Shown: piece after piece, positions 1-64,000 of the stretch
Position numbering within the stretch: position 1 is the stretch's first letter
Layout: each line of letters begins with the position of its first letter
DNA from: Halosimplex litoreum
GTDB taxonomy: Archaea > Halobacteriota > Halobacteria > Halobacteriales > Haloarculaceae
Direction of reading: 5' to 3'
DNA length: 64,000 bases
NCBI RefSeq assembly: GCF_016065055.1
Contig: NZ_CP065856.1
Span: forward strand, 3,905,836-3,969,835
Translations under genes and position numbers: made by a program
Notes under the pieces: generated by a model
The model's input: the letters and a program-made list of their open reading frames with translations, nothing else
Database searches by the model: none
Told to the model about the DNA's origin: nothing

Positions 1-132
1 CTCGTCGACGCCGACGGCCTCCACGAGGTCGACGAGGCGACTCGTCGTGCGGAACTCACACCACGACGGTTCCGGGTACTCGTGCAACCGGCGTCGGAGG
101 TCGATCGCGTCTGGCAGGTCTTCTGACGTCAT
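1..132 (-). CDS. M20 family amidohydrolase/peptidase, N-terminal fragment
   Basis: Only the first 44 codons lie in the window; the gene runs off the left edge. The start is read from the ATG complementary to 130-132. The peptide contains LRRRLHEYPEPSWCEF, the N-terminal signature of M20 amidohydrolases (aminoacylase, hippurate and aminobenzoyl-glutamate hydrolase type), in which His and Glu near the N-terminus sit close to the di-metal centre. Such enzymes remove acyl groups from amides in the cytoplasm. The exact substrate cannot be inferred from this piece. Confidence 0.75.
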   Translation of the reverse strand, partial: MTSEDLPDAIDLRRRLHEYPEPSWCEFRTTSRLVDLVEAVGVDE

Positions 133-160
133 CGCAGATACGTCGAGTAGACTGTCTCGC

Positions 161-170
161 GATATTTAAT
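161..170 (-). promoter_or_regulatory. TATA-like box of the M20 gene
   Basis: AT-rich ATTAAATATC (minus strand) lies about 34 nt before the M20 ATG, implying a leader of only a few nucleotides, as is usual for haloarchaeal promoters. Confidence 0.45.
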
Positions 171-349
171 CGTTCGCTCCGTCCGGCGAACGGTCGGCGA
201 CACGCGGACTCCCCGCCCCCGGGAGAGTGACCGAAGGGTCCGGTCAGCCGGTCGGTGTCGCACCTGCCTCACGGTTCTCGTGCCCGACGGCGGGATCGGC
301 GGGATATAGGTCGGTGGGGACCGACGCTCCGTTCACAGGTGAACACAGT

Positions 350-1003
350 GTGATTGTCCTCGCCACTGTCGCCATTCCAGTGGATCCGTTCCCAGTCATC
401 AACGCGGTCGGCCTCGCGGCGTTCGCCTTCGTCGGAGCGACGAAGGCGATACGCGAACGCTTCGACCTCTTCGGGGTCGCCGTCGTCGGTCTCGTGACCG
501 CGTTCGCGGGCGGGACGACGCGCGACCTGCTGGTGAATCGCGTCCCGCTCGCGCTCAGTTCACCGGTCGAGATCGCCGTCGGAACGTTCGGTGTGGTGGC
601 GGCTGTGGGCGTCGGCGCCGTCGTCGAGTCGGCAAACGACCATCCCGTGACGGTCTCCGCGGACGCGGTCGGGCTCGCGTCGTTCGCGACCGCAGGCGCG
701 ATCGTCGCGACGAACGCGGAGATCGGCGGGTTCGGCGTCGTCGCGCTCGCGGTGGTCAACGCCGTCGGCGGCGGGGCGTTCGCGGACGTACTCCTCGATC
801 GGTCCCCCTTCGTCTTGCTCGACGACTTCTACGCGAGTTGCGCGTTTCTGGGTGGTCTCGCCTACTGGCTCGCAGTCCAGCTCGGTGCGTCGGGAGAGCT
901 CTCGGCTTTCCTCTGCGTGTCAGTTACGTTCGGGACCCGCGTCCTCGCCGTGAGGTACGGGTGGGAGGTGCCGACGGCCCAGACTCTCCGAACCGCGGAC
1001 TGA
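350..1003 (+). CDS. TRIC / UPF0126 family membrane protein
   Basis: About 217 residues from the GTG at 350; the open frame extends upstream to 227, but that extension has no family character. The protein is almost wholly hydrophobic with six to seven predicted membrane segments. It shows the UPF0126 internal repeat: a first half with GLAAFAFVGATKAIRERFD and GGTTRD, and a second with GLASFATAGA and GGGAFADV. Relatives form trimeric intracellular cation channels (TRIC) and are K+-permeable; many prokaryotic members have no proven role. The neighbours give no operon clue. Confidence 0.85.
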   Translation: MIVLATVAIPVDPFPVINAVGLAAFAFVGATKAIRERFDLFGVAVVGLVTAFAGGTTRDLLVNRVPLALSSPVEIAVGTFGVVAAVGVGAVVESANDHPVTVSADAVGLASFATAGAIVATNAEIGGFGVVALAVVNAVGGGAFADVLLDRSPFVLLDDFYASCAFLGGLAYWLAVQLGASGELSAFLCVSVTFGTRVLAVRYGWEVPTAQTLRTAD

Positions 1004-1152
1004 TTCCGGGTCGAGAGGCCGGCTGCCTCCGAGAGCGGACTCCCAACACGGGGCCGAACGTCGCGGTCGCCCGACCGGTTGCTCGGCGGTCTCGACGGCG
1101 GTCGGACGGAAAATGGCACGTCCATCCCGGAGTCCCGGGAGCGAGGCGGCGG

Positions 1153-1902
1153 CTACTGCCGGGTCGCCCACTCGAGCGCGTCGAGCCAGAACTCGTCGTA
1201 GGCGTCCCACTCGACCAGGTCGAGGCCCCACTGGATGCCGGGGTCGGACGTGTAAGTGACGACGCGTCCGTCGCCGTGTTCGGAGACGGCCAGGAGCGGG
1301 TTCCCGTCGACCGTGGCGAGCTCCGTCGCGCCGTCGCGCACGCCCGCGACCTCGTTGTACCCGTAGACGACCGGTAGCGAATCGTCGCCAACGGAGTCCA
1401 GTAGGGGATGGTCCGGCTCCTCGATCGTCACCGCCGCCCCCTCCGGACGCTCCACGCGGTCGTCGTAGATCGGTCGGATGTCGACGGGCAGCGTGTCGGC
1501 GACCGGCGTGCCGTGCCAGTTCCCGACGCCCTGGTAGCCCTGGAACGTCATCCAGCCGCCGCAGTACACCAGGCCGCCACCGTCCGCGACGAAGTCCCGG
1601 ACGATTCGCAGGAGGTTCGGCCCGGGGATGCTGTCGGGGTGGAAGTGCGGTTCGAGGGTGCCGCGACTGAGGTCGCTGATGATCAGCGCGTCGTACTCCG
1701 CCAGTTCCTCGACGGACCGGGGAAAGTCCGTCATCGTGTCCGGGCCGTCGAGGAAGTCGACGGACAGGTCCGTCGCTTCCTCCAGCGTCTCGAGAAGCGG
1801 CTCGTAGTCCCGGATCTTCTGGTGAAACATCTTGAACGAGTCCGCACCGACGAAGTACTCGTTTGCCTGTAGCTTGTGGTCGCCGATGTACAGTACGTCC
1901 AT
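1153..1902 (-). CDS. GATase1-like (glutamine amidotransferase-like) protein
   Basis: 249 residues. The N-terminus MDVLYIGDHKLQ, the strand YDALIISDLSR, and GGGLVYCGGWMTFQGY with a Cys in the nucleophile-elbow position match the GATase1_like family (DUF1355 type), a class-I glutamine amidotransferase or ThuA-like fold. The C-terminal part (VVTYTSDPGIQWGLD) is also typical. Family members are thought to be cytosolic and often lie near sugar or amide metabolism genes, but the reaction is unknown. It is a single gene with its own promoter, and the 150 bp after the stop separate it from the convergent TRIC gene. Confidence 0.75.
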   Translation of the reverse strand: MDVLYIGDHKLQANEYFVGADSFKMFHQKIRDYEPLLETLEEATDLSVDFLDGPDTMTDFPRSVEELAEYDALIISDLSRGTLEPHFHPDSIPGPNLLRIVRDFVADGGGLVYCGGWMTFQGYQGVGNWHGTPVADTLPVDIRPIYDDRVERPEGAAVTIEEPDHPLLDSVGDDSLPVVYGYNEVAGVRDGATELATVDGNPLLAVSEHGDGRVVTYTSDPGIQWGLDLVEWDAYDEFWLDALEWATRQ

Positions 1903-2217
1903 CTACCGGAACCTCTGGACACTGCTATTTATATTTTGTGTCAGTCGATCTCACTCCCCCACGATCTCGGACGACGGCTTTCCCGCTCGCGGGAGATGGA
2001 GTGGTATCCGGGCGTTCGATCGGGGCGATTTCGCTACGTCGACGAGATCCCCGGCGAATGTGCCCGAGACGGGGATCTTCGACCGTTCGTCCGCAGCCGT
2101 CGAGCGATATTTTGGTATAGCCAAATGTGGTTTATGTGTTCACCAGCGGACGAGCTCGAATCGGCCAACAAACGGCTTTCTGACAGTTCCGACCGGAGAG
2201 TGCGTTTCGACGACGGC
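1903..2217. other. 315-bp intergenic region
   Basis: It holds the promoter of the GATase1-like gene at its left end and the 3' side of the recombinase gene at its right. A small inverted repeat TTTGG-TATAG-CCAAA lies at 2111-2125, about 90 bp beyond the recombinase stop. No coding frame with haloarchaeal codon bias is visible. Confidence 0.6.
1928..1937 (-). promoter_or_regulatory. TATA box of the GATase1-like gene
   Basis: AAAATATAAA on the minus strand is centred about 30 nt before the ATG at 1902, implying an essentially leaderless transcript. Confidence 0.55.
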
Positions 2218-3243
2218 TCAGAGGAGTCGATAGACGTGCTCGGAGTACATCTGGCGAACGCGGTCGCCCCAGTCGTGGGTGTAGGTATCGATGACGTCCT
2301 GGGCGACGTCGCCCCGGAGGTACTTGACGATCCCGCGGTCGCCGGTGCGGTCGCGGAGATGCGTCGTGAAGAAGTGGCGGAAGTAGTGGGGTGTGACGTT
2401 CTCCTCGGCGCCGCCGCCGTCTCGATACCACCCCTGGTCGCGTGCGTGGTTCTCGACGATGTGGTGGACCATGTCCGGGGTGAGGCGTTTGCCCCACTCG
2501 TCGGTCGTGCTCACGAACAGGGGATCCGCCTCCGACCGCGGATCCGGTCGCACGGCCAGCCACTCGACGAGCACAGAGGCGAGCTCGTCGTCGACGGGGA
2601 TCGTCGTCGCTCGCTTGCGTTTGTTCGACGCCGTCCGCCGCTGGCCGTTGTACTCCTCGCCCGCGCTCGGCGCGTCGTCGACGTAGATCGAATCGGGCTT
2701 GCCGTCCAGTTGCGGGCGATGGTCCCACTCGAACGGCGCCTCGGTCAGCGACAGGTCTCGTCTGTCGAGGTTACACAGTTCACCGGCCCGCACGCCCGTC
2801 TTCAGCAGTGTCATCACGACGGCTCTGTCCAGCGGATGGGTCACGTCGCCCACGAACGACCGCATCGCGGGGACCGTGATGTCGCGCCGCTCGGGGTCGA
2901 CGTTGATCGACTCGTCGATCTCCTCCAGAACGAGCGCCATCGGATTCTCCTCGAAGGCCCCGACCTCGGTCATGTACCCGTAGAAGCGGTGGAGATAGGA
3001 GGCGTACGTGGCGACCGTGCTCTCGCCGACCGACCCGCGTAGCTGGTGGATCCAGGCCATGCAGTCCCGGTGGTTCGCCTCGTCGAGCCCGAGGGTACGC
3101 TCGGTCAGATACGCCTCGAACTCCCGCAGGACGCGCTCGTAAGCGTCTCTCGTCCGCCGGCTCTTGCCCTGGAACGTGATGTCGTCGAGGAAGTACGCGA
3201 CAGGGTCCTCGGTGTCGGCCGACCCGCGTTCGACCTCACTCAT
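2218..3243 (-). CDS. Tyrosine recombinase (XerC/D-like integrase)
   Basis: 341 residues. An N-terminal SAM-like core-binding domain (about 15-100) is followed by a catalytic domain. Visible catalytic elements are R152 in KTGVRAGELCNL, basic residues about 208-210 in NKRKRATTIPV, H286-x-x-R289 in TPHYFRHFF, and the candidate nucleophile Y321 in VIDTYTHDW. The usual LGH box is replaced by YLRGD, so the second conserved His position is not obvious. It overlaps the upstream gene by 8 bp and is probably translated with it. No other phage genes are nearby, so a resident recombinase is as likely as an element integrase. Confidence 0.88.
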   Translation of the reverse strand: MSEVERGSADTEDPVAYFLDDITFQGKSRRTRDAYERVLREFEAYLTERTLGLDEANHRDCMAWIHQLRGSVGESTVATYASYLHRFYGYMTEVGAFEENPMALVLEEIDESINVDPERRDITVPAMRSFVGDVTHPLDRAVVMTLLKTGVRAGELCNLDRRDLSLTEAPFEWDHRPQLDGKPDSIYVDDAPSAGEEYNGQRRTASNKRKRATTIPVDDELASVLVEWLAVRPDPRSEADPLFVSTTDEWGKRLTPDMVHHIVENHARDQGWYRDGGGAEENVTPHYFRHFFTTHLRDRTGDRGIVKYLRGDVAQDVIDTYTHDWGDRVRQMYSEHVYRLL

Positions 3244-3667
3244 CGATAGTGTACCCGCCGTTGCGCCCGCTGTAGGTGATCTGTCCCTCGGCCTGGAGCC
3301 GCTGGAGGGCGTCTTCTAGCCCCGCTTCGATGTCGTCGGTCACCGCCTCGAGCAGCTGGTCCCACGACAGGTAGTCGTCCGAACGCAACGCGTCGACCAC
3401 CCTGTCTTCGAGGTCCGAGCCCTCGGAGTCGGCGCCCGAAGAAGCCCCGTTGGCGTCCGAGTCTGCGCTCACCTCGGTCCCGTCGGAACCGTCAGAACCC
3501 GTTGTTTCACCGCCGAAGCCCCGCCGACCTGCCTGGACCATCGTCCGCACGAACTCGCTGCGACTCATCCCGAGCGCCTCGGCGTGTTCGTCCCACTCCT
3601 CGCGTTGGTAGGCCGGGACGTACGTCCGCACCGCCGTCCGAGAGGTGTCTACGTCGGACTCTGCCAT
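3236..3667 (-). CDS. Small protein coupled to recombinase (DUF5805-like)
   Basis: 143 residues. The N-terminal third (TAVRTYVPAYQREEWDEHAE, then LGMSRSEFVRTMVQAGRRGF) looks like a ribbon-helix-helix or short DNA-binding module. A Gly/Ser/Asp-rich linker (about 53-85) follows, and the C-terminus (LEDRVVDALRSDDYLSWDQLLEAVTDDIEAGLEDALQ split over that span) resembles a small winged helix ending in GQITYSGRNGGYTIDE. From memory this is the haloarchaeal DUF5805 family found upstream of tyrosine recombinases. Its stop overlaps the recombinase start. A GAGGA Shine-Dalgarno-like run precedes the ATG. A role as recombinase partner or regulator is inferred. Confidence 0.75.
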   Translation of the reverse strand: MAESDVDTSRTAVRTYVPAYQREEWDEHAEALGMSRSEFVRTMVQAGRRGFGGETTGSDGSDGTEVSADSDANGASSGADSEGSDLEDRVVDALRSDDYLSWDQLLEAVTDDIEAGLEDALQRLQAEGQITYSGRNGGYTIDE

Positions 3668-4071
3668 CGAATCCTCACTGTACTGCCACCAGTATCAATC
3701 TACCGCTACGTTCACTGATAAACGAGCTATTTTGCCGAATCTTCCGGAGAGCGACGGGTTCGTACACGTTCTCTCGATGAACCGAAGACGCCCACTCACA
3801 AATAACCGTACGCAGCGGACACGGCAGTCCGTGGGGTCGCTTCCACCCTCGGTCGGTGGACCGACGTGCTGGTCACTTCGGTACGAATTCGAATCGATAT
3901 CGTACGGGGAATTCGAGAGATAGTTGACGTATCGTTGTCTTTCGCTTCCCCGTCCGGACCCTGCGGGTCGATAATGTCGCGATTACAATGGTCAGACACG
4001 CCGATAGTGCTACTGCGTATGTTCAGAAACTCGAACCACGGAGCTCGATCTTCCGAGGAGGTACTGTAGGG
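3668..4071. other. 404-bp divergent intergenic region
   Basis: It separates the recombinase pair from the small membrane-protein gene. Nothing in it shows haloarchaeal codon bias. A short stretch around 3890-3925 is rich in self-complementary EcoRI-like and ClaI-like hexamers but forms no long palindrome. I see no confident TATA box for the rightward gene. Confidence 0.5.
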
Positions 4072-4293
4072 ATGGTTTCCCAGGCGGAGAAGTGGTGGGA
4101 AGCGATCGGCGTCAGTGGCGCGATCATCCTGGGGTTGGTGCTGTTTTTCTTCCCCGAACCAGCGACGTCCGTGCTGGGAGTGATAATCATCGTGGCCGCT
4201 GCGTTCGTCTGGTTGGCAGTCGACATCAGACAGGAGCGGAGACACGAATCGGAGTTGCTGCGTGAGTCCTCGGCCGAGGAAGCGACCGACTGA
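4072..4293 (+). CDS. Small two-helix membrane protein
   Basis: 73 residues from the ATG at 4072, chosen because GGAGGT lies about 10 nt upstream and because the protein becomes coherent there; the open frame extends to 3988 without support. Two hydrophobic segments (about 13-30 and 35-52: AIILGLVLFFFPEP and VLGVIIIVAAAFVWLAV) are followed by a charged cytoplasmic tail rich in Glu and Arg. No function is recognisable. It stands alone and is followed by a stem-loop. Confidence 0.7.
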   Translation: MVSQAEKWWEAIGVSGAIILGLVLFFFPEPATSVLGVIIIVAAAFVWLAVDIRQERRHESELLRESSAEEATD

Positions 4294-4301
4294 TCGACGC
4301 G

Positions 4302-4320
4302 CACTGTCCCTTTCACAGTG
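4302..4320 (+). terminator. Stem-loop after small membrane-protein gene
   Basis: CACTGT and ACAGTG are separated by CCCTTTC, starting 8 bp after the stop at 4293. The stem is short and has no strong T-tract after it, so termination is only a guess. Confidence 0.3.
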
Positions 4321-4684
4321 ATCGAGCGAGAGACTCCGGTTGCCCCCTCCGACGGCGCTTGGTCGTGGGGCCCGTATCGCCCCGACTCCCCCTCGAGGTC
4401 GATGCTCACGTCCTCTATTCGGGACTGTGGATGCTACCTTGTGTATATCGACATGCGATGTACAGCGTACGACGTTCGAGACTGGGTCAGGCGCCTCGAT
4501 AGATGTAAAGTCCGGTCCGAAAAGCTATCCCACCCAGGAAGCGGTACCACCTTGCAACGGGTCGCCTGCGGCCGTAGAATGGAAGATTCCGTTCGGGAGG
4601 TCACACACGTGGGTCTGAGAACCGTAAGTGACTCGTCCCGACGGCTATCGCCGCTGTGTCGGTGGCGAACTTCCGCCGTTGTTC

Positions 4685-4715
4685 ATCGAATCGAGTTTCC
4701 ACCGAAAGATTCGAT
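4685..4715. repeat. Inverted repeat ATCGAATC/GATTCGAT
   Basis: Two perfect 8-bp arms (4685-4692 and 4708-4715) are separated by 15 bp within the gene-free region. No function can be assigned. Confidence 0.45.
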
Positions 4716-4828
4716 CTCCACGGGAGCGTCGAATCCCGTTCCGACAGCACTGCGAAATTTTTCACTCCGGACACCTTCGTCCGACAGGTTGCTACCAGTA
4801 CGTCCAGCGACGAGTCGCCGGCTTCGAA

Positions 4829-4847
4829 GCGCAGTGATACACTGCGC
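4829..4847. repeat. Tight hairpin, 8-bp stem and 3-nt loop
   Basis: GCGCAGTG-ATA-CACTGCGC is a perfect compact hairpin inside the gene-free region. It could end or belong to a non-coding RNA; no poly-T follows. Confidence 0.5.
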
Positions 4848-5187
4848 CACGAGCGCTCCGAATTGACAATCAGTACGTGATTCCGCCACCTCCGATAGTC
4901 GACTCCCTGACTGCGACCGGACGATGGCCGCCGGGGGTGGTGCGCCGTGACCGGTGCTACCCCTCTCGGCGAAAGGCCGTTCGACGGCTCACGTTCACGC
5001 AACCCCTGGGGGTAGCGCATGCGAGAACGCCCTCCCTCGCGGCACCCGCCAAATTTCGAGCGTTAGGGCCGAGAGCGGCGGATCTCGCACACGAAGCTGA
5101 TCCACACTCGCGAGGACTTGGTTCGAACGCTGTTAGCCTTCGCGGACTGCCCTACTACTAAGAGTTGTGATAGTAATTTCAGGCCGA

Positions 5188-5202
5188 CAAATTCCGAATT
5201 TG
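5188..5202. repeat. Inverted repeat CAAATT-CCG-AATTTG
   Basis: A perfect 6-bp inverted repeat with a 3-bp centre in the AT-richer patch of the gene-free region. It is compatible with a dimeric regulator site. Confidence 0.35.
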
Positions 5203-5289
5203 CGGCGATCATCCTCGCCCTCGAATCAGACACCGAATCACCGGAGAATTCCAAGTCGTGATCACATACTCCCGGATAAAGACCCTTAT

Positions 5290-5309
5290 TTGTGAGTGAC
5301 GGCTCACAA
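5290..5309. repeat. Inverted repeat TTGTGAG-N6-CTCACAA
   Basis: Perfect 7-bp arms spaced by 6 bp, in the form of an operator for a dimeric regulator. No gene start is visible close by, so the target is unknown. Confidence 0.45.
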
Positions 5310-5327
5310 TAGCGAGGAACTTCGTAC

Positions 5328-5384
5328 TTTTAGTTGTGTATCTCGTCGAACAACGTCGTGAGTTATACACAGATACAACTAAAA
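5328..5384. repeat. Long imperfect inverted repeat, 57 bp in all
   Basis: The left arm TTTTAGTTGT-gt-ATCT (5328-5343) mirrors the right arm AGAT-ACAACTAAAA (5371-5384), with one 2-nt bulge. A competing inner pairing, GTGTAT (5336-5341) with ATACAC (5365-5370), is also possible. The form resembles a miniature-element end pair, a strong RNA hairpin or a recombination site. It sits in the most AT-rich part of the gene-free region. Confidence 0.5.
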
Positions 5385-6954
5385 ATTGTTAATCGAGACC
5401 CAGACGGTTCGAGCTGCTCTCGGGGTGAGACGGTGCTACCGACGATCGGTCGAACGGCCCTCCACCCCTATCATTTCAGTGACTAGACAGGGCGGTCCGT
5501 GGAGCGAGGCTCGTACCGGTCAGTGACCGACTCACGGGCGCCGACGTCTCGGCTCCGAAGATCGATACCTTCTGGGCCCCGACGATCGCTCGGCGGGGAT
5601 GCGACCACACTCGCCCAGATCGTCGACCCACTCGGTCGGCGATGAGACGACGACGGATCGTGACCGACCGAACGGCCCGAAACCCTACTCGGTGGTGAGT
5701 CCGTCGGGTCCGGCGGCCCCGACCGACCCTACACTCCCGTCGGACGGTGCGACCGCGGAGCGGAGGCGGCGGAACTCGGCGGCTGGCCGCTACCTGTCCA
5801 CGGCGAGGGAATTCGCCGTTCAGGACAACCGTGAACCGATAGTCCCGGTGCTCCGGACCGACGGAACACGGTACTCTGGGCACAGCCGAATAGTACCGGC
5901 CGTGACGCCTGCCGCAGACGAACTCCGTCGACCCTGCTGTCGACGAACGCAGGGGCCGGGATACTCCCACGTGGCAGTGCACGAGACATTCTCTGGTGGG
6001 TGTTCCTCGAGTCTGACCTGTTAACTCCTCACGGGACTGCCCTGTACCACCGGATATCGTCGAGAGACTGCAGAGAGGTGGTGGTGGCTGGGAGTTCCGT
6101 AACGAGGCACGGGTCGGCCGGTCGATGCCCGGATCCGCCTCGCCCGACTCGGGAGCGGTCGCACCAACCGGGAGCGAACCGCTCTCCGCCGGGAGGGGTC
6201 CGTCGGGGCCCCCGACGCCTCACGACAAGGCGAACTACGTGACGCCTCGATCGAAGACCGGCAGCTACCGGGCGCGAGTACGACCTCTGACTTCGATCGT
6301 TCGTCGGGTTCCGGAAGTCGGTGCCTGGCGTCGACCGGTCCCCGGCGTCCGAGTGAACGAACGCAGCTGAACCCTCTGCGGCCGTGGCGTACTCGTCGAA
6401 CACCGTGCCCGGTGGGCCGACCGCGAGTCCGACTCGGTCGCTCCTCCGACGAGACCGAACTCTGCGAGTCCCGACGAAGTGGTCGGGATTGGGTCGAGCC
6501 GACACCGACCACAGATGGCGCTTAGACGCCGCTCTGTCCCCGCTCGCAGCCACTTTCCGTCCGAACGGGGCGTTATGTGTTTCTCGGCCCGTCTACGCAG
6601 CAGCGACTCTGGGCGACGGTGTGTGCGCCCCCGCTCGACCCCTACGCAGTGTCGCCGTGGTCCGGGTCCGCGGACGCATCGAGCCTCGAGACGGGCGTTC
6701 CTCGAGCGAGTCGCCCCGTCCGAGTCGACGGGGAAATTCGACGACACGGGTGGCGTTCGAATAAACATTCAGTCTCACCTATCAGAACTCGGTGTTCGAC
6801 GTGCTACCGGTAAACTACATGCTGCTATACGAAGTTCGACGGCCCCGCTCGAAACCGGTGACGAAACGACGCGCGAACGGGCCGCCGAAGCGGGAGCCGA
6901 CAGCTCACGCTCGGGAACCGGTAGACTGAGGCGGCGGTGGACCGAGGGCGTGGT

Positions 6955-7371
6955 ATGGACGAGCGGCTGCTTCGAGCGACGGCGAGCATCAGGGGCGCGG
7001 TCTGCTCTCCGGCAGGCACGACACTGACGATCCGCCGCGCCAGCGACGACGGATGGGAACTCCCAGGCGGCCGGATCAGAGAGGGCGAAGCCGTGACCGA
7101 CTGCCTCCGTCGGGAGCTCACTGAGGAGGTCGCTATCGACGCGACCGTACGCGAACCGGTCCACGCGCACGCGTGGCGAAACGACGACGGCGACGACCGG
7201 CTGGCAGTCTACTATCACTGCAGTGCCGTCGAGATGGAGCCGCTACTGAGCGACGAACACACCGAGGCCGAGTGGGTCAGCGAGGCGGTAGCCCGCGAGC
7301 GGCTCTCGGCGCCGCAGACGACCGCCGTCGCGAGAGCGATACGCGCCGATCGCCGCGAACGGACGGAGTGA
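6955..7371 (+). CDS. Nudix hydrolase
   Basis: 138 residues from the ATG at 6955; a GTG 18 nt upstream is an alternative. The Nudix box runs through GGRIREGEAV and RRELTEEVAI and fits G-x5-E-x7-R-E-U-x-E-E, except that the final conserved Gly is Ala. The WELPGGR lead-in and the C-terminal strand (EAEWVSEAVARERL) are standard for small MutT-like Nudix proteins. It is expected to hydrolyse a nucleoside-diphosphate-linked compound in the cytoplasm; the substrate is not predictable. It stands alone at the edge of the gene-free region. Confidence 0.85.
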   Translation: MDERLLRATASIRGAVCSPAGTTLTIRRASDDGWELPGGRIREGEAVTDCLRRELTEEVAIDATVREPVHAHAWRNDDGDDRLAVYYHCSAVEMEPLLSDEHTEAEWVSEAVARERLSAPQTTAVARAIRADRRERTE

Positions 7372-7542
7372 CGAGCGAACCGATCCGCTCCGACCGGAGC
7401 GCAGTGCGATTGACTGTTTCGGTGGCGACTGTTCGAAGCGGTGGGGGTCGTACGCCGAAACCAACAGGTGCGGTCGGGAACGTTCGCGGTCACAGACGGC
7501 GAACATCTCTCCCGCCACCGAGTCGACGAGCGTCCCGTCGGG

Positions 7543-7713
7543 TCAGGCCCGGACGTAGCGAGGCGTCGCGTCGCTCGCGACATCGCAGGCGGCGAGCCAC
7601 TCGCGGCATCCGAACAGGCAGCCGGTCCGGGACTGCTGGGTGACGACGGCGTTCCCCTCGGAGGAGTCGAGTTCGACGACTGAGCTCCGAACCGTCACCG
7701 TGAGAGCGCACAT
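7543..7713 (-). CDS. Unrecognised 56-residue protein
   Basis: An ATG complementary to 7711-7713 opens a 57-codon frame ending at TGA (7543-7545). Nearly every third codon position after codon 12 is C or G, as in known genes of this window. The product has a Cys-containing core (TGCLFGCREWLAAC) and no membrane segment. A GAGGAC stretch 10-15 nt upstream could act as a ribosome site. No family is recognised. It is convergent with the Nudix gene and would be skipped by annotation with a length cut-off. Confidence 0.5.
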   Translation of the reverse strand: MCALTVTVRSSVVELDSSEGNAVVTQQSRTGCLFGCREWLAACDVASDATPRYVRA

Positions 7714-7785
7714 CGGGTCGTCCTCGACGGCTCGGGACGTAACTGGACCCGAATTGCACGGTGAGCGACTGGCCCGTATCGGGTA

Positions 7786-7794
7786 GGTTTATCT
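7786..7794 (+). promoter_or_regulatory. TATA box of the oxidoreductase operon
   Basis: GGTTTATCT is centred 27 nt before the ATG at 7817, predicting a leaderless transcript for the oxidoreductase-epimerase-flippase genes. Confidence 0.6.
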
Positions 7795-7816
7795 CCGCGT
7801 CCGCCGACTAACTCGT

Positions 7817-8845
7817 ATGACCGCACTGGCCGTGGGGGTCGTCGGCGCCGGCTGGATGGCGACCGACTACCACGTCCCAGCCTTCTCAGACCACCCGCGG
7901 ACGACCGTCGTCGGCTTCGCCGAACGGGACGACGCCCGCCGCGAGGAAGTCGCCGGGACGACCGGCCTCCCCGGGTACGCCGACGCCGCCGGGCTGTTGC
8001 GCGCCCACGACCTGGATATCCTCAGCATCTGCACGCCGCCGAGCACGCACGAACCGATCTTCCTCGACGCCGTCGCGGCGGGCTGTCACGTGCTCTGTGA
8101 GAAACCGCTGGCAACGACCGCCGCGAGCGCGCGTCGGATGGCCGAGGCGGCCGCGGAAGCCGGCGTCGTCACCCAGGTGGGATACCTCCACCGGTACTAC
8201 GAGAACTACCGTCGCGCGCTCCGCCTGCTCAAGGAACACCTGCTCGGCGATATCGTCGAAGTGACCGTCGCCCACCACTCGGCACCGCCGACACAGGGCT
8301 GGTATTACGACCCGTCGCTGTCGGGCGGGGGCGTCGCTCGCGACCTCCTGCCCCACTCGCTGGACGTGCTGTTCGAAGTCCTCGGGGCGGACCCGACGGT
8401 CACCGACGCCTCCGTCCGGCACCTCCGCGACCGCGCGGTCGAAGACGCCGCGCGCGTCTCCCTAAAGTTCGACGGGGTGCCCGTTACCCTCTCGACGACC
8501 TGGACCCAGACCGAAGGGGTCTCGCGGTTCATGGTCGTCGGGACCGAGGGCTGGCTCGAACTCGACGCCGAGCGTCTGGCGGGCGACGTGTTCGGCCGGC
8601 CGTTCGCCTTCGAGGGGGGCCGACTCCCCATCGTCGACCTCGGGGTCGCCGACCTCTTCCCCGCGAACGACGAGGACGCTCACACCGCGCGGATCCACGA
8701 CTTCGCCGACCACGCCGCCGCGGGCGACACCGACACCGCCGCGCCCGCGAGCCGTGGCGTCGCCGTCGCCGAGGTGATCGACTCCGTCTACGAGACGGCC
8801 GGCGTCGACTGGGAGACCGGATCCGACCGGGAGGCCGACCGATGA
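7817..8845 (+). CDS. Gfo/Idh/MocA family oxidoreductase
   Basis: 342 residues. The N-terminal Rossmann fold begins VGVVGAGWMATDYHVPAF; the signature CEKPLATT (E95-K-P) carries the catalytic Lys region. The C-terminal alpha/beta domain starts at about 125 with the substrate-facing stretch YLHRYYENYRRAL. The family oxidises or isomerises sugars, inositols or UDP-sugar acids with NAD(P). The next gene overlaps by ATGA and encodes an epimerase, and a flippase follows, so nucleotide-sugar tailoring for a glycan is likely. Substrate unknown. Confidence 0.85.
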   Translation: MTALAVGVVGAGWMATDYHVPAFSDHPRTTVVGFAERDDARREEVAGTTGLPGYADAAGLLRAHDLDILSICTPPSTHEPIFLDAVAAGCHVLCEKPLATTAASARRMAEAAAEAGVVTQVGYLHRYYENYRRALRLLKEHLLGDIVEVTVAHHSAPPTQGWYYDPSLSGGGVARDLLPHSLDVLFEVLGADPTVTDASVRHLRDRAVEDAARVSLKFDGVPVTLSTTWTQTEGVSRFMVVGTEGWLELDAERLAGDVFGRPFAFEGGRLPIVDLGVADLFPANDEDAHTARIHDFADHAAAGDTDTAAPASRGVAVAEVIDSVYETAGVDWETGSDREADR

Positions 8846-9795
8846 AAGTCCTCGTCACCGGCGCGACGGGGTTCATCGGGCTGAACCTCCTCCACGCCCT
8901 CGACGAGGGCGCGACCGGGGACGAGACGGTCGACCCGGTCGCGATGGTCAGGCCGTCCACCTCGACGGCTCGGCTCCCCGAGGGGACCGAAACTGTGGAG
9001 GGGGATCTGCGCGACCCCGACACGCTGCGGGCGGCGATGGTCGAGTCCGGCGCCGACGCGGTCGTCCACCTCGCGGCGGCAGTCTACGAGACCTCGGAGA
9101 TGGCAGGCACCAACACTGCCGGGACCGAGAACCTCGTGGACGTGGCCGCCGCGGCGGATATCGACCGGTTCGTCTTCGTCTCGACCATCGGGGCACACCC
9201 GGACGTGCCCGCCGACGAGGGGTCGCCCTACCAGCGGTCGAAGGTCGAGTCCGAGGCGCTGCTGTTCGGCCGCGAGCACCCCTTCGCCGTCTCGGCGCTG
9301 TACCCGACGTACATCTTCGGGCCGCGCGATTACCGGCTGACCCGCTACGACGTGGTCCGGATCATCGCCGCCAACAGGGTGCTCGTCCCGCCGCTGTACA
9401 CCCACGACGAGTACAACGTCGTCCACGTCGCCGACGTGGTCGACAGCCTCGTCCACTGCCTGACCGCCGATCGCGGTGACGCGGCCGGTCGCCACCTCGT
9501 CACCGGCCCGAACCTCTCGAACGGGCAGGTGTTGCGGACGATCGCCCGCCACGCGCCCGGGAGCAGCACCGTCGTCGGCGTCCCCTACGCGCTGACGCGC
9601 TGGGGGATCAAGCCGGCGATGGACCTGCTGTATCGCGTCGGTATCTCGCCGGTGCCCGGCGAGGGCTTCCTCGAACGCGGGGACTTCGGGACGGTCGCGC
9701 CGCCGCTGGAATCGCGGGCGCCGGTCGAACAGCGCTCGTGGGAGCGCGCGCTGGCGGACACCGTGGCCTGGTACGAACGGGTCGGGCTCCTCTGA
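8842..9795 (+). CDS. NAD-dependent epimerase/dehydratase (extended SDR)
   Basis: 317 residues. The N-terminal GATGFIG (7-13) binds NAD, and Y130-x-x-x-K134 in GSPYQRSKVES is the catalytic pair; HLAAAVYET and STIGAH are further SDR landmarks. The start overlaps the preceding stop by ATGA, so the two are translationally coupled. It probably epimerises, dehydrates or reduces a nucleotide sugar. The C-terminal half (YNVVHVADVVDSLVHCL) is the usual substrate-binding lobe. Confidence 0.85.
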   Translation: MKVLVTGATGFIGLNLLHALDEGATGDETVDPVAMVRPSTSTARLPEGTETVEGDLRDPDTLRAAMVESGADAVVHLAAAVYETSEMAGTNTAGTENLVDVAAAADIDRFVFVSTIGAHPDVPADEGSPYQRSKVESEALLFGREHPFAVSALYPTYIFGPRDYRLTRYDVVRIIAANRVLVPPLYTHDEYNVVHVADVVDSLVHCLTADRGDAAGRHLVTGPNLSNGQVLRTIARHAPGSSTVVGVPYALTRWGIKPAMDLLYRVGISPVPGEGFLERGDFGTVAPPLESRAPVEQRSWERALADTVAWYERVGLL

Positions 9796-9850
9796 GATGC
9801 GCGGTCGTGGCCCACGCGGGACGCTCGCGCCCCCGCGACTCCGCCGAACG

Positions 9851-11266
9851 ATGAACCTCGCCCGCGCGAGCGGGCTGCTGTTCGTCGTCGAACTGGTCAA
9901 CACCGCCCTCGGATTCCTCGGCACCGTCTACTTCGCCCGTGAACTCGGCGCGACGGCGCTGGGCGTGTTCTTCCTCTTCGAGGCGACGCTGTACACCATG
10001 GCGACGGTCGTCGACTTCGGCCTGCGCGGCGCCGTCGAGAAGCGCATCAGCGCCGGCGACGACCCCGCACGGATGTTCGGGGCCGCCCTCGCGCTGAAAC
10101 TCGCGCTCATCGCCGTCGTCTCGACGGTCGTCCTCGCCGCTCGCGAGCCCCTGGCCGCCTACATCGGCGTCGACCTCGCGCTCGAACTCGTCGCGGTCGT
10201 CGCCGTCTTCGAGCTGTCGATGCTCGCCGTCCACGTCCTCCACGGCGAGCTCAGAGTCGCCCAGACCGCCGTCCTCCACTTCCTGCGCAGCCTCACCTTC
10301 GTCGTCGTCGCCGTCGCGCTCCTCCGGCTGGACTACGGCGTTCGCGCGCTCGTCTACGGCCTGCTCGTGAGCTACGGCCTCCTGCTCGTGACGGCGACGT
10401 TCCGGCTGGAGACGCCGCTCGCGATGCCCGGCCGTCGGCATCTCCGCTCGCTGTACGACTACGCGAAGTTCAACGGGATCTGGGGGCTCGGCGGTCACGT
10501 CTACAACTGGATGGACGTGATCGTCATCGGCCTCTTTCTCTCCCAGGCCGCGGTCGGCGCCTACGAACTCGCCTGGCGGCTGACGACGACGGCGATCATG
10601 TTCAGCACCGTCTTCGCCCGCGCACTCTTTCCCCAGCTGTCCGCCTTCGAGGCAGACGGCGCCACCGAGAAGCTCTCGGCGCTCGTCTCCGACTCGCTGA
10701 CGACATCGCTGTTGCTCATCCTTCCCTCGGTCGTCGGCATCGCGCTGCTCTCGCGGGAACTGCTCGGCGTGATCTTCGGGCCCGAGTACGTGATCGCCGC
10801 CGGCGCGTTCGTGATCCTCGTCGTCGAGAAGCTCCCGCAGGCGGTGAACCTCGTCCTCGACAAGGGCATCCAGGCGTTCGACCGACCGAAGTACGGGGCC
10901 ATCGCGACCGTCGTCTCGCTGTCGATGAACGTCGCGCTCAACCTCGCGCTGGTGCCTCGCCTGGGGCTCGAAGGCGCGGCGCTCGCGACACTGCTGTCGG
11001 TCGTCGTCAACACGGCGATCCTCGCGTACTTCTTCCGGCGGCTCCTGCCCGTCCGATTCCCGGTCGCGGACGTGGCCTGGTGTTCGCTGGCCGCGCTCGT
11101 CATGGGCGGGGCCATCGTCGCCGTACTGCGCGTCGTCGTCGTCGACACCGCGGTCGGCCTGGTGGCGGTCGTCGCCGTCTCGGCTGCCGTCTACGGCGCG
11201 GGCGTGCTCGCCTCGCCGTCGCTGCGGGAGAAAGTACTCGGCGGGGTCCGCGGCGCGGTGGGGTAG
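9851..11266 (+). CDS. Polysaccharide flippase (MATE/Wzx-like)
   Basis: About 471 residues from the ATG at 9851, where the first membrane helix begins properly; an in-frame ATG at 9797 would add 18 Arg/Pro-rich residues. Twelve or more hydrophobic segments are predicted. The N-terminal LLFVVELVNTALGF and TVYFARELGA, then a central YDYAKFNGIWGLGG, are typical of oligosaccharide flippases that move lipid-linked glycans across the membrane. It is the third gene of the oxidoreductase-epimerase-flippase set. The cargo is unknown. Confidence 0.88.
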   Translation: MNLARASGLLFVVELVNTALGFLGTVYFARELGATALGVFFLFEATLYTMATVVDFGLRGAVEKRISAGDDPARMFGAALALKLALIAVVSTVVLAAREPLAAYIGVDLALELVAVVAVFELSMLAVHVLHGELRVAQTAVLHFLRSLTFVVVAVALLRLDYGVRALVYGLLVSYGLLLVTATFRLETPLAMPGRRHLRSLYDYAKFNGIWGLGGHVYNWMDVIVIGLFLSQAAVGAYELAWRLTTTAIMFSTVFARALFPQLSAFEADGATEKLSALVSDSLTTSLLLILPSVVGIALLSRELLGVIFGPEYVIAAGAFVILVVEKLPQAVNLVLDKGIQAFDRPKYGAIATVVSLSMNVALNLALVPRLGLEGAALATLLSVVVNTAILAYFFRRLLPVRFPVADVAWCSLAALVMGGAIVAVLRVVVVDTAVGLVAVVAVSAAVYGAGVLASPSLREKVLGGVRGAVG

Positions 11267-11291
11267 TCCCCGCGTCTGTCGGTCGTCGCCG

Positions 11292-12764
11292 TCAGGCCGA
11301 CGCGATCCGATAGACGACGCCGTCGGTCTGCGAGAGCGGATCCTCCGCCAGCGCCGCGCGCGTCCCGAGGACGTAGCTGTCGCCGTCGGCCACACCCAGC
11401 GAGAGGACCTGGATGTCCAGCCGGTCGCGGTCGGCGAACTGAATCTCCTGGACCGGCCACTGTCCCGACCCGGAGGGGTCGGCGGCGAGCAATCGACCGG
11501 CCGGCTCCTCGAAGGAACTCGTGAAGGCGCCGAACAGATACGAGTCGGCGACGGCCGACACCGACCCGGTGTGGACGTGGCCGCCGATGACGGCGAACCC
11601 GACCGCCCGGTCGTCGGCGAAGTGCGGGAACTCCAGCACCGGGTCGACCAGCGCCTCGCCGCGCTCGGACTCGTCGACGCAGCCCTCGTCGCTGCTGGTC
11701 CCCGTCTGGGGGTCGTGGCAGTGCAGCCCCTCCCGCAACGGCCAGCCGTAGTTGGCGCCGCGTTCGATAACGTTCACCTCCTCCCACTCGGCCTGACCGA
11801 CGTCACCGACGATCAGTCGGTCGCCGCTGAAGGCCATCTTCCAGGGGTTGCGCAGTCCCCACGCGTAGTACTCGTCTCGACCCTCCGCCCCGACGAGCGG
11901 GTTGTCCTGGGGGATCCCGTACGGTCGTTCGCCGCCGTCGAGGTCCTCGCCCCGTCCCACCGGCAGTGCGTCGGGCGAGCCGCCGTCCACGTCGATCCGG
12001 AAGATCCCGCCCTTGAGCTCGCCCGTGATGTCTTGGCCGTTGAACGGATTGAGTCCGTCCCCGAGCGCCCCGTAGAGGTAACCGTCCAGCCCGAACTCGA
12101 TCGTCCCCGCCTGGTGGATCGGGCGGGCCCAGGGCAGGTCCATCAGGACCCGCTCGGTGCCGGGGTCGACGCGTTCACCGTCGTCGTCGGCGGTGAACTC
12201 CGAGAGCCGCTCGCGGTGGTCGAGCTCCTCGTCGTCGCTCGGGGCGCTGTAGCGGACGTACAGTCGACGGTTCTCCGCGAACGCGGGGTGGAAGGCGATC
12301 CCCAGCAGGCCCCGCTCGTCGTAGGAGACCCAGTTCGGCAGCCCCTCGCCGACCGCGACCAGCCGGTCGGTCAGGTCGAGGAACGGCTCTGCTCGCAGGT
12401 CGTCGCCTTCTATGACGTGGACCGTCCCGACCTGGTCGAGGACGAACCGCCTGTCGGTCCCGTCGTCGGCGGTCACGAGCGCGCTGGGCGAGACCAGTCC
12501 CGTCGCGACTTCCTCCAGTCGCACGGTCGGTCCCGGTTCGAAGTACGGCTCCGGCGCGTCGGTCGCCGGCACGTCCGTCGCCGGTGCGTCGGGTGGCGCG
12601 GTTCCATCCGGTGTCTCGGTGTCGTCCCCGCTCCCACCGCTTCGGCCAGCGAGCGAACAGCCAGCGAGGGCGCCGGCGACACCCGTCACCGCGATAGTCC
12701 GCAGCAGAGACCGCCGTGTTCGGCTTCCGACCTCGTCGTCCACCGGCACGTCTCGTGAATCCAT
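11292..12764 (-). CDS. Exported PQQ-dependent sugar dehydrogenase-like lipoprotein
   Basis: 490 residues. The N-terminus carries twin arginines (TRRSLLRT) and a lipobox LAGC, so Tat export with lipid anchoring is expected. An Asp/Thr-rich linker follows, then a six-bladed glucose/sorbosone dehydrogenase propeller with DRRFVLDQVG, IAFHPAFAENRRLYV, GLRNPWKMAF and GANYGWPLREG. The family oxidises sugars or aldoses extracellularly using PQQ or acts as a binding protein. The gene is monocistronic and convergent with the flippase gene (25 bp apart). Whether PQQ is made in this organism is unknown. Confidence 0.85.
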   Translation of the reverse strand: MDSRDVPVDDEVGSRTRRSLLRTIAVTGVAGALAGCSLAGRSGGSGDDTETPDGTAPPDAPATDVPATDAPEPYFEPGPTVRLEEVATGLVSPSALVTADDGTDRRFVLDQVGTVHVIEGDDLRAEPFLDLTDRLVAVGEGLPNWVSYDERGLLGIAFHPAFAENRRLYVRYSAPSDDEELDHRERLSEFTADDDGERVDPGTERVLMDLPWARPIHQAGTIEFGLDGYLYGALGDGLNPFNGQDITGELKGGIFRIDVDGGSPDALPVGRGEDLDGGERPYGIPQDNPLVGAEGRDEYYAWGLRNPWKMAFSGDRLIVGDVGQAEWEEVNVIERGANYGWPLREGLHCHDPQTGTSSDEGCVDESERGEALVDPVLEFPHFADDRAVGFAVIGGHVHTGSVSAVADSYLFGAFTSSFEEPAGRLLAADPSGSGQWPVQEIQFADRDRLDIQVLSLGVADGDSYVLGTRAALAEDPLSQTDGVVYRIASA

Positions 12765-12784
12765 ACTGTCCTGACGCAGTACGT

Positions 12785-12793
12785 AGATATAAC
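12785..12793 (-). promoter_or_regulatory. TATA box of the sugar dehydrogenase gene
   Basis: GGTTATATC (minus strand) is centred about 25 nt before the ATG at 12764, predicting a leaderless mRNA. Confidence 0.55.
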
Positions 12794-12923
12794 CGTTGCC
12801 AGCGGACAGCCGCGAGACACCCCGAGAGACCCGTTCGCCCCTGGATCGTGATCGATAGGTCGGAGATCGGTCGGATCGGCGTCGTATCCGGTTCTGTGCG
12901 TGACACTGTCGGGATAGGCAAAG

Positions 12924-12930
12924 CTATACT
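12924..12930 (+). promoter_or_regulatory. TATA box of the nucleotidyltransferase-glmS operon
   Basis: CTATACT is followed by an expected start near 12954 and a leader of about 27 nt containing GGAGG at 12970-12974 before the ATG at 12981. This operon therefore uses a Shine-Dalgarno leader, unlike most neighbours. Confidence 0.5.
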
Positions 12931-12980
12931 CCAGTCAGTCGTACCGTATACATGGATTGTGACGCGGATGGAGGCCGGAT

Positions 12981-14147
12981 ATGCGAACAGTGATACTCGC
13001 AGCGGGGCGGGGCGGTCGGCTCGGTCCGCTGACGGAGCTGCGACCGAAACCGATGCTCCCGGTGGCCAACCGGCCGATCCTCGAATCGGTCGTCGAGACC
13101 GCCATCGAGGCCGGGACCGACGAGATCGTTCTCGTGGTCGGCTACCGCCGGGACCGCATCCAGGACCACTTCGGCGACGGCGACGACTGGGGCGTACCGG
13201 TCCGCTACGTCGTCCAGGAGCACCAGCTCGGCGCCGCACACGCGCTCTCGCTCGCCGAATCGGCCGTCGACGGACCGTTCCTCGCGCTGCACGGCGACCG
13301 CCCGGTCGACGGGGACCTGCTCGCGCGTTTGACCGACCGCTACGAGGCGAGCGGCCGGCCGACCGTCGCGGCCGCGCGCTCGCGGCGACCCACGGAGTAC
13401 GGCGCGGTCGAACTCGACGGCGAGGCGGTCGTCGGCGTCTCCGCCGAGCCGACCGCCGACCCACCGTTCCTCGTCAACGCCGGGGCCTACGTCTTCGACG
13501 AGCGCGTGTTCGACGCGGTCGAGGCGTCCGACTCGGACACTCGGGGCGACCTCGACCTCGGGATGGCGACGGCGCTGCAGTCGCTCGCCGACGACGGCCT
13601 GCTGACGGCGGTGGTCCACGGCGGCTCGTGGCAAGACGTGACCTACCCCTGGGACCTGTTGTCGGCCAACGCCGCGCGGCTCCGGGACGGCGGGAGTACC
13701 GACGTTCCCGACGGTGTCCACGAGACGGCCGCGGTGTCCGGCGACGCGGCGCTGGCGGAGACCGTCTCGGTCGGCTCGCACGTGTCGGTCCTGCCGGGGA
13801 CGGCGCTCGGCCGGAACGTCCGCGTCGGCTCGAACGTCACCCTCTCGAACTGTATCGTGCTCCCAGGTGCGGAGATCGGGCACGGGGCGGTCCTCTCGGA
13901 CTGCGTCGTCGGCGAATCAGCCTCCGTCGGACCGAACGTCACCGTCGAGGGGGGCGACGCCGACGTGGTCGTCGACGGGCGCGTCCACGAGGACGTGCGA
14001 CTGGGCGGCGTGCTCGGCGACCGCGCGACGCTCCGGGGTAACGTGACCGTCCGCCCGGGGACGACCGTCGGCTGTGACGTGCGGGCGGACGCGGGGACGG
14101 TCCTCGACGGTCGGATCGACTCGCGAGAGACGGTGCGGAGGGGATAA
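12981..14147 (+). CDS. Sugar-phosphate nucleotidyltransferase, GlmU-like
   Basis: 388 residues. The N-terminal nucleotidyltransferase domain (1-230) has LAAGRGGRLGPLT and RPKPMLPVANRP, LHGDRPVDGD and NAGAYVFD. The C-terminal part (about 250-385) is a left-handed beta-helix of hexapeptide repeats (VSVGSHVSVLPG, NVRVGSNVTLSN) as in GlmU-type enzymes. The usual EKP before NAG-YVF reads AEP here. Pairing 2 bp upstream of glmS suggests UDP-GlcNAc synthesis, but a glucose-1-phosphate thymidylyl- or uridylyltransferase is possible. Confidence 0.82.
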   Translation: MRTVILAAGRGGRLGPLTELRPKPMLPVANRPILESVVETAIEAGTDEIVLVVGYRRDRIQDHFGDGDDWGVPVRYVVQEHQLGAAHALSLAESAVDGPFLALHGDRPVDGDLLARLTDRYEASGRPTVAAARSRRPTEYGAVELDGEAVVGVSAEPTADPPFLVNAGAYVFDERVFDAVEASDSDTRGDLDLGMATALQSLADDGLLTAVVHGGSWQDVTYPWDLLSANAARLRDGGSTDVPDGVHETAAVSGDAALAETVSVGSHVSVLPGTALGRNVRVGSNVTLSNCIVLPGAEIGHGAVLSDCVVGESASVGPNVTVEGGDADVVVDGRVHEDVRLGGVLGDRATLRGNVTVRPGTTVGCDVRADAGTVLDGRIDSRETVRRG

Positions 14148-14149
14148 TC

Positions 14150-15949
14150 ATGTGTGGAATCATCGGCTACGTCGGCGACGAATCGGCACAGCCACGCCTC
14201 GTGAGCGGGCTGCGGAAACTGGAGTACCGCGGGTACGACTCGGCGGGGATCGCCCTCGCCAACGGCGACCTGAGTGTCACCAAGCGCACCGGTCTGGTCG
14301 GCGACCTCGACTTGCCGGTCGACTCCCCGCAGACGGTGGGGATCGGACACACCCGCTGGAGCACCCACGGGCCGCCGACCGACGCCAACGCGCATCCCCA
14401 CACCGACTGTTCTGGCCGCGTCGCGGTCGTCCACAACGGGATCGTGGGCAACTACGACGACCTGCGAGCGGAGCTACCGGGCCATACCTTCCGCAGCGAG
14501 ACCGACACCGAGGTGGTCGCCCACCTCGTCGAGGAGGCGCTGGCCGACGGCCACGACCTCCCGAGCGCTGTCGCGAGCGTCGCCGAGCGCATCGAGGGCA
14601 GCTACGCCCTGGGCGTCGTCGCCGCCGGCTTCGACGGGATCGTCGTCGCGCGGCGGGCCAGCCCGCTCGTCGTCGGCTACGGCGAGGGCGAGAACTTCGT
14701 CGCCAGCGACGTGACGCCGCTGCTCGAACACACTCGCTCGGTCTCCTACCTCGAAGACGGCGACGTCGCCGTCGTCACGCGCGACGGAATCACCGTCGAA
14801 CACGGCGGCGAGCCGGTCGAGCGCGCCCGCCACACCATCGAGTGGGACGCCGACGCCGCCGAGAAGGGCGGCTACGACCACTACATGCTCAAGGAGATCC
14901 ACGAGCAGCCCCAGTCGCTCCGCCAGGCCATCGCCGGTCGGATCGACGACTTCGAGGGACGAGTCGATCTGGACCTCTCGCTGCCCGAGTCGTTCCTGCG
15001 CGAGGTCGACGAGATCCAGCTCGTCGCCTGCGGGACCTCCTATCACGCCTGCCTGTTCGGGAAACAGCTGATCGAGTCGCTGGCGGACGTGCGTGCGACC
15101 GTCGAGTACGGCAGCGAGTACGCCGTCGGCAGCGGGCGCACGCCTGACCGCACGCTCGTGGTCGGAGTCAGCCAGAGCGGCGAGACCGCCGACACCCTGC
15201 GCGGGCTGCGGGCGGCGCGGCGCTCGGGCGTCCGGACGCTCGGCGTCACCAACACCGTCGACTCGACGGTCGCCCGCGAGTGCGACGACGCCGTCTACAT
15301 CCAGGCCGGTCCCGAGATCGGTGTCGCCGCGACCAAGACGTTCGGCTCGCAGGTCGTCACGCTCGCGTTGTTGGCCGTCGCGGTCGCCGACGCCCGGGAC
15401 GAACTCGACCCCGAGGTGGCAGGGGACCTACTCGACGGCCTCCAGCGACTCCCCGGCGCCGTCCAGGGCGTCCTCGACGACGAGGAGACCATCAGAGACG
15501 TCGCCGAGCACTACGCCGATGGCGAGGCTTTCTTCTTCGTCGGCCGCCAGTTCGGTTCGCCCGTCGCGCTGGAGGGCGCGCTGAAGCTCAAGGAGATCTC
15601 CTACGACCACGCCGAGGGGTTCCCCGCCGGCGAACTCAAACACGGCCCGCTCGCGCTGGTCACCGACGAGACGCCGGTGCTCGCCCTCCTGACCGACGGC
15701 GCCCGACCGGACGAGACGGCCAACAACGTCCGCGAGGTCCAGGCCCGGGGCGCCCCCGTCATCGCCTTCTCCTCGGCCACCCGCGGCGAGGAAGACGTAG
15801 CCGAGCAGTTCTCGATCCCCGACCTCGGACTGCTGGAACCGCTGGTCGCCAACGTCTACCTCCAGCTGTTCGCCTACCACCTCGCCAACAGCAAGGGCCG
15901 TTCGATCGACAAACCGCGCAACCTCGCCAAGAGCGTCACCGTCGAGTGA
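14150..15949 (+). CDS. glmS: Glutamine--fructose-6-phosphate aminotransferase (isomerizing)
   Basis: 599 residues, the normal GlmS length. Cys2 of MCGIIGYVG is the glutaminase nucleophile; LEYRGYDSAGIAL and HTRWSTHG complete the GATase2 domain. Two SIS sugar-isomerase domains follow (CGTSYHACLFGKQ and SQSGETADTLRGL; FFVGRQFGSPVALEGALKL), and the end LAKSVTVE is canonical. It makes glucosamine-6-phosphate, the entry to UDP-GlcNAc. It is preceded by GGAGGGG and lies 2 bp after the nucleotidyltransferase. Confidence 0.96.
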   Translation: MCGIIGYVGDESAQPRLVSGLRKLEYRGYDSAGIALANGDLSVTKRTGLVGDLDLPVDSPQTVGIGHTRWSTHGPPTDANAHPHTDCSGRVAVVHNGIVGNYDDLRAELPGHTFRSETDTEVVAHLVEEALADGHDLPSAVASVAERIEGSYALGVVAAGFDGIVVARRASPLVVGYGEGENFVASDVTPLLEHTRSVSYLEDGDVAVVTRDGITVEHGGEPVERARHTIEWDADAAEKGGYDHYMLKEIHEQPQSLRQAIAGRIDDFEGRVDLDLSLPESFLREVDEIQLVACGTSYHACLFGKQLIESLADVRATVEYGSEYAVGSGRTPDRTLVVGVSQSGETADTLRGLRAARRSGVRTLGVTNTVDSTVARECDDAVYIQAGPEIGVAATKTFGSQVVTLALLAVAVADARDELDPEVAGDLLDGLQRLPGAVQGVLDDEETIRDVAEHYADGEAFFFVGRQFGSPVALEGALKLKEISYDHAEGFPAGELKHGPLALVTDETPVLALLTDGARPDETANNVREVQARGAPVIAFSSATRGEEDVAEQFSIPDLGLLEPLVANVYLQLFAYHLANSKGRSIDKPRNLAKSVTVE

Positions 15950-16104
15950 GCGGCCGGCCCGCCCGACGTGTCGGTCCCCTGATCGCCTACCCCGTCGTTC
16001 GCATCCGGTTCGTAACCGATCTCCGAGATCCGGTACGAGTAAACATTTGTAACAGCAATCGGGTATTATACTGATTTTATCTGAACATTTGTCGGAGAAA
16101 GAGT

Positions 16105-16113
16105 GATATTAAC
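16105..16113 (+). promoter_or_regulatory. TATA box of the LamG/beta-helix genes
   Basis: GATATTAAC is centred 26 nt before the ATG at 16135, at the end of an AT-rich 130-bp stretch. A leaderless mRNA is predicted. Confidence 0.5.
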
Positions 16114-16134
16114 ACGAAGCTTAAGCACCTGCGC

Positions 16135-18159
16135 ATGGCACCCGACCCACCACGGGGGGACGACGAGGGGGACGAGGAGACGCTGGACATCTCGCGCCGG
16201 TCGCTACTGCGGGCGACCGGCGCCGCGACTATCGTTTCGGCGTCGATCGCGGGCTGTCTCGGCGGCGACGACCCGGGCGAGTACCGCGTCGGCTACGGCG
16301 GGACGGCCTACCGACTCGAAGGGGGGAGCGATCCGGCGCTCGCCGCCGTCGCGACGTTCACAGCGACGAGCGACGGACTCGTCGCTCGCTGGTCGTTCGA
16401 CGGCACCGGCGCCTCGGCGACCGACGCCGTGGGCGACAACGACGGCGCCGTCCGCGGCTCGCCACGCCAGGGCGTCGCCGGCGCCCGCGGTTCGCTGGCC
16501 TACGAGTTCGGTCCCTCGGCGGACAACTACGTCGAGGTCCCGGACGCTGGCGCGCTCAGACCCGCGAGTGCGCTCTCGTTCGGCGGTTGGTACCGGACCG
16601 ATTCGGGCGCGAACAGCCAGACGCTCGTCCAGAAGGCCGACCGTCGCTACGGTGACGAGGGCTACGCCGTCGACGTGCAGACGCCCAACAGCCTGCGCGG
16701 GCACGTCGCCGTCGAGAGCGGCCAGGCCAGCGTCAACCCCTGGGGGCTCGACACCAACGACGGCGAGTGGCACCACGTCTTCCTCACCTGGGACGGCGAG
16801 GTCCTCGTAGGGTACTTCGACGGCGAGGAAGTCGACCGCGACGACTCCCAGTCCGGTGACGTGGTCCACAGCGACCGCCCGCTGTACGTCGGGTACGGCG
16901 ACAACAGCTACAGCACCGTCTACGATATGGACGGGGCGGTCGACGACGTGCGCGTCTACGACACCGCGCTGACCGCCGAGGACGTGACGGCGCTGTACGA
17001 CGGGGAGGCGACCACCGCCACGCCGACGCCAACGAATACCGCGACGCCGACCCCGACGGACACCGCGACGCAGACATCGACGCCGACGGCAACCCCGACG
17101 CCGACGGACACTGCAACCCCGACGCCGACGCCGACATCGACTCCGACGCCGACGCCGACACCGACGGCCACTCCGACGCCGACGCCCGCCGGGTCGGGAC
17201 GCCCGACCCCGGTCGCTCACTGGCGGTTCGAGGAGACGGGCGGTTCGACGGTGGCAGACGGCGTCGGGTCGAACGACGGCACCGTGGTCGGCGCCCCGGA
17301 TCTCTCGACGCCCGGCGTCTTCGACTCCTCGGGGGCCCGGTTCGGACCCTCGGCCGAGGACTACGTCGAAGTGCCCGACGCGCCCGCGCTCCGCCCGACG
17401 GCGGAACTCTCGTTCGGCGGCTGGTACCGGTCGGACTCCGGTACCAACGGCCAGACGCTCGTCCAGAAGGCCGACCGTCGCTACGGTGACGAGGGCTACG
17501 CCGTCGACGTGCAGACGCCCGACAGCCTGCGCGGGCACGTCGCCGTCGCCAGCGGGCAGGCCAGCGTCAATCCCTGGGGGATCGACACCGACGACGGGGA
17601 GTGGCACCACGTCTTCCTCACCTGGGACGGGACCGATCTGGTCCTGTATCTCGACGGCGAGGAAGTCGCCCGCGACGACTCCCAGTCCGGTGACGCGGTC
17701 CACAGCGACCGCCCGCTGTACGTCGGGTACGGCGACAACGGGTACACCTCGTACTACGGTATGGACGGGGCCGTCGACGACGTGCGGGTCTACGACACCG
17801 CGCTGACCGCCGAGGACGTGACGGCGCTGTTCGACGGCGAGACGCCCACGTCGACGCCCACACCCACGCCGACGCCCACACCCACGTCGACGCCCACACC
17901 CACGCCGACGCCCACACCCACGTCGACGCCCACACCCACGCCGACGCCCACATCCACGCCGACGCCGTCGGCGACTTCAACACCCACAGCGACACCGACG
18001 CCGACCGACACGCCGACAGAGACATCGACCGACACGCCGACAGAGACGCCGACGCCGACCGACAGCGTGACCGTCACGCCGATCCCGAACGACGAGTTCG
18101 GGGAGCGGGGGTACGGCGAGTTCGGCTACGGCGGCGTCGACCCGGAGACGACATCATGA
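16135..18159 (+). CDS. Tat lipoprotein with two LamG domains and Thr-Pro linkers
   Basis: 674 residues. After an acidic N-terminus comes [13 protein letters not shown] with a twin-Arg and IAGC lipobox, so export by Tat and lipid anchoring is likely. Two LamG/concanavalin-like domains (about 80-285 and 355-560) are nearly identical in their cores, with WYRTDSG or [21 protein letters not shown] and [12 protein letters not shown]. Thr-Pro repeat linkers follow each domain. The C-terminus has the repeated motif [13 protein letters not shown]. LamG domains bind carbohydrate. The stop overlaps the next start, so it is probably made with the beta-helix protein. Confidence 0.85.
16618..17764 (+). repeat. 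Internal duplication of the LamG domain
   Basis: DNA from 16618 recurs 834 bp later (from 17452). Over the first 80 or so bases I count one or two differences, third codon positions included, and similarity continues for about 310 bp. This points to recent duplication or gene conversion. Confidence 0.75.
17848..17966 (+). repeat. 18-bp Thr-Pro-coding tandem repeat
   Basis: Units of ACGCCCACACCCACG plus CCG or TCG recur about six times, coding for alternating TPTPTP and TPTPTS. It is a low-complexity linker likely to vary in length between strains and, if exported, to carry O-glycans. Confidence 0.7.
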
Positions 18160-19484
18160 CCGAGAATCACGACTACGAGACGCCCTCCGCGGGGACGCTC
18201 GACTGGAACCTGCCGCTGAATCGCAACTTCGAACGCATCGACACGGACGTAGAGGTCCGCGACGCCGAGGCCAACCGCTCGCAGTACGCGCCAAAGGACG
18301 GGGGGAAGTTCCTGGCGACCGACACCGGGGCCGTGTTCGTCGGGGACGGCTCCGACTGGATCGAACTCGGGACGATCGGCTCGGGTGGCTCCGGCGGGTC
18401 GGGCGGGAGCAGCCTGACGGAGCTCCTGCTCGGCGGGAACGTCGTCGCCGTCGCGCGCAACCTCGCGGACCTGCGGACGGTCTCGCCGGCCGAATCGGAC
18501 ACGCCCGTCCAGGACGCCCTCGACGTCCTCGCGGCAAACGGCGGCGGGCAGGTCCGGCTGCCCCCGGGCGTGGTCGAGGAGACGGGGCCGATCCGTCCCT
18601 ACGAGGACACCGAGATCCGCGGGCTCGGGGTCGAAGTCACGAAGATCTCGATCACGGGGCAGCCGGTCGACGGGATCCGATTCGACCGCGAGTCGGGGAC
18701 CAGCCGCGTCGTCCTCGACGGCTTCGCGCTGAACGGTCCGGGCGGCACCGCCGAGACCGGCGTCGCCGTCCACCACACCAACAGGGACACGCAGGACCTG
18801 CGGGTCGGTCGAATCGTCTTCTGGGGGTGGAACAACTCCGTGTATCGCGTCGACGAGGACGTCGGTCCGTTCCAGTGTCGCCACGACCAGATCACCGTCT
18901 ACGGCTGCGACGCCGGCGACCAGGACGGCCTCTTCGAGTTCCGGTCGTGGTACGGCCCGGCCAACTGGTTCGGGACGATCGCCGCCTACCCGGTCACCGA
19001 CGCGAGCGGGGCGAACACGACCGTGTTCTTCTCCCGGGGCGGCACCCAGACCGTCGACTACCTCACCATGGGCGGCTCCTCGGGGATCGCCGTCGACCAG
19101 ACCTGGGACGCCGTCGTCGAGTTCGGCAACGTCCACTGGGAACCGACGACGAACCCGACGACCCCGCCGGCGATCGTCCGGCTGCGCGGTCACGGCACCG
19201 CGAGCGTCGACTCGCTGAAACACGTGACCGGCGTCGCCGACTACGTCTACGAACTGGGCTACGACGACTACAACGGTCGCGGCCCCGCCCGGAAGGTCCT
19301 CGGCCCCTACATCGAACTGGGCGCCGAAGCCGACGTCGTGACGAACGTGGTCAACCTCTCCGCGCAGGCCGACCCGGCGAACCCGTCGTTCTACTTCGGT
19401 GCAGCCGACGACGTCGACGTGACCCACGGCGACGGCTCCAACGGCGGCCTCCGCGCCATGGGGTCTGCCGGTACCGGGTTCTGA
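18156..19484 (+). CDS. Beta-helix protein with phage-tail-like N-terminus
   Basis: 442 residues, no signal peptide. Residues 1-75 hold [21 protein letters not shown] and [17 protein letters not shown]-like elements in shorter form, resembling N-termini of tail-fibre or tail-spike proteins. A Gly/Ser hinge (about 77-92) leads to a right-handed beta-helix with [20 protein letters not shown] and [20 protein letters not shown]. It overlaps the LamG gene by 4 bp. The protein at 21910-23190 is a paralogue. It may act on or bind a polysaccharide; no catalytic residues can be assigned. How it leaves the cell, if it does, is unclear. Confidence 0.75.
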
Positions 19485-19504
19485 CCGCCCCGAGCGACGG
19501 CGAC

Positions 19505-19511
19505 GGTTAAG
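19505..19511 (+). promoter_or_regulatory. TATA-like box before the propeller gene
   Basis: GGTTAAG lies 33 nt before the ATG at 19541, with GGAGGT about 11 nt before the start. It could give the gene its own promoter. Confidence 0.4.
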
Positions 19512-19540
19512 TCCCCGGCCGCCGGAGGTAGACCCGGACA

Positions 19541-20740
19541 ATGGGCGCAGACAGGCAGGGACGGGACGGTGGGGACGGGAGAGAGACCGACCGGGCGACC
19601 GACTCGGGGACGCTCGAACTGCCCTCGACCGACGAGCCCGACGAACACGCGCTGCTCGCTCACGCCCGCGCCGACCCGGACCCGCTGTTGGTACGGATCC
19701 GCCGACGACTGGCGCGATCGACCGTCTTGGAGCGAGCCGTCTGGCACACCGGCGAACTGCTGCACGTTCGGAAGGGCGCAGGCGAATTCCGACCCGACCC
19801 CGTCGACGTGTCGGGGCTGTACGACGGCGAGACGGTTCCCTCGTACCCGATCGACGCCGAACGGGCTCCGTCGGAGTTCCTCCCGGCGGGCGATCTCGAC
19901 CCCGTGATCACCGCCGCGGACGTGACCGACTTCGGCCGCGCCGACTGCGTGGCCGACCCGTTCCTCTTCGTCGACGTCGAGGGCCGGTGGCACTGCTTTT
20001 TCGAGGTGTACACGCTCGACCGCGAGCCATCCGCGGCCATCGCCCACGCGGAGAGCCCCGACGGCTACGAGTGGACCTACGACCGGGTCGTCCTCGAACA
20101 CCCGTATCACCTCTCCTTCCCGTACGTCTTCCGCTGGGCCGGCGAGCACTACATGGTGCCCGACCAGTGGTCGAAGACGGTGGATCCCGCGCCGGCGACG
20201 CTGTACCGCGCCGAGTCGTTCCCGACGGCGTGGGAGCCCGTCGCCGACCTCGTCCGGCCGGAGACGCCCCGCCACGACTTCGCGCCCTTCCGCTGGGGCG
20301 ACCGCTGGTGGGCGCTGATGGGCGACGGCGTCGACCTGTACGCCTACCACAGCGACGACCTCGAAGCGCCCGACTGGACGCCCCACGAGGCCAATCCAGT
20401 CGTCGAGAACCGGCCCGCCGCGGCCCGCCCCGGCGGCCGCCCGCTCGTCTTCGACGACCGGGTGCTGGCTTTCTACCAGGACTGTGTCGGCCGCTACGGC
20501 GAGCGGATCCGACCCTACGAGATCACCGAGCTGACGCCGTCGACCTACGAGGACCGCGAGCGAGCCGACTCGCCCGCCCTGGAGCCGACCGGTGGACTGG
20601 CGTGGAACTCCGGCGCGATGCACCACGTCGACCCCTGGTGGGACGGGGAGGGGTACCACTGCGCGGTCGACGGGAACATCGGCTTCGGGTACCAGGTGCT
20701 CGGGGAACACCACTGGTCGATCGGTATCTACCGTGCCTGA
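19541..20740 (+). CDS. GINT1-like five-bladed propeller protein
   Basis: 399 residues. After a disordered, charged N-terminus (1-95) comes a propeller with ADPFLFVDVEGRWHCFFEV, IAHAESPDGYEW, FPYVFRWAGEHYMVPDQW and RWWALMGDG. This resembles the N-terminal domain of plant glucosamine inositolphosphorylceramide transferases and related GH43/GH32-like propellers seen in bacterial capsule clusters. No membrane segment or signal is present. It likely acts on or binds an acidic sugar in glycan assembly; catalysis is unproven. It lies between the beta-helix gene and a convergent GT2. Confidence 0.75.
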   Translation: MGADRQGRDGGDGRETDRATDSGTLELPSTDEPDEHALLAHARADPDPLLVRIRRRLARSTVLERAVWHTGELLHVRKGAGEFRPDPVDVSGLYDGETVPSYPIDAERAPSEFLPAGDLDPVITAADVTDFGRADCVADPFLFVDVEGRWHCFFEVYTLDREPSAAIAHAESPDGYEWTYDRVVLEHPYHLSFPYVFRWAGEHYMVPDQWSKTVDPAPATLYRAESFPTAWEPVADLVRPETPRHDFAPFRWGDRWWALMGDGVDLYAYHSDDLEAPDWTPHEANPVVENRPAAARPGGRPLVFDDRVLAFYQDCVGRYGERIRPYEITELTPSTYEDRERADSPALEPTGGLAWNSGAMHHVDPWWDGEGYHCAVDGNIGFGYQVLGEHHWSIGIYRA

Positions 20741-20780
20741 GCGGGCGGGCGCCTCCGGAGGGCGGCGCGGCCGGCTCGGC

Positions 20781-21848
20781 TCAGGGGTCCTCGACGGTGA
20801 GTCCCTCGGCGAAGCCGACGCCGTAGGCGAGGTACTGGACGGCGAAGATGACGGGGACCAGCGCGGCGAGGGGCGTCCCGCGGTCGCGGTACACCTGAAC
20901 GGTTGCGTAGGCGCTCGCCAGTAGAAACAGCGCGGCCAGCAGCGGGACGTAGCGCGCCCGTCGCGTCGCGAGGTCGGCGGCCGCCGCGGCGATCCCGCCG
21001 CCGATGGCCGCGGTCGGCAGAAACGAGTACCACCGGATCAGCTTCCCGTGGCGGCGCTGGATACGCGCCATCGCCGTCCCGTACGAGCGGTTCTTCCGCC
21101 AGAGCGCACCGAGGGTCGGCGAGAGGTGATGGGAGACGGCGATCTCGGGGTCGAAGGCGAAGCGATAGCCCGCCTCGCTCAGTCGGAAGTGCAGCTCGGC
21201 GTCCTCGCCGACGTTGACGGAATCGTCGTAGCGAACGGAGTCGAAGACGGCGGCGTCGTAGAGGACGTTGCAGGCGGCGACCGAACCGACGAGGCGCTCG
21301 CGGCCGATGTCGTGCGACTGGGGCGAGCGCCCGGATCCGAAGACCGTCCCCTGGAAGCTCCCGACGAGCTTCGTGAACGACGAATCGGTCGGGAACGGCC
21401 GGTTCGGTCCGCCGACGCCGACGACGAACGCGTCGTCGGCGTAGGTCGCCATCCGGTCGACCAGCGAGTCGAGCCAGGTGGCCGGGACCGCGCAGTCGGA
21501 GTCCGTGAACGCCACGTAGTCGCTCTCGGCGCGGTCGATCCCGCGGTTACGACAGGCGCCGATACCCGCTCCGTCCTCGACGAGGAACTCCACGCCGTAG
21601 TCGGCGACCGTCTCGGCCGTCCCGTCCGTCGACCCGCCGTCGACGACGACCACCTCGTACCGGTCGGACGGGTACGTCTGGTCGGTTAGCGACGCCAGCG
21701 TCTCGGCCACCGTCGGCACCGAGTTGTACGTGACGACGACGACCGTCACCGTCGGTCGAAGCTGTGCCTCCGACTCGTCTCCGTCCGTCCCGGCGGCCAC
21801 CACGTCGTCACCTCGCACCCCACCGCCGCCGTCGAGCCGGTCCGTCAC
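20781..21848 (-). CDS. Glycosyltransferase family 2 with C-terminal membrane helices
   Basis: 355 residues from a GTG; the first 30 residues are Asp/Gly-rich and other GTGs are possible. The GT-A fold shows VVVVTYNSVPTVAETLAS, VVVVDGGSTDGTAE, and DSDCAVP as the metal-binding DxD region; GEDAELHFRLSEAG is the ED-x acceptor motif. Two or three hydrophobic segments lie after about 270. It probably adds a sugar to a lipid-linked or membrane acceptor at the cytoplasmic face. It is convergent with the propeller gene. Confidence 0.9.
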   Translation of the reverse strand: MTDRLDGGGGVRGDDVVAAGTDGDESEAQLRPTVTVVVVTYNSVPTVAETLASLTDQTYPSDRYEVVVVDGGSTDGTAETVADYGVEFLVEDGAGIGACRNRGIDRAESDYVAFTDSDCAVPATWLDSLVDRMATYADDAFVVGVGGPNRPFPTDSSFTKLVGSFQGTVFGSGRSPQSHDIGRERLVGSVAACNVLYDAAVFDSVRYDDSVNVGEDAELHFRLSEAGYRFAFDPEIAVSHHLSPTLGALWRKNRSYGTAMARIQRRHGKLIRWYSFLPTAAIGGGIAAAAADLATRRARYVPLLAALFLLASAYATVQVYRDRGTPLAALVPVIFAVQYLAYGVGFAEGLTVEDP

Positions 21849-21909
21849 GCTGAGATCACAGGGTCCGATACCCGGAGTGGAGGAATAACGCTATCGGAGC
21901 CCAGGGGAT

Positions 21910-23190
21910 TCACCCGAGCCCGCGACCGGCCTCGTCCATCACGCGGAGGCTCCCGGTTCGCGTCGAGGTCTCGACGGTGACCTCGTCGGCGGACCCGAAG
22001 TACCAGGACCGGCGCTGTGGGTGGAGCCGACCGGTGACGCGGACGATAGGGCCGGTGACCTCGCCGCGGTCGGCCGTCGGCCGGTAGAGAACCGCGTCGC
22101 CGGCGCCGTCGCCGAGTTCGTAGACGGTTTCGACGCGACCGGCGTCGACGATGACGTCGTCGACGTGAGTCTGACCGACGCCGGCGACGCGAACGAGCGA
22201 GTCGGGTACGCTGGGCTGGGCCTCGGGTTCGTAGTGGAGGCGACCGACCCGGAGTCGGCCCGCTCGCTTGTCGACCATCCGTCCGGCCGTCCCACCGACG
22301 GAGATGTCGCCGACGGTGAGTTCGCCGCCGCGCTGGGAGAGCACGTCGGTGTTCTGGCCGCTGACGCTGTCGTTCGGGTAGGAGACGATCGTCCCGAACC
22401 AGTTGGCCGGGCCGTAGGTCGACCGCCAGTCGACCAGGGCTCGGGCGTCGCCCGCGTCGCAGTCGTCCGCGCGGAGGTACTCGAGACGACACTGGAAGGG
22501 CCCGACCCCCTCGTCGACGCGGTACACCGAATCGTGCCACTGCCGGCAGTAGAGGTGCCCCACGCGCAGGTCCGAGGGGTCGCTGACCGGCTCCGTTCCG
22601 TTGTCCACGTAGTGGATCGCGACACCGGTCGGCGAGTCCGCGCCCGGACCACGCAGCTCGAACCCGTCGAGTTCGACCCAGTGGGCGCGGCGGTCGCGGT
22701 CGAACCGGATCCCGTCGGACCCTGCACCCGTGATCCGGAGTGCCGACACGTTCGTTCCGAACCCGTACAGCCCGGTGTTCCGGTGGGGCCTGAGGGCGCC
22801 CTCGTTGCGGGTCGTGCCGGGCGGCAAGTAGACGTGGCCGCCGCCCTGCTCCGCGACGAGGTCGAACCCGTCTTGAACGGGCGTCGCCGAGTCGGCCGTC
22901 GATATCCGAACGTAGTCGCGGTCGGCGGCCACCGCGACGACGTCGCCGGCCGCCGCGGCCCCGACGGCGTCGGTCCCCGTGTGCGGGGTCGCCGTCACCG
23001 TCTGTGCCGCCTCCGTCGCGGTCGCAGTCGATTCACCGTCGTCCGTCGGCTCTCGTCTCTCATCTGTGGGTTCACCGTCCCCGCCGAGCATCGAACAGCC
23101 GGCGACCGACACGGCCGCCGCGAGCGCGAGGTACGACCGGCGGCCGATCCGGGCCCGACCTCGACCCTCGTGCTCGTCGTTGGGGGACAC
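21910..23190 (-). CDS. Beta-helix protein on a Tat lipoprotein signal
   Basis: 426 residues from a GTG. The N-terminus has RIGRRSYLALAAAVSVAGC (twin-Arg and VAGC lipobox), then an Asp/Glu/Thr-rich linker. The beta-helix from about 95 matches the protein at 18156-19484: [32 protein letters not shown] and the terminal WYFGSADEV are shared. It is therefore an exported, lipid-anchored version. A surface polysaccharide is a likely ligand or substrate. Whether it is an enzyme cannot be told. Confidence 0.82.
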   Translation of the reverse strand: MSPNDEHEGRGRARIGRRSYLALAAAVSVAGCSMLGGDGEPTDERREPTDDGESTATATEAAQTVTATPHTGTDAVGAAAAGDVVAVAADRDYVRISTADSATPVQDGFDLVAEQGGGHVYLPPGTTRNEGALRPHRNTGLYGFGTNVSALRITGAGSDGIRFDRDRRAHWVELDGFELRGPGADSPTGVAIHYVDNGTEPVSDPSDLRVGHLYCRQWHDSVYRVDEGVGPFQCRLEYLRADDCDAGDARALVDWRSTYGPANWFGTIVSYPNDSVSGQNTDVLSQRGGELTVGDISVGGTAGRMVDKRAGRLRVGRLHYEPEAQPSVPDSLVRVAGVGQTHVDDVIVDAGRVETVYELGDGAGDAVLYRPTADRGEVTGPIVRVTGRLHPQRRSWYFGSADEVTVETSTRTGSLRVMDEAGRGLG

Positions 23191-23213
23191 CGACAGTCGC
23201 TACGGCGTATCGG

Positions 23214-23222
23214 GTCAAAAGC
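23214..23222 (-). promoter_or_regulatory. TATA-like box of the beta-helix lipoprotein gene
   Basis: GGCTTTTGA region on the minus strand is centred 28 nt before the GTG at 23190. A leaderless GTG start is predicted and supports the choice of that start. Confidence 0.45.
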
Positions 23223-23340
23223 CTTCAGTACCCCGCATCGCCCAGAAGACATAAGTCTCGTCTGACTGATGTACTGACGAGAGCGGCCGTCGAGCGGGCT
23301 CGAAACCGATCGCGAGCCCGTTCAGCGGCCACACGTCGAA

Positions 23341-24594
23341 ATGTCAGGAATATTCACATCAGAGGGAACCACGTCGGGCACCGACGCGGACGCACCCGCG
23401 AGCGACGCACCGTACCGGGTTCTGGGGTGTGCGGTCGAACACCCGAATCACGTCTTTCCAGTCCGTACTCCGTTCAACCACCGGTCGTTCGACGCCCTGC
23501 ACCGCGCCGGGGTCGGGCTCGACGTCGTCTCGCCGACGCCGTTCGCCCCGCCGGTCGGTCCCTACTCGGAGTACCGTCACGTCCCCGAGACGGAGCGATG
23601 GGGTAGCTACCGGGTGCACTACCCTCGCTTTCTCTACGCGCTCCCGAAACGGTATCTCTACCAGGTATCGGGCGACTCGGCCCAGAAGCGGGTCACCCGC
23701 TACGTCGAGGAGACCTTCGAGACACCACACGACGTGGTGCAGGTCTGTGGGCTCTACCTGGACGGCTACGCGATGTTGCCGTACTGCCGGCGCCACGACG
23801 TTCCGATGGTCGCGATCTCTCACGCAGGCGACCTGAAGAACTTCGACCGGTTCAACGAGGGCGTCCGCGAGCGGATCCGGGAGACGATCGACTACTGTTC
23901 GGCGGTCCTGACCGTCAGCGACGAACTGGCCGGTATCGCCCGCCAGTTCGCCCCGGCCGAACGTGTCCGGACGCTGCCGATCGGGGAGAACCCCGACCTC
24001 TACCCGACGGAGCGCCGGGCGGCAGTACGGCGCGAACTGGGGTTCGACTCCGAGACGGAAGTGCTGCTGTACGTCGGGCGCTTCGAGAAAGAGAAGGGGG
24101 TGCGCGAACTCGCGGCGGCGCTCGACGCGCTCGACCGGGACGACGTCGCAGTCGCCGCGGTCGGCCACGGCGGCGCGTTGCGGTGGTGGTTCCTCGACCG
24201 ACTGGGCGAGCTTCGCCACTCCGCCCACGCCTACTGGGAGCTGGACCCGATCGCGTTGCGGCGGTTGTTCGTCGCCGCCGACTTGCTCGTTCACCCGAGC
24301 CACGACGAGGCACGCCCGACGGTCATCTACGAGGCGATGGCCGCGAAGCTCCCGGTGCTGGCTTCCAACGTCGGCGGCATCCCGGAGATGGTCGTCGACG
24401 GCGAGACCGGCGTGCTCGTCCCGCCGTACGACCCCGACGCTCTCCGTGCGTCGATGGCGGAGCTACTGGACGAGCCCGAGCGGCTGCGAGCGATGGGCGA
24501 GGCCGGCCACCGGCGCCTGCTGGACCAGGAGTGGACCTGGAGCGCCCACGCCGAGAAGCTCTCGGCCGTCCACCGGGAGGTCATGCGTGAGTGA
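23341..24594 (+). CDS. Glycosyltransferase family 4 (first copy)
   Basis: 417 residues. The GT-B fold has an N-terminal acceptor domain (RTPFNHRSFDALHRAGVGLD) and a C-terminal donor domain with LLYVGRFEKEKGVREL, the E-x7-E motif region (HDEARPTVIYEAMA) and SNVGGIPEMVVDGETG. It is closely related to the gene at 25552, with roughly half or more of the positions alike. The next GT2 gene starts 8 bp inside its 3' end. It should transfer a hexose or similar sugar in glycan assembly; donor unknown. Confidence 0.92.
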   Translation: MSGIFTSEGTTSGTDADAPASDAPYRVLGCAVEHPNHVFPVRTPFNHRSFDALHRAGVGLDVVSPTPFAPPVGPYSEYRHVPETERWGSYRVHYPRFLYALPKRYLYQVSGDSAQKRVTRYVEETFETPHDVVQVCGLYLDGYAMLPYCRRHDVPMVAISHAGDLKNFDRFNEGVRERIRETIDYCSAVLTVSDELAGIARQFAPAERVRTLPIGENPDLYPTERRAAVRRELGFDSETEVLLYVGRFEKEKGVRELAAALDALDRDDVAVAAVGHGGALRWWFLDRLGELRHSAHAYWELDPIALRRLFVAADLLVHPSHDEARPTVIYEAMAAKLPVLASNVGGIPEMVVDGETGVLVPPYDPDALRASMAELLDEPERLRAMGEAGHRRLLDQEWTWSAHAEKLSAVHREVMRE

Positions 24595-25555
24595 AGAGAC
24601 GTCTGAGGGTGCGTCGCCTGACGGCACGGACACGACGGCGGACCCGCGCGTCAGCGTCGTCGTCCCGGCCTATCGCCGAGCGGACGTGGTCGGCCGCGCG
24701 CTCGACAGCGCGCTCGCCCAGACGACGACCGACCTCGAAGTCGTCGTCGTCGACGACGGGAGCGACGACGGGACCGAAGCCGTCGTGGCCGCCTACGACG
24801 ACCCCCGCGTCCGCTATCTCGCCCACGAGGGAAACCGGGGCGTGAGCGCGGCTCGCAACACCGGCGTCGACGCGGCGACCGGCGAGTACGTCGCGTTCCT
24901 CGACTCCGACGACGAGTGGCTCCCACGGAAGCTCGAACGACAACTCGCCGTCCTCGACGAGCGCGGCGGTGAGTGGGTCGGTGTCTACTGCGACGTGGCC
25001 ACGGCGGATCTGTCGCTGCTCGGTCGGCTCGGGGCCGCCTTCTCCGAACGGGTGGTCCGAACCGGCGGCCCGGTGGAGGGCGGCCGCGAGCTCGCAGAAG
25101 CGCTGGTGACGATGCGGGTGTTCATGAGTCCGGGGTCGACGCTGCTGGTCGAGCGCGAGGCCGTCCGCGCCGCTGGCGGCTTCGACGAGGGACTGTCGAT
25201 CTACGAGGACTGGGACCTGGTGTTGCGGGTCCTCGCGGCGGGCCGGATCGCCCACGTCGCCGAGCCACTCGCGGTGACCCACTTCACCGGTGACGCCCCA
25301 GCCGAGGCCTACGTCGAGAACGACGCGCGCTACCTGTCCCGCAACGCGGCCCTCGTCGACGATCTCGAAGCGCGCGGTGTTCCGGTCCGTCACGTCCACC
25401 GGATGGGGCTGGTCGGCCACTTCCTCGCGGAAGGCCGGTTCGGCGACGCCGCGGCGTACCTCGACGGGCGGGTTCTCCGTCGGCCGGCCGACCTCGCGCG
25501 GCTGGCCTTCTGGTCGGTGCTGGGCGTCCGCGCTCGCCTCGGAGGGGAGCGATGA
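24587..25555 (+). CDS. Glycosyltransferase family 2
   Basis: 322 residues from the GTG at 24587, chosen because it overlaps the preceding stop and gives MSEETSEGA before the fold; a longer frame upstream runs through the GT4 gene and is not credible. Motifs: VSVVVPAYRRADVVGRALDS, VVVVDDGSDDGTEAV, FLDSDDEWLP and YEDWDLVLRVLAAG. It is a soluble GT-A enzyme, translationally coupled to the GT4 genes on either side (the next start overlaps by 4 bp). Confidence 0.9.
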   Translation: MSEETSEGASPDGTDTTADPRVSVVVPAYRRADVVGRALDSALAQTTTDLEVVVVDDGSDDGTEAVVAAYDDPRVRYLAHEGNRGVSAARNTGVDAATGEYVAFLDSDDEWLPRKLERQLAVLDERGGEWVGVYCDVATADLSLLGRLGAAFSERVVRTGGPVEGGRELAEALVTMRVFMSPGSTLLVEREAVRAAGGFDEGLSIYEDWDLVLRVLAAGRIAHVAEPLAVTHFTGDAPAEAYVENDARYLSRNAALVDDLEARGVPVRHVHRMGLVGHFLAEGRFGDAAAYLDGRVLRRPADLARLAFWSVLGVRARLGGER

Positions 25556-26778
25556 CCGAGGACGGTCCCAGCGGCGCCGCCGCGAGCGGCGACCCCTACG
25601 ACGTGCTGGCCTGCTGTGTCCACCACCAGAGCCACTCGCTGCCGGTCCGGTCGCCGTTCAACCACCGCTCGTTCGACGCGATCAACCGGACGGCGGCGGA
25701 CCTGGACGTAGTCGTTCCGACGCCGTTCGCCCCCCGCGTCGGGCCACACTCCGAGTACGACCGCGTCCCGCGGACCGAGCGCTGGGGCACCTACGTCGCC
25801 CACTACCCGCGATTCCTCTACATGGTCCCGAAGCGTCACTTCTACCACCTCTCGGGCGACTCCATCCAGAAGCGGGTCACGGAGTACGTCGAGGAGACCT
25901 TCGAGACGCCCCACGACGTGGTCCACACCTCCGACATCTACCTCGACGGCTACGGGATGTTGCGATACTGCAAGCGCCACGGCGTGCCGCTGGTGGTCAA
26001 CAGCCACGCCGTCGACCTGCACAACTTCGAGTCGTTCAACGAACCGGTGCAGGCGCGTATCCGCGAGACGATCGACTACGCCTCGACGGTCGCGGTCGTC
26101 AGCGACGAACTCGCCGAGGTGGCGCGGCGGTACGCGCCGGCTGAGAAGGTCGAGACGGTCCCGATCGGCGAGGACCCCGAGAAGTTCCCGACCGACCGCC
26201 GCGCCGAGATCCGGCGGGAGCTGGGGATCGACCCGGACACCAAGCTGCTGCTGTTCGTCGGTGCCTACACCGAGCAGAAGGGGCTGCGCGAACTCGTGGC
26301 GGCGGTCGGCGCGCTGGATCGCGACGACGTGGTGCTCGCGACCGTCGGTCACGAGGGCGACCTGCGGTGGTGGCTGCTCGACCGCCTCGGAGAACTCGAC
26401 CACCCGGCGCGCTCGCAGTGGCGCCTCGATCCGGTGGCGCTCCGACGCTGGCACGTCGCCGCCGACGCGCTGGTCCACCCCAGCTGGACCGAAGGTCGCC
26501 CGACGGTCGTCTACGAGGCGATGGCCGCCGAGACACCCGTCGTCGGATCCGCCGTCGGCGGCATCCCGGAGATGGTCGCCGACGGCGAGACGGGCGTGCT
26601 CGTCCCGCCGAAAGACCCCGAGACGCTGACGGCCGTCCTCGACGAGCTGCTCGACGACCCCGAGCGGCTGCGCGAGATGGGCGCCGCGGGACGTCGACGC
26701 CTAATCGACCAGGAGTGGACGTGGGCGCGCCACGCCGAGCGGTTCGTCGAGATCCACCGGGAGGCCATGGATGGGTGA
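25552..26778 (+). CDS. Glycosyltransferase family 4 (second copy)
   Basis: 408 residues, paralogous to the protein from 23341: shared RSPFNHRSFDA, PTPFAPRVGPHSEYDRVP, QKRVTEYVEETFETPHDVV and QEWTWARHAERF. The donor-site E-x7-E region is in WTEGRPTVVYEAMAAETPVV. The pair probably arose by duplication and may add two different sugars in sequence. The start overlaps the preceding GT2 by ATGA and the next GT2 starts 8 bp inside the 3' end. Confidence 0.92.
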   Translation: MTEDGPSGAAASGDPYDVLACCVHHQSHSLPVRSPFNHRSFDAINRTAADLDVVVPTPFAPRVGPHSEYDRVPRTERWGTYVAHYPRFLYMVPKRHFYHLSGDSIQKRVTEYVEETFETPHDVVHTSDIYLDGYGMLRYCKRHGVPLVVNSHAVDLHNFESFNEPVQARIRETIDYASTVAVVSDELAEVARRYAPAEKVETVPIGEDPEKFPTDRRAEIRRELGIDPDTKLLLFVGAYTEQKGLRELVAAVGALDRDDVVLATVGHEGDLRWWLLDRLGELDHPARSQWRLDPVALRRWHVAADALVHPSWTEGRPTVVYEAMAAETPVVGSAVGGIPEMVADGETGVLVPPKDPETLTAVLDELLDDPERLREMGAAGRRRLIDQEWTWARHAERFVEIHREAMDG

Positions 26779-27613
26779 GGCCGACGCGGGACCCGGACCC
26801 ACCGCGGACGGCCCGCCGGGCGACGTCGCCGCCGACGGCGGCTATCCGACCGTCTCGGTCGTGATCCCCTACAGCGATCGCTACACGCCCCGCGAGATGC
26901 TGGCCGAGGCCGAGGCGACGGTCGCGGCCCAGTCGGTCCCGACCGAGACCGTCGTCGTCGACGACGTCGAGACCGGTCCGGCCGACGCGCGCAACGCCGG
27001 CCTCGACCGCGCCGAGACGCGCTACGTCGCCTTCCTCGACGCCGACGACCTGTGGGAACCCGACAAACTCGAACGGCAGCTCGACCGGATGGCCGAGACC
27101 GGCGCGGGCCTGTGCGTCGAGGCCGAACCGATGGCGCTCGACGACTTCGTCTACGAGGTGTTCGTCGGCGACCTCCACGAGGTGACCTCGGCGATGCTCG
27201 TCGACACCGACCGCGTGAGCGCCCGCTTCGAGGCGGATCTGCGCCGCGGCGAGGACCTGCTGTACGCGCTGGAGGCCGCGACCGAGGCGGGCGTCTGCTG
27301 TTGCCCCGAGCTGTTCACCCGGCGCCGGCACGACGCCAGCATGATGGCATCGGGCATGGCCGTCGACGAGTACCGCGCGCAGGCAAAGCGCTTCGGCTAC
27401 CTCGTCAGCGAGCGGGTGCCCGCGGCCCAGCCGTACCTCTCGGTCTACTACAACCAGCTGTACACCGACCTCGGGCTCGCCTGCCACGACGCCGGCGAGT
27501 ACGACCGCGCGGTGACGATGTTCGCCCGCGCCGTCCGGATCTCCCCACACCCGTTCTCGGTCGCGTACCTCGTCCGGAGCGCGTGCTACCGCGCGGTGCC
27601 GTTCGCGCCGTAG
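26771..27613 (+). CDS. Glycosyltransferase family 2
   Basis: 280 residues. VSVVIPYSDRYTPREML, DARNAGLDRAETRYVAFLDA and DDLWEPDKLERQLDRM mark the GT-A fold; the C-terminal 70 residues (LACHDAGEYDRAVTMFARAV) look like a TPR-type helical pair, as in several haloarchaeal GT2 proteins. It is the last gene of the four-gene glycosyltransferase operon. Its 3' end overlaps the convergent membrane-protein gene by 28 bp. Confidence 0.85.
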   Translation: MGEADAGPGPTADGPPGDVAADGGYPTVSVVIPYSDRYTPREMLAEAEATVAAQSVPTETVVVDDVETGPADARNAGLDRAETRYVAFLDADDLWEPDKLERQLDRMAETGAGLCVEAEPMALDDFVYEVFVGDLHEVTSAMLVDTDRVSARFEADLRRGEDLLYALEAATEAGVCCCPELFTRRRHDASMMASGMAVDEYRAQAKRFGYLVSERVPAAQPYLSVYYNQLYTDLGLACHDAGEYDRAVTMFARAVRISPHPFSVAYLVRSACYRAVPFAP

Positions 27614-29550
27614 ATCCCCTCGAAGCCGCCGGGACTGTGGTACACCCGCACCCGGCCGGCGGTGTAGACCTTGTCGGCCGTCGCGTCGCCGGCGGCGAAG
27701 CGCTCGGGCGACACGACGAACGTGTTCTGGTCGGCCGCGCGAAGGCTCTCGGTCGGTGCGACGACGTGGCGCTGCCACTCCCTGCGGACGACGAGGAACG
27801 AGGCGTCGGTCGCGAGTCCGTCCGGTCGGACCCGCAGCCGCTCGGTGGCGTTGTACGGCGTGGTCTCGAAGGCCCGATTGGTGATCCGGTCGGTCGCGGC
27901 CTCGCCGGCGAGATAGCGGTCGGCGAACGCACCCGTCGACCCGACGGCCCCGAACTCGGCGTCGCTCATCGACACCTGCTGGCGAGGCTCGTCCGTGTAG
28001 ACGCCGGGCACGTCGTCGGCGACGAGGACGGTGAACGTCGTCGCGCCGCCCAGCGCCGCGAGGACGACCAGCGCGGCGAGCGCGGTTCGACGAGGGGCCG
28101 AGAGCGCCCTGTGGAGGCCGACGGCGACCGGGAACACCGCGACGAGCGTCACCACGAACTGGAGGCGCTCGATCTGCGGGATCGCGACGGGGACCGGCAG
28201 CAGCAGTCCGGCGAGAACGAGCCCGGTCGCGGTCAGAGTGAACCCTCGCTCGTAGCGGTCGGTGCGGTCGAGCAGCTCGTAGCCCGCGACCAACAGCACC
28301 GCGCCCAGTCCGACGGCGTAGACGCCCGTGGGCGTCAGCAGCCACTCGACGGCCCGGTCGACCGAGTCGGTCGGCAAGGTCTGGCCGTAGGCCAGCAGCT
28401 GCGGCGCCGGCACCGACACCACGTCCAGCAACACCCCGGCGGTCAGCTGGACGATGCCGACGACGATGATGCTGGGCGAGTACGTCCAGTACGCGAGCAG
28501 GACGACGCCGCCGACGAGCCCGGGGAACACCCGTCTGAAACGCAGCGTCCGCGCGGCGTCGCCGAGGTCGCCGCCGAAGACGAACGGGCGCACCAGCGCC
28601 GCGACCAGCGCGACCGCGGCCACGCCACCGAACAGCAGGTAGGTGAGGTGGTGAGTGAACACCATCACGACGATCAGCGCGAGCGCGAACACGGAGAGCC
28701 GGCGGTACCCCCGCTCGTCGCCGGCGTAGAACAGCGCGGCGTTGACCGCCAGGAGGACCACCAGCAGGAGAGACGCCAACGCCTGCGGGAAGAAGTAGAC
28801 GGCGTGGTAGGCGAAAAACTCCAGGACGGTGACCGCCAGCGCGGCGGTCAGCCCGAGGCGGGGGTCGTCGAAGACGGTCACGGCCAGGACGTAGACGACC
28901 GGGACGACCAGCGAGAGCGCGCCGATCCCGGTCAGGACGAGCGCGTCGTACACCGGCAGCCCGGAGAACGCCGTCGTCGACCCGACGAGGTAGTGATAGA
29001 CGGGGTAGAGGTCGTACCCGTGGGGGAGCGCGGTCGAGTAGCCGGCCGCGAACAGCGCCTCGACGGCGCCGACGTGGGCCAGCGTGTCCGAGCCGCCGAA
29101 GTAGACGCCCGTCGTGACGTACTTGCCGAGTCGCGGCGCCAGGAACAGCGCCCACAGCCCCGTCAGCACGGCCGGAACCGACGGCTCCGACCGTAGCTGG
29201 AGCCCGACGAGCAGATAGCCCAGCGGGAGCGCGACCGCGAAGGGGAGCACGCGCGAGCCCGTCTCGGCGGAGGCGACCACCGCTCCGGCACAGAGCGCGA
29301 TGACGATTTTCGTCGCGAGGGGGCCCGAAAGTGCCGGCACGAGTCGATCCGTCGTCCCGTCGTCCATCCCGCGGCTCGCCAGGAAGAGCGCGGCGGCGAC
29401 GACCGCCGCCAGGGGCGCGAACCCGGCGCGGACGAGCGTCGGGCGGGGGAGGACGGCGAACGCGTCGAGCGCGACCAGGCCGACCGCCGCGACGGCGGGG
29501 ACGGCGAGGGCGAGCCAGTCGACGGGACGGAGCGACGTTCGGGGAGTCAT
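27586..29550 (-). CDS. Large polytopic membrane protein of the glycan region
   Basis: 654 residues with roughly 14 hydrophobic segments in the first 480 and a soluble C-terminal domain of about 150 residues (DEPRQQVSMSDAEFGAV onward). A loop with YFGGSDTLAHVGAVEAL and HGYDLYPVYHYLVG after the third or fourth helix recalls GT-C glycosyltransferases, whose catalytic acid sits in the first external loop. Haloarchaeal relatives are usually annotated only as membrane protein. Together with its position among glycosyltransferases, a GT-C type sugar transferase is a fair guess. Confidence 0.7.
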   Translation of the reverse strand: MTPRTSLRPVDWLALAVPAVAAVGLVALDAFAVLPRPTLVRAGFAPLAAVVAAALFLASRGMDDGTTDRLVPALSGPLATKIVIALCAGAVVASAETGSRVLPFAVALPLGYLLVGLQLRSEPSVPAVLTGLWALFLAPRLGKYVTTGVYFGGSDTLAHVGAVEALFAAGYSTALPHGYDLYPVYHYLVGSTTAFSGLPVYDALVLTGIGALSLVVPVVYVLAVTVFDDPRLGLTAALAVTVLEFFAYHAVYFFPQALASLLLVVLLAVNAALFYAGDERGYRRLSVFALALIVVMVFTHHLTYLLFGGVAAVALVAALVRPFVFGGDLGDAARTLRFRRVFPGLVGGVVLLAYWTYSPSIIVVGIVQLTAGVLLDVVSVPAPQLLAYGQTLPTDSVDRAVEWLLTPTGVYAVGLGAVLLVAGYELLDRTDRYERGFTLTATGLVLAGLLLPVPVAIPQIERLQFVVTLVAVFPVAVGLHRALSAPRRTALAALVVLAALGGATTFTVLVADDVPGVYTDEPRQQVSMSDAEFGAVGSTGAFADRYLAGEAATDRITNRAFETTPYNATERLRVRPDGLATDASFLVVRREWQRHVVAPTESLRAADQNTFVVSPERFAAGDATADKVYTAGRVRVYHSPGGFEGIYGANGTAR

Positions 29551-29624
29551 CGAGGCGTGAACCTTGCTCTCACTTCCGTACCGACCGGCAAAAGTGTTGC
29601 ATCCGACCGGCGAGCGACGGATGT

Positions 29625-29632
29625 GTTTATCC
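29625..29632 (+). promoter_or_regulatory. TATA box of the cupredoxin gene
   Basis: GTTTATCC is centred 27 nt before the ATG at 29655 and predicts a leaderless mRNA; this also supports the short start over the long upstream frame. Confidence 0.6.
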
Positions 29633-29654
29633 GGGTGTCCGACCAGTATCCGGT

Positions 29655-30110
29655 ATGTACGACAGACGAGCGGTGTTGCGGGCGACCGGAGCGACCATCG
29701 CGGCCAGCGTGGGCCTGGCCGGCTGCTCGTCCGACGGCGGCGACGGGTCCGACGGTGGCGGCGACCCTCCCACCGAACCCGGGACCCCGGCGCCGGTGAC
29801 CGTCGAGATGACCGACGGGCTGAAGTTCGATCCGGCGACGGTCACCGTCGACCGGGGGACGACGGTCGTCTGGGAAGCTGTCGGTTCGGTGGCCCACAGC
29901 GTCACCGCCTACGAGGACGGGATCCCGGGGGACGCCGAATACTTCGCCTCCGGGGAGTTCGACGAGGAGTCGGCGGCCAGGTCCAGCTACCCCGACGGCA
30001 GCGTCGGTCCCGACGAGACGTTCGCACACACCTTCGCCGTCGCCGGCGAGTACGAGTACTTCTGCGTCCCCCACGAGTCGGGGATGAAAGGCACTGTCGT
30101 CGTCGAGTGA
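29655..30110 (+). CDS. Halocyanin-like blue copper lipoprotein
   Basis: 151 residues. The N-terminus MYDRRAVLRATGA with twin Arg and LAGC lipobox (21-24) indicates Tat export and lipid anchoring. A Gly/Asp/Pro linker leads to one plastocyanin-like domain with the complete type-1 copper set H81, C137, H140 and M144 (FCVPHESGM). It should carry single electrons at the outer membrane face, in respiration or to an exported oxidase. It is monocistronic. Confidence 0.9.
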   Translation: MYDRRAVLRATGATIAASVGLAGCSSDGGDGSDGGGDPPTEPGTPAPVTVEMTDGLKFDPATVTVDRGTTVVWEAVGSVAHSVTAYEDGIPGDAEYFASGEFDEESAARSSYPDGSVGPDETFAHTFAVAGEYEYFCVPHESGMKGTVVVE

Positions 30111-30165
30111 GCGCGGTTCGACGGGGACGACACTCGGTTCGACCGTGGAAGTCGGCGAGTCCGGC

Positions 30166-31080
30166 TCACCCGAGGAGGTCGGCGAGTCCCTCGGTCAGCG
30201 GGACGGTCGGCTCGTAACCCAGACGATCGCGGGCCTTCCCGACGTCGGCGACGCTCTCGCGGATGTCGCCCGACCGCGGGTCGCCGTGGACGACCTCGAC
30301 GTCGGGTGCGACGGTGTCCCGGACGATCTCCGCGACCCGTCGGATCGTCGTCGCCTCGCCGGTCCCGACGTTGAACGCCTCGCCGGTCGCGTCGGTGGTC
30401 GCCGCGAGCAGGTTCGCCTGGACCACGTCTGCGACGTCGACGAAGTCGCGAGTCTGCTCGCCGTCGCCGTCGACCCGGAGCGGGCCGCCGGCTCGCGCCT
30501 GCTCGGCGAAGGCCGTGATCGCGCCGGCGTAGTCGCCGCCGGCCTGCCGTGGGCCGTAGACGTTGAAGTAGCGCAGCGCGACCGTCGACAGGTCGTAGAG
30601 GTCGGCGTAGAGCCGACAGTAGTGGTCGCCGGCGAGCTTCTCCAGGCCGTAGGGCGAGGCCGGTTCCTTCGGGTGGCGCTCGTCGACCGGGACCGATTCC
30701 GGCTCGCCGTAGATGGCCGCCGAGGAAGCGAAGACGACGCGCGCGTCGGCCCGCCGCGCGGCTTCGAGTACCGCGAGCGTCCCGTCGACGTTGACGGCGT
30801 GACTGGTCGTCGGGTCCTCGACAGATTGGGCCACGCTGACGATCGCGGCCTGGTGGAAGACGACGTCGACGCCGTCGACCGCCGCCGCGACCGCGTCCTC
30901 GTCGCGTACGTCAGCCTCGACGACGCGCACGCCGTCCGGGACCCGCTCGCGGTCGCCGCGGACGAAGCTGTCGAGTACGACCACGTCGGTCTCGGGGACG
31001 AGCGCGTCGACGATGTGGCTCCCGACGAAGCCACCACCACCGGTAACCAGCGCCGTCCGACCTTCGAGTGACCCTCGCAC
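30166..31080 (-). CDS. NAD-dependent sugar epimerase (UDP-glucose 4-epimerase type)
   Basis: 304 residues from the GTG at 31078-31080; the open frame continues far upstream but only this part is SDR-like. ALVTGGGGFVGSHIVDAL binds NAD; FASSAAIYGEP, SPYGLEKLAGDHYC (Y-x-x-x-K) and RYFNVYGPRQ are classic for UDP-sugar 4-epimerases. It supplies UDP-galactose or a related sugar to the glycosyltransferases next door. It is convergent with the cupredoxin gene. Confidence 0.9.
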   Translation of the reverse strand: MRGSLEGRTALVTGGGGFVGSHIVDALVPETDVVVLDSFVRGDRERVPDGVRVVEADVRDEDAVAAAVDGVDVVFHQAAIVSVAQSVEDPTTSHAVNVDGTLAVLEAARRADARVVFASSAAIYGEPESVPVDERHPKEPASPYGLEKLAGDHYCRLYADLYDLSTVALRYFNVYGPRQAGGDYAGAITAFAEQARAGGPLRVDGDGEQTRDFVDVADVVQANLLAATTDATGEAFNVGTGEATTIRRVAEIVRDTVAPDVEVVHGDPRSGDIRESVADVGKARDRLGYEPTVPLTEGLADLLG

Positions 31081-31121
31081 GCCCCGACGTGCGCTCCGCG
31101 GCGATATATAGGCGCGGGTCG

Positions 31122-31643
31122 TCACCCGGGCGACGACCACCACGGCGCGACCGCGAAGTGGACCGCGAACACCGCACAGCCGACGATCCCCGCGATCGAC
31201 GCCGCGATCAGGTCCGGAATCGCCACCGCGTTCAGTAGCGCGAAGATGTCGACTGGGGTGTCGTAGGGGTAGGGGGCCAACACCGGCCACAGGAGGTACG
31301 TCAGCTCGTCGACGCGCCAGAAGTAGATCTCGACGTAGGCGTCGCCGAGCAGGTGGCTGAGATAGCCCACGGCGACGGCCGGCGCCACGCCGAAGTGGCC
31401 CGCGCGGTGGGCGACCACGCCGACCGTGACGATCAGCGGCAGCGCGAACAGCAGCGAGTGGCCCAGCGACCGTCCGGAGGGGAGCAGGGGCACCCACCAC
31501 GCCAGCGGCTTGTCGATCAGGTCGGGGAGCTGACTGGCGACCAGGACGCCGATCAGCTGCGCGCGCGAGACGCGGCGATGGGCCAGCAGCGCGAGCCCGA
31601 CGAACAGCAGGTACGCGAAGGCGGCGTGGCCCCAGGGGTACAT
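31122..31643 (-). CDS. Membrane-bound metal-dependent hydrolase-like (DUF457)
   Basis: 173 residues from the ATG at 31641-31643. The first residues MYPWGHAAFAYLLF, then LPDLIDKPLAW, LGHSLLFALPL and GYLSHLLGDAYVE, give the scattered His/Asp pattern of the YdjM/DUF457 family, with four to five membrane helices. Relatives are membrane-bound phospholipase- or nuclease-like proteins of unknown substrate. It lies on the same strand as the epimerase, 41 bp upstream of it. Confidence 0.8.
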   Translation of the reverse strand: MYPWGHAAFAYLLFVGLALLAHRRVSRAQLIGVLVASQLPDLIDKPLAWWVPLLPSGRSLGHSLLFALPLIVTVGVVAHRAGHFGVAPAVAVGYLSHLLGDAYVEIYFWRVDELTYLLWPVLAPYPYDTPVDIFALLNAVAIPDLIAASIAGIVGCAVFAVHFAVAPWWSSPG

Positions 31644-31777
31644 CGATACCTGGCAGACGGGCTCCAGCGGCTTCAACGACCCGGATGACGGGCGAGACCG
31701 TCCGATCGGGCATCGACGCCCGCGAGCGCCGGTCCCGGAACGGCGACTGCCCCGGAACGACGCCGACCCCACGTCGT

Positions 31778-31784
31778 TATACCG
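31778..31784 (+). promoter_or_regulatory. TATA box of small membrane-protein gene
   Basis: TTATACC is centred about 26 nt before the GTG at 31806, so a leaderless transcript with a GTG start is predicted. Confidence 0.55.
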
Positions 31785-31805
31785 GTCGGCGGTGTAGGGG
31801 GCGCC

Positions 31806-32078
31806 GTGCCGACCCCGAGACAGTACCGATTCCTCCGGACACAGCTGTACGCGACCCTCCTCTGCGTCGCGGGACTGGCCTCGCTCGGGGCGCTGACGCT
31901 CGAACGCGCGTTTCTGGTCGGATTCCTCGCGCTCGTCACGGTCGCGACGCTGACGGCGCCCGTCCACGTGACGCCGCCGTGGCGCCGCCGGCTCAGGTGG
32001 CCGCTCCTCCTCGGGAGCGTCGTCTTCCTCGCGCTCGTCGTCGTTCGGACCGCCGAGAAGCTGCTCGCAGCGCTCTGA
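31806..32078 (+). CDS. Small membrane protein, three helices
   Basis: 90 residues from a GTG. Hydrophobic segments at about 12-30, 33-50 and 62-82, split by a basic loop (PPWRRRLRW), predict three membrane passes. No family is recognised. It is flanked by leftward genes on both sides and seems to be its own transcription unit. Confidence 0.65.
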   Translation: MPTPRQYRFLRTQLYATLLCVAGLASLGALTLERAFLVGFLALVTVATLTAPVHVTPPWRRRLRWPLLLGSVVFLALVVVRTAEKLLAAL

Positions 32079-32112
32079 GACCGGTCGATATCGGTCGGCG
32101 GGCGCCCCCGAG

Positions 32113-32841
32113 TCAGCGTTCCTCGTCGGTGACCCGCGGCTCGTTCGCGGCCGGACCGGCTTCGCCCGGAGCGGCCGCATCCGGAACGTCCTCGCCGCCG
32201 TCCCACCGGCAGGTGACGACCAGCCCGTCGTCGGTGACGGCGCTCTCGACGGTGGCCGGGCGGTCGACGGCCTCGACTATCCCGACCGCGAACGCCGACG
32301 CGACGGGGTGGTCGTACAGTTCGTCGGTCGCGAGCCGGGACCGCGCGGTCAGCTCCGCGCTCGACTCGTCGACGGTCGCCGCGGCCCGCTCGGCCAGTTC
32401 GAGGTGGTTGACGACCGCGTCGACCAGCGTCGCCGCGCGGGCCGCCGGCGTCTCGGCCGCCTCGTCGGTCCGGACTCCGGCCAGCAGCCGGACGCCGACG
32501 GGTTCGCCGCCGGACGCGAACCGGACGCCGGACTCGGTCGGGACGTAGCGCTGGGGAGCGGCGGCGTCGGGACGGGCGCGCGCGGCCGCGACAGTGTAGA
32601 TGTCTCCGGCGACGGTCGCCGGTACCGTCGGTTCGGCGGCGACCAGCCCGACGAAGAGGGCGACGAACAGCGCCGTCCCGCCCCAGACGAACAGGAGCGT
32701 GTCCCAGTCCGGGAGGGCGACCCCGCCCGCGAGGAGCGCGACGCCGACGAGCGCGAAGGCGGTCGCCGGCGCGCGTCGACCGACGCGGTCGCGGCGCCTG
32801 CCGCCGGCCGCGACGTGGACGGCGTCATCCACGGCGACCAC
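32113..32841 (-). CDS. Haloarchaeal membrane-anchored protein of unknown function
   Basis: 242 residues from a GTG. Two membrane helices (about 27-42 and 48-67) follow a basic start; the rest is a soluble domain with VRLLAGVRTDEAAETPAARAATL and a disordered acidic tail. No catalytic signature is seen. The domain after the helices is probably cytoplasmic. The first dozen residues are uncertain because another GTG lies nearby. Confidence 0.6.
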   Translation of the reverse strand: MVAVDDAVHVAAGGRRRDRVGRRAPATAFALVGVALLAGGVALPDWDTLLFVWGGTALFVALFVGLVAAEPTVPATVAGDIYTVAAARARPDAAAPQRYVPTESGVRFASGGEPVGVRLLAGVRTDEAAETPAARAATLVDAVVNHLELAERAAATVDESSAELTARSRLATDELYDHPVASAFAVGIVEAVDRPATVESAVTDDGLVVTCRWDGGEDVPDAAAPGEAGPAANEPRVTDEER

Positions 32842-32942
32842 CGCCGACCACGGGGGTCAGCCCGCGCTGGTTCGGTCTCATACTCCTCTCGTCCGGCCGC
32901 TCGCGTTTAGCCCTTCCCCCCGTTCGACCCGGTCCCCGCGAG

Positions 32943-34796
32943 TCACTGCTGGAGGTTTCTGACGGCGGGATGGGCGTTCAGGATGTGCATGACGAGTGCG
33001 GCGACACAGACCAGCACGCCACCGACGAGGACGAGTGTGGCGATACCGAGCTGTACCGGGGCGAGCCCGCCGCCACCGTCGTATCGGACGAGCGCGCCGA
33101 GGCCGACGGCCACGCCGAGGAGCGTCAGCAGCAGGCCCGGCAGACCGACGACCAGCAGCGGTCGGCCGTACTCGACGGTCCAGAGGATGTTCCGCACGAG
33201 GTCGATCCCGTGGGACAGCGACCCCTGCGTGCTCGATTCGGGCACGTCGTAGGAGATGGTCGTCCCGACCTCCGCGACGCTGAGCCGGTTGCGGTGGGCG
33301 TGATAGAGGATGTCCGTGCTGGCGCCCATGTTGTCGCCGATCGCGCGGTCGGCGGCCAGCGAGCGGATCGCCCGCCGGCCGTAGCTGCGGTACCCGCTCT
33401 GAGTGTCGCGGATCCAGCCGCTCGGGCGCAGGTTCCCGAGGCTCACGTTGGTCAGGTTGTTGATGACCGCGAGGCCGATCGACCGGACGAACGGGATCCG
33501 CGTCTCGCCGCCGACGTACCGGCTCCCGATGACGATGTCGGCCCGCTCGGTCTTGCTCGTCTCGACGAGCGTCGGGATGTCCGCGGGGTCGTGTTGCCCG
33601 TCGGCGTCGATGACGACGAGGTTGTGTGCGTTGCGGTCCGCCGCCTCCCGAAAGGCGGTCTTGAGCGCGCCGCCGTAGCCGCGGTTGCGGTCGTGAACGA
33701 CCACCGTCGCGCCGGCTTCGCGCGCCCGGGCGGCCGTCTCGTCGGCACTGCCGTCGTCGACGACGATCACTTCGTCCGCGAACGCGCTGGCTCGTTCGAC
33801 CACCTCGCCGACGCTCCCGGCCGCGTCGTACGCCGGGATCGCGACGACGACCAGCGGATCGTCGGTCTCGTCGCTCCACGTCTCGGGGACGGCGACCACC
33901 TCGTAGTTCGCGCTGTCGAGGGCGGCCAGCGACCGGTCGTAGTCGATCCGCGGGCAGTCGCCGGTCTGGAGAACGAGACCGGCCAAGCCCCGCTCGCGCG
34001 CCGCCGTCGACAGGACGCGGTTCAGCTCGGCGCGGGTCGTCTCCGCCCCCGGGACTTCGAGGACCGTCACGCCGACCGATTCGAGCGTCGCCGCCAGCTC
34101 GCCGCCCGGGTCCGGCGCACGGATCACGGCGAAGGTCGGGTGACCCCGCTGGCCCGCACGCATCGCCGTCCGCAACGCCGCGTCCTGGTTCGAACGGGTG
34201 ACGACGAACCCCACCGCGATATCCGACAGGGTCTCGAGGCCGGGTCGCGGGGCCGATGCGCTCGGCTGTGTCGCCTCACCCCGCCCGGACGACCGGACGC
34301 CGACCAGCCCGATCCCGGGCGAGGACGCCTCGTCGTCGCGGCGGTCGCCGTTCCCCTCCGAATCCCGCTCGGTCGTGTCGATCGCGAGGGGGGAACCCGG
34401 GCCCTCCGTCGGGAGCCACCGACCGATCGTCTCGGTCGGCTCGGTCGCCGACTGGCCGCCTCGTAGTCGTTCGACGGTCACGGCCGGGAGCGTCGCTGGG
34501 CCACCGACCAGTCGGTAGCGTAGCCGTTCGGCCGTTCCCGCCGCCAGCGTCGTCTCGACGACCAGCTCGCCTCCGCCGGTCACGCCGTCCGCCGACGCTT
34601 CGTCGACCGGATCGACGACCGTCGCCGTCGCCGGAACCGGATCGACGACGCGGACCGAGACCGACTCGTCCGCGTCGGACTCGATCGTCAGCGTGACCGT
34701 CCGTCCGCGCTCCGTCGATTCGATCGATTTCAGAACGTCGATGCCGCTGTCCTGTCGTGACTGTATCTCTTTCACTCTCCGCTCCTCGTAACCCAC
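32943..34796 (-). CDS. Dolichyl-phosphate-type GT2 with extra N-terminal domain
   Basis: 617 residues from a GTG. Residues 1-110 form a beta-rich domain (GYEERRVKEIQSRQDSGIDV then a valine-rich sandwich) and about 190-290 a second small domain; both precede a GT-A domain (VVVAIPAYDAAGSVGEVVE, DDGSADETAARARE, VIDADGQHDP, QSGYRSYGRRAI). Two membrane helices close the protein. The GT part is like dolichyl-phosphate glucose/mannose synthases (AglJ-like) that start N-glycosylation. The N-terminal part may regulate or localise it. Confidence 0.85.
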   Translation of the reverse strand: MGYEERRVKEIQSRQDSGIDVLKSIESTERGRTVTLTIESDADESVSVRVVDPVPATATVVDPVDEASADGVTGGGELVVETTLAAGTAERLRYRLVGGPATLPAVTVERLRGGQSATEPTETIGRWLPTEGPGSPLAIDTTERDSEGNGDRRDDEASSPGIGLVGVRSSGRGEATQPSASAPRPGLETLSDIAVGFVVTRSNQDAALRTAMRAGQRGHPTFAVIRAPDPGGELAATLESVGVTVLEVPGAETTRAELNRVLSTAARERGLAGLVLQTGDCPRIDYDRSLAALDSANYEVVAVPETWSDETDDPLVVVAIPAYDAAGSVGEVVERASAFADEVIVVDDGSADETAARAREAGATVVVHDRNRGYGGALKTAFREAADRNAHNLVVIDADGQHDPADIPTLVETSKTERADIVIGSRYVGGETRIPFVRSIGLAVINNLTNVSLGNLRPSGWIRDTQSGYRSYGRRAIRSLAADRAIGDNMGASTDILYHAHRNRLSVAEVGTTISYDVPESSTQGSLSHGIDLVRNILWTVEYGRPLLVVGLPGLLLTLLGVAVGLGALVRYDGGGGLAPVQLGIATLVLVGGVLVCVAALVMHILNAHPAVRNLQQ

Positions 34797-34815
34797 CCGG
34801 GGTACGTTTCTACTG

Positions 34816-34825
34816 CGTTAATACG
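34816..34825 (-). promoter_or_regulatory. TATA-like box of the GT2 fusion gene
   Basis: CGTATTAACG on the minus strand is centred about 25 nt before the GTG at 34796, predicting a leaderless mRNA. Confidence 0.45.
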
Positions 34826-34832
34826 CTAATGT

Positions 34833-34847
34833 ATACCAAATAGGTAT
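34833..34847. repeat. Inverted repeat ATACC-N5-GGTAT upstream of the GT2 fusion
   Basis: Perfect 5-bp arms spaced by 5 bp lie just upstream of the TATA-like box, where an activator or the TFB-contacting element would sit. It is a candidate operator only. Confidence 0.35.
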
Positions 34848-34860
34848 CGGCTAGTGACCC

Positions 34861-35793
34861 TCAGGTCGGCGCTACCGCGACCCAGACGTGAACCTCGCGG
34901 AGCGGCCGGTCGGCGCCGTCGGGGTACAGCCGATAGGTCAGCCGGAGCGGGTCTCCGGGTCGCCTCGGCGTGACCGTGTGCTCGACGAGCGAGCGGTCGC
35001 CCGGTTCGACGGACACGCCGAAGCGAGCGACTTCCCACCGGCGGGTGACGCGGACGGTGTCCCCCTCGACGGCAGCGCGCTCGAGGTGGCCGACGACGGT
35101 TCCGTCGAACGAGTCCGGCCCCGAGACCCCGACGCCGACCGTCACGTCGGCCGGTCGACCGACCGTCAGGTTCGTCGGATGCGCGCCGGCGACCCGCTCG
35201 CCGTCGACCTCCCCGACGACGAACAGCTCGGTCGTCTCCGCGGTCGAGGTGGCCTCCTCGGCGACGACGCCCGCCGCGCCGACCGCGGCCACGAGCACGA
35301 CGACGGTGAGCGCCGCCCCTGCGACCCCGTCACCGACGGCGACGGACCGCAACCGCGTTCCCACGGCTCCGGGCGTCACCGTCACACGAGCAGCGGCCGG
35401 AACGCGTGCTCGACGGAATCGTGCGACTGCCGCCGCGACGACCGTGAACGCGACCAGTCCGACGGCGACGGGCTCCCTGGCGAACCCCCAGACGGTGAAA
35501 TCGAGGGCGCCCGCGACCGCGCCGACCGCGACGACGCTCCCGCCGACGCTCAGCGCGAGCCGCGACGTCCAGAAGACGCGGCGTTCATCCCAGGGCGTCG
35601 TCTCGCCTGCCCGTGGGAAGACGGCGGCGACCAGCGCGTACCCGGGGACGAGCAGGACGAACGGGACGCCGACGACCAACCCGACGAGCGGCGGGACACC
35701 GGGGACCAGCGCGACCGCGAGGGCACCCAGCGCGACCACACCACTCGCCCAGAGGTCGGCGTTCCCCGTTCGCTCCTGCGAACTCTCTGACAC
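34861..35793 (-). CDS. DUF1616 membrane protein
   Basis: 310 residues from the GTG at 35791-35793, preferred over the frame's upper start because a TATA-like box lies 28 nt before it. Four membrane helices (about 18-32, 36-55, 85-105, 110-130) plus a fifth at about 165-185 precede an outside domain with immunoglobulin-like strands (TELFVVGEVDGERVAG, LTVGRPADVTVGVGV). DUF1616 proteins are typical of archaeal surface or glycan loci; function unknown. Confidence 0.8.
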   Translation of the reverse strand: MSESSQERTGNADLWASGVVALGALAVALVPGVPPLVGLVVGVPFVLLVPGYALVAAVFPRAGETTPWDERRVFWTSRLALSVGGSVVAVGAVAGALDFTVWGFAREPVAVGLVAFTVVAAAVARFRRARVPAAARVTVTPGAVGTRLRSVAVGDGVAGAALTVVVLVAAVGAAGVVAEEATSTAETTELFVVGEVDGERVAGAHPTNLTVGRPADVTVGVGVSGPDSFDGTVVGHLERAAVEGDTVRVTRRWEVARFGVSVEPGDRSLVEHTVTPRRPGDPLRLTYRLYPDGADRPLREVHVWVAVAPT

Positions 35794-35817
35794 GGGACGT
35801 ACTCCGGCGGCGACTAC

Positions 35818-35825
35818 CAAAAGTA
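35818..35825 (-). promoter_or_regulatory. TATA-like box of the DUF1616 gene
   Basis: ACTTTTGG on the minus strand is centred 28 nt before the GTG at 35793; it is embedded in CTAC-N5-GTAG. Confidence 0.45.
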
Positions 35826-35931
35826 GAGAGGGTCCTGCGCCGTCCCGAACCCGCGATCGAGCGGGTCGGCTCCGGGGAACACGAATCCGGTCGGGCGGCC
35901 ACGTCGGTCGGGTGCCGCCCGGACCACGTCG

Positions 35932-37842
35932 TTACTCCTCGGCCGGTTCGTCGGCGTCGGGGCCGCCGGGGCCGGGCGAGCCGGCGCCGGTCTGGAAGAC
36001 GAACTCGTGTTCCTCCTCGGTCTCGAAGTTGCCGAGCCCGTCGCCCAGGTACTGGGCGTAGCGGGTGAGTTCCTCGGCGCGCGAGGAGACCTCGTTGAGC
36101 TCGGCGGCCTGTTCCTCGGCGGCACCGGCGACGTTCTCGCTCTCGGACATCGTGTCCTCGGCGAGGTCGGCGGCCTGCTCGATCATGCCTGCGACCTCGC
36201 GGATGCTGTCCAGCGAGTCCCCGAAGTCGACGTTGGGGTTGTCGGCGGCGAAGTCCTCGAGCTGGGCGGCGACGCCGTCCATCTCCTCGGAGATGTTCTG
36301 CAGACGCTCCTTCTGGTCGTAGGCGTCGTCGGAGATCCGCTGGATGGAGTCGGCGACCTGTTCGCTGGCGTCGCGGACCGTCTCGGCGCTCTGCTGGACC
36401 GACTCACCGCTCTCCTCAACCTCGCTCGCGAAGGTCTTGAGCTGGCCGGTCGTCATCTCCAGCTCGGTCAGCATCTCGTTGAAGTCCTCGGCGATCTGGT
36501 CCATCGCCTCGTTCTCGCCCTCGGGTTCCATCCGCTGGGTGAGGTCGCCGCGGGCGCAGGCCTGCATGATCTCGGAGTACTCCTCGGCCCGGTCCTGCAG
36601 GTAGTTCGACAGCTCCATGGCCTCGGCGCGGGAGACCTCCGCCTCCTTCCGGGCGCGTTCGGCCTCGTCGATCTGCTCGCGCAAGGAGTCACGCATCGAC
36701 GCGAACCCGCCGTAGAGCTGGCCGATGCTGTCGATGCGGCCCGACTCGATGTCGACGTCGAGGTTGCCCTCCTCCATCTCCTGAGCCTTGCCCTTCAGGC
36801 GGTCGATCGACGAGGAGGTGTTGTAGCCGAGCGCGGCGCCGATGACCAGCATCACGAGCACGGCCCCGGCGGTCGCGAACAGCCCGAGCTGCTGGACCTG
36901 CTGGACGTCACCGAAGAGCACGTCCGTCGGCGCGTGGACGAGGACCGCCCAGTCCTCGGTGTTCCCGGGGACGAGGACGGGCCCGTAGCCGACCGCGTAC
37001 TCCTCGCTCATGACCTGGTCGTTCGTCTGGCTGGGGGCGACGTCGCTGGGGTTCTCGGACAGCGACAGCGCGGCGTCGATGGTGTTCTGGTCGCCGTACG
37101 TCGTGAGCGTCGCGTCCGCATCCATATCCGGATCGCTCGCCCGCTCGTCGATCAGGACGGCCCCGCTCCCGTTGACGACCGCGGTGAAGCCGCCCTCGGC
37201 ACGGTCGGTCCCCTGGAGGTTGCCCGCGATGTCGCTCGTGGACACCTCGACGAGCAGGACCCGCTCGGTCGTGCCGTTGACGAGGCTCGCGAAGCCGACG
37301 ACGGGGACGCCGTTGGGCGTCTGGTAGACGCTGGAGACCTGCACCTGGTTCGTCTCGGTGAAGCTCCGCTCGGTGACCCAGTCGCGGACCGTCCCGTCGA
37401 CCTCCGAGCCGGGCGCGACGTTCTGGCTGGCGACGAACGTGGTCGCTCCGGTACCGCCCTGGATCAGATGCATCGCGCTCACGTCGCTCGGCATCTGGCT
37501 CGATTGGCGACTCCGTAGCGTCTGAGACATCGCGGCCCCGTCGGACCCCCTGTACGCGGGGTCACCGGAGGCCAGCCGCGTCGAGAGGCGGTTGCTCTCC
37601 AGCCACTGCTCGACCAGGTTCGACTCCTGGGTCGCGAGCCCGCGGTACTCGCTCTCGACTTGGTCGCGCGTGTGGTCGACGAACTGCTGGGTACCCACGA
37701 GCCCGACCGCGCCGATAGCCAGCCCCATCACCAGCAGCACGATGAGGAACTTCAGCGCGAAGCGTTTCCTGACGAAGTCCGGAACGACCGTCCGGACGGC
37801 GCCCATGGCCCCACCGCCACCGTCACCGTCGTCGCTACTCAT
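35932..37842 (-). CDS. Transducer-like sensor with HAMP but no kinase-binding tip
   Basis: 636 residues. A membrane helix (about 28-50), a large extracellular Cache-like domain (about 55-310, with VPVVGFASLVNG and DWAVLVHAPTDVLFG), a second helix (about 318-340) and HAMP-like and coiled-coil segments follow. The coiled coil carries halobacterial transducer sequence (SIQRISDDAYDQKERLQNIS; ENVAGAAEEQAAELNEVSS), but the conserved hairpin tip with QTNLLALNAAIEAARAG is absent. Signalling to CheA/CheW is therefore doubtful. It has its own promoter with a palindrome at the predicted start. Confidence 0.82.
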   Translation of the reverse strand: MSSDDGDGGGGAMGAVRTVVPDFVRKRFALKFLIVLLVMGLAIGAVGLVGTQQFVDHTRDQVESEYRGLATQESNLVEQWLESNRLSTRLASGDPAYRGSDGAAMSQTLRSRQSSQMPSDVSAMHLIQGGTGATTFVASQNVAPGSEVDGTVRDWVTERSFTETNQVQVSSVYQTPNGVPVVGFASLVNGTTERVLLVEVSTSDIAGNLQGTDRAEGGFTAVVNGSGAVLIDERASDPDMDADATLTTYGDQNTIDAALSLSENPSDVAPSQTNDQVMSEEYAVGYGPVLVPGNTEDWAVLVHAPTDVLFGDVQQVQQLGLFATAGAVLVMLVIGAALGYNTSSSIDRLKGKAQEMEEGNLDVDIESGRIDSIGQLYGGFASMRDSLREQIDEAERARKEAEVSRAEAMELSNYLQDRAEEYSEIMQACARGDLTQRMEPEGENEAMDQIAEDFNEMLTELEMTTGQLKTFASEVEESGESVQQSAETVRDASEQVADSIQRISDDAYDQKERLQNISEEMDGVAAQLEDFAADNPNVDFGDSLDSIREVAGMIEQAADLAEDTMSESENVAGAAEEQAAELNEVSSRAEELTRYAQYLGDGLGNFETEEEHEFVFQTGAGSPGPGGPDADEPAEE

Positions 37843-37952
37843 ATGCCCTGCCTCCGTTCTGTCGTCGGTCGATGCCCCGCGTTCGAGTCACTGCCATCCC
37901 GAGCACCACGCCCGGAACGCTGACTCGACCTGTCGGCTGTGCCCCAGTTGCC

Positions 37953-37966
37953 CATGGAAATCCATG
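37953..37966. promoter_or_regulatory. Palindrome CATGGA-AA-TCCATG at predicted start site
   Basis: Perfect 6-bp arms spaced by 2 bp lie where transcription of the transducer-like gene should begin (about 26 nt downstream of its TATA box). That position suits a repressor site. Confidence 0.45.
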
Positions 37967-37978
37967 TCCGACTATGTC

Positions 37979-37985
37979 ATATATA
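37979..37985 (-). promoter_or_regulatory. TATA box of the transducer-like gene
   Basis: TATATAT, the strongest TATA-like element in this intergenic region, predicts a start near 37956 and a leader of about 110 nt. Confidence 0.5.
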
Positions 37986-38112
37986 GCTTTGGAGTACTAG
38001 GTGACATCTCGGCCAACTCATGCACGTATCCAGCCGGCTCGACGTCGTGTCGGACGCACCCGGGGCGAGGCCGTGTCCGACTGCCGGCGTCCGCGCGCCG
38101 CGGATCCCCGCG

Positions 38113-38120
38113 GATTTATG
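38113..38120 (+). promoter_or_regulatory. TATA box of kdgK
   Basis: GATTTATG is centred 28 nt before the ATG at 38145, so the mRNA should be leaderless. Confidence 0.6.
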
Positions 38121-38144
38121 CCGAGTCCCCTCCCAGCGACGGGT

Positions 38145-39101
38145 ATGACAGATCTCGTGACCGTCGGCGAGTCGATGCTCAGGCTCTCGCCACCGGACCA
38201 TCAACGGCTCGAAGCGATGGACGAACTCGACGTCCACGTCGCCGGCGCCGAGAGCAACGTCGCGATCGCCGCCGAGCGACTCGGTCTCGACGCCGCCTGG
38301 GTGTCGAAACTCCCCGACTCCCCGCTCGGTCGCCGGGTGACCAGCGCGCTGGGCACCCACGGCGTCGACGCCGACGTGGTCTGGGACGACGAGGCCCGGA
38401 TGGGCACTTACTACGTCGAGATGGCCGGCAAGCCCCGCGGGACGAACGTCATCTACGACCGCGCCGATTCGGCGGTCACCACCGCCACCGCCGAGGAGCT
38501 CGCGACCGACCGGATCGCCGAGGCCGACGCCTTCTACACCTCCGGTATCACGCCCGCGCTCTCCGAGACGCTGCTGGAGACGACCGCGGGCCTCCTCGAA
38601 CTCGCCGGCGACGAGGACACGACGACCGTCTTCGACGTGAACTACCGGTCGAAGCTCTGGTCGCACGCCGAGGCCCGCGACACGCTGGAGGAACTGTTCC
38701 CCGACATCGACGTGCTGGTCGTCGCCGCCCGTGACGCCCGGGACGTCCTCGACCGCGAGGGCGACGCCGAGGCCATCGCCCGCGGCCTCGCCGACGAGTT
38801 CGACTTCGAGCTGACGCTCGTCACCCGCGGCGGCGAGGGGTCGCTCGCGCTCCAGGAGGGCGAGGTGTACGAACAGGGCGTCTTCGAGGCCGAGGAGTAC
38901 GACACCGTCGGCACCGGCGACGCGTTCGTCGGCGGCTTCCTCGCTTCGTGGCTCGACGGCGAGTCGGTCCCCGACGCCCTGGAGTACGGCGCCGCGGCGG
39001 CGTCGCTCAAGCGGACGATCCCCGGCGACATCGCGCTCGTGACGCCCGAAGAGGTCGACCGCGTCGTCGAATCGGGCGAGCAGGGCGGCATCTCGCGGTA
39101 G
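38145..39101 (+). CDS. kdgK: PfkB-family sugar kinase, likely 2-keto-3-deoxygluconate kinase
   Basis: 318 residues from the ATG at 38145, chosen by its leaderless promoter; the frame opens 144 nt earlier. [27 protein letters not shown] and the ATP/anion-hole motif [15 protein letters not shown] are PfkB features; [10 protein letters not shown] is typical of KDG kinases. It phosphorylates KDG in the semi-phosphorylative Entner-Doudoroff route used by haloarchaea, feeding KDPG aldolase. The specific substrate assignment is by similarity; another sugar kinase is possible. Confidence 0.82.
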
Positions 39102-39236
39102 CGTCGTCGGTCCCGGTGCGACCGTCGGGGTCGGGGAGCGGCCGAAACCGAAACTAGGTTATGCCAGCGCGGGTGCTGTCGTGAAAGAACGGGGGACCCC
39201 GGGCGTCACACCCGGCGGCGCTCGACACACGTAGCA

Positions 39237-40778
39237 ATGAACTCCAGGATACGAGTCGACTGGCGGGCGAGCGTCAGCCTCACCGGCAGCGTCGTCAAGT
39301 GGCTCGCGGTGCCGATGCTGTTCCCGGTCGCGCTCGCGCTGTACTACGGGCGGGGTATCGAGGCGTTTCTCGTCACCGTCCCGCTGGCTCTCGTCGTCGG
39401 GTACTCGCTGGAGCGGCTCCACGACGACCCCGGCGAGGCGCTGGGCGCCCGCGAGGGGTTCCTGATGGTCGCGCTCACGTGGCTGCTCGTCAGCCTCGTC
39501 GGCGCCGTCCCCTATCTCGCGGAGGGATGGTTGACTGCCTACGGGTCGGCCTCGACGCTGAAGTGGCCGGTCGACGCCCTATTCGAGTCGATGAGCGGGT
39601 TCACCACCACCGGGTCGACCGTGATGGGAACGATCTCCTTCGAGAGTCACTCCCGGGCCCTGCTGATGTGGCGCCAGCTCTCCCAGTGGCTCGGCGGCAT
39701 GGGCATCGTCGTCCTCGCCATCGCCATCCTCCCCGAACTCTCGGTCGGCGGCGCCCAGCTGATGGACGCCGAGGCACCCGGGCCGGGCATCGAGAAGCTC
39801 ACCCCGCGGATCGCCGAGACGGCCCGCACCCTCTGGGGACTGTACCTCGGGCTGACCGCTCTGGAGATCCTGGGGCTGTATCTCTTCCACCGGCTCGGGA
39901 TGGCGCCCGAGATGACCCCGTACAACGCCGTCGCCCACGGCTTCACGACGATGCCGACCGGAGGGTTCTCGCCCGAAGCCATGTCGATCGAGGCCTTCTC
40001 GGCGGTGGTCCAGTGGTTCGTCGTCCCGTTCATGATCGCCGCGGGGACGAACTTCGCGCTGTTCTGGCACTGCTGGAACCGCGACTTGCGGACCGTGGTC
40101 GGGGACGTGGAGTTCGGTTCGTACCTCGGGATCATCGGCGTGCTGTCGGCGCTGGTCGCCGGGCTCCTCTTCACCGGTCCGGGCCACGACGCCCTCGTGG
40201 GCGCCCTCGAACCGTCGGTCCGCCACGCGGTCTTCCAGGTCGTCTCCATCGTGACTACGACCGGGTACGCGAGCATGGACTTCACGCTCTGGGGAGAAAA
40301 CGCCAAGTACGTCCTCCTGTTCGCCATGTTCGTCGGCGGTTCGGCGGGCAGCACCGGCGGTTCGATCAAGGTCATCCGCTGGGTCGTGATCGTCAAGTCG
40401 CTGTCCCGGGAGCTGTTCACCACGATCCACCCCGAGGCCGTCCAGCCCGTCCGCCTCGGCGACACCGCTATCGACGAGGGCACCATCCGCGGCGTCTACG
40501 CCTTCACACTGTTGTATCTCGTCATCTTCGGCGTCGCGGCCGTCATCGTCGTCGTCGTCGGCCACACCGAGGTGTCGCTCTCGGCGTTCGAGGCCACCAG
40601 CGCCGTCGCCGCGACGCTGGGCAACGTCGGCCCGGGCGTCGGCGCCGTCGGCCCGATGGCCAACTTCGAGGGGTTTCCTGTCGTTTCGAAACTGCTGATG
40701 GTCTTCCTGATGTGGATCGGCCGCCTGGAGGTCTTCCCCGTGCTCGTCCTGCTCACGCGGGCGTACTGGCGGTCGTAG
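39237..40778 (+). CDS. trkH: TrkH-family potassium uptake protein
   Basis: 513 residues with ten or so membrane helices. The four selectivity-filter segments of the Trk/Ktr fold are visible: SGFTTTGSTVM, HGFTTMPTGGFS, SIVTTTGYASMDF and ATLGNVGPGVG. VGGSAGSTGGSIKV and the C-terminal MWIGRLEVFPVLVLL are characteristic. It is the K+-conducting subunit that works with a cytoplasmic TrkA, which is not in this window. A possible TATA box (about 39157-39163) and a CCGGG/CCCGG hairpin (39199-39215) lie in the upstream 135 bp. Confidence 0.93.
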   Translation: MNSRIRVDWRASVSLTGSVVKWLAVPMLFPVALALYYGRGIEAFLVTVPLALVVGYSLERLHDDPGEALGAREGFLMVALTWLLVSLVGAVPYLAEGWLTAYGSASTLKWPVDALFESMSGFTTTGSTVMGTISFESHSRALLMWRQLSQWLGGMGIVVLAIAILPELSVGGAQLMDAEAPGPGIEKLTPRIAETARTLWGLYLGLTALEILGLYLFHRLGMAPEMTPYNAVAHGFTTMPTGGFSPEAMSIEAFSAVVQWFVVPFMIAAGTNFALFWHCWNRDLRTVVGDVEFGSYLGIIGVLSALVAGLLFTGPGHDALVGALEPSVRHAVFQVVSIVTTTGYASMDFTLWGENAKYVLLFAMFVGGSAGSTGGSIKVIRWVVIVKSLSRELFTTIHPEAVQPVRLGDTAIDEGTIRGVYAFTLLYLVIFGVAAVIVVVVGHTEVSLSAFEATSAVAATLGNVGPGVGAVGPMANFEGFPVVSKLLMVFLMWIGRLEVFPVLVLLTRAYWRS

Positions 40779-40855
40779 CATCGGGCGGCGTCTCGTCCCT
40801 GGGGGCTACACGAGGTCGTCGGCGACGACCGGCGATAAAGAACGGTAGACAAACC

Positions 40856-40863
40856 CTATATCC
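40856..40863 (+). promoter_or_regulatory. TATA box of the pyk transcript
   Basis: CTATATCC is centred about 26 nt before the ATG of a 12-codon frame at 40885, not before pyk itself (40925), so the transcript probably begins at the small frame. Confidence 0.6.
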
Positions 40864-40884
40864 CTCCCGCGGGAAGCCGTTCAC

Positions 40885-40923
40885 ATGAACCGAACGCTCA
40901 CGCTCGCGGGGGTATCGATCTGA
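40885..40923 (+). CDS. Putative 12-residue leader peptide before pyk
   Basis: ATG at 40885 opens MNRTLTLAGVSI followed by TGA at 40921-40923; one base later comes the pyk ATG. The TATA box spacing makes this ATG the likely first nucleotides of a leaderless mRNA. GGGGGT near the end of the small frame (40908-40913) could serve as a ribosome site for pyk. Translation of the leader would then be coupled to pyk. This is inferred from sequence only. Confidence 0.45.
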   Translation: MNRTLTLAGVSI

Positions 40924-40924
40924 G

Positions 40925-42697
40925 ATGCGCAGCGCGAAGATAGTGTGTACGCTGGGACCGGCCAGCGACTCCGAGGAGACCATCGAAGCGCTCGCGAAGG
41001 CCGGCATGTCCGTCGCGCGGATGAACGCGAGTCACGGGACGCCCGAACACAGGCGGGATCTGGTCGACCGCATCCGAACGGTCGACCGGCGGACCGACCG
41101 CCCGGTCGCCGCGATGCTCGACCTGCCGGGCCCGGAGGTTCGAACGGCCCCGATCCCGGAGGAGATCGCCCTCGAGAGTGGAACGACGGTCCGGTTCGTC
41201 GAAGGCGACGAGGCGACGCCCGAGGAGATCGGCGTCTCTCACGACATCTCCGCGGTCGAACCGGGCGACGTGGTCCTGCTGGACGACGGGCGCATCGAGA
41301 CGACGGTCGACGCCGTCGACGACGGCGTCGTGACCGCGACGGTCGAGAACGGCGGCGACCTGGGCGCGCGCAAGGGCGTCAACGTCCCCGGCGTGGATCT
41401 CGATCTCCCGGTCATCACCGACCAGGACCGGAAGGAGCTGCAGGTGGCCGCCGACAAGGAGGTCGACTTCGTCGCGGCGAGTTTCGTCCGCGACGGCGAC
41501 GACGTCTACGAGATCACCGACGCGCTGGACGAACTCGACGCGGACATCCCGGTCATCGCGAAGATCGAGCGGGAGGTCGCCGTCGAGAACCTCGACGGGA
41601 TCATCGACGCCGCCTACGGCGTCATGGTCGCCCGGGGGGATCTGGGCGTGGAGTGCCCGCTGGAGGACGTGCCGATGATCCAGAAACGGATCATCCGGAC
41701 GTGCCACGAGGAGGGCGTCCCCGTCATCACGGCGACGGAGATGCTCGACTCGATGGTGACGGCGCGCCGGCCCACGCGAGCGGAAGCGTCGGACGTGGCC
41801 AACGCCGTCCTCGACGGCACGGACGCGGTGATGCTGTCGGGCGAGACGGCCATCGGTGACCACCCGGTCCGAGTGGTCGAGACGATGGACCGGATCGTCC
41901 GCGACGTGGAAGAGTCGCCGGAGTACGCCGAGAACCGCGAGCAGCGCGTGCCGAACGCCGACGAGACACAGACCGACGCGCTCGCGCGCTCGGCTCGGTT
42001 CCTCGCGCGAGACATCGACGCGGCGGCCATCGTCGCGGCGAGCGAGTCCGGCTACACCGCGCTGAAAGCGGCGAAGTTCCGGCCTTCGATCCCGATCGTA
42101 GCTTCGACGCCCAGCGAGGAGATCCGCCGCCGACTCGCGCTGTCGTGGGGGATCATCCCGCAGAGTTCGCCCTACACCGCCGACGGCGCCGACGCGGTCA
42201 TCAACGACGCCGTCCAGTCGGCGCTGGACACGGGCGCGGCCGACAGCGGCGACACTGTCGTCGTCCTCTCGGGGATGATGACCGAACTCGAAGGGGTGAA
42301 CACGGCGAACATGCTGAAAGCACACGTCGCCTCGGAGACGATCGCGTCGGGCCGCTCGGTCGTCGAGGGACTGGTCTCGGGCGAGCTACACTGGACCGAG
42401 ACCGGTGACCTCGCGGAGGTTCCGGAGGGCGGGATCCTGGCGGTACCCGAGGACTTCGACGGGGAGTTCACCGGCGACGTCGAGAAGCTCGGCGGTGTGA
42501 TCGACCGCCACGGCGGCATGACAAGTTACGCGGCGATCGTCGCCCGAGAGCTCGACGTGCCGATGATATCCAACGCGTCGCTGCCCCGCGAGGTCGACTC
42601 GGGGACCGTCGTGACGCTGGACGCCGAGCGCGGTATCGTCTACGACGAGGCGATCCAGAGCCGCACGCGCGAACGCGGCACTGCACGAGATCGCTGA
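40925..42697 (+). CDS. pyk: Pyruvate kinase with C-terminal PEP-utiliser-like domain
   Basis: 590 residues. The TIM-barrel and B-domain (1-350) show KIVCTLGPASDS, MNASHGTPEHR, DLPGPEVRTAP, IAKIERE and MVARGDLGVE, followed by the alpha/beta domain with TATEMLDSMV and DAVMLSGETAIG. An extra C-terminal domain (about 475-585) resembles the swivelling phosphohistidine domain; its motif reads GGMTSYAAIV, with Tyr535 where phosphotransfer enzymes have His. It makes pyruvate and ATP from PEP. It starts one base after a putative leader peptide. Confidence 0.95.
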   Translation: MRSAKIVCTLGPASDSEETIEALAKAGMSVARMNASHGTPEHRRDLVDRIRTVDRRTDRPVAAMLDLPGPEVRTAPIPEEIALESGTTVRFVEGDEATPEEIGVSHDISAVEPGDVVLLDDGRIETTVDAVDDGVVTATVENGGDLGARKGVNVPGVDLDLPVITDQDRKELQVAADKEVDFVAASFVRDGDDVYEITDALDELDADIPVIAKIEREVAVENLDGIIDAAYGVMVARGDLGVECPLEDVPMIQKRIIRTCHEEGVPVITATEMLDSMVTARRPTRAEASDVANAVLDGTDAVMLSGETAIGDHPVRVVETMDRIVRDVEESPEYAENREQRVPNADETQTDALARSARFLARDIDAAAIVAASESGYTALKAAKFRPSIPIVASTPSEEIRRRLALSWGIIPQSSPYTADGADAVINDAVQSALDTGAADSGDTVVVLSGMMTELEGVNTANMLKAHVASETIASGRSVVEGLVSGELHWTETGDLAEVPEGGILAVPEDFDGEFTGDVEKLGGVIDRHGGMTSYAAIVARELDVPMISNASLPREVDSGTVVTLDAERGIVYDEAIQSRTRERGTARDR

Positions 42698-42717
42698 GCC
42701 AGCGCGAGACGACCGTG

Positions 42718-42755
42718 GCGACCGTCGGCGACCGACGCGACCGTCGGCGACCGAC
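42718..42755. repeat. Two tandem 19-bp repeats after pyk
   Basis: Two identical 19-bp units lie head to tail, 20 bp after the pyk stop. Each contains CGTCGG-CGA-CCGACG, a 6-bp stem with 3-nt loop, so a pair of hairpins forms. No T-tract follows, but a role in ending or stabilising the pyk mRNA is possible. Confidence 0.5.
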
Positions 42756-42847
42756 GCGCGCGGACTCGCGTCTCTTCGGCCGAGCCGTCCGCGAGCGCGT
42801 TCGGCCCGCCGGGCGAAAGGGTACTCGGTGGCGGGTGAATATGTGCA

Positions 42848-42853
42848 GTTAAG
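42848..42853 (+). promoter_or_regulatory. TATA-like box of the ROK kinase gene
   Basis: GTTAAG lies about 31 nt before the ATG at 42881; GGAGGG at 42857-42862 is also present in what would be a very short leader. Confidence 0.4.
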
Positions 42854-42880
42854 TAGCGGAGGGTACACCGATAAGGTACC

Positions 42881-43855
42881 ATGGCCACCTACGCAGGGGT
42901 CGACCTCGGCGCGACGAACATCCGCGCCGTCGTGGGGGACGAGACGGGGCGGGTCGTCGCGTCGCGACGCACGGGGACGCCGCAGGGACCGAACGGCATC
43001 ACGGTCACAGAGGCGGTCCTCGACGCGCTTCGTGGCGCCGCCGACGAGGCCGACGTCGACCCGACGCGGATCGCTGCGGTCGGAATCGGCTCTATCGGCC
43101 CGCTCGACCTCGCCGAGGGGGCGATCGACAACCCCGCGAACCTCCCCGATACGATCGACCGGATCCCGCTGACGGGTCCCGTCGGCGAACTCGTCGACAG
43201 CGACGATATCTACCTGCACAACGACACCACGGCGGGCGTCATCGGCGAGCGCTTCTACTCCGACCGCAACCCCGACGACATGATCTACCTCACTATCTCT
43301 AGCGGCATCGGCGCGGGCGTCTGCGTCGACGGCGACGTCGTCGGCGGCTGGGACGGCAACGCCGGCGAGGTCGGGCACATGACCGTCGACCCGCAGGGGT
43401 TCATGACCTGCGGCTGCGGCATCGACGGCCACTGGGAAGCCTACTGCTCGGGCAACAACATCTTCCGCTACGCTCAGGAGCTACACGACGAGGACCCCGT
43501 CGAGACGTCGATGCCGATGGAGAGCGCCGATTTCACCTCGGCGGACGTGTTCGCCCACGCCGAAGAGGGCGACGAGTTCGCCGGGTACGTCTTGGACCAG
43601 GTGACCCAGTGGAACGTCGTCGCCACGGCGAACATGATCCACGCCTTCGCCCCGCTGGTCATCTACGTCGGCGGCGCCGTCACCCTCAACAACCCCGAGC
43701 GCACCCTCGACCCGATCCGCGAGCGCCTCGACGAAGTGGTGTTCGGGAACGTCCCCGACGTGCAACTCACCACGCTCGGCGACGACGTGGTCGTCAAGGG
43801 CGCCCTGGCGAGTGCGATGACCGCGGGCACCGGCGACCGCTCGCGGGTTCGGTAG
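42881..43855 (+). CDS. ROK-family sugar kinase (glucokinase-like)
   Basis: 324 residues. The ATP-binding N-terminus is GVDLGATNIRAVVGDETG; the catalytic Asp is D115 in HNDTTAGV. The zinc motif reads GEVGHMTVD (H166) and CGCGIDGHWEAYCSG: C177 and C179 are present, but the third Cys is replaced by His184. ROK kinases phosphorylate glucose, N-acetylmannosamine or similar sugars. Lying next to pyruvate kinase it suits glucose entry into metabolism. There is no HTH, so it is not a ROK regulator. Confidence 0.85.
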   Translation: MATYAGVDLGATNIRAVVGDETGRVVASRRTGTPQGPNGITVTEAVLDALRGAADEADVDPTRIAAVGIGSIGPLDLAEGAIDNPANLPDTIDRIPLTGPVGELVDSDDIYLHNDTTAGVIGERFYSDRNPDDMIYLTISSGIGAGVCVDGDVVGGWDGNAGEVGHMTVDPQGFMTCGCGIDGHWEAYCSGNNIFRYAQELHDEDPVETSMPMESADFTSADVFAHAEEGDEFAGYVLDQVTQWNVVATANMIHAFAPLVIYVGGAVTLNNPERTLDPIRERLDEVVFGNVPDVQLTTLGDDVVVKGALASAMTAGTGDRSRVR

Positions 43856-43910
43856 CGATAACTCCGGTCAGACGCGGTGAACCGGCCGTTCAACTCGTTT
43901 TGAGAAGCGA

Positions 43911-44108
43911 TCACGGTTCGTCGCCAGTAGGTGAAGTATCCGCAGTGTCCGGGTGTAGCGCGGAGACCACGCTCCCGACGAACCCGAGCCCGGCGAGGAC
44001 GACCCCGGCGTGCGGGAACGGAGTCGCATCGAGACCGTAGACCTGCAACCAGTTCCCGAACAGGACGAGAGCGATACCGAAGAGGAGGGCGTCTCGTGAC
44101 AGTGACAT
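43911..44108 (-). CDS. Small two-helix membrane protein
   Basis: 65 residues. Two hydrophobic segments (about 8-22, LFGIALVLFGNWLQV, and 33-52, HAGVVLAGLGFVGSVVSAL) end in an acidic tail. No family is recognised. It lies between the convergent ROK gene and an Orc1/Cdc6-like gene. Confidence 0.65.
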   Translation of the reverse strand: MSLSRDALLFGIALVLFGNWLQVYGLDATPFPHAGVVLAGLGFVGSVVSALHPDTADTSPTGDEP

Positions 44109-44133
44109 GATCTAACCGGGCCGAGAGAAGTAA

Positions 44134-44140
44134 CATAAGT
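44134..44140 (-). promoter_or_regulatory. TATA-like box of the small membrane-protein gene
   Basis: ACTTATG on the minus strand is centred about 29 nt before the ATG at 44108, implying a near-leaderless mRNA. Confidence 0.45.
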
Positions 44141-44197
44141 TTTACCGATCCCGGTGGGGGGGAATACTCCTGTCCGACACTCGTTCTCCCGAGCCGC

Positions 44198-45373
44198 TCA
44201 CCCGCGCAGGTCGTACAGCCGACGGAACGCCGTCGGCGAGAAGCGGAGTTCGACGCGGCTCGGCGGGCGGCCCTGTTCGTTGGTGGTCTCCGACTGGACG
44301 CGTTCGACGACGCCGACCTCGGCCATCTCGTAGAGGTAGCGCTTGACGGTGCCCGGCGAGAGGTCCACGGCGGGGACGGCGCCGATCGCCTCGGTCGTCG
44401 CGGTGACCGAGGCCCGGTCTTCGGGGTCCAGATCGACCAGTTCCCGGAGGACGAGCTGTTTGTTCGCCGGGAGCGCGAGCACGCGCCCGAGCGAGACGGA
44501 CTCGCGGGGGACTTCCTCGACCGCGGCGGTCACGTCCGCTTCGGTGAGCCGGGTCCGTCCGTCCTCGGTGGCGCGGACGGCGGCGACGAACAGCGCGGCC
44601 ATCGCGTCGTGGGCGTTGCCGTCGGCCCACTCGGCGATCCGGCGGGCGAGTTCGTGGTCGAGGCCCTGGCGGGCCACCCCGAGCGAGGCGCGGGTCATCA
44701 GCAGGTCGACGAGCGTCTCGCGGCGGTAGCGGTCGACGCGGATCTCGGCCGCGGTGTAGTCGGTCAACGGCACGTCCTCGGGGTCGCGGCGGCCGACGGC
44801 GAGCCAGCTGACGTTGCTCGGGAGGCCGGCGAACAGCTCGACCAGCTGTTCGTCTCCGGTGCCCTCGGACTCGCAGACGTGGTCGACGACGACGACGACG
44901 CCGGTGCGCGACCCACCGAGCAAGTCGTGGAGCCGCTCGCGCAGGTCGGCGGTGGAGATGCCGTGGTCGGGGACCGACTCCTCGACGAGCGCGTCGAGGA
45001 CCGCGTGATAGAAGGCGAACTCGCTGGTCGTCTCGCGCAGGTCGACGTAGGCGAACGCGGGCGAGGTGGGCGTCGCCGCGCGCGTGCTCGTGTGGATGAT
45101 CGACCTGGTCTCCGTCGAGAGGGTGTCGAGGTGGGAGAACAGGGCGGTCACGACGGCGGATTTGCCGGCGCCGAAGGGGCCGGAGACGTAGGCGTTGCCC
45201 GGGAGGTTCCCGTCGAAGACGGGGTCGAGGTGGTCGAGCAGCCGTTCGAGGGTCGGGCCGCGGTCCGAAGGTTCGTCGACGTGAGCGACGGGCGACAGCG
45301 ACTCGTAGTCCTCGACGAGGCGGCGGCCGTCGGTCCGGCGCTGTCGTCGTTTGATGCGCGCGTCGATGTCCAT
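44198..45373 (-). CDS. Orc1/Cdc6-like AAA+ ATPase
   Basis: 391 residues. Walker A is GPFGAGKSA (65-73). Walker B reads VVVVVDH (159-165), so Asp164 is followed by His rather than the usual Glu. Sensor and lid helices follow (DHELARRIAEWADGNAHDAM), and the C-terminus (about 310-390) is a winged helix (KRYLYEMAEVGVVERVQ). This is the Orc1/Cdc6 architecture. Haloarchaea carry many divergent paralogues, most not proven to start replication. I saw no clear origin repeats beside it. Confidence 0.78.
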   Translation of the reverse strand: MDIDARIKRRQRRTDGRRLVEDYESLSPVAHVDEPSDRGPTLERLLDHLDPVFDGNLPGNAYVSGPFGAGKSAVVTALFSHLDTLSTETRSIIHTSTRAATPTSPAFAYVDLRETTSEFAFYHAVLDALVEESVPDHGISTADLRERLHDLLGGSRTGVVVVVDHVCESEGTGDEQLVELFAGLPSNVSWLAVGRRDPEDVPLTDYTAAEIRVDRYRRETLVDLLMTRASLGVARQGLDHELARRIAEWADGNAHDAMAALFVAAVRATEDGRTRLTEADVTAAVEEVPRESVSLGRVLALPANKQLVLRELVDLDPEDRASVTATTEAIGAVPAVDLSPGTVKRYLYEMAEVGVVERVQSETTNEQGRPPSRVELRFSPTAFRRLYDLRG

Positions 45374-45413
45374 GGGAGTCCAGTCGAACGGTTGTGAATC
45401 AGTTCCGTCTCGG

Positions 45414-45422
45414 GATATAAAT
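45414..45422 (-). promoter_or_regulatory. TATA box of the Orc1/Cdc6-like gene
   Basis: ATTTATATC on the minus strand is 45 nt before the ATG at 45373, giving a leader of about 18 nt. Confidence 0.5.
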
Positions 45423-45473
45423 CACTCGTATTAGGCCCGGTCGTCCCGGGCCGGTCGAGCGAGTCGTGGCCGC

Positions 45474-46619
45474 TCAGAGGTACCCCGCGCTGGGCAACAC
45501 GCCGACGATCGCGAGGACGCCGACGGCGAGCATCGCGAGGGCGATAGCCATCGCGGGCGGGTCGACGTGGGTGTCGGAGTGAGCGTAGAAGATCCGCTGG
45601 GTGACCTCGCCGAGTAGTCCGCTGACGGCGCCGAAGACGCCGGCTGCGAGCAGCGCGACGACGCCCCCGGCGACGGGGTCGACGACGACTGCCCCGACCG
45701 AACCCAGCAGCGTGATGTGGTGGGTCACGGGAATCTTCTCGACGCCGAGGTTCAGGAACAGCAGGCTCATCGCCGAGATGGCGTAGCCGAGGAAGATGCT
45801 GCCGGTCTGGAGCCAGATGTAGCCGCCCAGGATCCCGCCGACGAGACCGATGGCGGTGACGCCGGACCACTTGTACTGGTGGGGGAGCCACGGCTCGGTC
45901 GCCAGCCGACCGGCGTGTTCCTCCGGGACCTCGCCACCGTCGGAGCGGAACTCCGACGAAGGGTCGCTCTCCTCGCTCGCGACCCCACCGTCGGCGGCCA
46001 CGCGGGGCTCCTCGCGCTCGAAGGGGGACATGTCGAGCAGACTCCCGCCCGCGGAGCGCCCGACGATCGGGTAGCCGAAGACGATGCGGGCGAGGAAGGC
46101 GCTGGCGACGACTGTCAGCGCGATGGAGTCGGTGACACCCGTCCCGCCGACGACGAGGATCGCCGCGAAGAACTGGTTGAGGAGCGCGCCGACGATGCCG
46201 AAGACGGCGCCGACCGCGAGGATGTCCGGCTTGGTGCCGAACGCGTAGAGGATGTTCTTCCCGAAGTGGTAGTCCCAGCCCTCGGGTTCCATCTCGGGGT
46301 ACTTCTTGCCGGCGTAGGCGGTGGCCGCGACGCCGCCCGCGAACGCGATGTGCGGGCCGGTGATGGCGCCGAAGCCGATGACACCGGTCACGCCGGTCGC
46401 GAGCTCACCCGGCCCGACCGCCGGGACCGCTCCGCCGACCTGCCGTTCGAGGATCAAGAGGCCCTCACCGAGGAAGACGACGAAGCCGGTGAAGATGAAC
46501 GCCGGCAGCGCCCCGAGCGCCGCGCCGAAGGCGCCGCCGGCGAGGGCGGTGATGAGCAGGAGCGCGAACTGCTCCCACTCCATGCCGATGAGCGGCACCT
46601 GGAGGACCGTATCGTACAT
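45474..46619 (-). CDS. Membrane protein of the glycerol operon, candidate transporter
   Basis: 381 residues with about ten hydrophobic segments: N-terminal LLITALAGGAFGAALGALPAF, VTGVIGFGAITGPHIAFAGG, then a charged loop (about 205-245), and a second half with LLGSVGAVVVDPVAGGVV. It starts 3 bp after the glpK stop and so is in the same transcript. From memory, a homologous membrane gene accompanies glpK in other haloarchaea and has been suspected to move glycerol, which lacks an obvious GlpF here. It does not resemble aquaporins (no NPA motifs). Confidence 0.7.
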   Translation of the reverse strand: MYDTVLQVPLIGMEWEQFALLLITALAGGAFGAALGALPAFIFTGFVVFLGEGLLILERQVGGAVPAVGPGELATGVTGVIGFGAITGPHIAFAGGVAATAYAGKKYPEMEPEGWDYHFGKNILYAFGTKPDILAVGAVFGIVGALLNQFFAAILVVGGTGVTDSIALTVVASAFLARIVFGYPIVGRSAGGSLLDMSPFEREEPRVAADGGVASEESDPSSEFRSDGGEVPEEHAGRLATEPWLPHQYKWSGVTAIGLVGGILGGYIWLQTGSIFLGYAISAMSLLFLNLGVEKIPVTHHITLLGSVGAVVVDPVAGGVVALLAAGVFGAVSGLLGEVTQRIFYAHSDTHVDPPAMAIALAMLAVGVLAIVGVLPSAGYL

Positions 46620-46622
46620 GGG

Positions 46623-48155
46623 TCACTCCTCCCGGGCCCAGTCGAGCGAGCGCTCGACGGCGTCGTCCCAGCGGCCGTACATCCGGTCGGCCTCGCTCGC
46701 GTCCATCTCGGGTTCGAACTCGCGGTCGATCTGCCAGTTGTCCCGCAGTTCGTCGACGGAGTCCCAGTAGCCGACGGCGAGGCCCGCGGCGTAGGCCGAC
46801 CCGAGCGCGGTCGTCTCGTCGACTTCCGGGCGGGCGATCTCGGTCTGGATGATGTCCGACTGGAGCTGACAGAGGAAGTTGTTCTTGACCGCGCCGCCGT
46901 CGACCCGCAGGCTCGTCGTCTCGACGCCCGAATCGGCCTCCATCGCTTCGGCGATGTCGCGGGTCTGGTAAGCGATCGATTCGAGGGTCGCCCGGACGAT
47001 GTGTTCCTTCCGGGTGCCGCGGGTCATCCCGACGATGGTGCCGCGCGCGCGGCCGTCCCAGTGGGGCGCGCCGAGTCCGGTGAAGGCCGGGACCATGTAG
47101 ACGCCGTCTGTCGACTCGACGGAGCGGGCCAGCTCGGCGGTCTGGGCGGCGTTGTTGATCAGGTCGACGTCTTCGAGCCACTCGATGGCGGCGCCGGTGA
47201 TGAAGATCGATCCTTCGAGCGCGTACTGGACGGGTTCGCCCGACAGCTGGAAGCCGATGGTCGTCAGCAGGCCGTGTTCGGAGGCGACGGCCTCGTCGCC
47301 GGTGTTCATCAGGTAGAACGACCCGGTTCCGTAGGTGTTCTTGGCGTCGCCGGCGTCGAAGCAGGTCTGACCGAAGAGTGCGGCCTGTTGGTCGCCCAGC
47401 GCTCCGGCGACGGGGACCTCGGCGCCGAGGAAACCGTCGGCGTCGGTCGAGCCGTAGGTCGCCTCGTCGGACGAGGGCCGGACTTCGGGGAGCATCGACT
47501 CGGGGACGCCGAACTCCTCCAGGAGTTCGGGGTCCCAGTTGAGCCCCTCGATGTCGTAGAGCATGGTCCGCGAGGCGTTGGTCACGTCGGTGATGTGCTC
47601 GCCGGTGAGGTTGTAGATGAGCCAGGTGTCGATGGTGCCCATCCGGAGTTCGCCGGCCTCCGCGCGGTCGCGGACGCTCTCGCCGCGAGAGCTCTGGAGC
47701 TTCAGCGGTTCGGCGTTCTCGAGGATCCACTCGGTCTTCGTGGCGGCGAAGTAGGCGTCGGCTTCCAGCCCCGTCTTCTCGCGGATCCACTCGACCTTGT
47801 CCTCTTCCTCGAGCTGCTCGACGCGGTCGGTGGTACGGCGGTCCTGCCAGACGATCGCGTTGTGGACCGGCTTGCCCGTCTCGGCGTCCCAGACGACCGT
47901 CGTCTCCCGCTGGTTGGTGATCCCCAGCGCCTCTAGCTGGGTCGCGTCCAGCCCGCCGTCGCGCAGCCCCCGCGTGACGACTTCCTGCGTGTTCTCCCAG
48001 ATCTCGATGGGGTCGTGCTCGACCCACCCCGGCTCGGGGTAGATCTGCTCGTGCTGTTCGTATGCGTTCGCGACGACCTGGCCCTCGTGGTCGAACACCA
48101 TGAAGCGGGTGCCGGTCGTCCCCTGATCTATCGCGCCGATGTACGTGTCTGCCAT
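46623..48155 (-). CDS. glpK: Glycerol kinase
   Basis: 510 residues from the ATG at 48153-48155; the frame extends upstream without homology. FGGY-kinase features: IGAIDQGTTGTRFMVF (ATP/phosphate loop), NQRETTVVWDAETGKPV, AIVWQDRRT, GTYGTGSFYLMNTG and PAFTGLGAPHWD. It phosphorylates glycerol to sn-glycerol-3-phosphate, the first step of glycerol use, the main carbon route where Dunaliella supplies glycerol. It is divergent from glpABC, whose products oxidise the glycerol-3-phosphate. Confidence 0.97.
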   Translation of the reverse strand: MADTYIGAIDQGTTGTRFMVFDHEGQVVANAYEQHEQIYPEPGWVEHDPIEIWENTQEVVTRGLRDGGLDATQLEALGITNQRETTVVWDAETGKPVHNAIVWQDRRTTDRVEQLEEEDKVEWIREKTGLEADAYFAATKTEWILENAEPLKLQSSRGESVRDRAEAGELRMGTIDTWLIYNLTGEHITDVTNASRTMLYDIEGLNWDPELLEEFGVPESMLPEVRPSSDEATYGSTDADGFLGAEVPVAGALGDQQAALFGQTCFDAGDAKNTYGTGSFYLMNTGDEAVASEHGLLTTIGFQLSGEPVQYALEGSIFITGAAIEWLEDVDLINNAAQTAELARSVESTDGVYMVPAFTGLGAPHWDGRARGTIVGMTRGTRKEHIVRATLESIAYQTRDIAEAMEADSGVETTSLRVDGGAVKNNFLCQLQSDIIQTEIARPEVDETTALGSAYAAGLAVGYWDSVDELRDNWQIDREFEPEMDASEADRMYGRWDDAVERSLDWAREE

Positions 48156-48222
48156 TGTCTGTCTCCGTGTGTGGCGGATATTTACTTCGAATGCCGCCCT
48201 GTCGATAAACAACATACGGAAT

Positions 48223-48233
48223 CATTATAAATG
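48223..48233 (-). promoter_or_regulatory. TATA box of the glpK operon
   Basis: CATTTATAATG on the minus strand is nearly palindromic. It predicts a start near 48202 and a leader of about 47 nt before glpK. Confidence 0.55.
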
Positions 48234-48462
48234 TTACTGACGGTTGGGGTGTGCCTGGTAAAGTAGGCATCCGGTACCGCAAGCCGGGGGCTACGTAGCG
48301 GAAGAGCGACGCCTCTTCGGGCCGCCGTATTCGACCGCGATTACCACCGAATCGGAACGGGTTAGCGACAGCGAAGCTAGATCGTCCATCGGAGTACGAC
48401 GTGTGTTCCGTGGAGTAATCACGGCCGGATCGCCGTACTGCCGATGGGTGAGAAGGTAGAAC

Positions 48463-48475
48463 CATTTTATTTATC
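48463..48475 (+). promoter_or_regulatory. TATA box of glpABC
   Basis: CATTTTATTTATC predicts a start near 48496 and a leader of about 35 nt before the glpA ATG at 48531. Confidence 0.55.
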
Positions 48476-48530
48476 GAGGACAGCGATTCGTCGGTGAAGT
48501 AAAGTGGGTGGGCGACGAACGTGCGAACAG

Positions 48531-50279
48531 ATGGCATCCACACCCCATATCGTGGTTCTCGGGGGCGGTTCGACGGGCGCAGGCGTCACGCGGGATCTCG
48601 CGATGCGCGGGTTCGACGTGACCCTCGTCGAGCAGGGCAACCTCACGCACGGGACGACCGGGCGGATGCACGGGTTGCTCCACAGCGGCGGCCGGTACGC
48701 GGTGTCGGACCAGTCGAGCGCCCGCGAGTGTATCGAGGAGAACCGTGTCCTCCGGGACATCGCGAGTCACTGCGTCGAGGAGACGGGCGGGTTGTTCGTC
48801 AAACGACCCGAGGACGACGAGGCGTACTTTCAGGAGAAGCTCGAGGGCTGCGAGGCCTGCGGGATCCCCGCCGAGGTCCTCTCGGGCGCGGAGGCGCGTG
48901 CGATGGAGCCCCACCTCGCCGAGGATATCGACAAGGCGATCTGGGTGCCCGACGGCGCCGTCGACCCCTTCCGACTCGTCGTCGCCAACGCCGCCAGCGC
49001 CGTCGAGCACGGCGCTCGCGTCGAGACCCACTCCGAGGTCACCGACCTGCTCGTCGAGGACGGGGACGTCGTCGGCGTCGAGGTCGAACACGCCTCCGGT
49101 CCGGGCTTGCGGGTCCACGGCACCGAGGGCGGTCGCGAGGAGATCCGCGCCGACCACGTCGTCAACGCGACCGGCGCCTGGGCGGGCCAGATCGGCGACA
49201 TGGCCGGCGTCGACATCGAGGTCCGCCCCTCGAAGGGCGTGATGACGATCATGAACGTCCGGCAGGTCGACACCGTGATCAACCGCTGTCGGCCGAAGGG
49301 CGACGCCGATATCGTCGTCCCCCACGAGACGACGGCGATCCTCGGCACCACCGACGAGGAGGTCGACGACCCCGAGGACTACCCCGAGGAGCGCTGGGAG
49401 GTCGACATGATGATCGACACGCTCTCGGAGCTGATCCCGGCGCTCGAAGGCGCCCGGACGATCCGGTCCTTTTGGGGCGTCCGCCCGCTGTACGAGCCGC
49501 CGGACGTGGGCAGCACCGACCCGACCGACATCACGCGCGATTTCTTCCTGCTTGACCACGACGACCGCGACGACCTGTCCGGCATGACCAGCATCGTCGG
49601 CGGGAAGTTCACCACCTACCGGATGATGGCCGAGGGGATCTCCGACCACGTCTGCGACCGCTTCGGCGTCGACGCCGCCTGCCGGACCGCCGACGTTCCC
49701 TTGCCCGGCAGCGAGGACTTCTCGGTGCTCCGGGACTACATGGACGAGTTCGGCCTCCAGTCACCGATCGGCCGCCGCAGCGTCGAGCGGCTGGGGTCGC
49801 GGGCCGACGAGGTGCTCGACACCGACGGCCCGAACCCGGTCGTCTGCAACTGCGAGGCCGTCACGCACGCGGAGGTCCAGGACGCGATCGAAGGGTCGGG
49901 ATCGGACCTGAACGCCGTTCGCATCCGCACCCGCGCCACGATGGGCAACTGCCAGGGCGGCTTCTGCGCCCATCGGTTGGCCGGGGAACTACAGGACAGC
50001 TACGACGAACCCACCGTGCGCGAGGCGTGGGACGAACTCCTGCAGGAGCGCTGGAAGGGCCAACGCCACGCCCTGTGGGGCCAGCAACTCTCCCAGGCGA
50101 TGCTCAACTACGCGCTGCACGCCACCACCCAGAACCGCGACCGCGACCCCGCCGACGCCCCCGGGTCCGTCGACTTCGCGGCCTTCGACGCCGGGCCGGC
50201 CGACGCGGTGGACCACGGCGACACGGACCGAGCGGGCGATACCGGCGTCGCGACCGACGGAGGGCGCGATGGCGATTGA
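48531..50279 (+). CDS. glpA: Glycerol-3-phosphate dehydrogenase subunit A
   Basis: 582 residues from the ATG at 48531; an upstream in-frame GTG (48504) would add 9 residues. FAD binding is by [17 protein letters not shown]; the GlpA/GlpD core has [27 protein letters not shown] and [13 protein letters not shown]. The C-terminal BFD-like domain has [11 protein letters not shown] and GNCQGGFC. It is the catalytic flavoprotein oxidising glycerol-3-phosphate to dihydroxyacetone phosphate. The next gene overlaps it by 11 bp. Confidence 0.95.
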
Positions 50280-51564
50280 GTCCGAAGTCGTCGTCGTCGG
50301 GGGCGGGCTCGCGGGCGGGTTCGCCGCCCTCGCCGCCGCGCGCGAGGGCGCGGACGTCCGACTGCTCTCGTACAAACAGAGCACGCTCGCACAGGCCTCG
50401 GGGCTCGTCGACGTGCTGGGGTACACGCCCGACAGTGACCGGCCCGCCGCGGACCCCTTCGAAGCCATCCCGTCGTTGGCCGAGGAACATCCGTACCGGA
50501 CCGTCGGCGTCGACGGCGTCCGCGAGGCGATGGCGGTCTTCGACGAGGTGGCCGACCGCTACCGCGGTGCCCACACCGACCGCAACGCCCTCCTGCCGAC
50601 CCACGGCGGGACAATAAAGCCGACAGCGCGATACCCCGCCGGCGCCGCCGCCGGCGTCGCCAGCGACGAGCGCGACGCGCTGCTGGTCGGCTTCGAGGCG
50701 CTGGTCGACTTCGACGCGCCCCACGCGGCCGCCCATCTGGAGGCGGCGGGCGTCCCCTTCGACGTGTCCGGCGCGACGATCGCCTTCCCCGGCGGTCTGG
50801 CCGCCGACGCGAAGGTGACTCGCTACGCGAAACTGCTCGACGAGGACGCACCGGTCGAGACCGGGACCGGAGCGACCCGTCGCGCACGCAGCGCGCTCGC
50901 GAGCGCGGTACAACCCCACCTCGACGGCGCCGAGCGGGTCGGGTTCCCCGCCGTCCTCGGTGACGACGACCCCGCCGCGGTCCGCGAGTCCCTCGAAACC
51001 CAACTGGGCGTCCCCGTCTTCGAGGTTCCGATGGGGCCGCCCTCGCTACCCGGTCTCCGTCTGGAAGACGACCTCTACGCTGCGCTCGACGCCGCCGGAG
51101 TCAGCATGGAGACGGGCAACCCCGTCGTCGACTACGAGCCGGACGGCGAGAGAGGCTCCGAGGGTCGGATCGCGTCGGTCTCGATCGACCGCAACGGCGC
51201 GTCGATTCCGTTCGCCGCCGACCAGTTCGTCCTCGCGACGGGCGGGCTGGTCGGGAAGGGGATCGGCTCCGACCGCGAGCGCGTCGAGGAGCCGGTCTTC
51301 GACTGTCACGTCCCCCACGCGACCGACCGCTACGAGTGGTTCGACACCGACGCGTTCGGCGACCACGACTTCGCCCGCTTCGGCCTCCCGACCGACGACG
51401 ATCTGCGGCCGCTCGACGCCCGGGGCGGCGCCGAGTTCGAGAACCTCAGAGCTGCGGGGTCGGTACTGGGCGGCTACGACTTCGCCGCGGAGAAATCGGG
51501 CAGCGGCGTCTCGATCGCGACCGGCCACGCCGCCGGCGCGGCCGCAGCGGAGGCGGTGCGATGA
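50269..51564 (+). CDS. glpB: Glycerol-3-phosphate dehydrogenase subunit B
   Basis: 431 residues. [20 protein letters not shown] is the dinucleotide-binding start, [15 protein letters not shown] and a late [17 protein letters not shown] are GlpB landmarks, and the C-terminus ([20 protein letters not shown]) closes the flavin site. It is the second flavoprotein-like subunit of the GlpABC complex, linking GlpA to the membrane-associated GlpC. It overlaps glpA by 11 bp and glpC by 4 bp. Confidence 0.92.
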
Positions 51565-53012
51565 GCGACGAGCGAGCGGGCGACGGTGCGGGCGACGCGA
51601 ATCGCAGTGCGGACGACGAGACGGAGTCGGGACACCCGCGCGTCCCGGACGGCGGCACGGCGAGCGACGCGGCCGGCGACACGACCGATCCCATGAGCGA
51701 CACCGACCACACCAGCGAGTTCGAACCGGCGGCACCGAATCCGGACAGAGAGCGGACGCAGGTCTTCGGCGAGGCCGAGGAGTTCGACCTGCGACCCGGC
51801 GCCGACTCCTGTTACAAGTGCTCTTCGTGCGACACCAGCTGCCCCGTCGCGGAGGTCGACGACGACTTCCCTGGGCCGAAGTTCCAGGGCCCCGAGCAGT
51901 GGCGGCTCACCCAGACCGACGAGGACTACGAGGTCGACGAGTCGGTCACGTCCTGCTCGAACTGCATGCGCTGCGACGACGCCTGCCCGTCGGGCGTCCC
52001 GCTCAGCCAGATGCACAACACGACCCGCGGGCGCTACGTCGACGAACAGATGAGCAAGCTCTCCGTCGAGTACTGGCGCAACCGCATCCTCGCCAACTAC
52101 CGTACCTCCGCTTTTTTCGCCAGCAAGGTCCCCCGGCTCGCGACCGCCGCGATGAACTTCGGCCCGGCGCGCTGGGTCATGGAGAAGACCCTCGGCGTCA
52201 CGAGCGAACGTGATTTCCCGGAGTTCGCGACGGAGACGTTCACCGACTGGTGGCGCGCGCGCGGCGGCGCGCAGGTCCAGTCGGCCGACAAGCGCGTCGC
52301 GTACTTCCACGGCTGTTACGCCGAGTACAACACCCCCGAGGTGGCGAAGGCCCTGGTCAGGTTGTTCGAGCACTTCGGCTACCAGGTCGCCGTGCCCGAG
52401 CAGGGCTGTTCGGGCACGCCGATGTTCGCCAACGGCATGTTAGACGACGCCCGTCGCGACGCGAAGACGAACGTGAGCTCGCTGTCGGCGCTGGTCGACG
52501 AGGGCTACGACGCCGTCTGTTCCTGTACGTCGTGCTCGATGAGCCTCCGCCAGGAGTACCCCGAACTGTTCGACTTCGAGGGCACGGCCGACGTGGCCGC
52601 CCACACCTACGAGGCCGTCGAGTACCTGCGAATCCACGAGGATCTGTCGGGCGCGGTCGCAGACGCGGACGTCGACGGCGACCTCGCCGAGGAATTCGCC
52701 TACCACGCGCCGTGTCACGCCCGGAATCAGGGACTAGACCGACAGGCGGTCGAACTGTTCCGGGAGCTGGACGGCGTCGACGTCGAGGACGTGGGCGACT
52801 CCTGTTCCGGGATCTCGGGCACCTACGGCTGGAAGGAGGAGAAGTACGACTACTCCATGGAGATCGGCGAAGAGATGTTCGAACACATGGAACACGCGGA
52901 GGGCGAGACCGGCATGACCGAGTGTCCGACCTGCGCGATGCAGATGGAACACGGCACCGGCTACGAGATACGGCACCCGCTGGAACTGCTCGAAGCGGCG
53001 CTGGTGGAGTAG
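51561..53012 (+). CDS. glpC: Glycerol-3-phosphate dehydrogenase subunit C (iron-sulfur)
   Basis: 483 residues from the ATG overlapping the glpB stop; the first 60 residues are a haloarchaeal acidic, Gly/Asp-rich extension. Two 4Fe-4S clusters are bound by CYKCSSCDTSCPV and CSNCMRCDDACPSG. Two CCG domains follow (HGCYAEYNTPE with CSGTPMFANG; CHARNQGLD with CSGISGTYGWK). GlpC anchors the dehydrogenase and passes electrons to the quinone pool. It ends the glpABC operon. Confidence 0.95.
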   Translation: MSDERAGDGAGDANRSADDETESGHPRVPDGGTASDAAGDTTDPMSDTDHTSEFEPAAPNPDRERTQVFGEAEEFDLRPGADSCYKCSSCDTSCPVAEVDDDFPGPKFQGPEQWRLTQTDEDYEVDESVTSCSNCMRCDDACPSGVPLSQMHNTTRGRYVDEQMSKLSVEYWRNRILANYRTSAFFASKVPRLATAAMNFGPARWVMEKTLGVTSERDFPEFATETFTDWWRARGGAQVQSADKRVAYFHGCYAEYNTPEVAKALVRLFEHFGYQVAVPEQGCSGTPMFANGMLDDARRDAKTNVSSLSALVDEGYDAVCSCTSCSMSLRQEYPELFDFEGTADVAAHTYEAVEYLRIHEDLSGAVADADVDGDLAEEFAYHAPCHARNQGLDRQAVELFRELDGVDVEDVGDSCSGISGTYGWKEEKYDYSMEIGEEMFEHMEHAEGETGMTECPTCAMQMEHGTGYEIRHPLELLEAALVE

Positions 53013-53134
53013 CCCGCGGCGGTCCGGGACGTTCGTCACGGTCCGCGCGCTGGCCGCGCTCGCCCGGGTCCCGGGACCGGGAGAGGAGGACTATCCGGTG
53101 ACCGGTCCGGGGCTCACGCCCTCTCGCCCCCGAG

Positions 53135-53581
53135 TCACTCGCTGCGGACGAAGGTTACGGGGCAGGGCGCTTCGAGCAGGACCTCTTGGGCGGTCGACCC
53201 GAACACGGCCTTGCCGGTCGGCGAACGGTGCCGCCCGCCGACGAACACCATGTCGGCACCGACGGCCTCGCAGAGTCCGACGACCCCCTCACCGCGGTCG
53301 TCGTCGACACTGCCGCGGACCGAGATATCGATCCCGGAGCCCTCGAAGGCCGCTCGAACTTCTCTGACGTTCCCGTGGCGGGCCGCGACTTCGTCGGGGT
53401 CGGCGCTCCCGTCGAAATCCATCTGTCCGGTGAGGTCGGCGAACTGGTCTTCGGTGAACACGTGCGCTACCATCACGTTCGCGCCGGCCGGTTCGGCGAC
53501 GTCACGGACGGCCTGAGCGAGCGATTCCACTCGGTCGGCGTCGTCGGCTCCGACCGCGAGCAAGACGGTTTCCAGAGACAT
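53135..53581 (-). CDS. Universal stress protein
   Basis: 148 residues from the ATG at 53579-53581; GGGAGG directly precedes it. The single UspA domain has LETVLLAVGADDADR at the first strand, and FVGGRHRSPTGKAVFGS with TAQEVLLEAPCPVTFV, the nucleotide-binding signature G-x2-G-x9-G(S/T) region. USPs bind ATP or cyclic AMP and respond to stress; the partner is unknown. It is convergent with glpC. Confidence 0.87.
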   Translation of the reverse strand: MSLETVLLAVGADDADRVESLAQAVRDVAEPAGANVMVAHVFTEDQFADLTGQMDFDGSADPDEVAARHGNVREVRAAFEGSGIDISVRGSVDDDRGEGVVGLCEAVGADMVFVGGRHRSPTGKAVFGSTAQEVLLEAPCPVTFVRSE

Positions 53582-53710
53582 CCTCCCGTTATTTGCGCGC
53601 ACCCATCAAAGCAGTTCCGGCGATTTGAGCCATCTGTGATAAATTCTGATCGACGGTGGGCGGCGGTCGCGGGTCGGGACCACAAGACCGGCGTCCCCGG
53701 CGTGTCCAGG

Positions 53711-56407
53711 CTATCCGGTGTTTTTCATCCCGGCGGCGACACCCTGGACCGTGAGCCGCAGGGTGCGCTCCTCGGCTTCCGTCAGGTGTGACTGGTCGAG
53801 CAGGCGCACCTGCAGGAGGTTCAGCGGGTCGACGTAGGGGTTGCGACGGGCGAGATTCTCCGCGAGCCACTCCCGTCGGAGCAGGCTGTCCCGGTCGGTG
53901 ATCGTCTTCACGAGTTCGACGGCGCCCTCGTACTCCTCGCGGATGCGCGGGAAGAAGGCCTCCCGGAGCTCCTCGTCGGCCAGATCGGCGTAGCGCTCGG
54001 CGATCTCCATCTCGGAGCGCGCGAGCGCGAGCGCGGCGTTGTCCAGCGTCGTCTGGAAGAACAGCCACTCGTCGTACATCTCCCGCAGCGTCTCGACGTC
54101 GCCACCGGAATCGAGATACGCCTCGATCCCGGTCGCCAGCGAGTACCACCCCGGCAGGATACAGCGGGCCTGGGTCCACGAGAACACCCACGGGATCGCC
54201 CGCAGGTCGTCCACGTCCCGCTCCTCTGACCGCGAGGCGGGACGGGACCCGAGGTTGAGGTTCTCGATGACGGTGATCGGGGTCGCCGTCTCGAAGAAGT
54301 CGACGAACCCCTCCGACTCCAACAGGTCGACGTACTCCTCGCGGGCGGCCTCGGCTGCGGTCTCCATGGCCTCGGCCCACTCGTCGGGCACCTCCTCGAC
54401 GGGCTCGACCATCGCGTTGTGGCGAGCGCGGATCTGGGCGTCGAGCATCTGTTCGAGGTTGCGCTCGGCGATCTTCCGGTTGGCGTACTTCTCTGAGATG
54501 GTCTCGCCCTGCTCGGTGAACTTGATCTGGCCCGAGACCGTCTCCGCCGGCAGCGCGAGCATCGCGTCGTTCATCGGCCCGCCGCCCCGCGAGATGGAGC
54601 CGCCGCGACCGTGGAACAGCCGCATCTCCACGTCGTAGTCGTCGGTGATGGCGGCCAGCCGGCGCTGGTTGCGAAAGAGGCTCCAGTTGGCCGCGAGGAA
54701 GCCGTTCTCCTTGTTCGAGTCGGAGTAGCCCAGCATGATCTCCTGGACGCCGTTGCGCGCTTCGAGGGCCTGCTGGTAGGCCTCGTTCTCGAACAGCGTG
54801 CCCATGATCCGCCGGGCGCCGTCGAGGGCGTACTTCGATTCGAGCAGCGGCACCACGTCGAGCCCGCAGTAGCCCGGCAGGTCGACGACCCCGGCCTGGT
54901 CGGCGAGGAAGAGCACTTCGAGGACGTGGGACGGTTCCTCACACCAGCTGATGGCGTAGGTGTCGATGGCGTCGACGCCGTAGTCGTCCTGCCACTCGGC
55001 GGTCTTCTCGAACCGGCGGAGCACGCGGGCGGCCTCGTCGGAGAGGTCCTCGCGGTCGGCGAGGTCGACCACGGGCCGCTCCTGCAGGATGGCGTCGGTG
55101 AGGAAGTCGACCCGTTCGTCTTCGTCCATGCTCTCGTAGTCGATCCCGTCGCGGTCGACGGCCTCGGCGATGGCGTTCGTGTGTTTCGCGCGGTGGTCGC
55201 GCAGGTCGAGACTGGCCAGCGAGAAGCCGAAGGTGTCGACGGTCCGATAGAGGGGGTCGACGTGAGACTCGGCGATCACGTTCGCGCCGTTAGCTCGCAG
55301 ACTCTCGGCGAGGGCCTCGATGTCATCCAGGAACTCGCTCTCGTCCTCGTAGCCGCCCGGACGCACGTCGTCGACCCGGAGGACGCGCTCGCGCATGAGC
55401 TTGAGCAACTGGCGATAGGGCTCGTCGGGGTAGCGCTCGCGAGCCGTCTCGGCCACGGCGGGCAGCCGCTCGCGGTGCTCGGCCAGCCGCTCGTCGAAGC
55501 GCTCGCCGGTGTCGATCTGGTCGGCGTCTTGGCTGAGGACGCCCGAGAGCGTCTTGAGGCGGTCGCGGTACAGCGGGACCGCGGCCGACTGCTGGCGATC
55601 GAGCGTCTCCTCGGTGACCTCCGGGGTGACGAAGGGGTTACCGTCGCGGTCGCTGCCGGCCCACGAGCGGAACTCGTAGAGCTTCGGCACGTCGACCTCG
55701 TCGTCGAACTCGTCGTCGACGGCGCGTTCGAGCGCGTCGTACACCTCGCTGATGACTTCGAAGAGGACGTTCTCCAGGTACCACTGGACGTTGAGCGCCT
55801 CGTCGGTCACGTCGGGCCGGCGCTCGCGGACCTGCGCGGTCTGCCAGAGGCTCGTCACTTCGGCTTCGAGGTCGCGCTCGACGTCGGCCTGCTCGTCGCG
55901 GGTCAGCCGCACCTCGTCGAGCCGTTCGAGGTGGCTCGACACCGACCGGAGCTTCGCCTTGACGGTCTTGCGGCGCGCCTCCGTGGGGTGCGCGGTGAAC
56001 GTCGGCTGGATCAACACGTCGTCGAGCACGGCCTCGACCGTCTCGGCGTCCAGGTCTCGCTCGGCGAGTTCCTCGACGGCCGCGCGCACGCTGTCGTCGA
56101 GCGTCCCGTCCTGACTCCCCTCGCGTATCTCACGGACGCGCTGGCGCTCCTCGGCGAGGTTGATCAGTTCGAAATACGTCGTGAACGCCCGCGCGACGAC
56201 GTCCTGTTCCTCGGGGTCGAGCCCGTCGAGCGCCTCGCCGATCGCCGCCCGATCCTCGGCGTCGCCACGCCGGTAGTCGATCGCCGCTTCCCGGATCTGT
56301 TCGACTATCTCGAACGCAGACTCGGACCGCTGTGCCCGGATTATCTCCCCGAGCAGCTCACCCAGTTCCCGTACGTCTTCGTTGACCTCTCTGGCATGTA
56401 ATTCCAT
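53711..56407 (-). CDS. ppc: Phosphoenolpyruvate carboxylase
   Basis: 898 residues from the ATG at 56405-56407 (a TATA-like box 27 nt before it favours this over an ATG 21 nt upstream). Full-length bacterial-type PEPC: FTAHPTEARRKTVKAKL with the catalytic His, GSDRDGNPFVTPEV, EIMLGYSDSNKENGF and FHGRGGSISRGGGP; the C-terminus GMKNTG is the conserved ending. It carboxylates PEP to oxaloacetate, replenishing the citric acid cycle. It stands opposite pyruvate kinase in deciding PEP fate. Confidence 0.97.
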   Translation of the reverse strand: MELHAREVNEDVRELGELLGEIIRAQRSESAFEIVEQIREAAIDYRRGDAEDRAAIGEALDGLDPEEQDVVARAFTTYFELINLAEERQRVREIREGSQDGTLDDSVRAAVEELAERDLDAETVEAVLDDVLIQPTFTAHPTEARRKTVKAKLRSVSSHLERLDEVRLTRDEQADVERDLEAEVTSLWQTAQVRERRPDVTDEALNVQWYLENVLFEVISEVYDALERAVDDEFDDEVDVPKLYEFRSWAGSDRDGNPFVTPEVTEETLDRQQSAAVPLYRDRLKTLSGVLSQDADQIDTGERFDERLAEHRERLPAVAETARERYPDEPYRQLLKLMRERVLRVDDVRPGGYEDESEFLDDIEALAESLRANGANVIAESHVDPLYRTVDTFGFSLASLDLRDHRAKHTNAIAEAVDRDGIDYESMDEDERVDFLTDAILQERPVVDLADREDLSDEAARVLRRFEKTAEWQDDYGVDAIDTYAISWCEEPSHVLEVLFLADQAGVVDLPGYCGLDVVPLLESKYALDGARRIMGTLFENEAYQQALEARNGVQEIMLGYSDSNKENGFLAANWSLFRNQRRLAAITDDYDVEMRLFHGRGGSISRGGGPMNDAMLALPAETVSGQIKFTEQGETISEKYANRKIAERNLEQMLDAQIRARHNAMVEPVEEVPDEWAEAMETAAEAAREEYVDLLESEGFVDFFETATPITVIENLNLGSRPASRSEERDVDDLRAIPWVFSWTQARCILPGWYSLATGIEAYLDSGGDVETLREMYDEWLFFQTTLDNAALALARSEMEIAERYADLADEELREAFFPRIREEYEGAVELVKTITDRDSLLRREWLAENLARRNPYVDPLNLLQVRLLDQSHLTEAEERTLRLTVQGVAAGMKNTG

Positions 56408-56704
56408 AACAGTGGTTCTCAGGCCCATTCGTAAAACACTAGCGGAAGTCGAAAACCTTCAGCAACGTGCGTGAGAAACCGATCGGACGGTCCAGGCGTC
56501 GGTCTCCGAACCCCATCCGAGGGCGGAATATCGTCGAGCGTAGTTCGGGCATACCGAACCGCTATTTCGAGGCCGTCGGGCGGAAGGATCGGCCTAGAGT
56601 CGCCGGATCGTCACCGGCGCCCCCGTCCGACGCGTTCGGGTACCTCTCACGGGGTTCACAAGTGAACGTCCGGGTTGAAGGGTCGGGCGTCCGATATCTC
56701 CGCT
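56408..56704. other. 297-bp divergent region before the hydrolase gene
   Basis: It contains the ppc promoter at its left end. The right part has no clear TATA box for the rightward operon; a TTCACAAG stretch near 56655 is too weak to call. No coding bias. Confidence 0.45.
56431..56437 (-). promoter_or_regulatory. TATA-like box of ppc
   Basis: GTTTTAC on the minus strand is centred 27 nt before the ppc ATG at 56407, predicting a leaderless mRNA. Confidence 0.5.
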
Positions 56705-57511
56705 ATGGCCTACGCGACGAACGACGGGACCCGGATCGCCTACGACGTAGCAGGGCCGCCCGAGGCGGAGGTGGTGACGTTCCTCGAGGGGTTGGCGTAC
56801 GGGACCTGGATGTGGAACTGGCAGCGCGAGGCGCTCTCCGACTTTCGGACGGTCGTCGTGGACAACCGGGGGACCGGCGACTCCGACGCGCCCGAGGGCC
56901 CCTACACCGTCGCGGAGATGGCCGCCGACGTGGAGGCCGTCCTCGACGACGCCGGGATCGAGCGGACGCATCTCGTCGGCGCGAGCCTCGGCGGGATGAT
57001 CGCCCAGCGCTACGCGCTGGACTACGACCGCGCCGAATCGCTGGCGTTGCTCTGTACCACGCCGGGCGGCGACGACGCCGTCCCCATCCCGGAGGAGACC
57101 CAGGCGCGGATGCTCGCGGTCCCCGACGACTACGGTCCCGCCGACACGATCCGACACAAGATGGAACCCGCCTTCTCCGAGGAGTTCTGGGCGGCGAATC
57201 GGGACGTGGTCGAGCAGATCGTCGACTGGCGGCTGGAGACCGACCCTACCGACGACGCCTACGAGTGGCAGAGCGCCGCGGCGGTCGGTTTCGACGCCAG
57301 CGACGAACTGGGCGAGATCGACCTGCCGACGCTCGTGCTCCACGGCACCGACGACCGCGTGCTCCCGACCGAGAACGGTCGGCTCCTCGCCGAGGGGATC
57401 CCCGGCGCGGACCTCGTGGAGATCCCCGGCGGGTCGCACCTCTTCTTCGTCGAGCGGGACGAGCGCGTCACCGGCGAAATCCGGGAGTTCATCGAGAATG
57501 TCCGCGGCTGA
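56705..57511 (+). CDS. Alpha/beta hydrolase
   Basis: 268 residues from the ATG at 56705; an in-frame ATG at 56675 would add 10 poorly conserved residues. The nucleophile elbow GASLGGM (Ser), acid in HGTDDRVLP and His in GGSHLFFVER form the triad; FLEGLAYGTWMWNWQ supplies the oxyanion region. It resembles 3-oxoadipate enol-lactonases and related carboxylester hydrolases. It overlaps the acyl-CoA synthetase gene by 14 bp, so both probably act on one organic acid or ester. Confidence 0.88.
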   Translation: MAYATNDGTRIAYDVAGPPEAEVVTFLEGLAYGTWMWNWQREALSDFRTVVVDNRGTGDSDAPEGPYTVAEMAADVEAVLDDAGIERTHLVGASLGGMIAQRYALDYDRAESLALLCTTPGGDDAVPIPEETQARMLAVPDDYGPADTIRHKMEPAFSEEFWAANRDVVEQIVDWRLETDPTDDAYEWQSAAAVGFDASDELGEIDLPTLVLHGTDDRVLPTENGRLLAEGIPGADLVEIPGGSHLFFVERDERVTGEIREFIENVRG

Positions 57512-59099
57512 GTGGGTCGGAGCCTGGAGCGAGAAGCGCGCGGCGTTGTCACCCGAGCGGGTCGGGCTCGTCGACGCCGCGACCGGCACGGAGTACACCT
57601 ACGCGGACCTCGACCGCCGGGCGAACCGCTGTGCGCGACTCCTGGCCGACCACGGCGTCACGGCGGATCCGGACGACGAGTCCGCCGAGACAGCGGGCCG
57701 CGTCGCCGTCGTCTCGCGCAATCGCCCGGAGTACGTCGACCTCTTCTTCGCGACGGGCAAGACCGGCGGCGTACTCGCCCCGCTGTCCCACCGACTCGCT
57801 CCGCGGGAACTCGCCGAACTGTTTGCGACGGTCGATCCCCACCTCGTCGTCGTCGAGGAAGCGTTCGCCGGCCTCGTAGACGACGCGGCCGACGAGGACA
57901 CCTGGAGCGCCGACGCCCCGGTCCTGTCGCTGCCGGTCGGGGCGGCCGAAGGCGGGAAAGAAGACGGAAGTGCGAGCGGAGCGACCACCTGGGAGCCTTA
58001 CGAGGCCGCCCTCCCGGACGACGGCTCGACGTTCGACGGGCCGGCCGTCGACGCCGACGACCCCCATCTGTTCCTGCACACCGGGGGGTCGACGGGGACG
58101 CCGAAGGAGACGGTGGTCTCCCACGAGGCGCTCGTCTGGAACTCCCTCAACACGATCACCGCGTGGGGCCTGCGCGACGACGACGTGACGCCCATGGTGT
58201 TCCCGATGTTCCACACCGGCGGCTGGAACGTCCTCACCCTTCCGATATTCCACATGGGCGGGACGGTCGTCGTCGACCGCGAGTTCGACCCCGGCCAGAT
58301 CCTCGGGGTCGTCGACGAGCGGTCGGCCACGGTTCTGGTCGCCGTCCCCGCGGTCCTCCGAATGATGACCGACCACGACCGCTGGACCGAGACGGATCTC
58401 TCCTCGCTACGGTTCGTCAAGTCCGGCGGTGGCCCCTGCCGGGAGTCGGTCATGGAGGCGTGGTGGGACCGCGGCGTCGACCTCTCGCAGGGCTACGGGC
58501 TGACCGAATGTGGTCCCAACAACTTCGCGATGCCCGACGATTGGCCCCGCGAGAAGGCCCACACCGTCGGCGTCGCGAACGTGCACGTCGATGCACGCGT
58601 CGTCGACGACGACGGCCAGTCCCTCCCCGCGGACGAGATCGGCGAACTGCAGTTGCGCTCGCCCCACGCCGCCGACGGCTACTGGTCGTCCCCGGAGGAG
58701 AGCGCCGAGACCTTCGGCGAGTGGGTCTCGACCGGCGACCTCGCCCGGGTCGACGACGAGGGCTACGTCTCCATCGAAGGTCGCAAGAAGAACATGTTCG
58801 TCAGCGGCGGCGAGAACGTCTACCCCGCGGAGGTCGAGGACGCTATCGTCGACCACCCCGCCGTCGCCGACGCCGTCGTGGTACCCGTCCCGGACGACCA
58901 GTGGGGCCAGGTCGGCAAGGCGGTCGTCGAACTCCGGGACGGCGGCGGAGAACTGCCGCTCGACGGCCTCCGCGAGTTCCTCGACGGCCGGCTGGCTCGG
59001 TTCAAGCATCCCCGCCACCTCGCGTTCGTCGACGAACTCCCCACGAGCGGCCCCGACAAGATCGACCGCGAGGCGGTCGCGGCCGAGTTCGGCGAGTGA
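57498..59099 (+). CDS. Acyl-CoA synthetase (AMP-forming)
   Basis: 533 residues. The adenylate-forming signature is HTGGSTGTPKETVVSH; GYGLTECGPNN is the adenine-binding core and STGDLARVDDEGYVSIEGR the hinge. Catalytic Lys is in TSGPDKIDREAV near the C-terminus. It activates a carboxylic acid as an acyl-AMP and then a CoA thioester. The coupled hydrolase and the downstream Bat-type regulator and Liv importer hint at uptake and catabolism of an organic acid. Chain length cannot be told. Confidence 0.92.
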   Translation: MSAAEWVGAWSEKRAALSPERVGLVDAATGTEYTYADLDRRANRCARLLADHGVTADPDDESAETAGRVAVVSRNRPEYVDLFFATGKTGGVLAPLSHRLAPRELAELFATVDPHLVVVEEAFAGLVDDAADEDTWSADAPVLSLPVGAAEGGKEDGSASGATTWEPYEAALPDDGSTFDGPAVDADDPHLFLHTGGSTGTPKETVVSHEALVWNSLNTITAWGLRDDDVTPMVFPMFHTGGWNVLTLPIFHMGGTVVVDREFDPGQILGVVDERSATVLVAVPAVLRMMTDHDRWTETDLSSLRFVKSGGGPCRESVMEAWWDRGVDLSQGYGLTECGPNNFAMPDDWPREKAHTVGVANVHVDARVVDDDGQSLPADEIGELQLRSPHAADGYWSSPEESAETFGEWVSTGDLARVDDEGYVSIEGRKKNMFVSGGENVYPAEVEDAIVDHPAVADAVVVPVPDDQWGQVGKAVVELRDGGGELPLDGLREFLDGRLARFKHPRHLAFVDELPTSGPDKIDREAVAAEFGE

Positions 59100-59185
59100 G
59101 CCGTTTCGGCTCCGCTCGAACGGGACGGCCATCGGGTCACGGTAGGATTCGGCTACCCCGAACGCTACCCACGAAGGTAGAATCA

Positions 59186-59193
59186 TTTATATT
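59186..59193 (+). promoter_or_regulatory. TATA box of the Bat-type regulator gene
   Basis: TTTATATT lies 43 nt before the GTG at 59232, giving a leader of about 16 nt (or about 31 nt if the ATG at 59247 is used). Confidence 0.5.
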
Positions 59194-59231
59194 CGTGAAG
59201 GAATACGTATCGCGGAAAGGGTGTCTCGTAC

Positions 59232-59942
59232 GTGATCGACATCTCGATGGACATGGAGCAGTACGACTGTCCGTTCATCGATACGACGGCGGACTACGGG
59301 GTCGCGTTCTCGGCCGTCCACTGGGAGTTCGACCAGTCTCGGCGCGCGCTGGAGACACGGATGGTCGTCGAGGGCGGCGACCGCGGTCAGCTCTCGGACG
59401 GGCTCGACGCGCTGCGCGACCACGGGAACATGTACGATTACACCCTGCTCTCCCGGCGTGACGACGTGGCCCACATCCGGACGGTCATCGACGAGACGGC
59501 GGCGATGGAGACAATCCGGGACAACGACGGCTACATAACCGGTCCGTTCTACGTCGAGGAGGGCAGCGAGATCTGGCACGTCGGCTTCGACCGCGCGCGC
59601 CGGGCCGACGACACGCTCGCGGAACTCGAACGGGACAACGAGTTCGACGTAGTCGAGCGCTCGGACACGACGCTGCCGGACGTGCAGGACCTCGTCCGGA
59701 ACGCCGGCGCGGCGATGACGCTCATCCAGGGCTGCGAGGAGCTCTCCGAGACCGAGCGCGAGACCCTGGAGACCGCGGTGTCCTCGGGGTACTTCGAGTC
59801 GCCCCGGGACGCCACGCTCGGCACGCTGGCCGACGAGTTCGACGTGTCCAAGCCCGCCGTCTCGAAGAACCTCCGCAGGGGCCAGCGCAAGATGATCGAA
59901 CGCGTCGTCGACGCGCTCGACGACCTCGACGGGGCGGAGTGA
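59232..59942 (+). CDS. Bat-type HTH transcriptional regulator
   Basis: 236 residues from the GTG at 59232. The N-terminal 160 residues form the haloarchaeal Bat-associated sensor domain (EQYDCPFIDTTADYGVAFS). The C-terminal HTH_10 domain contains LSETERETLETAVSSGYFES and GTLADEFDVSKPAVSKNLRR. Members regulate nearby metabolic genes in haloarchaea. Because the Liv importer follows and the acyl-CoA synthetase precedes, one or both are probable targets. The ligand is unknown. Confidence 0.9.
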   Translation: MIDISMDMEQYDCPFIDTTADYGVAFSAVHWEFDQSRRALETRMVVEGGDRGQLSDGLDALRDHGNMYDYTLLSRRDDVAHIRTVIDETAAMETIRDNDGYITGPFYVEEGSEIWHVGFDRARRADDTLAELERDNEFDVVERSDTTLPDVQDLVRNAGAAMTLIQGCEELSETERETLETAVSSGYFESPRDATLGTLADEFDVSKPAVSKNLRRGQRKMIERVVDALDDLDGAE

Positions 59943-60068
59943 GGCGCTTCTCGACACCGTTTACTCCGCATCGTTCGTCGCCCGGACCGCCGTTTCGCTC
60001 GCCCGAACCCGCTCGTTAACATGTGAACCCCGGTGGATATGCCCGTGAGCGTAGTATCACTAATTATC

Positions 60069-61544
60069 ATGCGAGAGCATCTCACGCGGAGGCGGGCGCT
60101 GAAGTCACTGGGTGTCGCCGGCGTCGCGGCGCTGGCGGGCTGCTCCGAAGGCGACGGGACGCCGACCGACGGCGCCGGTGGAGACGGCGATACCGGCGGC
60201 GATGGAGACGGTGGAAACGGGAGCGGCGACGGCGGCGACACGGCGGCCGACGACTCAGACATGAACGGAACGGCGACGGGCACGGCGAGCAGCGTCTCGG
60301 GCGAGGTGACCATCGGCGTCCTCCAGCCGATGTCGGGGAACCTGGCGTACTACGGCCAGCAAGGCCTGTGGGGGTTCCTCTCCGGACTGGCCTACAAGGC
60401 CGGCGCCGACCCCGCGGGGATGGTCGGGACCGGTGAGACGACCGTGACCGTCGGCGACGTGGACTACCGGCTGCTCGTCCGCGACACGGAGTTCGCCGCG
60501 GACCCGGCCCAGTCGGCGGCCACGTCGCTCGTCCGCGACGACGGCGTCGACATGCTCTTCGGCTGTTCCTCCTCGTCGGCGGCCGAGCGCGTCGTCGGCC
60601 AGGTCGTCACCCAGGCGCAGGTGCCGTTCGTGGCGGGACCGGCCGCCTCGGCGGCGATCACCGCCAGCGGCGACTACTGTAGCGATCTGGTCTTCCGGGC
60701 CAGCGAGAACACGGCGATGGACGCCCGCTCGGGCGGCCGCTACGTCGCCAACGAGACGGACGTCTCGCGGGTGTTCCTGTTCGGCGCCGACTACAGCTTC
60801 GGCCGGGCCGTGGTCAACAACTACGAGTCGGTCCTGCAGGACAACGGCGTCGAGATCGTCGGCAAGCGCTTCGTCGAGCAGGGCTACGCCGAGTGGGACG
60901 GCCTGCTCGACAACGCCGAGTCCGCAGGCGCAGAGGGTATCGTCGGCGGGTTCACCGTCACGACGCTGCCGAATCTGTTCAGCTCCTTTCTCTCGGGGGA
61001 CTACTCGTACCGGGCGTTCGGCGGGTTCGCCACTCAGATCACCAATCAGGTCGTCGGCAACACGATGGAGAGCGTCCTCGGGTCGCCGCTGACGGCCGAG
61101 AAGATCGAGGGGTCACAGCTCGGCCCGTTCACGACCCGGTACCACTGGAACCAGTACGACAACGAGATCAACGACGCCTTCGTCGACAGCTACACGAACA
61201 CCTACGAGGTCGTCCCCGATCTCTTCACCTCGGGGACGTTCACCGCTGCCTCGGCCATCCACCAGGCGGTCCAGGCCTCGGGATCGACCGAGGGCGCCGA
61301 CATCGCAGGCGCGCTGAAGGGGATGACCGTCGCGGACACGCCGAAGGGCGAGGACGGCTACACCTTCCAGGAGTACAACAACCAGGCTCGCTCGGAGATG
61401 ACGGTCGCCAGCCCGGTCCCGACCAGCGACGAGTACGCCGACACCTGGGGCGCCTCGATCATGCCCGGCGAGCCACAGGCCCGCATCTCCGGCGAGAACG
61501 CCACCATCCCGGCCGACAGCTCCGACATGAACTGTTCGCTGTGA
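60069..61544 (+). CDS. ABC transporter substrate-binding lipoprotein (Liv type)
   Basis: 491 residues from the ATG at 60069; the open frame starts 36 nt earlier. The N-terminus has [13 protein letters not shown] (twin Arg) and LAGC lipobox, then a Gly/Asp linker to about residue 80. The mature part starts [16 protein letters not shown], the type-I periplasmic fold of branched-chain amino acid and amide binding proteins, and continues with [12 protein letters not shown] and [14 protein letters not shown]. It captures the ligand outside the cell for the permease that follows. The ligand may be an organic acid or amide. Confidence 0.88.
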
Positions 61545-61546
61545 GC

Positions 61547-62404
61547 ATGTTGCGGACGACCGGCCTCACGAAGCAGTTCGGCGGCCTCACCGCCGTCGAC
61601 GAGGTGGACTTCGAGCTGGGCGACGAGCTGTGCTCGCTTATCGGCCCGAACGGCGCCGGCAAGACGACGTTTTTCGACCTGCTGACCGGCGCGCTCGAAC
61701 CCACCCGCGGGACGATCGAGTTGCGTCGCGGCGGGAGCGACGACAGTGGCAGAGCGAGCGATGCTGCCGGCGGAGCCAGCGACGGCTGGGTCGACGTGAC
61801 CGACGCCTCGCCGGACGAGACGGCTGCGATGGGAATCCATCGGTCGTACCAGATCACGAACGTCTTCCCCACGCTGTCGGTGCTGGAGAACGTCCGGATC
61901 GCCGCCCAGGCTGCCGGCGACGACGCCGCGACGTTCTGGCGCAACGTCGGCGCCTACGACGAGTACGTCGCGGAGGCTCGGGATATCCTTGACCGGGTCG
62001 GGCTGGCTCACCGCGCCGACGACGTGGCGGAGAACCTCAGCCACGGGGCCAGCCGCCAGCTCGAGGTCGCCGTGGCGCTGGCGGGCGATCCGGACGTGCT
62101 CCTGCTGGACGAACCGAACGCGGGCGTCTCCTCCGAGAGCGTCGACGACATCGTCGCGCTCATCGAGGACGTGGCCGCGGACCACGCCGTCCTGCTGGTC
62201 GAGCACAACATGGACATCGTCATGGAGGTCTCGGACCGCGTGGTGGTCCTCAACCAGGGCGCGGTCATCGCCGACGGCGAGCCCGAAGCGGTCCGCGAGG
62301 ACCCCGCCGTTCAGGAGGCGTATCTCGGCGGCTACGAGCCCGGCGACCTGAATCGTCGCGGGGACGGGACCGCCGAACGGGACGACACGGGAGGGGTCGC
62401 GTGA
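61547..62404 (+). CDS. livG: ABC transporter ATP-binding protein, LivG type
   Basis: 285 residues from the ATG; GTG at 61541 overlapping the preceding stop is an alternative. Walker A is GPNGAGKTT, Walker [10 protein letters not shown], and the signature reads [15 protein letters not shown] instead of LSGGQ, as in LivG/UrtD-type ATPases. An insertion of about 25 Asp/Gly/Ala-rich residues lies between strands (about 65-90), a haloarchaeal-style acidic loop. It drives the importer together with LivF. Confidence 0.88.
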
Positions 62405-62426
62405 GCGCGCGTCGACCGTCGGGGAG

Positions 62427-63134
62427 GTGCGCGACGTGACCCTCCTCGAACTCGACGGCGTGGAGACGTACTACGGCGAGAGCCACGTCCTCGAAGGCGT
62501 CACGCTCTCCGTCGACGAGGGTGAGGTGGTCGCGCTGGTCGGGCGCAACGGCGTCGGCAAGACGACGACGTTGCGGTCTATCCTCCAGTTGACCCCGCCT
62601 CGGGAGGGAACGATCACGTACCGCGACGAGCAGTTGGTCGGCCTGGAGACCCACGCGGTCGCCGAGCGCGGCGTCGGCTGGATCCCCGAGGACCGCCGTA
62701 TCTTCTCGCAGCTCACCGTCGCCGAGAACGTCCGCGTGGCGGTACCCGACGGCGCCGACACCGGCGAACGGGTCGCGACCGTCTACGACACCTTCCCGAT
62801 CCTCGAAGAGCGCCGCGACCAGGAGGCTGGCACGCTCTCGGGTGGCCAGCAACAGATGCTCGCGCTGGCCCGAGGGCTCGTCGGCGAGAACGACCTGCTG
62901 CTGGTCGACGAACCCAGCGAGGGCCTGGCCCCACAGATCGTCGCCGACGTGGCCGAGGCGCTGGCCGACGCCGCGACCGAGACGACGCTCCTGCTCGTCG
63001 AGCAGAACCTCCCGCTGGCGCTGGATCTGGCCGACCGCTTCTACGTCCTCGACAAGGGGCGGGTCGTCGACGACGGCGACACCGCCGACGTGTCCGCCGA
63101 CGACGAACGGCTCAGGAGGTACCTCTCCGCATGA
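62427..63134 (+). CDS. livF: ABC transporter ATP-binding protein, LivF type
   Basis: 235 residues from a GTG (another GTG lies 9 nt in). ELDGVETYYGESHVLEGV, Walker A GRNGVGKTT, GVGWIPEDRRIFSQLT, the signature LSGGQQQMLALARGL and LLLVDEPSEGLAPQ are all LivF hallmarks. It is 22 bp after livG and its stop overlaps the permease start. Confidence 0.92.
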   Translation: MRDVTLLELDGVETYYGESHVLEGVTLSVDEGEVVALVGRNGVGKTTTLRSILQLTPPREGTITYRDEQLVGLETHAVAERGVGWIPEDRRIFSQLTVAENVRVAVPDGADTGERVATVYDTFPILEERRDQEAGTLSGGQQQMLALARGLVGENDLLLVDEPSEGLAPQIVADVAEALADAATETTLLLVEQNLPLALDLADRFYVLDKGRVVDDGDTADVSADDERLRRYLSA

Positions 63135-64000
63135 CGGCGAGCGCACTCGCTCCGGTCGCTGGGCCCCTCCAACACGGGGCCGAGCCGTTCGCAGCCGCCG
63201 CCATGCAGTTGAGCTTCGGTGAGGGGCTCCGGCAGTTCCTCGGCCCGGACACGCTCGTCAGCGTGGTCGTCGAGGGGCTGGCGAAGTCTGCCATCTACGT
63301 GATGATCGCCAGCGGGCTGACGCTCATCTTCGGCCTGATGGGCGTGTTGAACTTCGCGCACGGCTCGCTGACGATGATCGGCGCGTACCTCGCCGGCCTG
63401 GTCATGGTCACGCTCGTCGGGAGCGCCACGGGCGCCTGGACGCGCCTCGCACTGTTCTTCGTCGCGCTCGCTGCCGTCTTCGTCGCACTGGCGTTTCTGG
63501 GCGGTGTCATGGAGGTCGGGCTCGTCAGGCAGCTCTACGACCGGCCGCCGATCTACCAGATCCTCCTCACCTTCGGCCTGACGCTCGTGCTGGAGGAACT
63601 CGTCCGGATCGTCGTCCTGTTCTACGGGCTCCAGCCCATCTCGGAGTGGCGGGCCGCGCTGGGGACGCGGCCGGCGATCCTCTCGGCAGAGCAGTCGATC
63701 GGCCCGCTCTCGGTCCGCGGGCTGGCCCTGTTCGAGATCGCCCTCGGCGCGGCGACCGTCCTCGGCATCTGGGCCTTCCTGACTCGTACCCGCTACGGAC
63801 TGTACATCCGCGCGGGCAGCGAGGACGCGGAGATGGCCGAGGCGCTCGGGATCGACGTGCGCCGCGTGTTCACATTCGTGTTCGCGCTCGGTGCCGGCGT
63901 CGCGGGCGCCGCCGGTGCCCTGCTGATGTGGGACCCCGTCTGGGGCGCGAACGTCCCGCTGGCGGCCGAGACGCTGCTTCCGGCGTTCGTCGTCGTCATC
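63131..64000 (+). CDS. livH: Branched-chain amino acid-type ABC permease, LivH (partial)
   Basis: At least 290 residues; it runs off the right edge with no stop. It starts at the ATG overlapping the livF stop. After a short N-terminus, membrane helices carry SAIYVMIASGLTLIFGLMGV, LNFAHGSLTMIGAYL, YQILLTFGLTLVLEELVRI and AGSEDAEMAEALGIDVRRV, the LivH EAA-loop region. It forms the channel with a LivM partner expected just beyond the window. Confidence 0.92.
   Translation, partial: MTASALAPVAGPLQHGAEPFAAAAMQLSFGEGLRQFLGPDTLVSVVVEGLAKSAIYVMIASGLTLIFGLMGVLNFAHGSLTMIGAYLAGLVMVTLVGSATGAWTRLALFFVALAAVFVALAFLGGVMEVGLVRQLYDRPPIYQILLTFGLTLVLEELVRIVVLFYGLQPISEWRAALGTRPAILSAEQSIGPLSVRGLALFEIALGAATVLGIWAFLTRTRYGLYIRAGSEDAEMAEALGIDVRRVFTFVFALGAGVAGAAGALLMWDPVWGANVPLAAETLLPAFVVVI

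Follow-up and report, generated by a model that had tools for sequence, protein, structure and literature searches.

What occupies a 2.66-kb gap in an almost fully coding stretch of a haloarchaeal chromosome? The window analyzed here comprises 64,000 nt from the 4,158,049-base chromosome of Halosimplex litoreum. The original prediction described positions 4294–6954 as a gap without a credible gene, with an AT-richer, palindromic centre, and offered three guesses for its content: a long non-coding RNA, a decayed mobile element, or a control locus. Genome comparisons favour the latter two together: the AT-rich centre quite probably serves as dif in a haloarchaeal Xer module for chromosome resolution, and has been split in this genome by a decayed insert.

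The gene-poor stretch and its conserved block

The gap itself is real. Open reading frames (ORFs) within 4294–6954 are mechanical only: none of the 12 that were scanned contains a Pfam family (two at E≤0.1, ten at E≤1). Across the whole 64-kb window, the covariance-model search advised at the outset, run through Rfam, returned no match at gathering scores, and ARAGORN returned no gene. The description needs amendment at its left edge: the gene-poor stretch starts before 4294, because the ORF at 3988–4293 (plus strand), which encodes a hydrophobic segment and is of uncertain gene status, has no Pfam match above the curated cut-off. Likewise, the lack of credible genes holds for intact genes; one broken small ORF is recognizable at 5019–5261. 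The AT-richer centre was confirmed, with a GC content of 0.536 at 5001–5500, versus 0.64–0.75 in windows starting at 5501 or later; inverted repeats are present, and the centre lies inside the conserved part.

Spacer had been the expected verdict if conservation were lacking, and this applies to about 5400–6930, judged by alignment to one relative, but not to 4910–5390. Identity to H. carlsbadense is 57–69% in the 200-bp bins from 5501 to 6900, and 24 of the 28 gap runs in 5550–6936 have lengths that are not multiples of three; bins 6901–7300, by comparison, cover the NUDIX gene at the right border of the gap (6937–7371, plus strand; PF00293, E = 9.2e-16) with 86–90% identity and zero gaps. 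Coding sequence in 5400–6930 was rejected, since the ORFs are without a Pfam family and the alignment gaps are mostly out of frame; by these measures the interval is unconstrained spacer.

The conserved part consists of a block at 4910–5299, with a dif-like site at its end, plus a palindromic stretch that extends to about 5390. Seven other Halosimplex genomes were searched for the block, and five contain it at 78–82% identity; in one of the five, G001, it is broken in two, with 79% identity over 204 nt in one part and 68% over 114 nt in the other. G006 contains short motif matches only, and G007 none.

A 28-bp site upstream of the xer operon

To the left of the gap lies a leftward operon of two overlapping genes. 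The upstream gene (3236–3667, minus strand) encodes an RHH-DUF5805 protein, identified through PF19121 (E = 1.1e-27) along with a weak RHH_1 match that falls below the cut-off. The downstream gene, xer (2218–3243, minus strand), encodes a 341-residue Xer-type tyrosine recombinase. Both the SAM-like domain (PF02899, E = 4.5e-10) and the catalytic domain (PF00589, E = 3.8e-15) score above their cut-offs, as expected of a chromosomal tyrosine recombinase, and the sole PDB match at E≤1e-10 is Escherichia coli XerD (1a0p, E = 7.1e-11). Residues R, K, HxxR, and Y of what we take to be the catalytic motif are visible by eye; the second catalytic His/Trp position resembles Asp.

An Xer orthologue was detected in every one of the 292 class genomes at least 90% complete, representing 76 of 76 genera, usually as a single copy (ten rows of the 292-genome listing have two or three matches), and the RHH-DUF5805 partner is upstream of xer in all 60 loci sampled. 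A point against the dif explanation is that four XerC-like genes of Haloferax volcanii, which may include the orthologue of this Xer, have been deleted with viability kept, according to the available text of PMC7776575.

The full site in the window, CTCCCGGATAA-AGACCC-TTATTTGTGAG (5269–5296), has the architecture of Xer/dif systems: 28 bp, with 11-bp arms on either side of a 6-bp spacer. This 28-mer is the feature kept across genera. A first set of loci combined the window with 53 xer loci of named genomes and five additional Halosimplex loci; three of the 53 (L054, L074, and L082) were dropped for want of a detected RHH gene, and 56 rows remained. (Three Halosimplex species are present twice, as L009/L077, L011/L030, and L013/L032, none of them among the 35 training sites described below.) The site lies 26–45 nt before the RHH start in 35 of these 56 rows. 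Sites were selected by TAA and TTA beside the spacer, with one TTA variant admitted, so the invariance of these triplets is partly built in. Outer arm bases differ between lineages. Between the site and the RHH gene, locus comparison reveals a conserved promoter-like motif, TAGATTGATA (3693–3702, minus strand), which is presumably the promoter of the RHH-xer operon. Because this promoter region overlaps the site, part of the conservation may be regulatory.

A second sample addressed linkage across the class. Upstream regions of xer were taken from 60 class genomes across families, a few shared with the first set, and scored with a model trained on 35 first-set sites; in 56 of the 60 loci the best 28-mer was a non-training site. 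A score of at least 16, in either orientation, at 10–60 nt before the RHH start, was reached in 48 of these 56 loci. Best scores in 300 resampled control sequences averaged 7.4, with a 95th percentile of 11.8 and a maximum of 19.1. Two of the eight misses fall just below the score (L138, 15.4; L141, 15.2), four have displaced sites (L099, L104, L130, and L142), and two lack a good site (L120 and L148). In the 48 loci, the site adjoins the recombinase locus as part of a linked module, upstream of the two-gene operon; the window copy is displaced by an insert. The comparisons indicate that the dif-like site belongs to the neighbouring Xer and its RHH-DUF5805 partner.

The two arms of a site resemble each other. 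Within first-set sites they match at 6.97 of 11 positions, compared with 5.97±0.22 for re-paired arms (reached in 0 of 2000 shuffles, kinship ignored). First-set sites had also been ranked by symmetry, so the test was redone with 51 non-training sites that the score model, not symmetry, had identified: the outer eight bases match at 3.80 positions, versus 3.20±0.17 (again 0 of 2000 shuffles, kinship ignored). Such likeness would be expected if one protein binds both arms. Accessory inverted repeats resembling half-sites, TTAGTTGTGTA and TTAGTTGTATC as read on the minus strand, flank the far side of the window site (5330–5382). Support for these elements is modest: 7 of 34 score above the control's 95th percentile, modestly above chance.

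As in Xer/dif systems, the site is close to unique. Of 11 genomes searched by pattern, eight contain one exact copy, and in the other three the closest copy differs at one or two positions; these best copies lie at the xer locus or where an adjoining insert ends. A second, less similar site is present beside xer in G001 and G006, and G002, G003, and G099 each contain one 3-mismatch match elsewhere.

Chromosomal position also fits. Haloarchaea have several origins, and the position test marks oriC1 by Orc1 score. A PF09079 search identified one Orc1 at 109–120 bits in nearly every genome; this protein would mark oriC1, an assignment helped by its location within 6 kb of base 1 in 12 records. 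Three of 52 chromosomes were set aside before the count: G210, with Orc1 on another contig, and G256 and G357, each with two Orc1 of near-equal score (distances of 0.447/0.308 and 0.455/0.346, respectively). For the other 49, of which 17 have rounded lengths and 16 represent genomes with two or three contigs, the mean distance of xer from Orc1 is 0.449 of the circle (range 0.30–0.50). The distance is at least 0.40 in 46 and below 0.25 in none; xer lies to one side of the antipode in 26 chromosomes and to the other in 23. Over 27 genera the mean is 0.441, and the window's own genome has a distance of 0.465 (167 degrees). In contrast, purA, used as the control gene, averages 0.310 from Orc1 in 33 single-contig genomes, and lies at least 0.40 away in 8 of these, compared with 30 of the same 33 for xer. 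With oriC1 marked in this manner, the mean over the 49 of 52 chromosomes would place the locus in the terminus region.

Split sites and mobile DNA

In some genomes, those of Halosimplex among them, 0.2–3 kb separates the full site from the RHH gene. Fifteen rows with a displaced or missing site, including one of each duplicated Halosimplex pair, were examined for remnants at the standard place: arm 2 is kept in 12 (p<0.05 each), and the arm 1 score is below 0 in all 15. Six of the 12 split rows are from Halosimplex, and probably represent one ancestral event. In the window, half-site TTATCAGTGAA (3711–3721, minus strand) marks the ancestral place, with arm 2 kept and arm 1 lost. The half-site and the full site are separated by an insert of about 1.55 kb (3722–5268, left border inferred; GC 0.59), which therefore sits in the spacer, as site-specific integration would leave it. 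Both earlier guesses are thereby supported: the decayed mobile element would be the insert located at the dif-like site, and the control locus the AT-rich centre that constitutes this site.

Inserts are varied in content. Within that of the window, part of the ORF at 3988–4293 (piece 4126–4178) resembles places elsewhere in other Halosimplex genomes, and a short block (4437–4483, plus strand) is matched at the insert of four other Halosimplex genomes by pieces that start at 4437–4444 and end at 4474–4596. Seven inserts in other loci are 0.3–2.9 kb long with a GC content of 0.51–0.63. One of the seven contains a long ORF that by eye resembles an ammonium transporter. A CRISPR array lies within the roughly 17 kb that separates xer from the site in Halovenus rubra.

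The broken small ORF in the conserved block (5019–5261, plus strand) starts with ATG at 5019, is interrupted by an in-frame TAG at 5064–5066, and ends with a stop codon at 5259–5261, seven bases before the dif-like site. It is disrupted also in G003, G004, and G005, and is open from its ATG in H. aquaticum. Changes by codon position (206, 192, and 315) provide mild coding support. Two Halovenus species have relatives with 36–40% identity that end 28 nt short of a site; weaker relatives are present in a genome from a different family, at distances of about 120 nt and 1.3 kb from sites, and in G103 one relative is directly upstream of a phage-type integrase gene. A profile of the small protein matches in only four of 292 class genomes, and the protein therefore belongs to the inserts rather than to the module. 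It yielded no Pfam or PHROG match of weight, no phage record match at E≤1, and no viral contig encoding a relative. A three-sequence AlphaFold model is poor (pLDDT 69.7, pTM 0.42) and has no PDB match at E≤0.001. The small ORF might conceivably encode a recombination helper carried by inserts, an assignment made with low confidence.

One element at the site is viral in character. H. aquaticum contains a 17-bp direct repeat, composed of spacer plus arm, whose copies lie 10.9 kb apart and flank a betapleolipovirus-like provirus. The provirus encodes a replication protein (PHROG, E = 2.8e-236) and a spike protein 38.9% identical to VP3 of HHPV3; no integrase was recognized among the nine provirus proteins scanned in PHROGs. 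The window's conserved block lies inside these direct repeats, in opposite orientation. Element ends that coincide with dif spacer plus arm, the boundary characteristic of integrative mobile elements exploiting Xer (IMEX), are therefore present both in 12 of 15 split rows and in the 17-bp provirus repeats.

Viral sequences themselves offered little. An exact 21-mer of the site had no viral match; a looser pattern matched two contigs, judged to be chance because the matches lie inside a coding gene of a phage-like contig, at a GC content of 0.38–0.42. HHPV3 contains no site at the scan threshold, and HHPV4 has matches of 12.1–17.4 only. A pleolipovirus origin of the window insert was considered and is not established: the small protein lacks a phage match, and no viral gene was recognized in the insert.

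An inverted copy of the outer arm is present in the window insert (3793–3805, plus strand) as an exact 13-bp match to 5286–5298; two matches at up to one mismatch occur in the window, versus 0.01 expected for this motif, which was picked post hoc. This inverted repeat, together with the opposite block orientation in H. aquaticum, suggested a simple phase-variable inverton. Genomes G002 to G005 have no second 13-bp copy, so inversion is retained only as a possible past event.

Proposed function of the site and rival explanations

The usual order of elements suggests a working model. Near the oriC1 antipode, accessory half-sites are followed in most genomes by the 28-bp site (11-6-11), the promoter-like motif, the RHH-DUF5805 gene, and xer. 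Xer monomers would bind the arms. Within a chromosome dimer, one site would then pair with the other, and an exchange of strands where spacer and arms meet would convert dimers or multimers to monomers. The RHH-DUF5805 protein, whose promoter region adjoins the site, may regulate either the operon or the reaction, and could make expression or direction depend on whether the site is occupied. An element possessing one matching arm could integrate by the same Xer reaction, and foreign DNA would land in the site because the site, as proposed, is recombinogenic. In the window, an insert of about 1.55 kb has split the site at its spacer, with arm 2 kept beside the RHH gene and the full site at the far end; the insert, small ORF included, has decayed, and the rest of the gap is spacer.

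A broader proposal extends this model: a self-contained, class-wide terminus module (site, RHH-DUF5805 gene, and xer, about 1.6 kb in all) resolves polyploid chromosomes, and a guild of mobile elements, including integrase-less betapleolipoviruses, integrates through the host Xer plus a small element-encoded helper. This is about as likely as not, and the rarity of the small protein among class genomes lowers its odds somewhat.

Might the 28-mer serve the RHH-xer operon simply as operator or promoter, a target of the RHH-DUF5805 protein, with inserts arriving by chance or through another integrase? Inverted repeats are frequent targets of RHH proteins, and a standard location shortly before the RHH start would suit an operator. 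However, an operator needs no place opposite oriC1, which the locus holds across 27 genera and purA does not; splitting within the spacer in most displaced rows, and a provirus flanked by spacer-plus-arm repeats, also argue against this explanation, which we consider unlikely. Mobile DNA at the site in several genomes, and the small-protein relative directly upstream of a phage-type integrase gene, would be in keeping with the attachment site of an ancient integrated element, with Xer as its integrase and no role in chromosome resolution. Yet the universal and usually single-copy Xer, as well as the antipodal position, better fits a core chromosomal function, and most standard loci are without an element; such an origin seems quite improbable.

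Very improbable indeed is that block 4910–5299 encodes a structured non-coding RNA. Conservation is highest at positions 4980–5119 (0.77–0.93 of six sequences, in bins of 20 nt), and the stretch of the block that precedes the small ORF displays little codon periodicity (111, 105, and 128), both in keeping with an RNA. The lack of an Rfam match speaks against it, as do protein-level relatives that other genera have at this place and the consensus fold computed from six Halosimplex sequences, with an unfavourable covariation term of +4.45 and compensatory changes in 3 of 85 pairs. With neither a known family nor convincing covariation, the long non-coding RNA guess was abandoned.

The dif-site explanation has precedents. 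Xer/dif systems have been described for Thermococcales and Sulfolobales (PMC2958812), and XerA for Thermoplasma (PMC8371274). As far as these sources are available, the haloarchaeal system shares with them a single chromosomal tyrosine recombinase and a 28-bp site, built from 11-bp arms around a 6-bp spacer, that lies in the half of the chromosome containing the terminus. In Thermococcales, dif lies away from xerA (PMC2958812, in part), whereas the haloarchaeal site immediately precedes the xer operon, which includes the RHH-DUF5805 partner gene. A single recombinase of similar size with its site adjoining the gene is also the arrangement of bacterial XerS/difSL (streptococci) and XerH/difH (Helicobacter and Campylobacter), for which the available text of PMC5357621 mentions no RHH-DUF5805 gene. 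According to the same text, difSL measures 31 bp, of which 11 bp form the central region; the haloarchaeal site, at 28 bp with 6, is therefore not classed as difSL.

Elements at the site likewise have counterparts. IMEX, such as the CTX and TLC phages of Vibrio and the gonococcal island, insert at a dif-like site and share arm and spacer (PMC5357621, in part); the elements described here differ in being archaeal, and comprise, besides a betapleolipovirus-like provirus, small inserts of various kinds, of which some encode a small protein. The H. aquaticum element resembles betapleolipovirus proviruses (SNJ2 and HHPV4) in its related spike and ATPase genes. HHPV4 has its own annotated integrase, unlike the H. 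aquaticum element as far as its nine scanned proteins reveal, and the target of the latter is the dif-like site. SNJ2 encodes small helper proteins beside its integrase, according to part of PMC8371274, and a 2023 survey of the family, in its available text (PMC10599561), leaves room for pleolipovirus integration without an integrase of its own.

A literature search covering papers outside subscription found none on DUF5805, and no report of a haloarchaeal dif. Xer/dif itself is known; what appears to be new is a linked, class-wide archaeal dif module, of which the window reveals a split and displaced copy. Haloarchaea are polyploid and have several origins, so that both a dif site and a fixed terminus are at issue; a review leaves both as a possibility, and in its available text regards the many haloarchaeal XerC/D homologues as suggesting "the possibility of Dif sites" (PMC7776575). 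Here, one recombinase and one 28-bp site are named for the whole class, at a chromosomal position fitting a terminus, and the question of a haloarchaeal dif thereby becomes a direct genetic test. The site may also offer an integration route for pleolipoviruses that lack an integrase. If the broader proposal is true, inverted extra copies of the site would allow segments to flip, and mobile elements would share the archaeal terminus as a place to dock, a role that dif plays for CTX phage in Vibrio.

Repeated elements beside the module

Close to the module formed by the RHH gene and the xer recombinase gene, the palindrome CCCC(A/T)GGGG is over-represented: ten copies lie in the 44.4 kb that comprise up to 400 nt upstream of RHH, versus 16 in the remaining 1.17 Mb of the same loci. 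Seven of the ten near-module copies sit 230–266 nt upstream of RHH. The window copy (5003–5011) immediately precedes the small ORF.

Upstream of the dif-like site, in the 34 standard loci (those with the site shortly before the RHH start), the best half-site-like arms score 8.4 versus a shuffled mean of 6.1, with the score above the 95th percentile of shuffled sequence in only seven. Such an arm lies 65–67 nt upstream of the site in nine of the 34.

Small proteins and neighboring elements

For part of window ORF 3988–4293 (4126–4178), similar stretches occur at other locations in four other Halosimplex genomes, and this segment perhaps belongs to a small membrane-protein family.

Relatives of the small protein occur in further settings. 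In genome G103 (L093 7735–9186), one is followed directly, on the same strand, by a phage-type integrase gene. Genome G347 has a standard locus as well as a second dif-like site on another contig (L161 152–179), and that contig also carries a second relative.

In Halovenus rubra (G099), a CRISPR array (L096 10745–13597) is situated between xer and the displaced site; the stretch 11406–13342 alone holds 30 repeats at approximately 65-nt spacing.

A provirus and inverted sites in Halosimplex

The H. aquaticum genome (G001) contains a betapleolipovirus-like provirus of approximately 10.9 kb (L013 8065 to L014 2995), bounded by 17-bp direct repeats. No integrase was recognized among the nine provirus proteins scanned.

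Three Halosimplex genomes carry an extra site, inverted, approximately 126–156 nt upstream of the RHH gene: a single arm only in the window (3793–3805); L013 8055–8082 in H. aquaticum; and, in locus L031, 156 nt upstream of RHH. Because inverted sites are present in these three genomes, segment inversion is possible: such sites could permit flipping of the segment between them.
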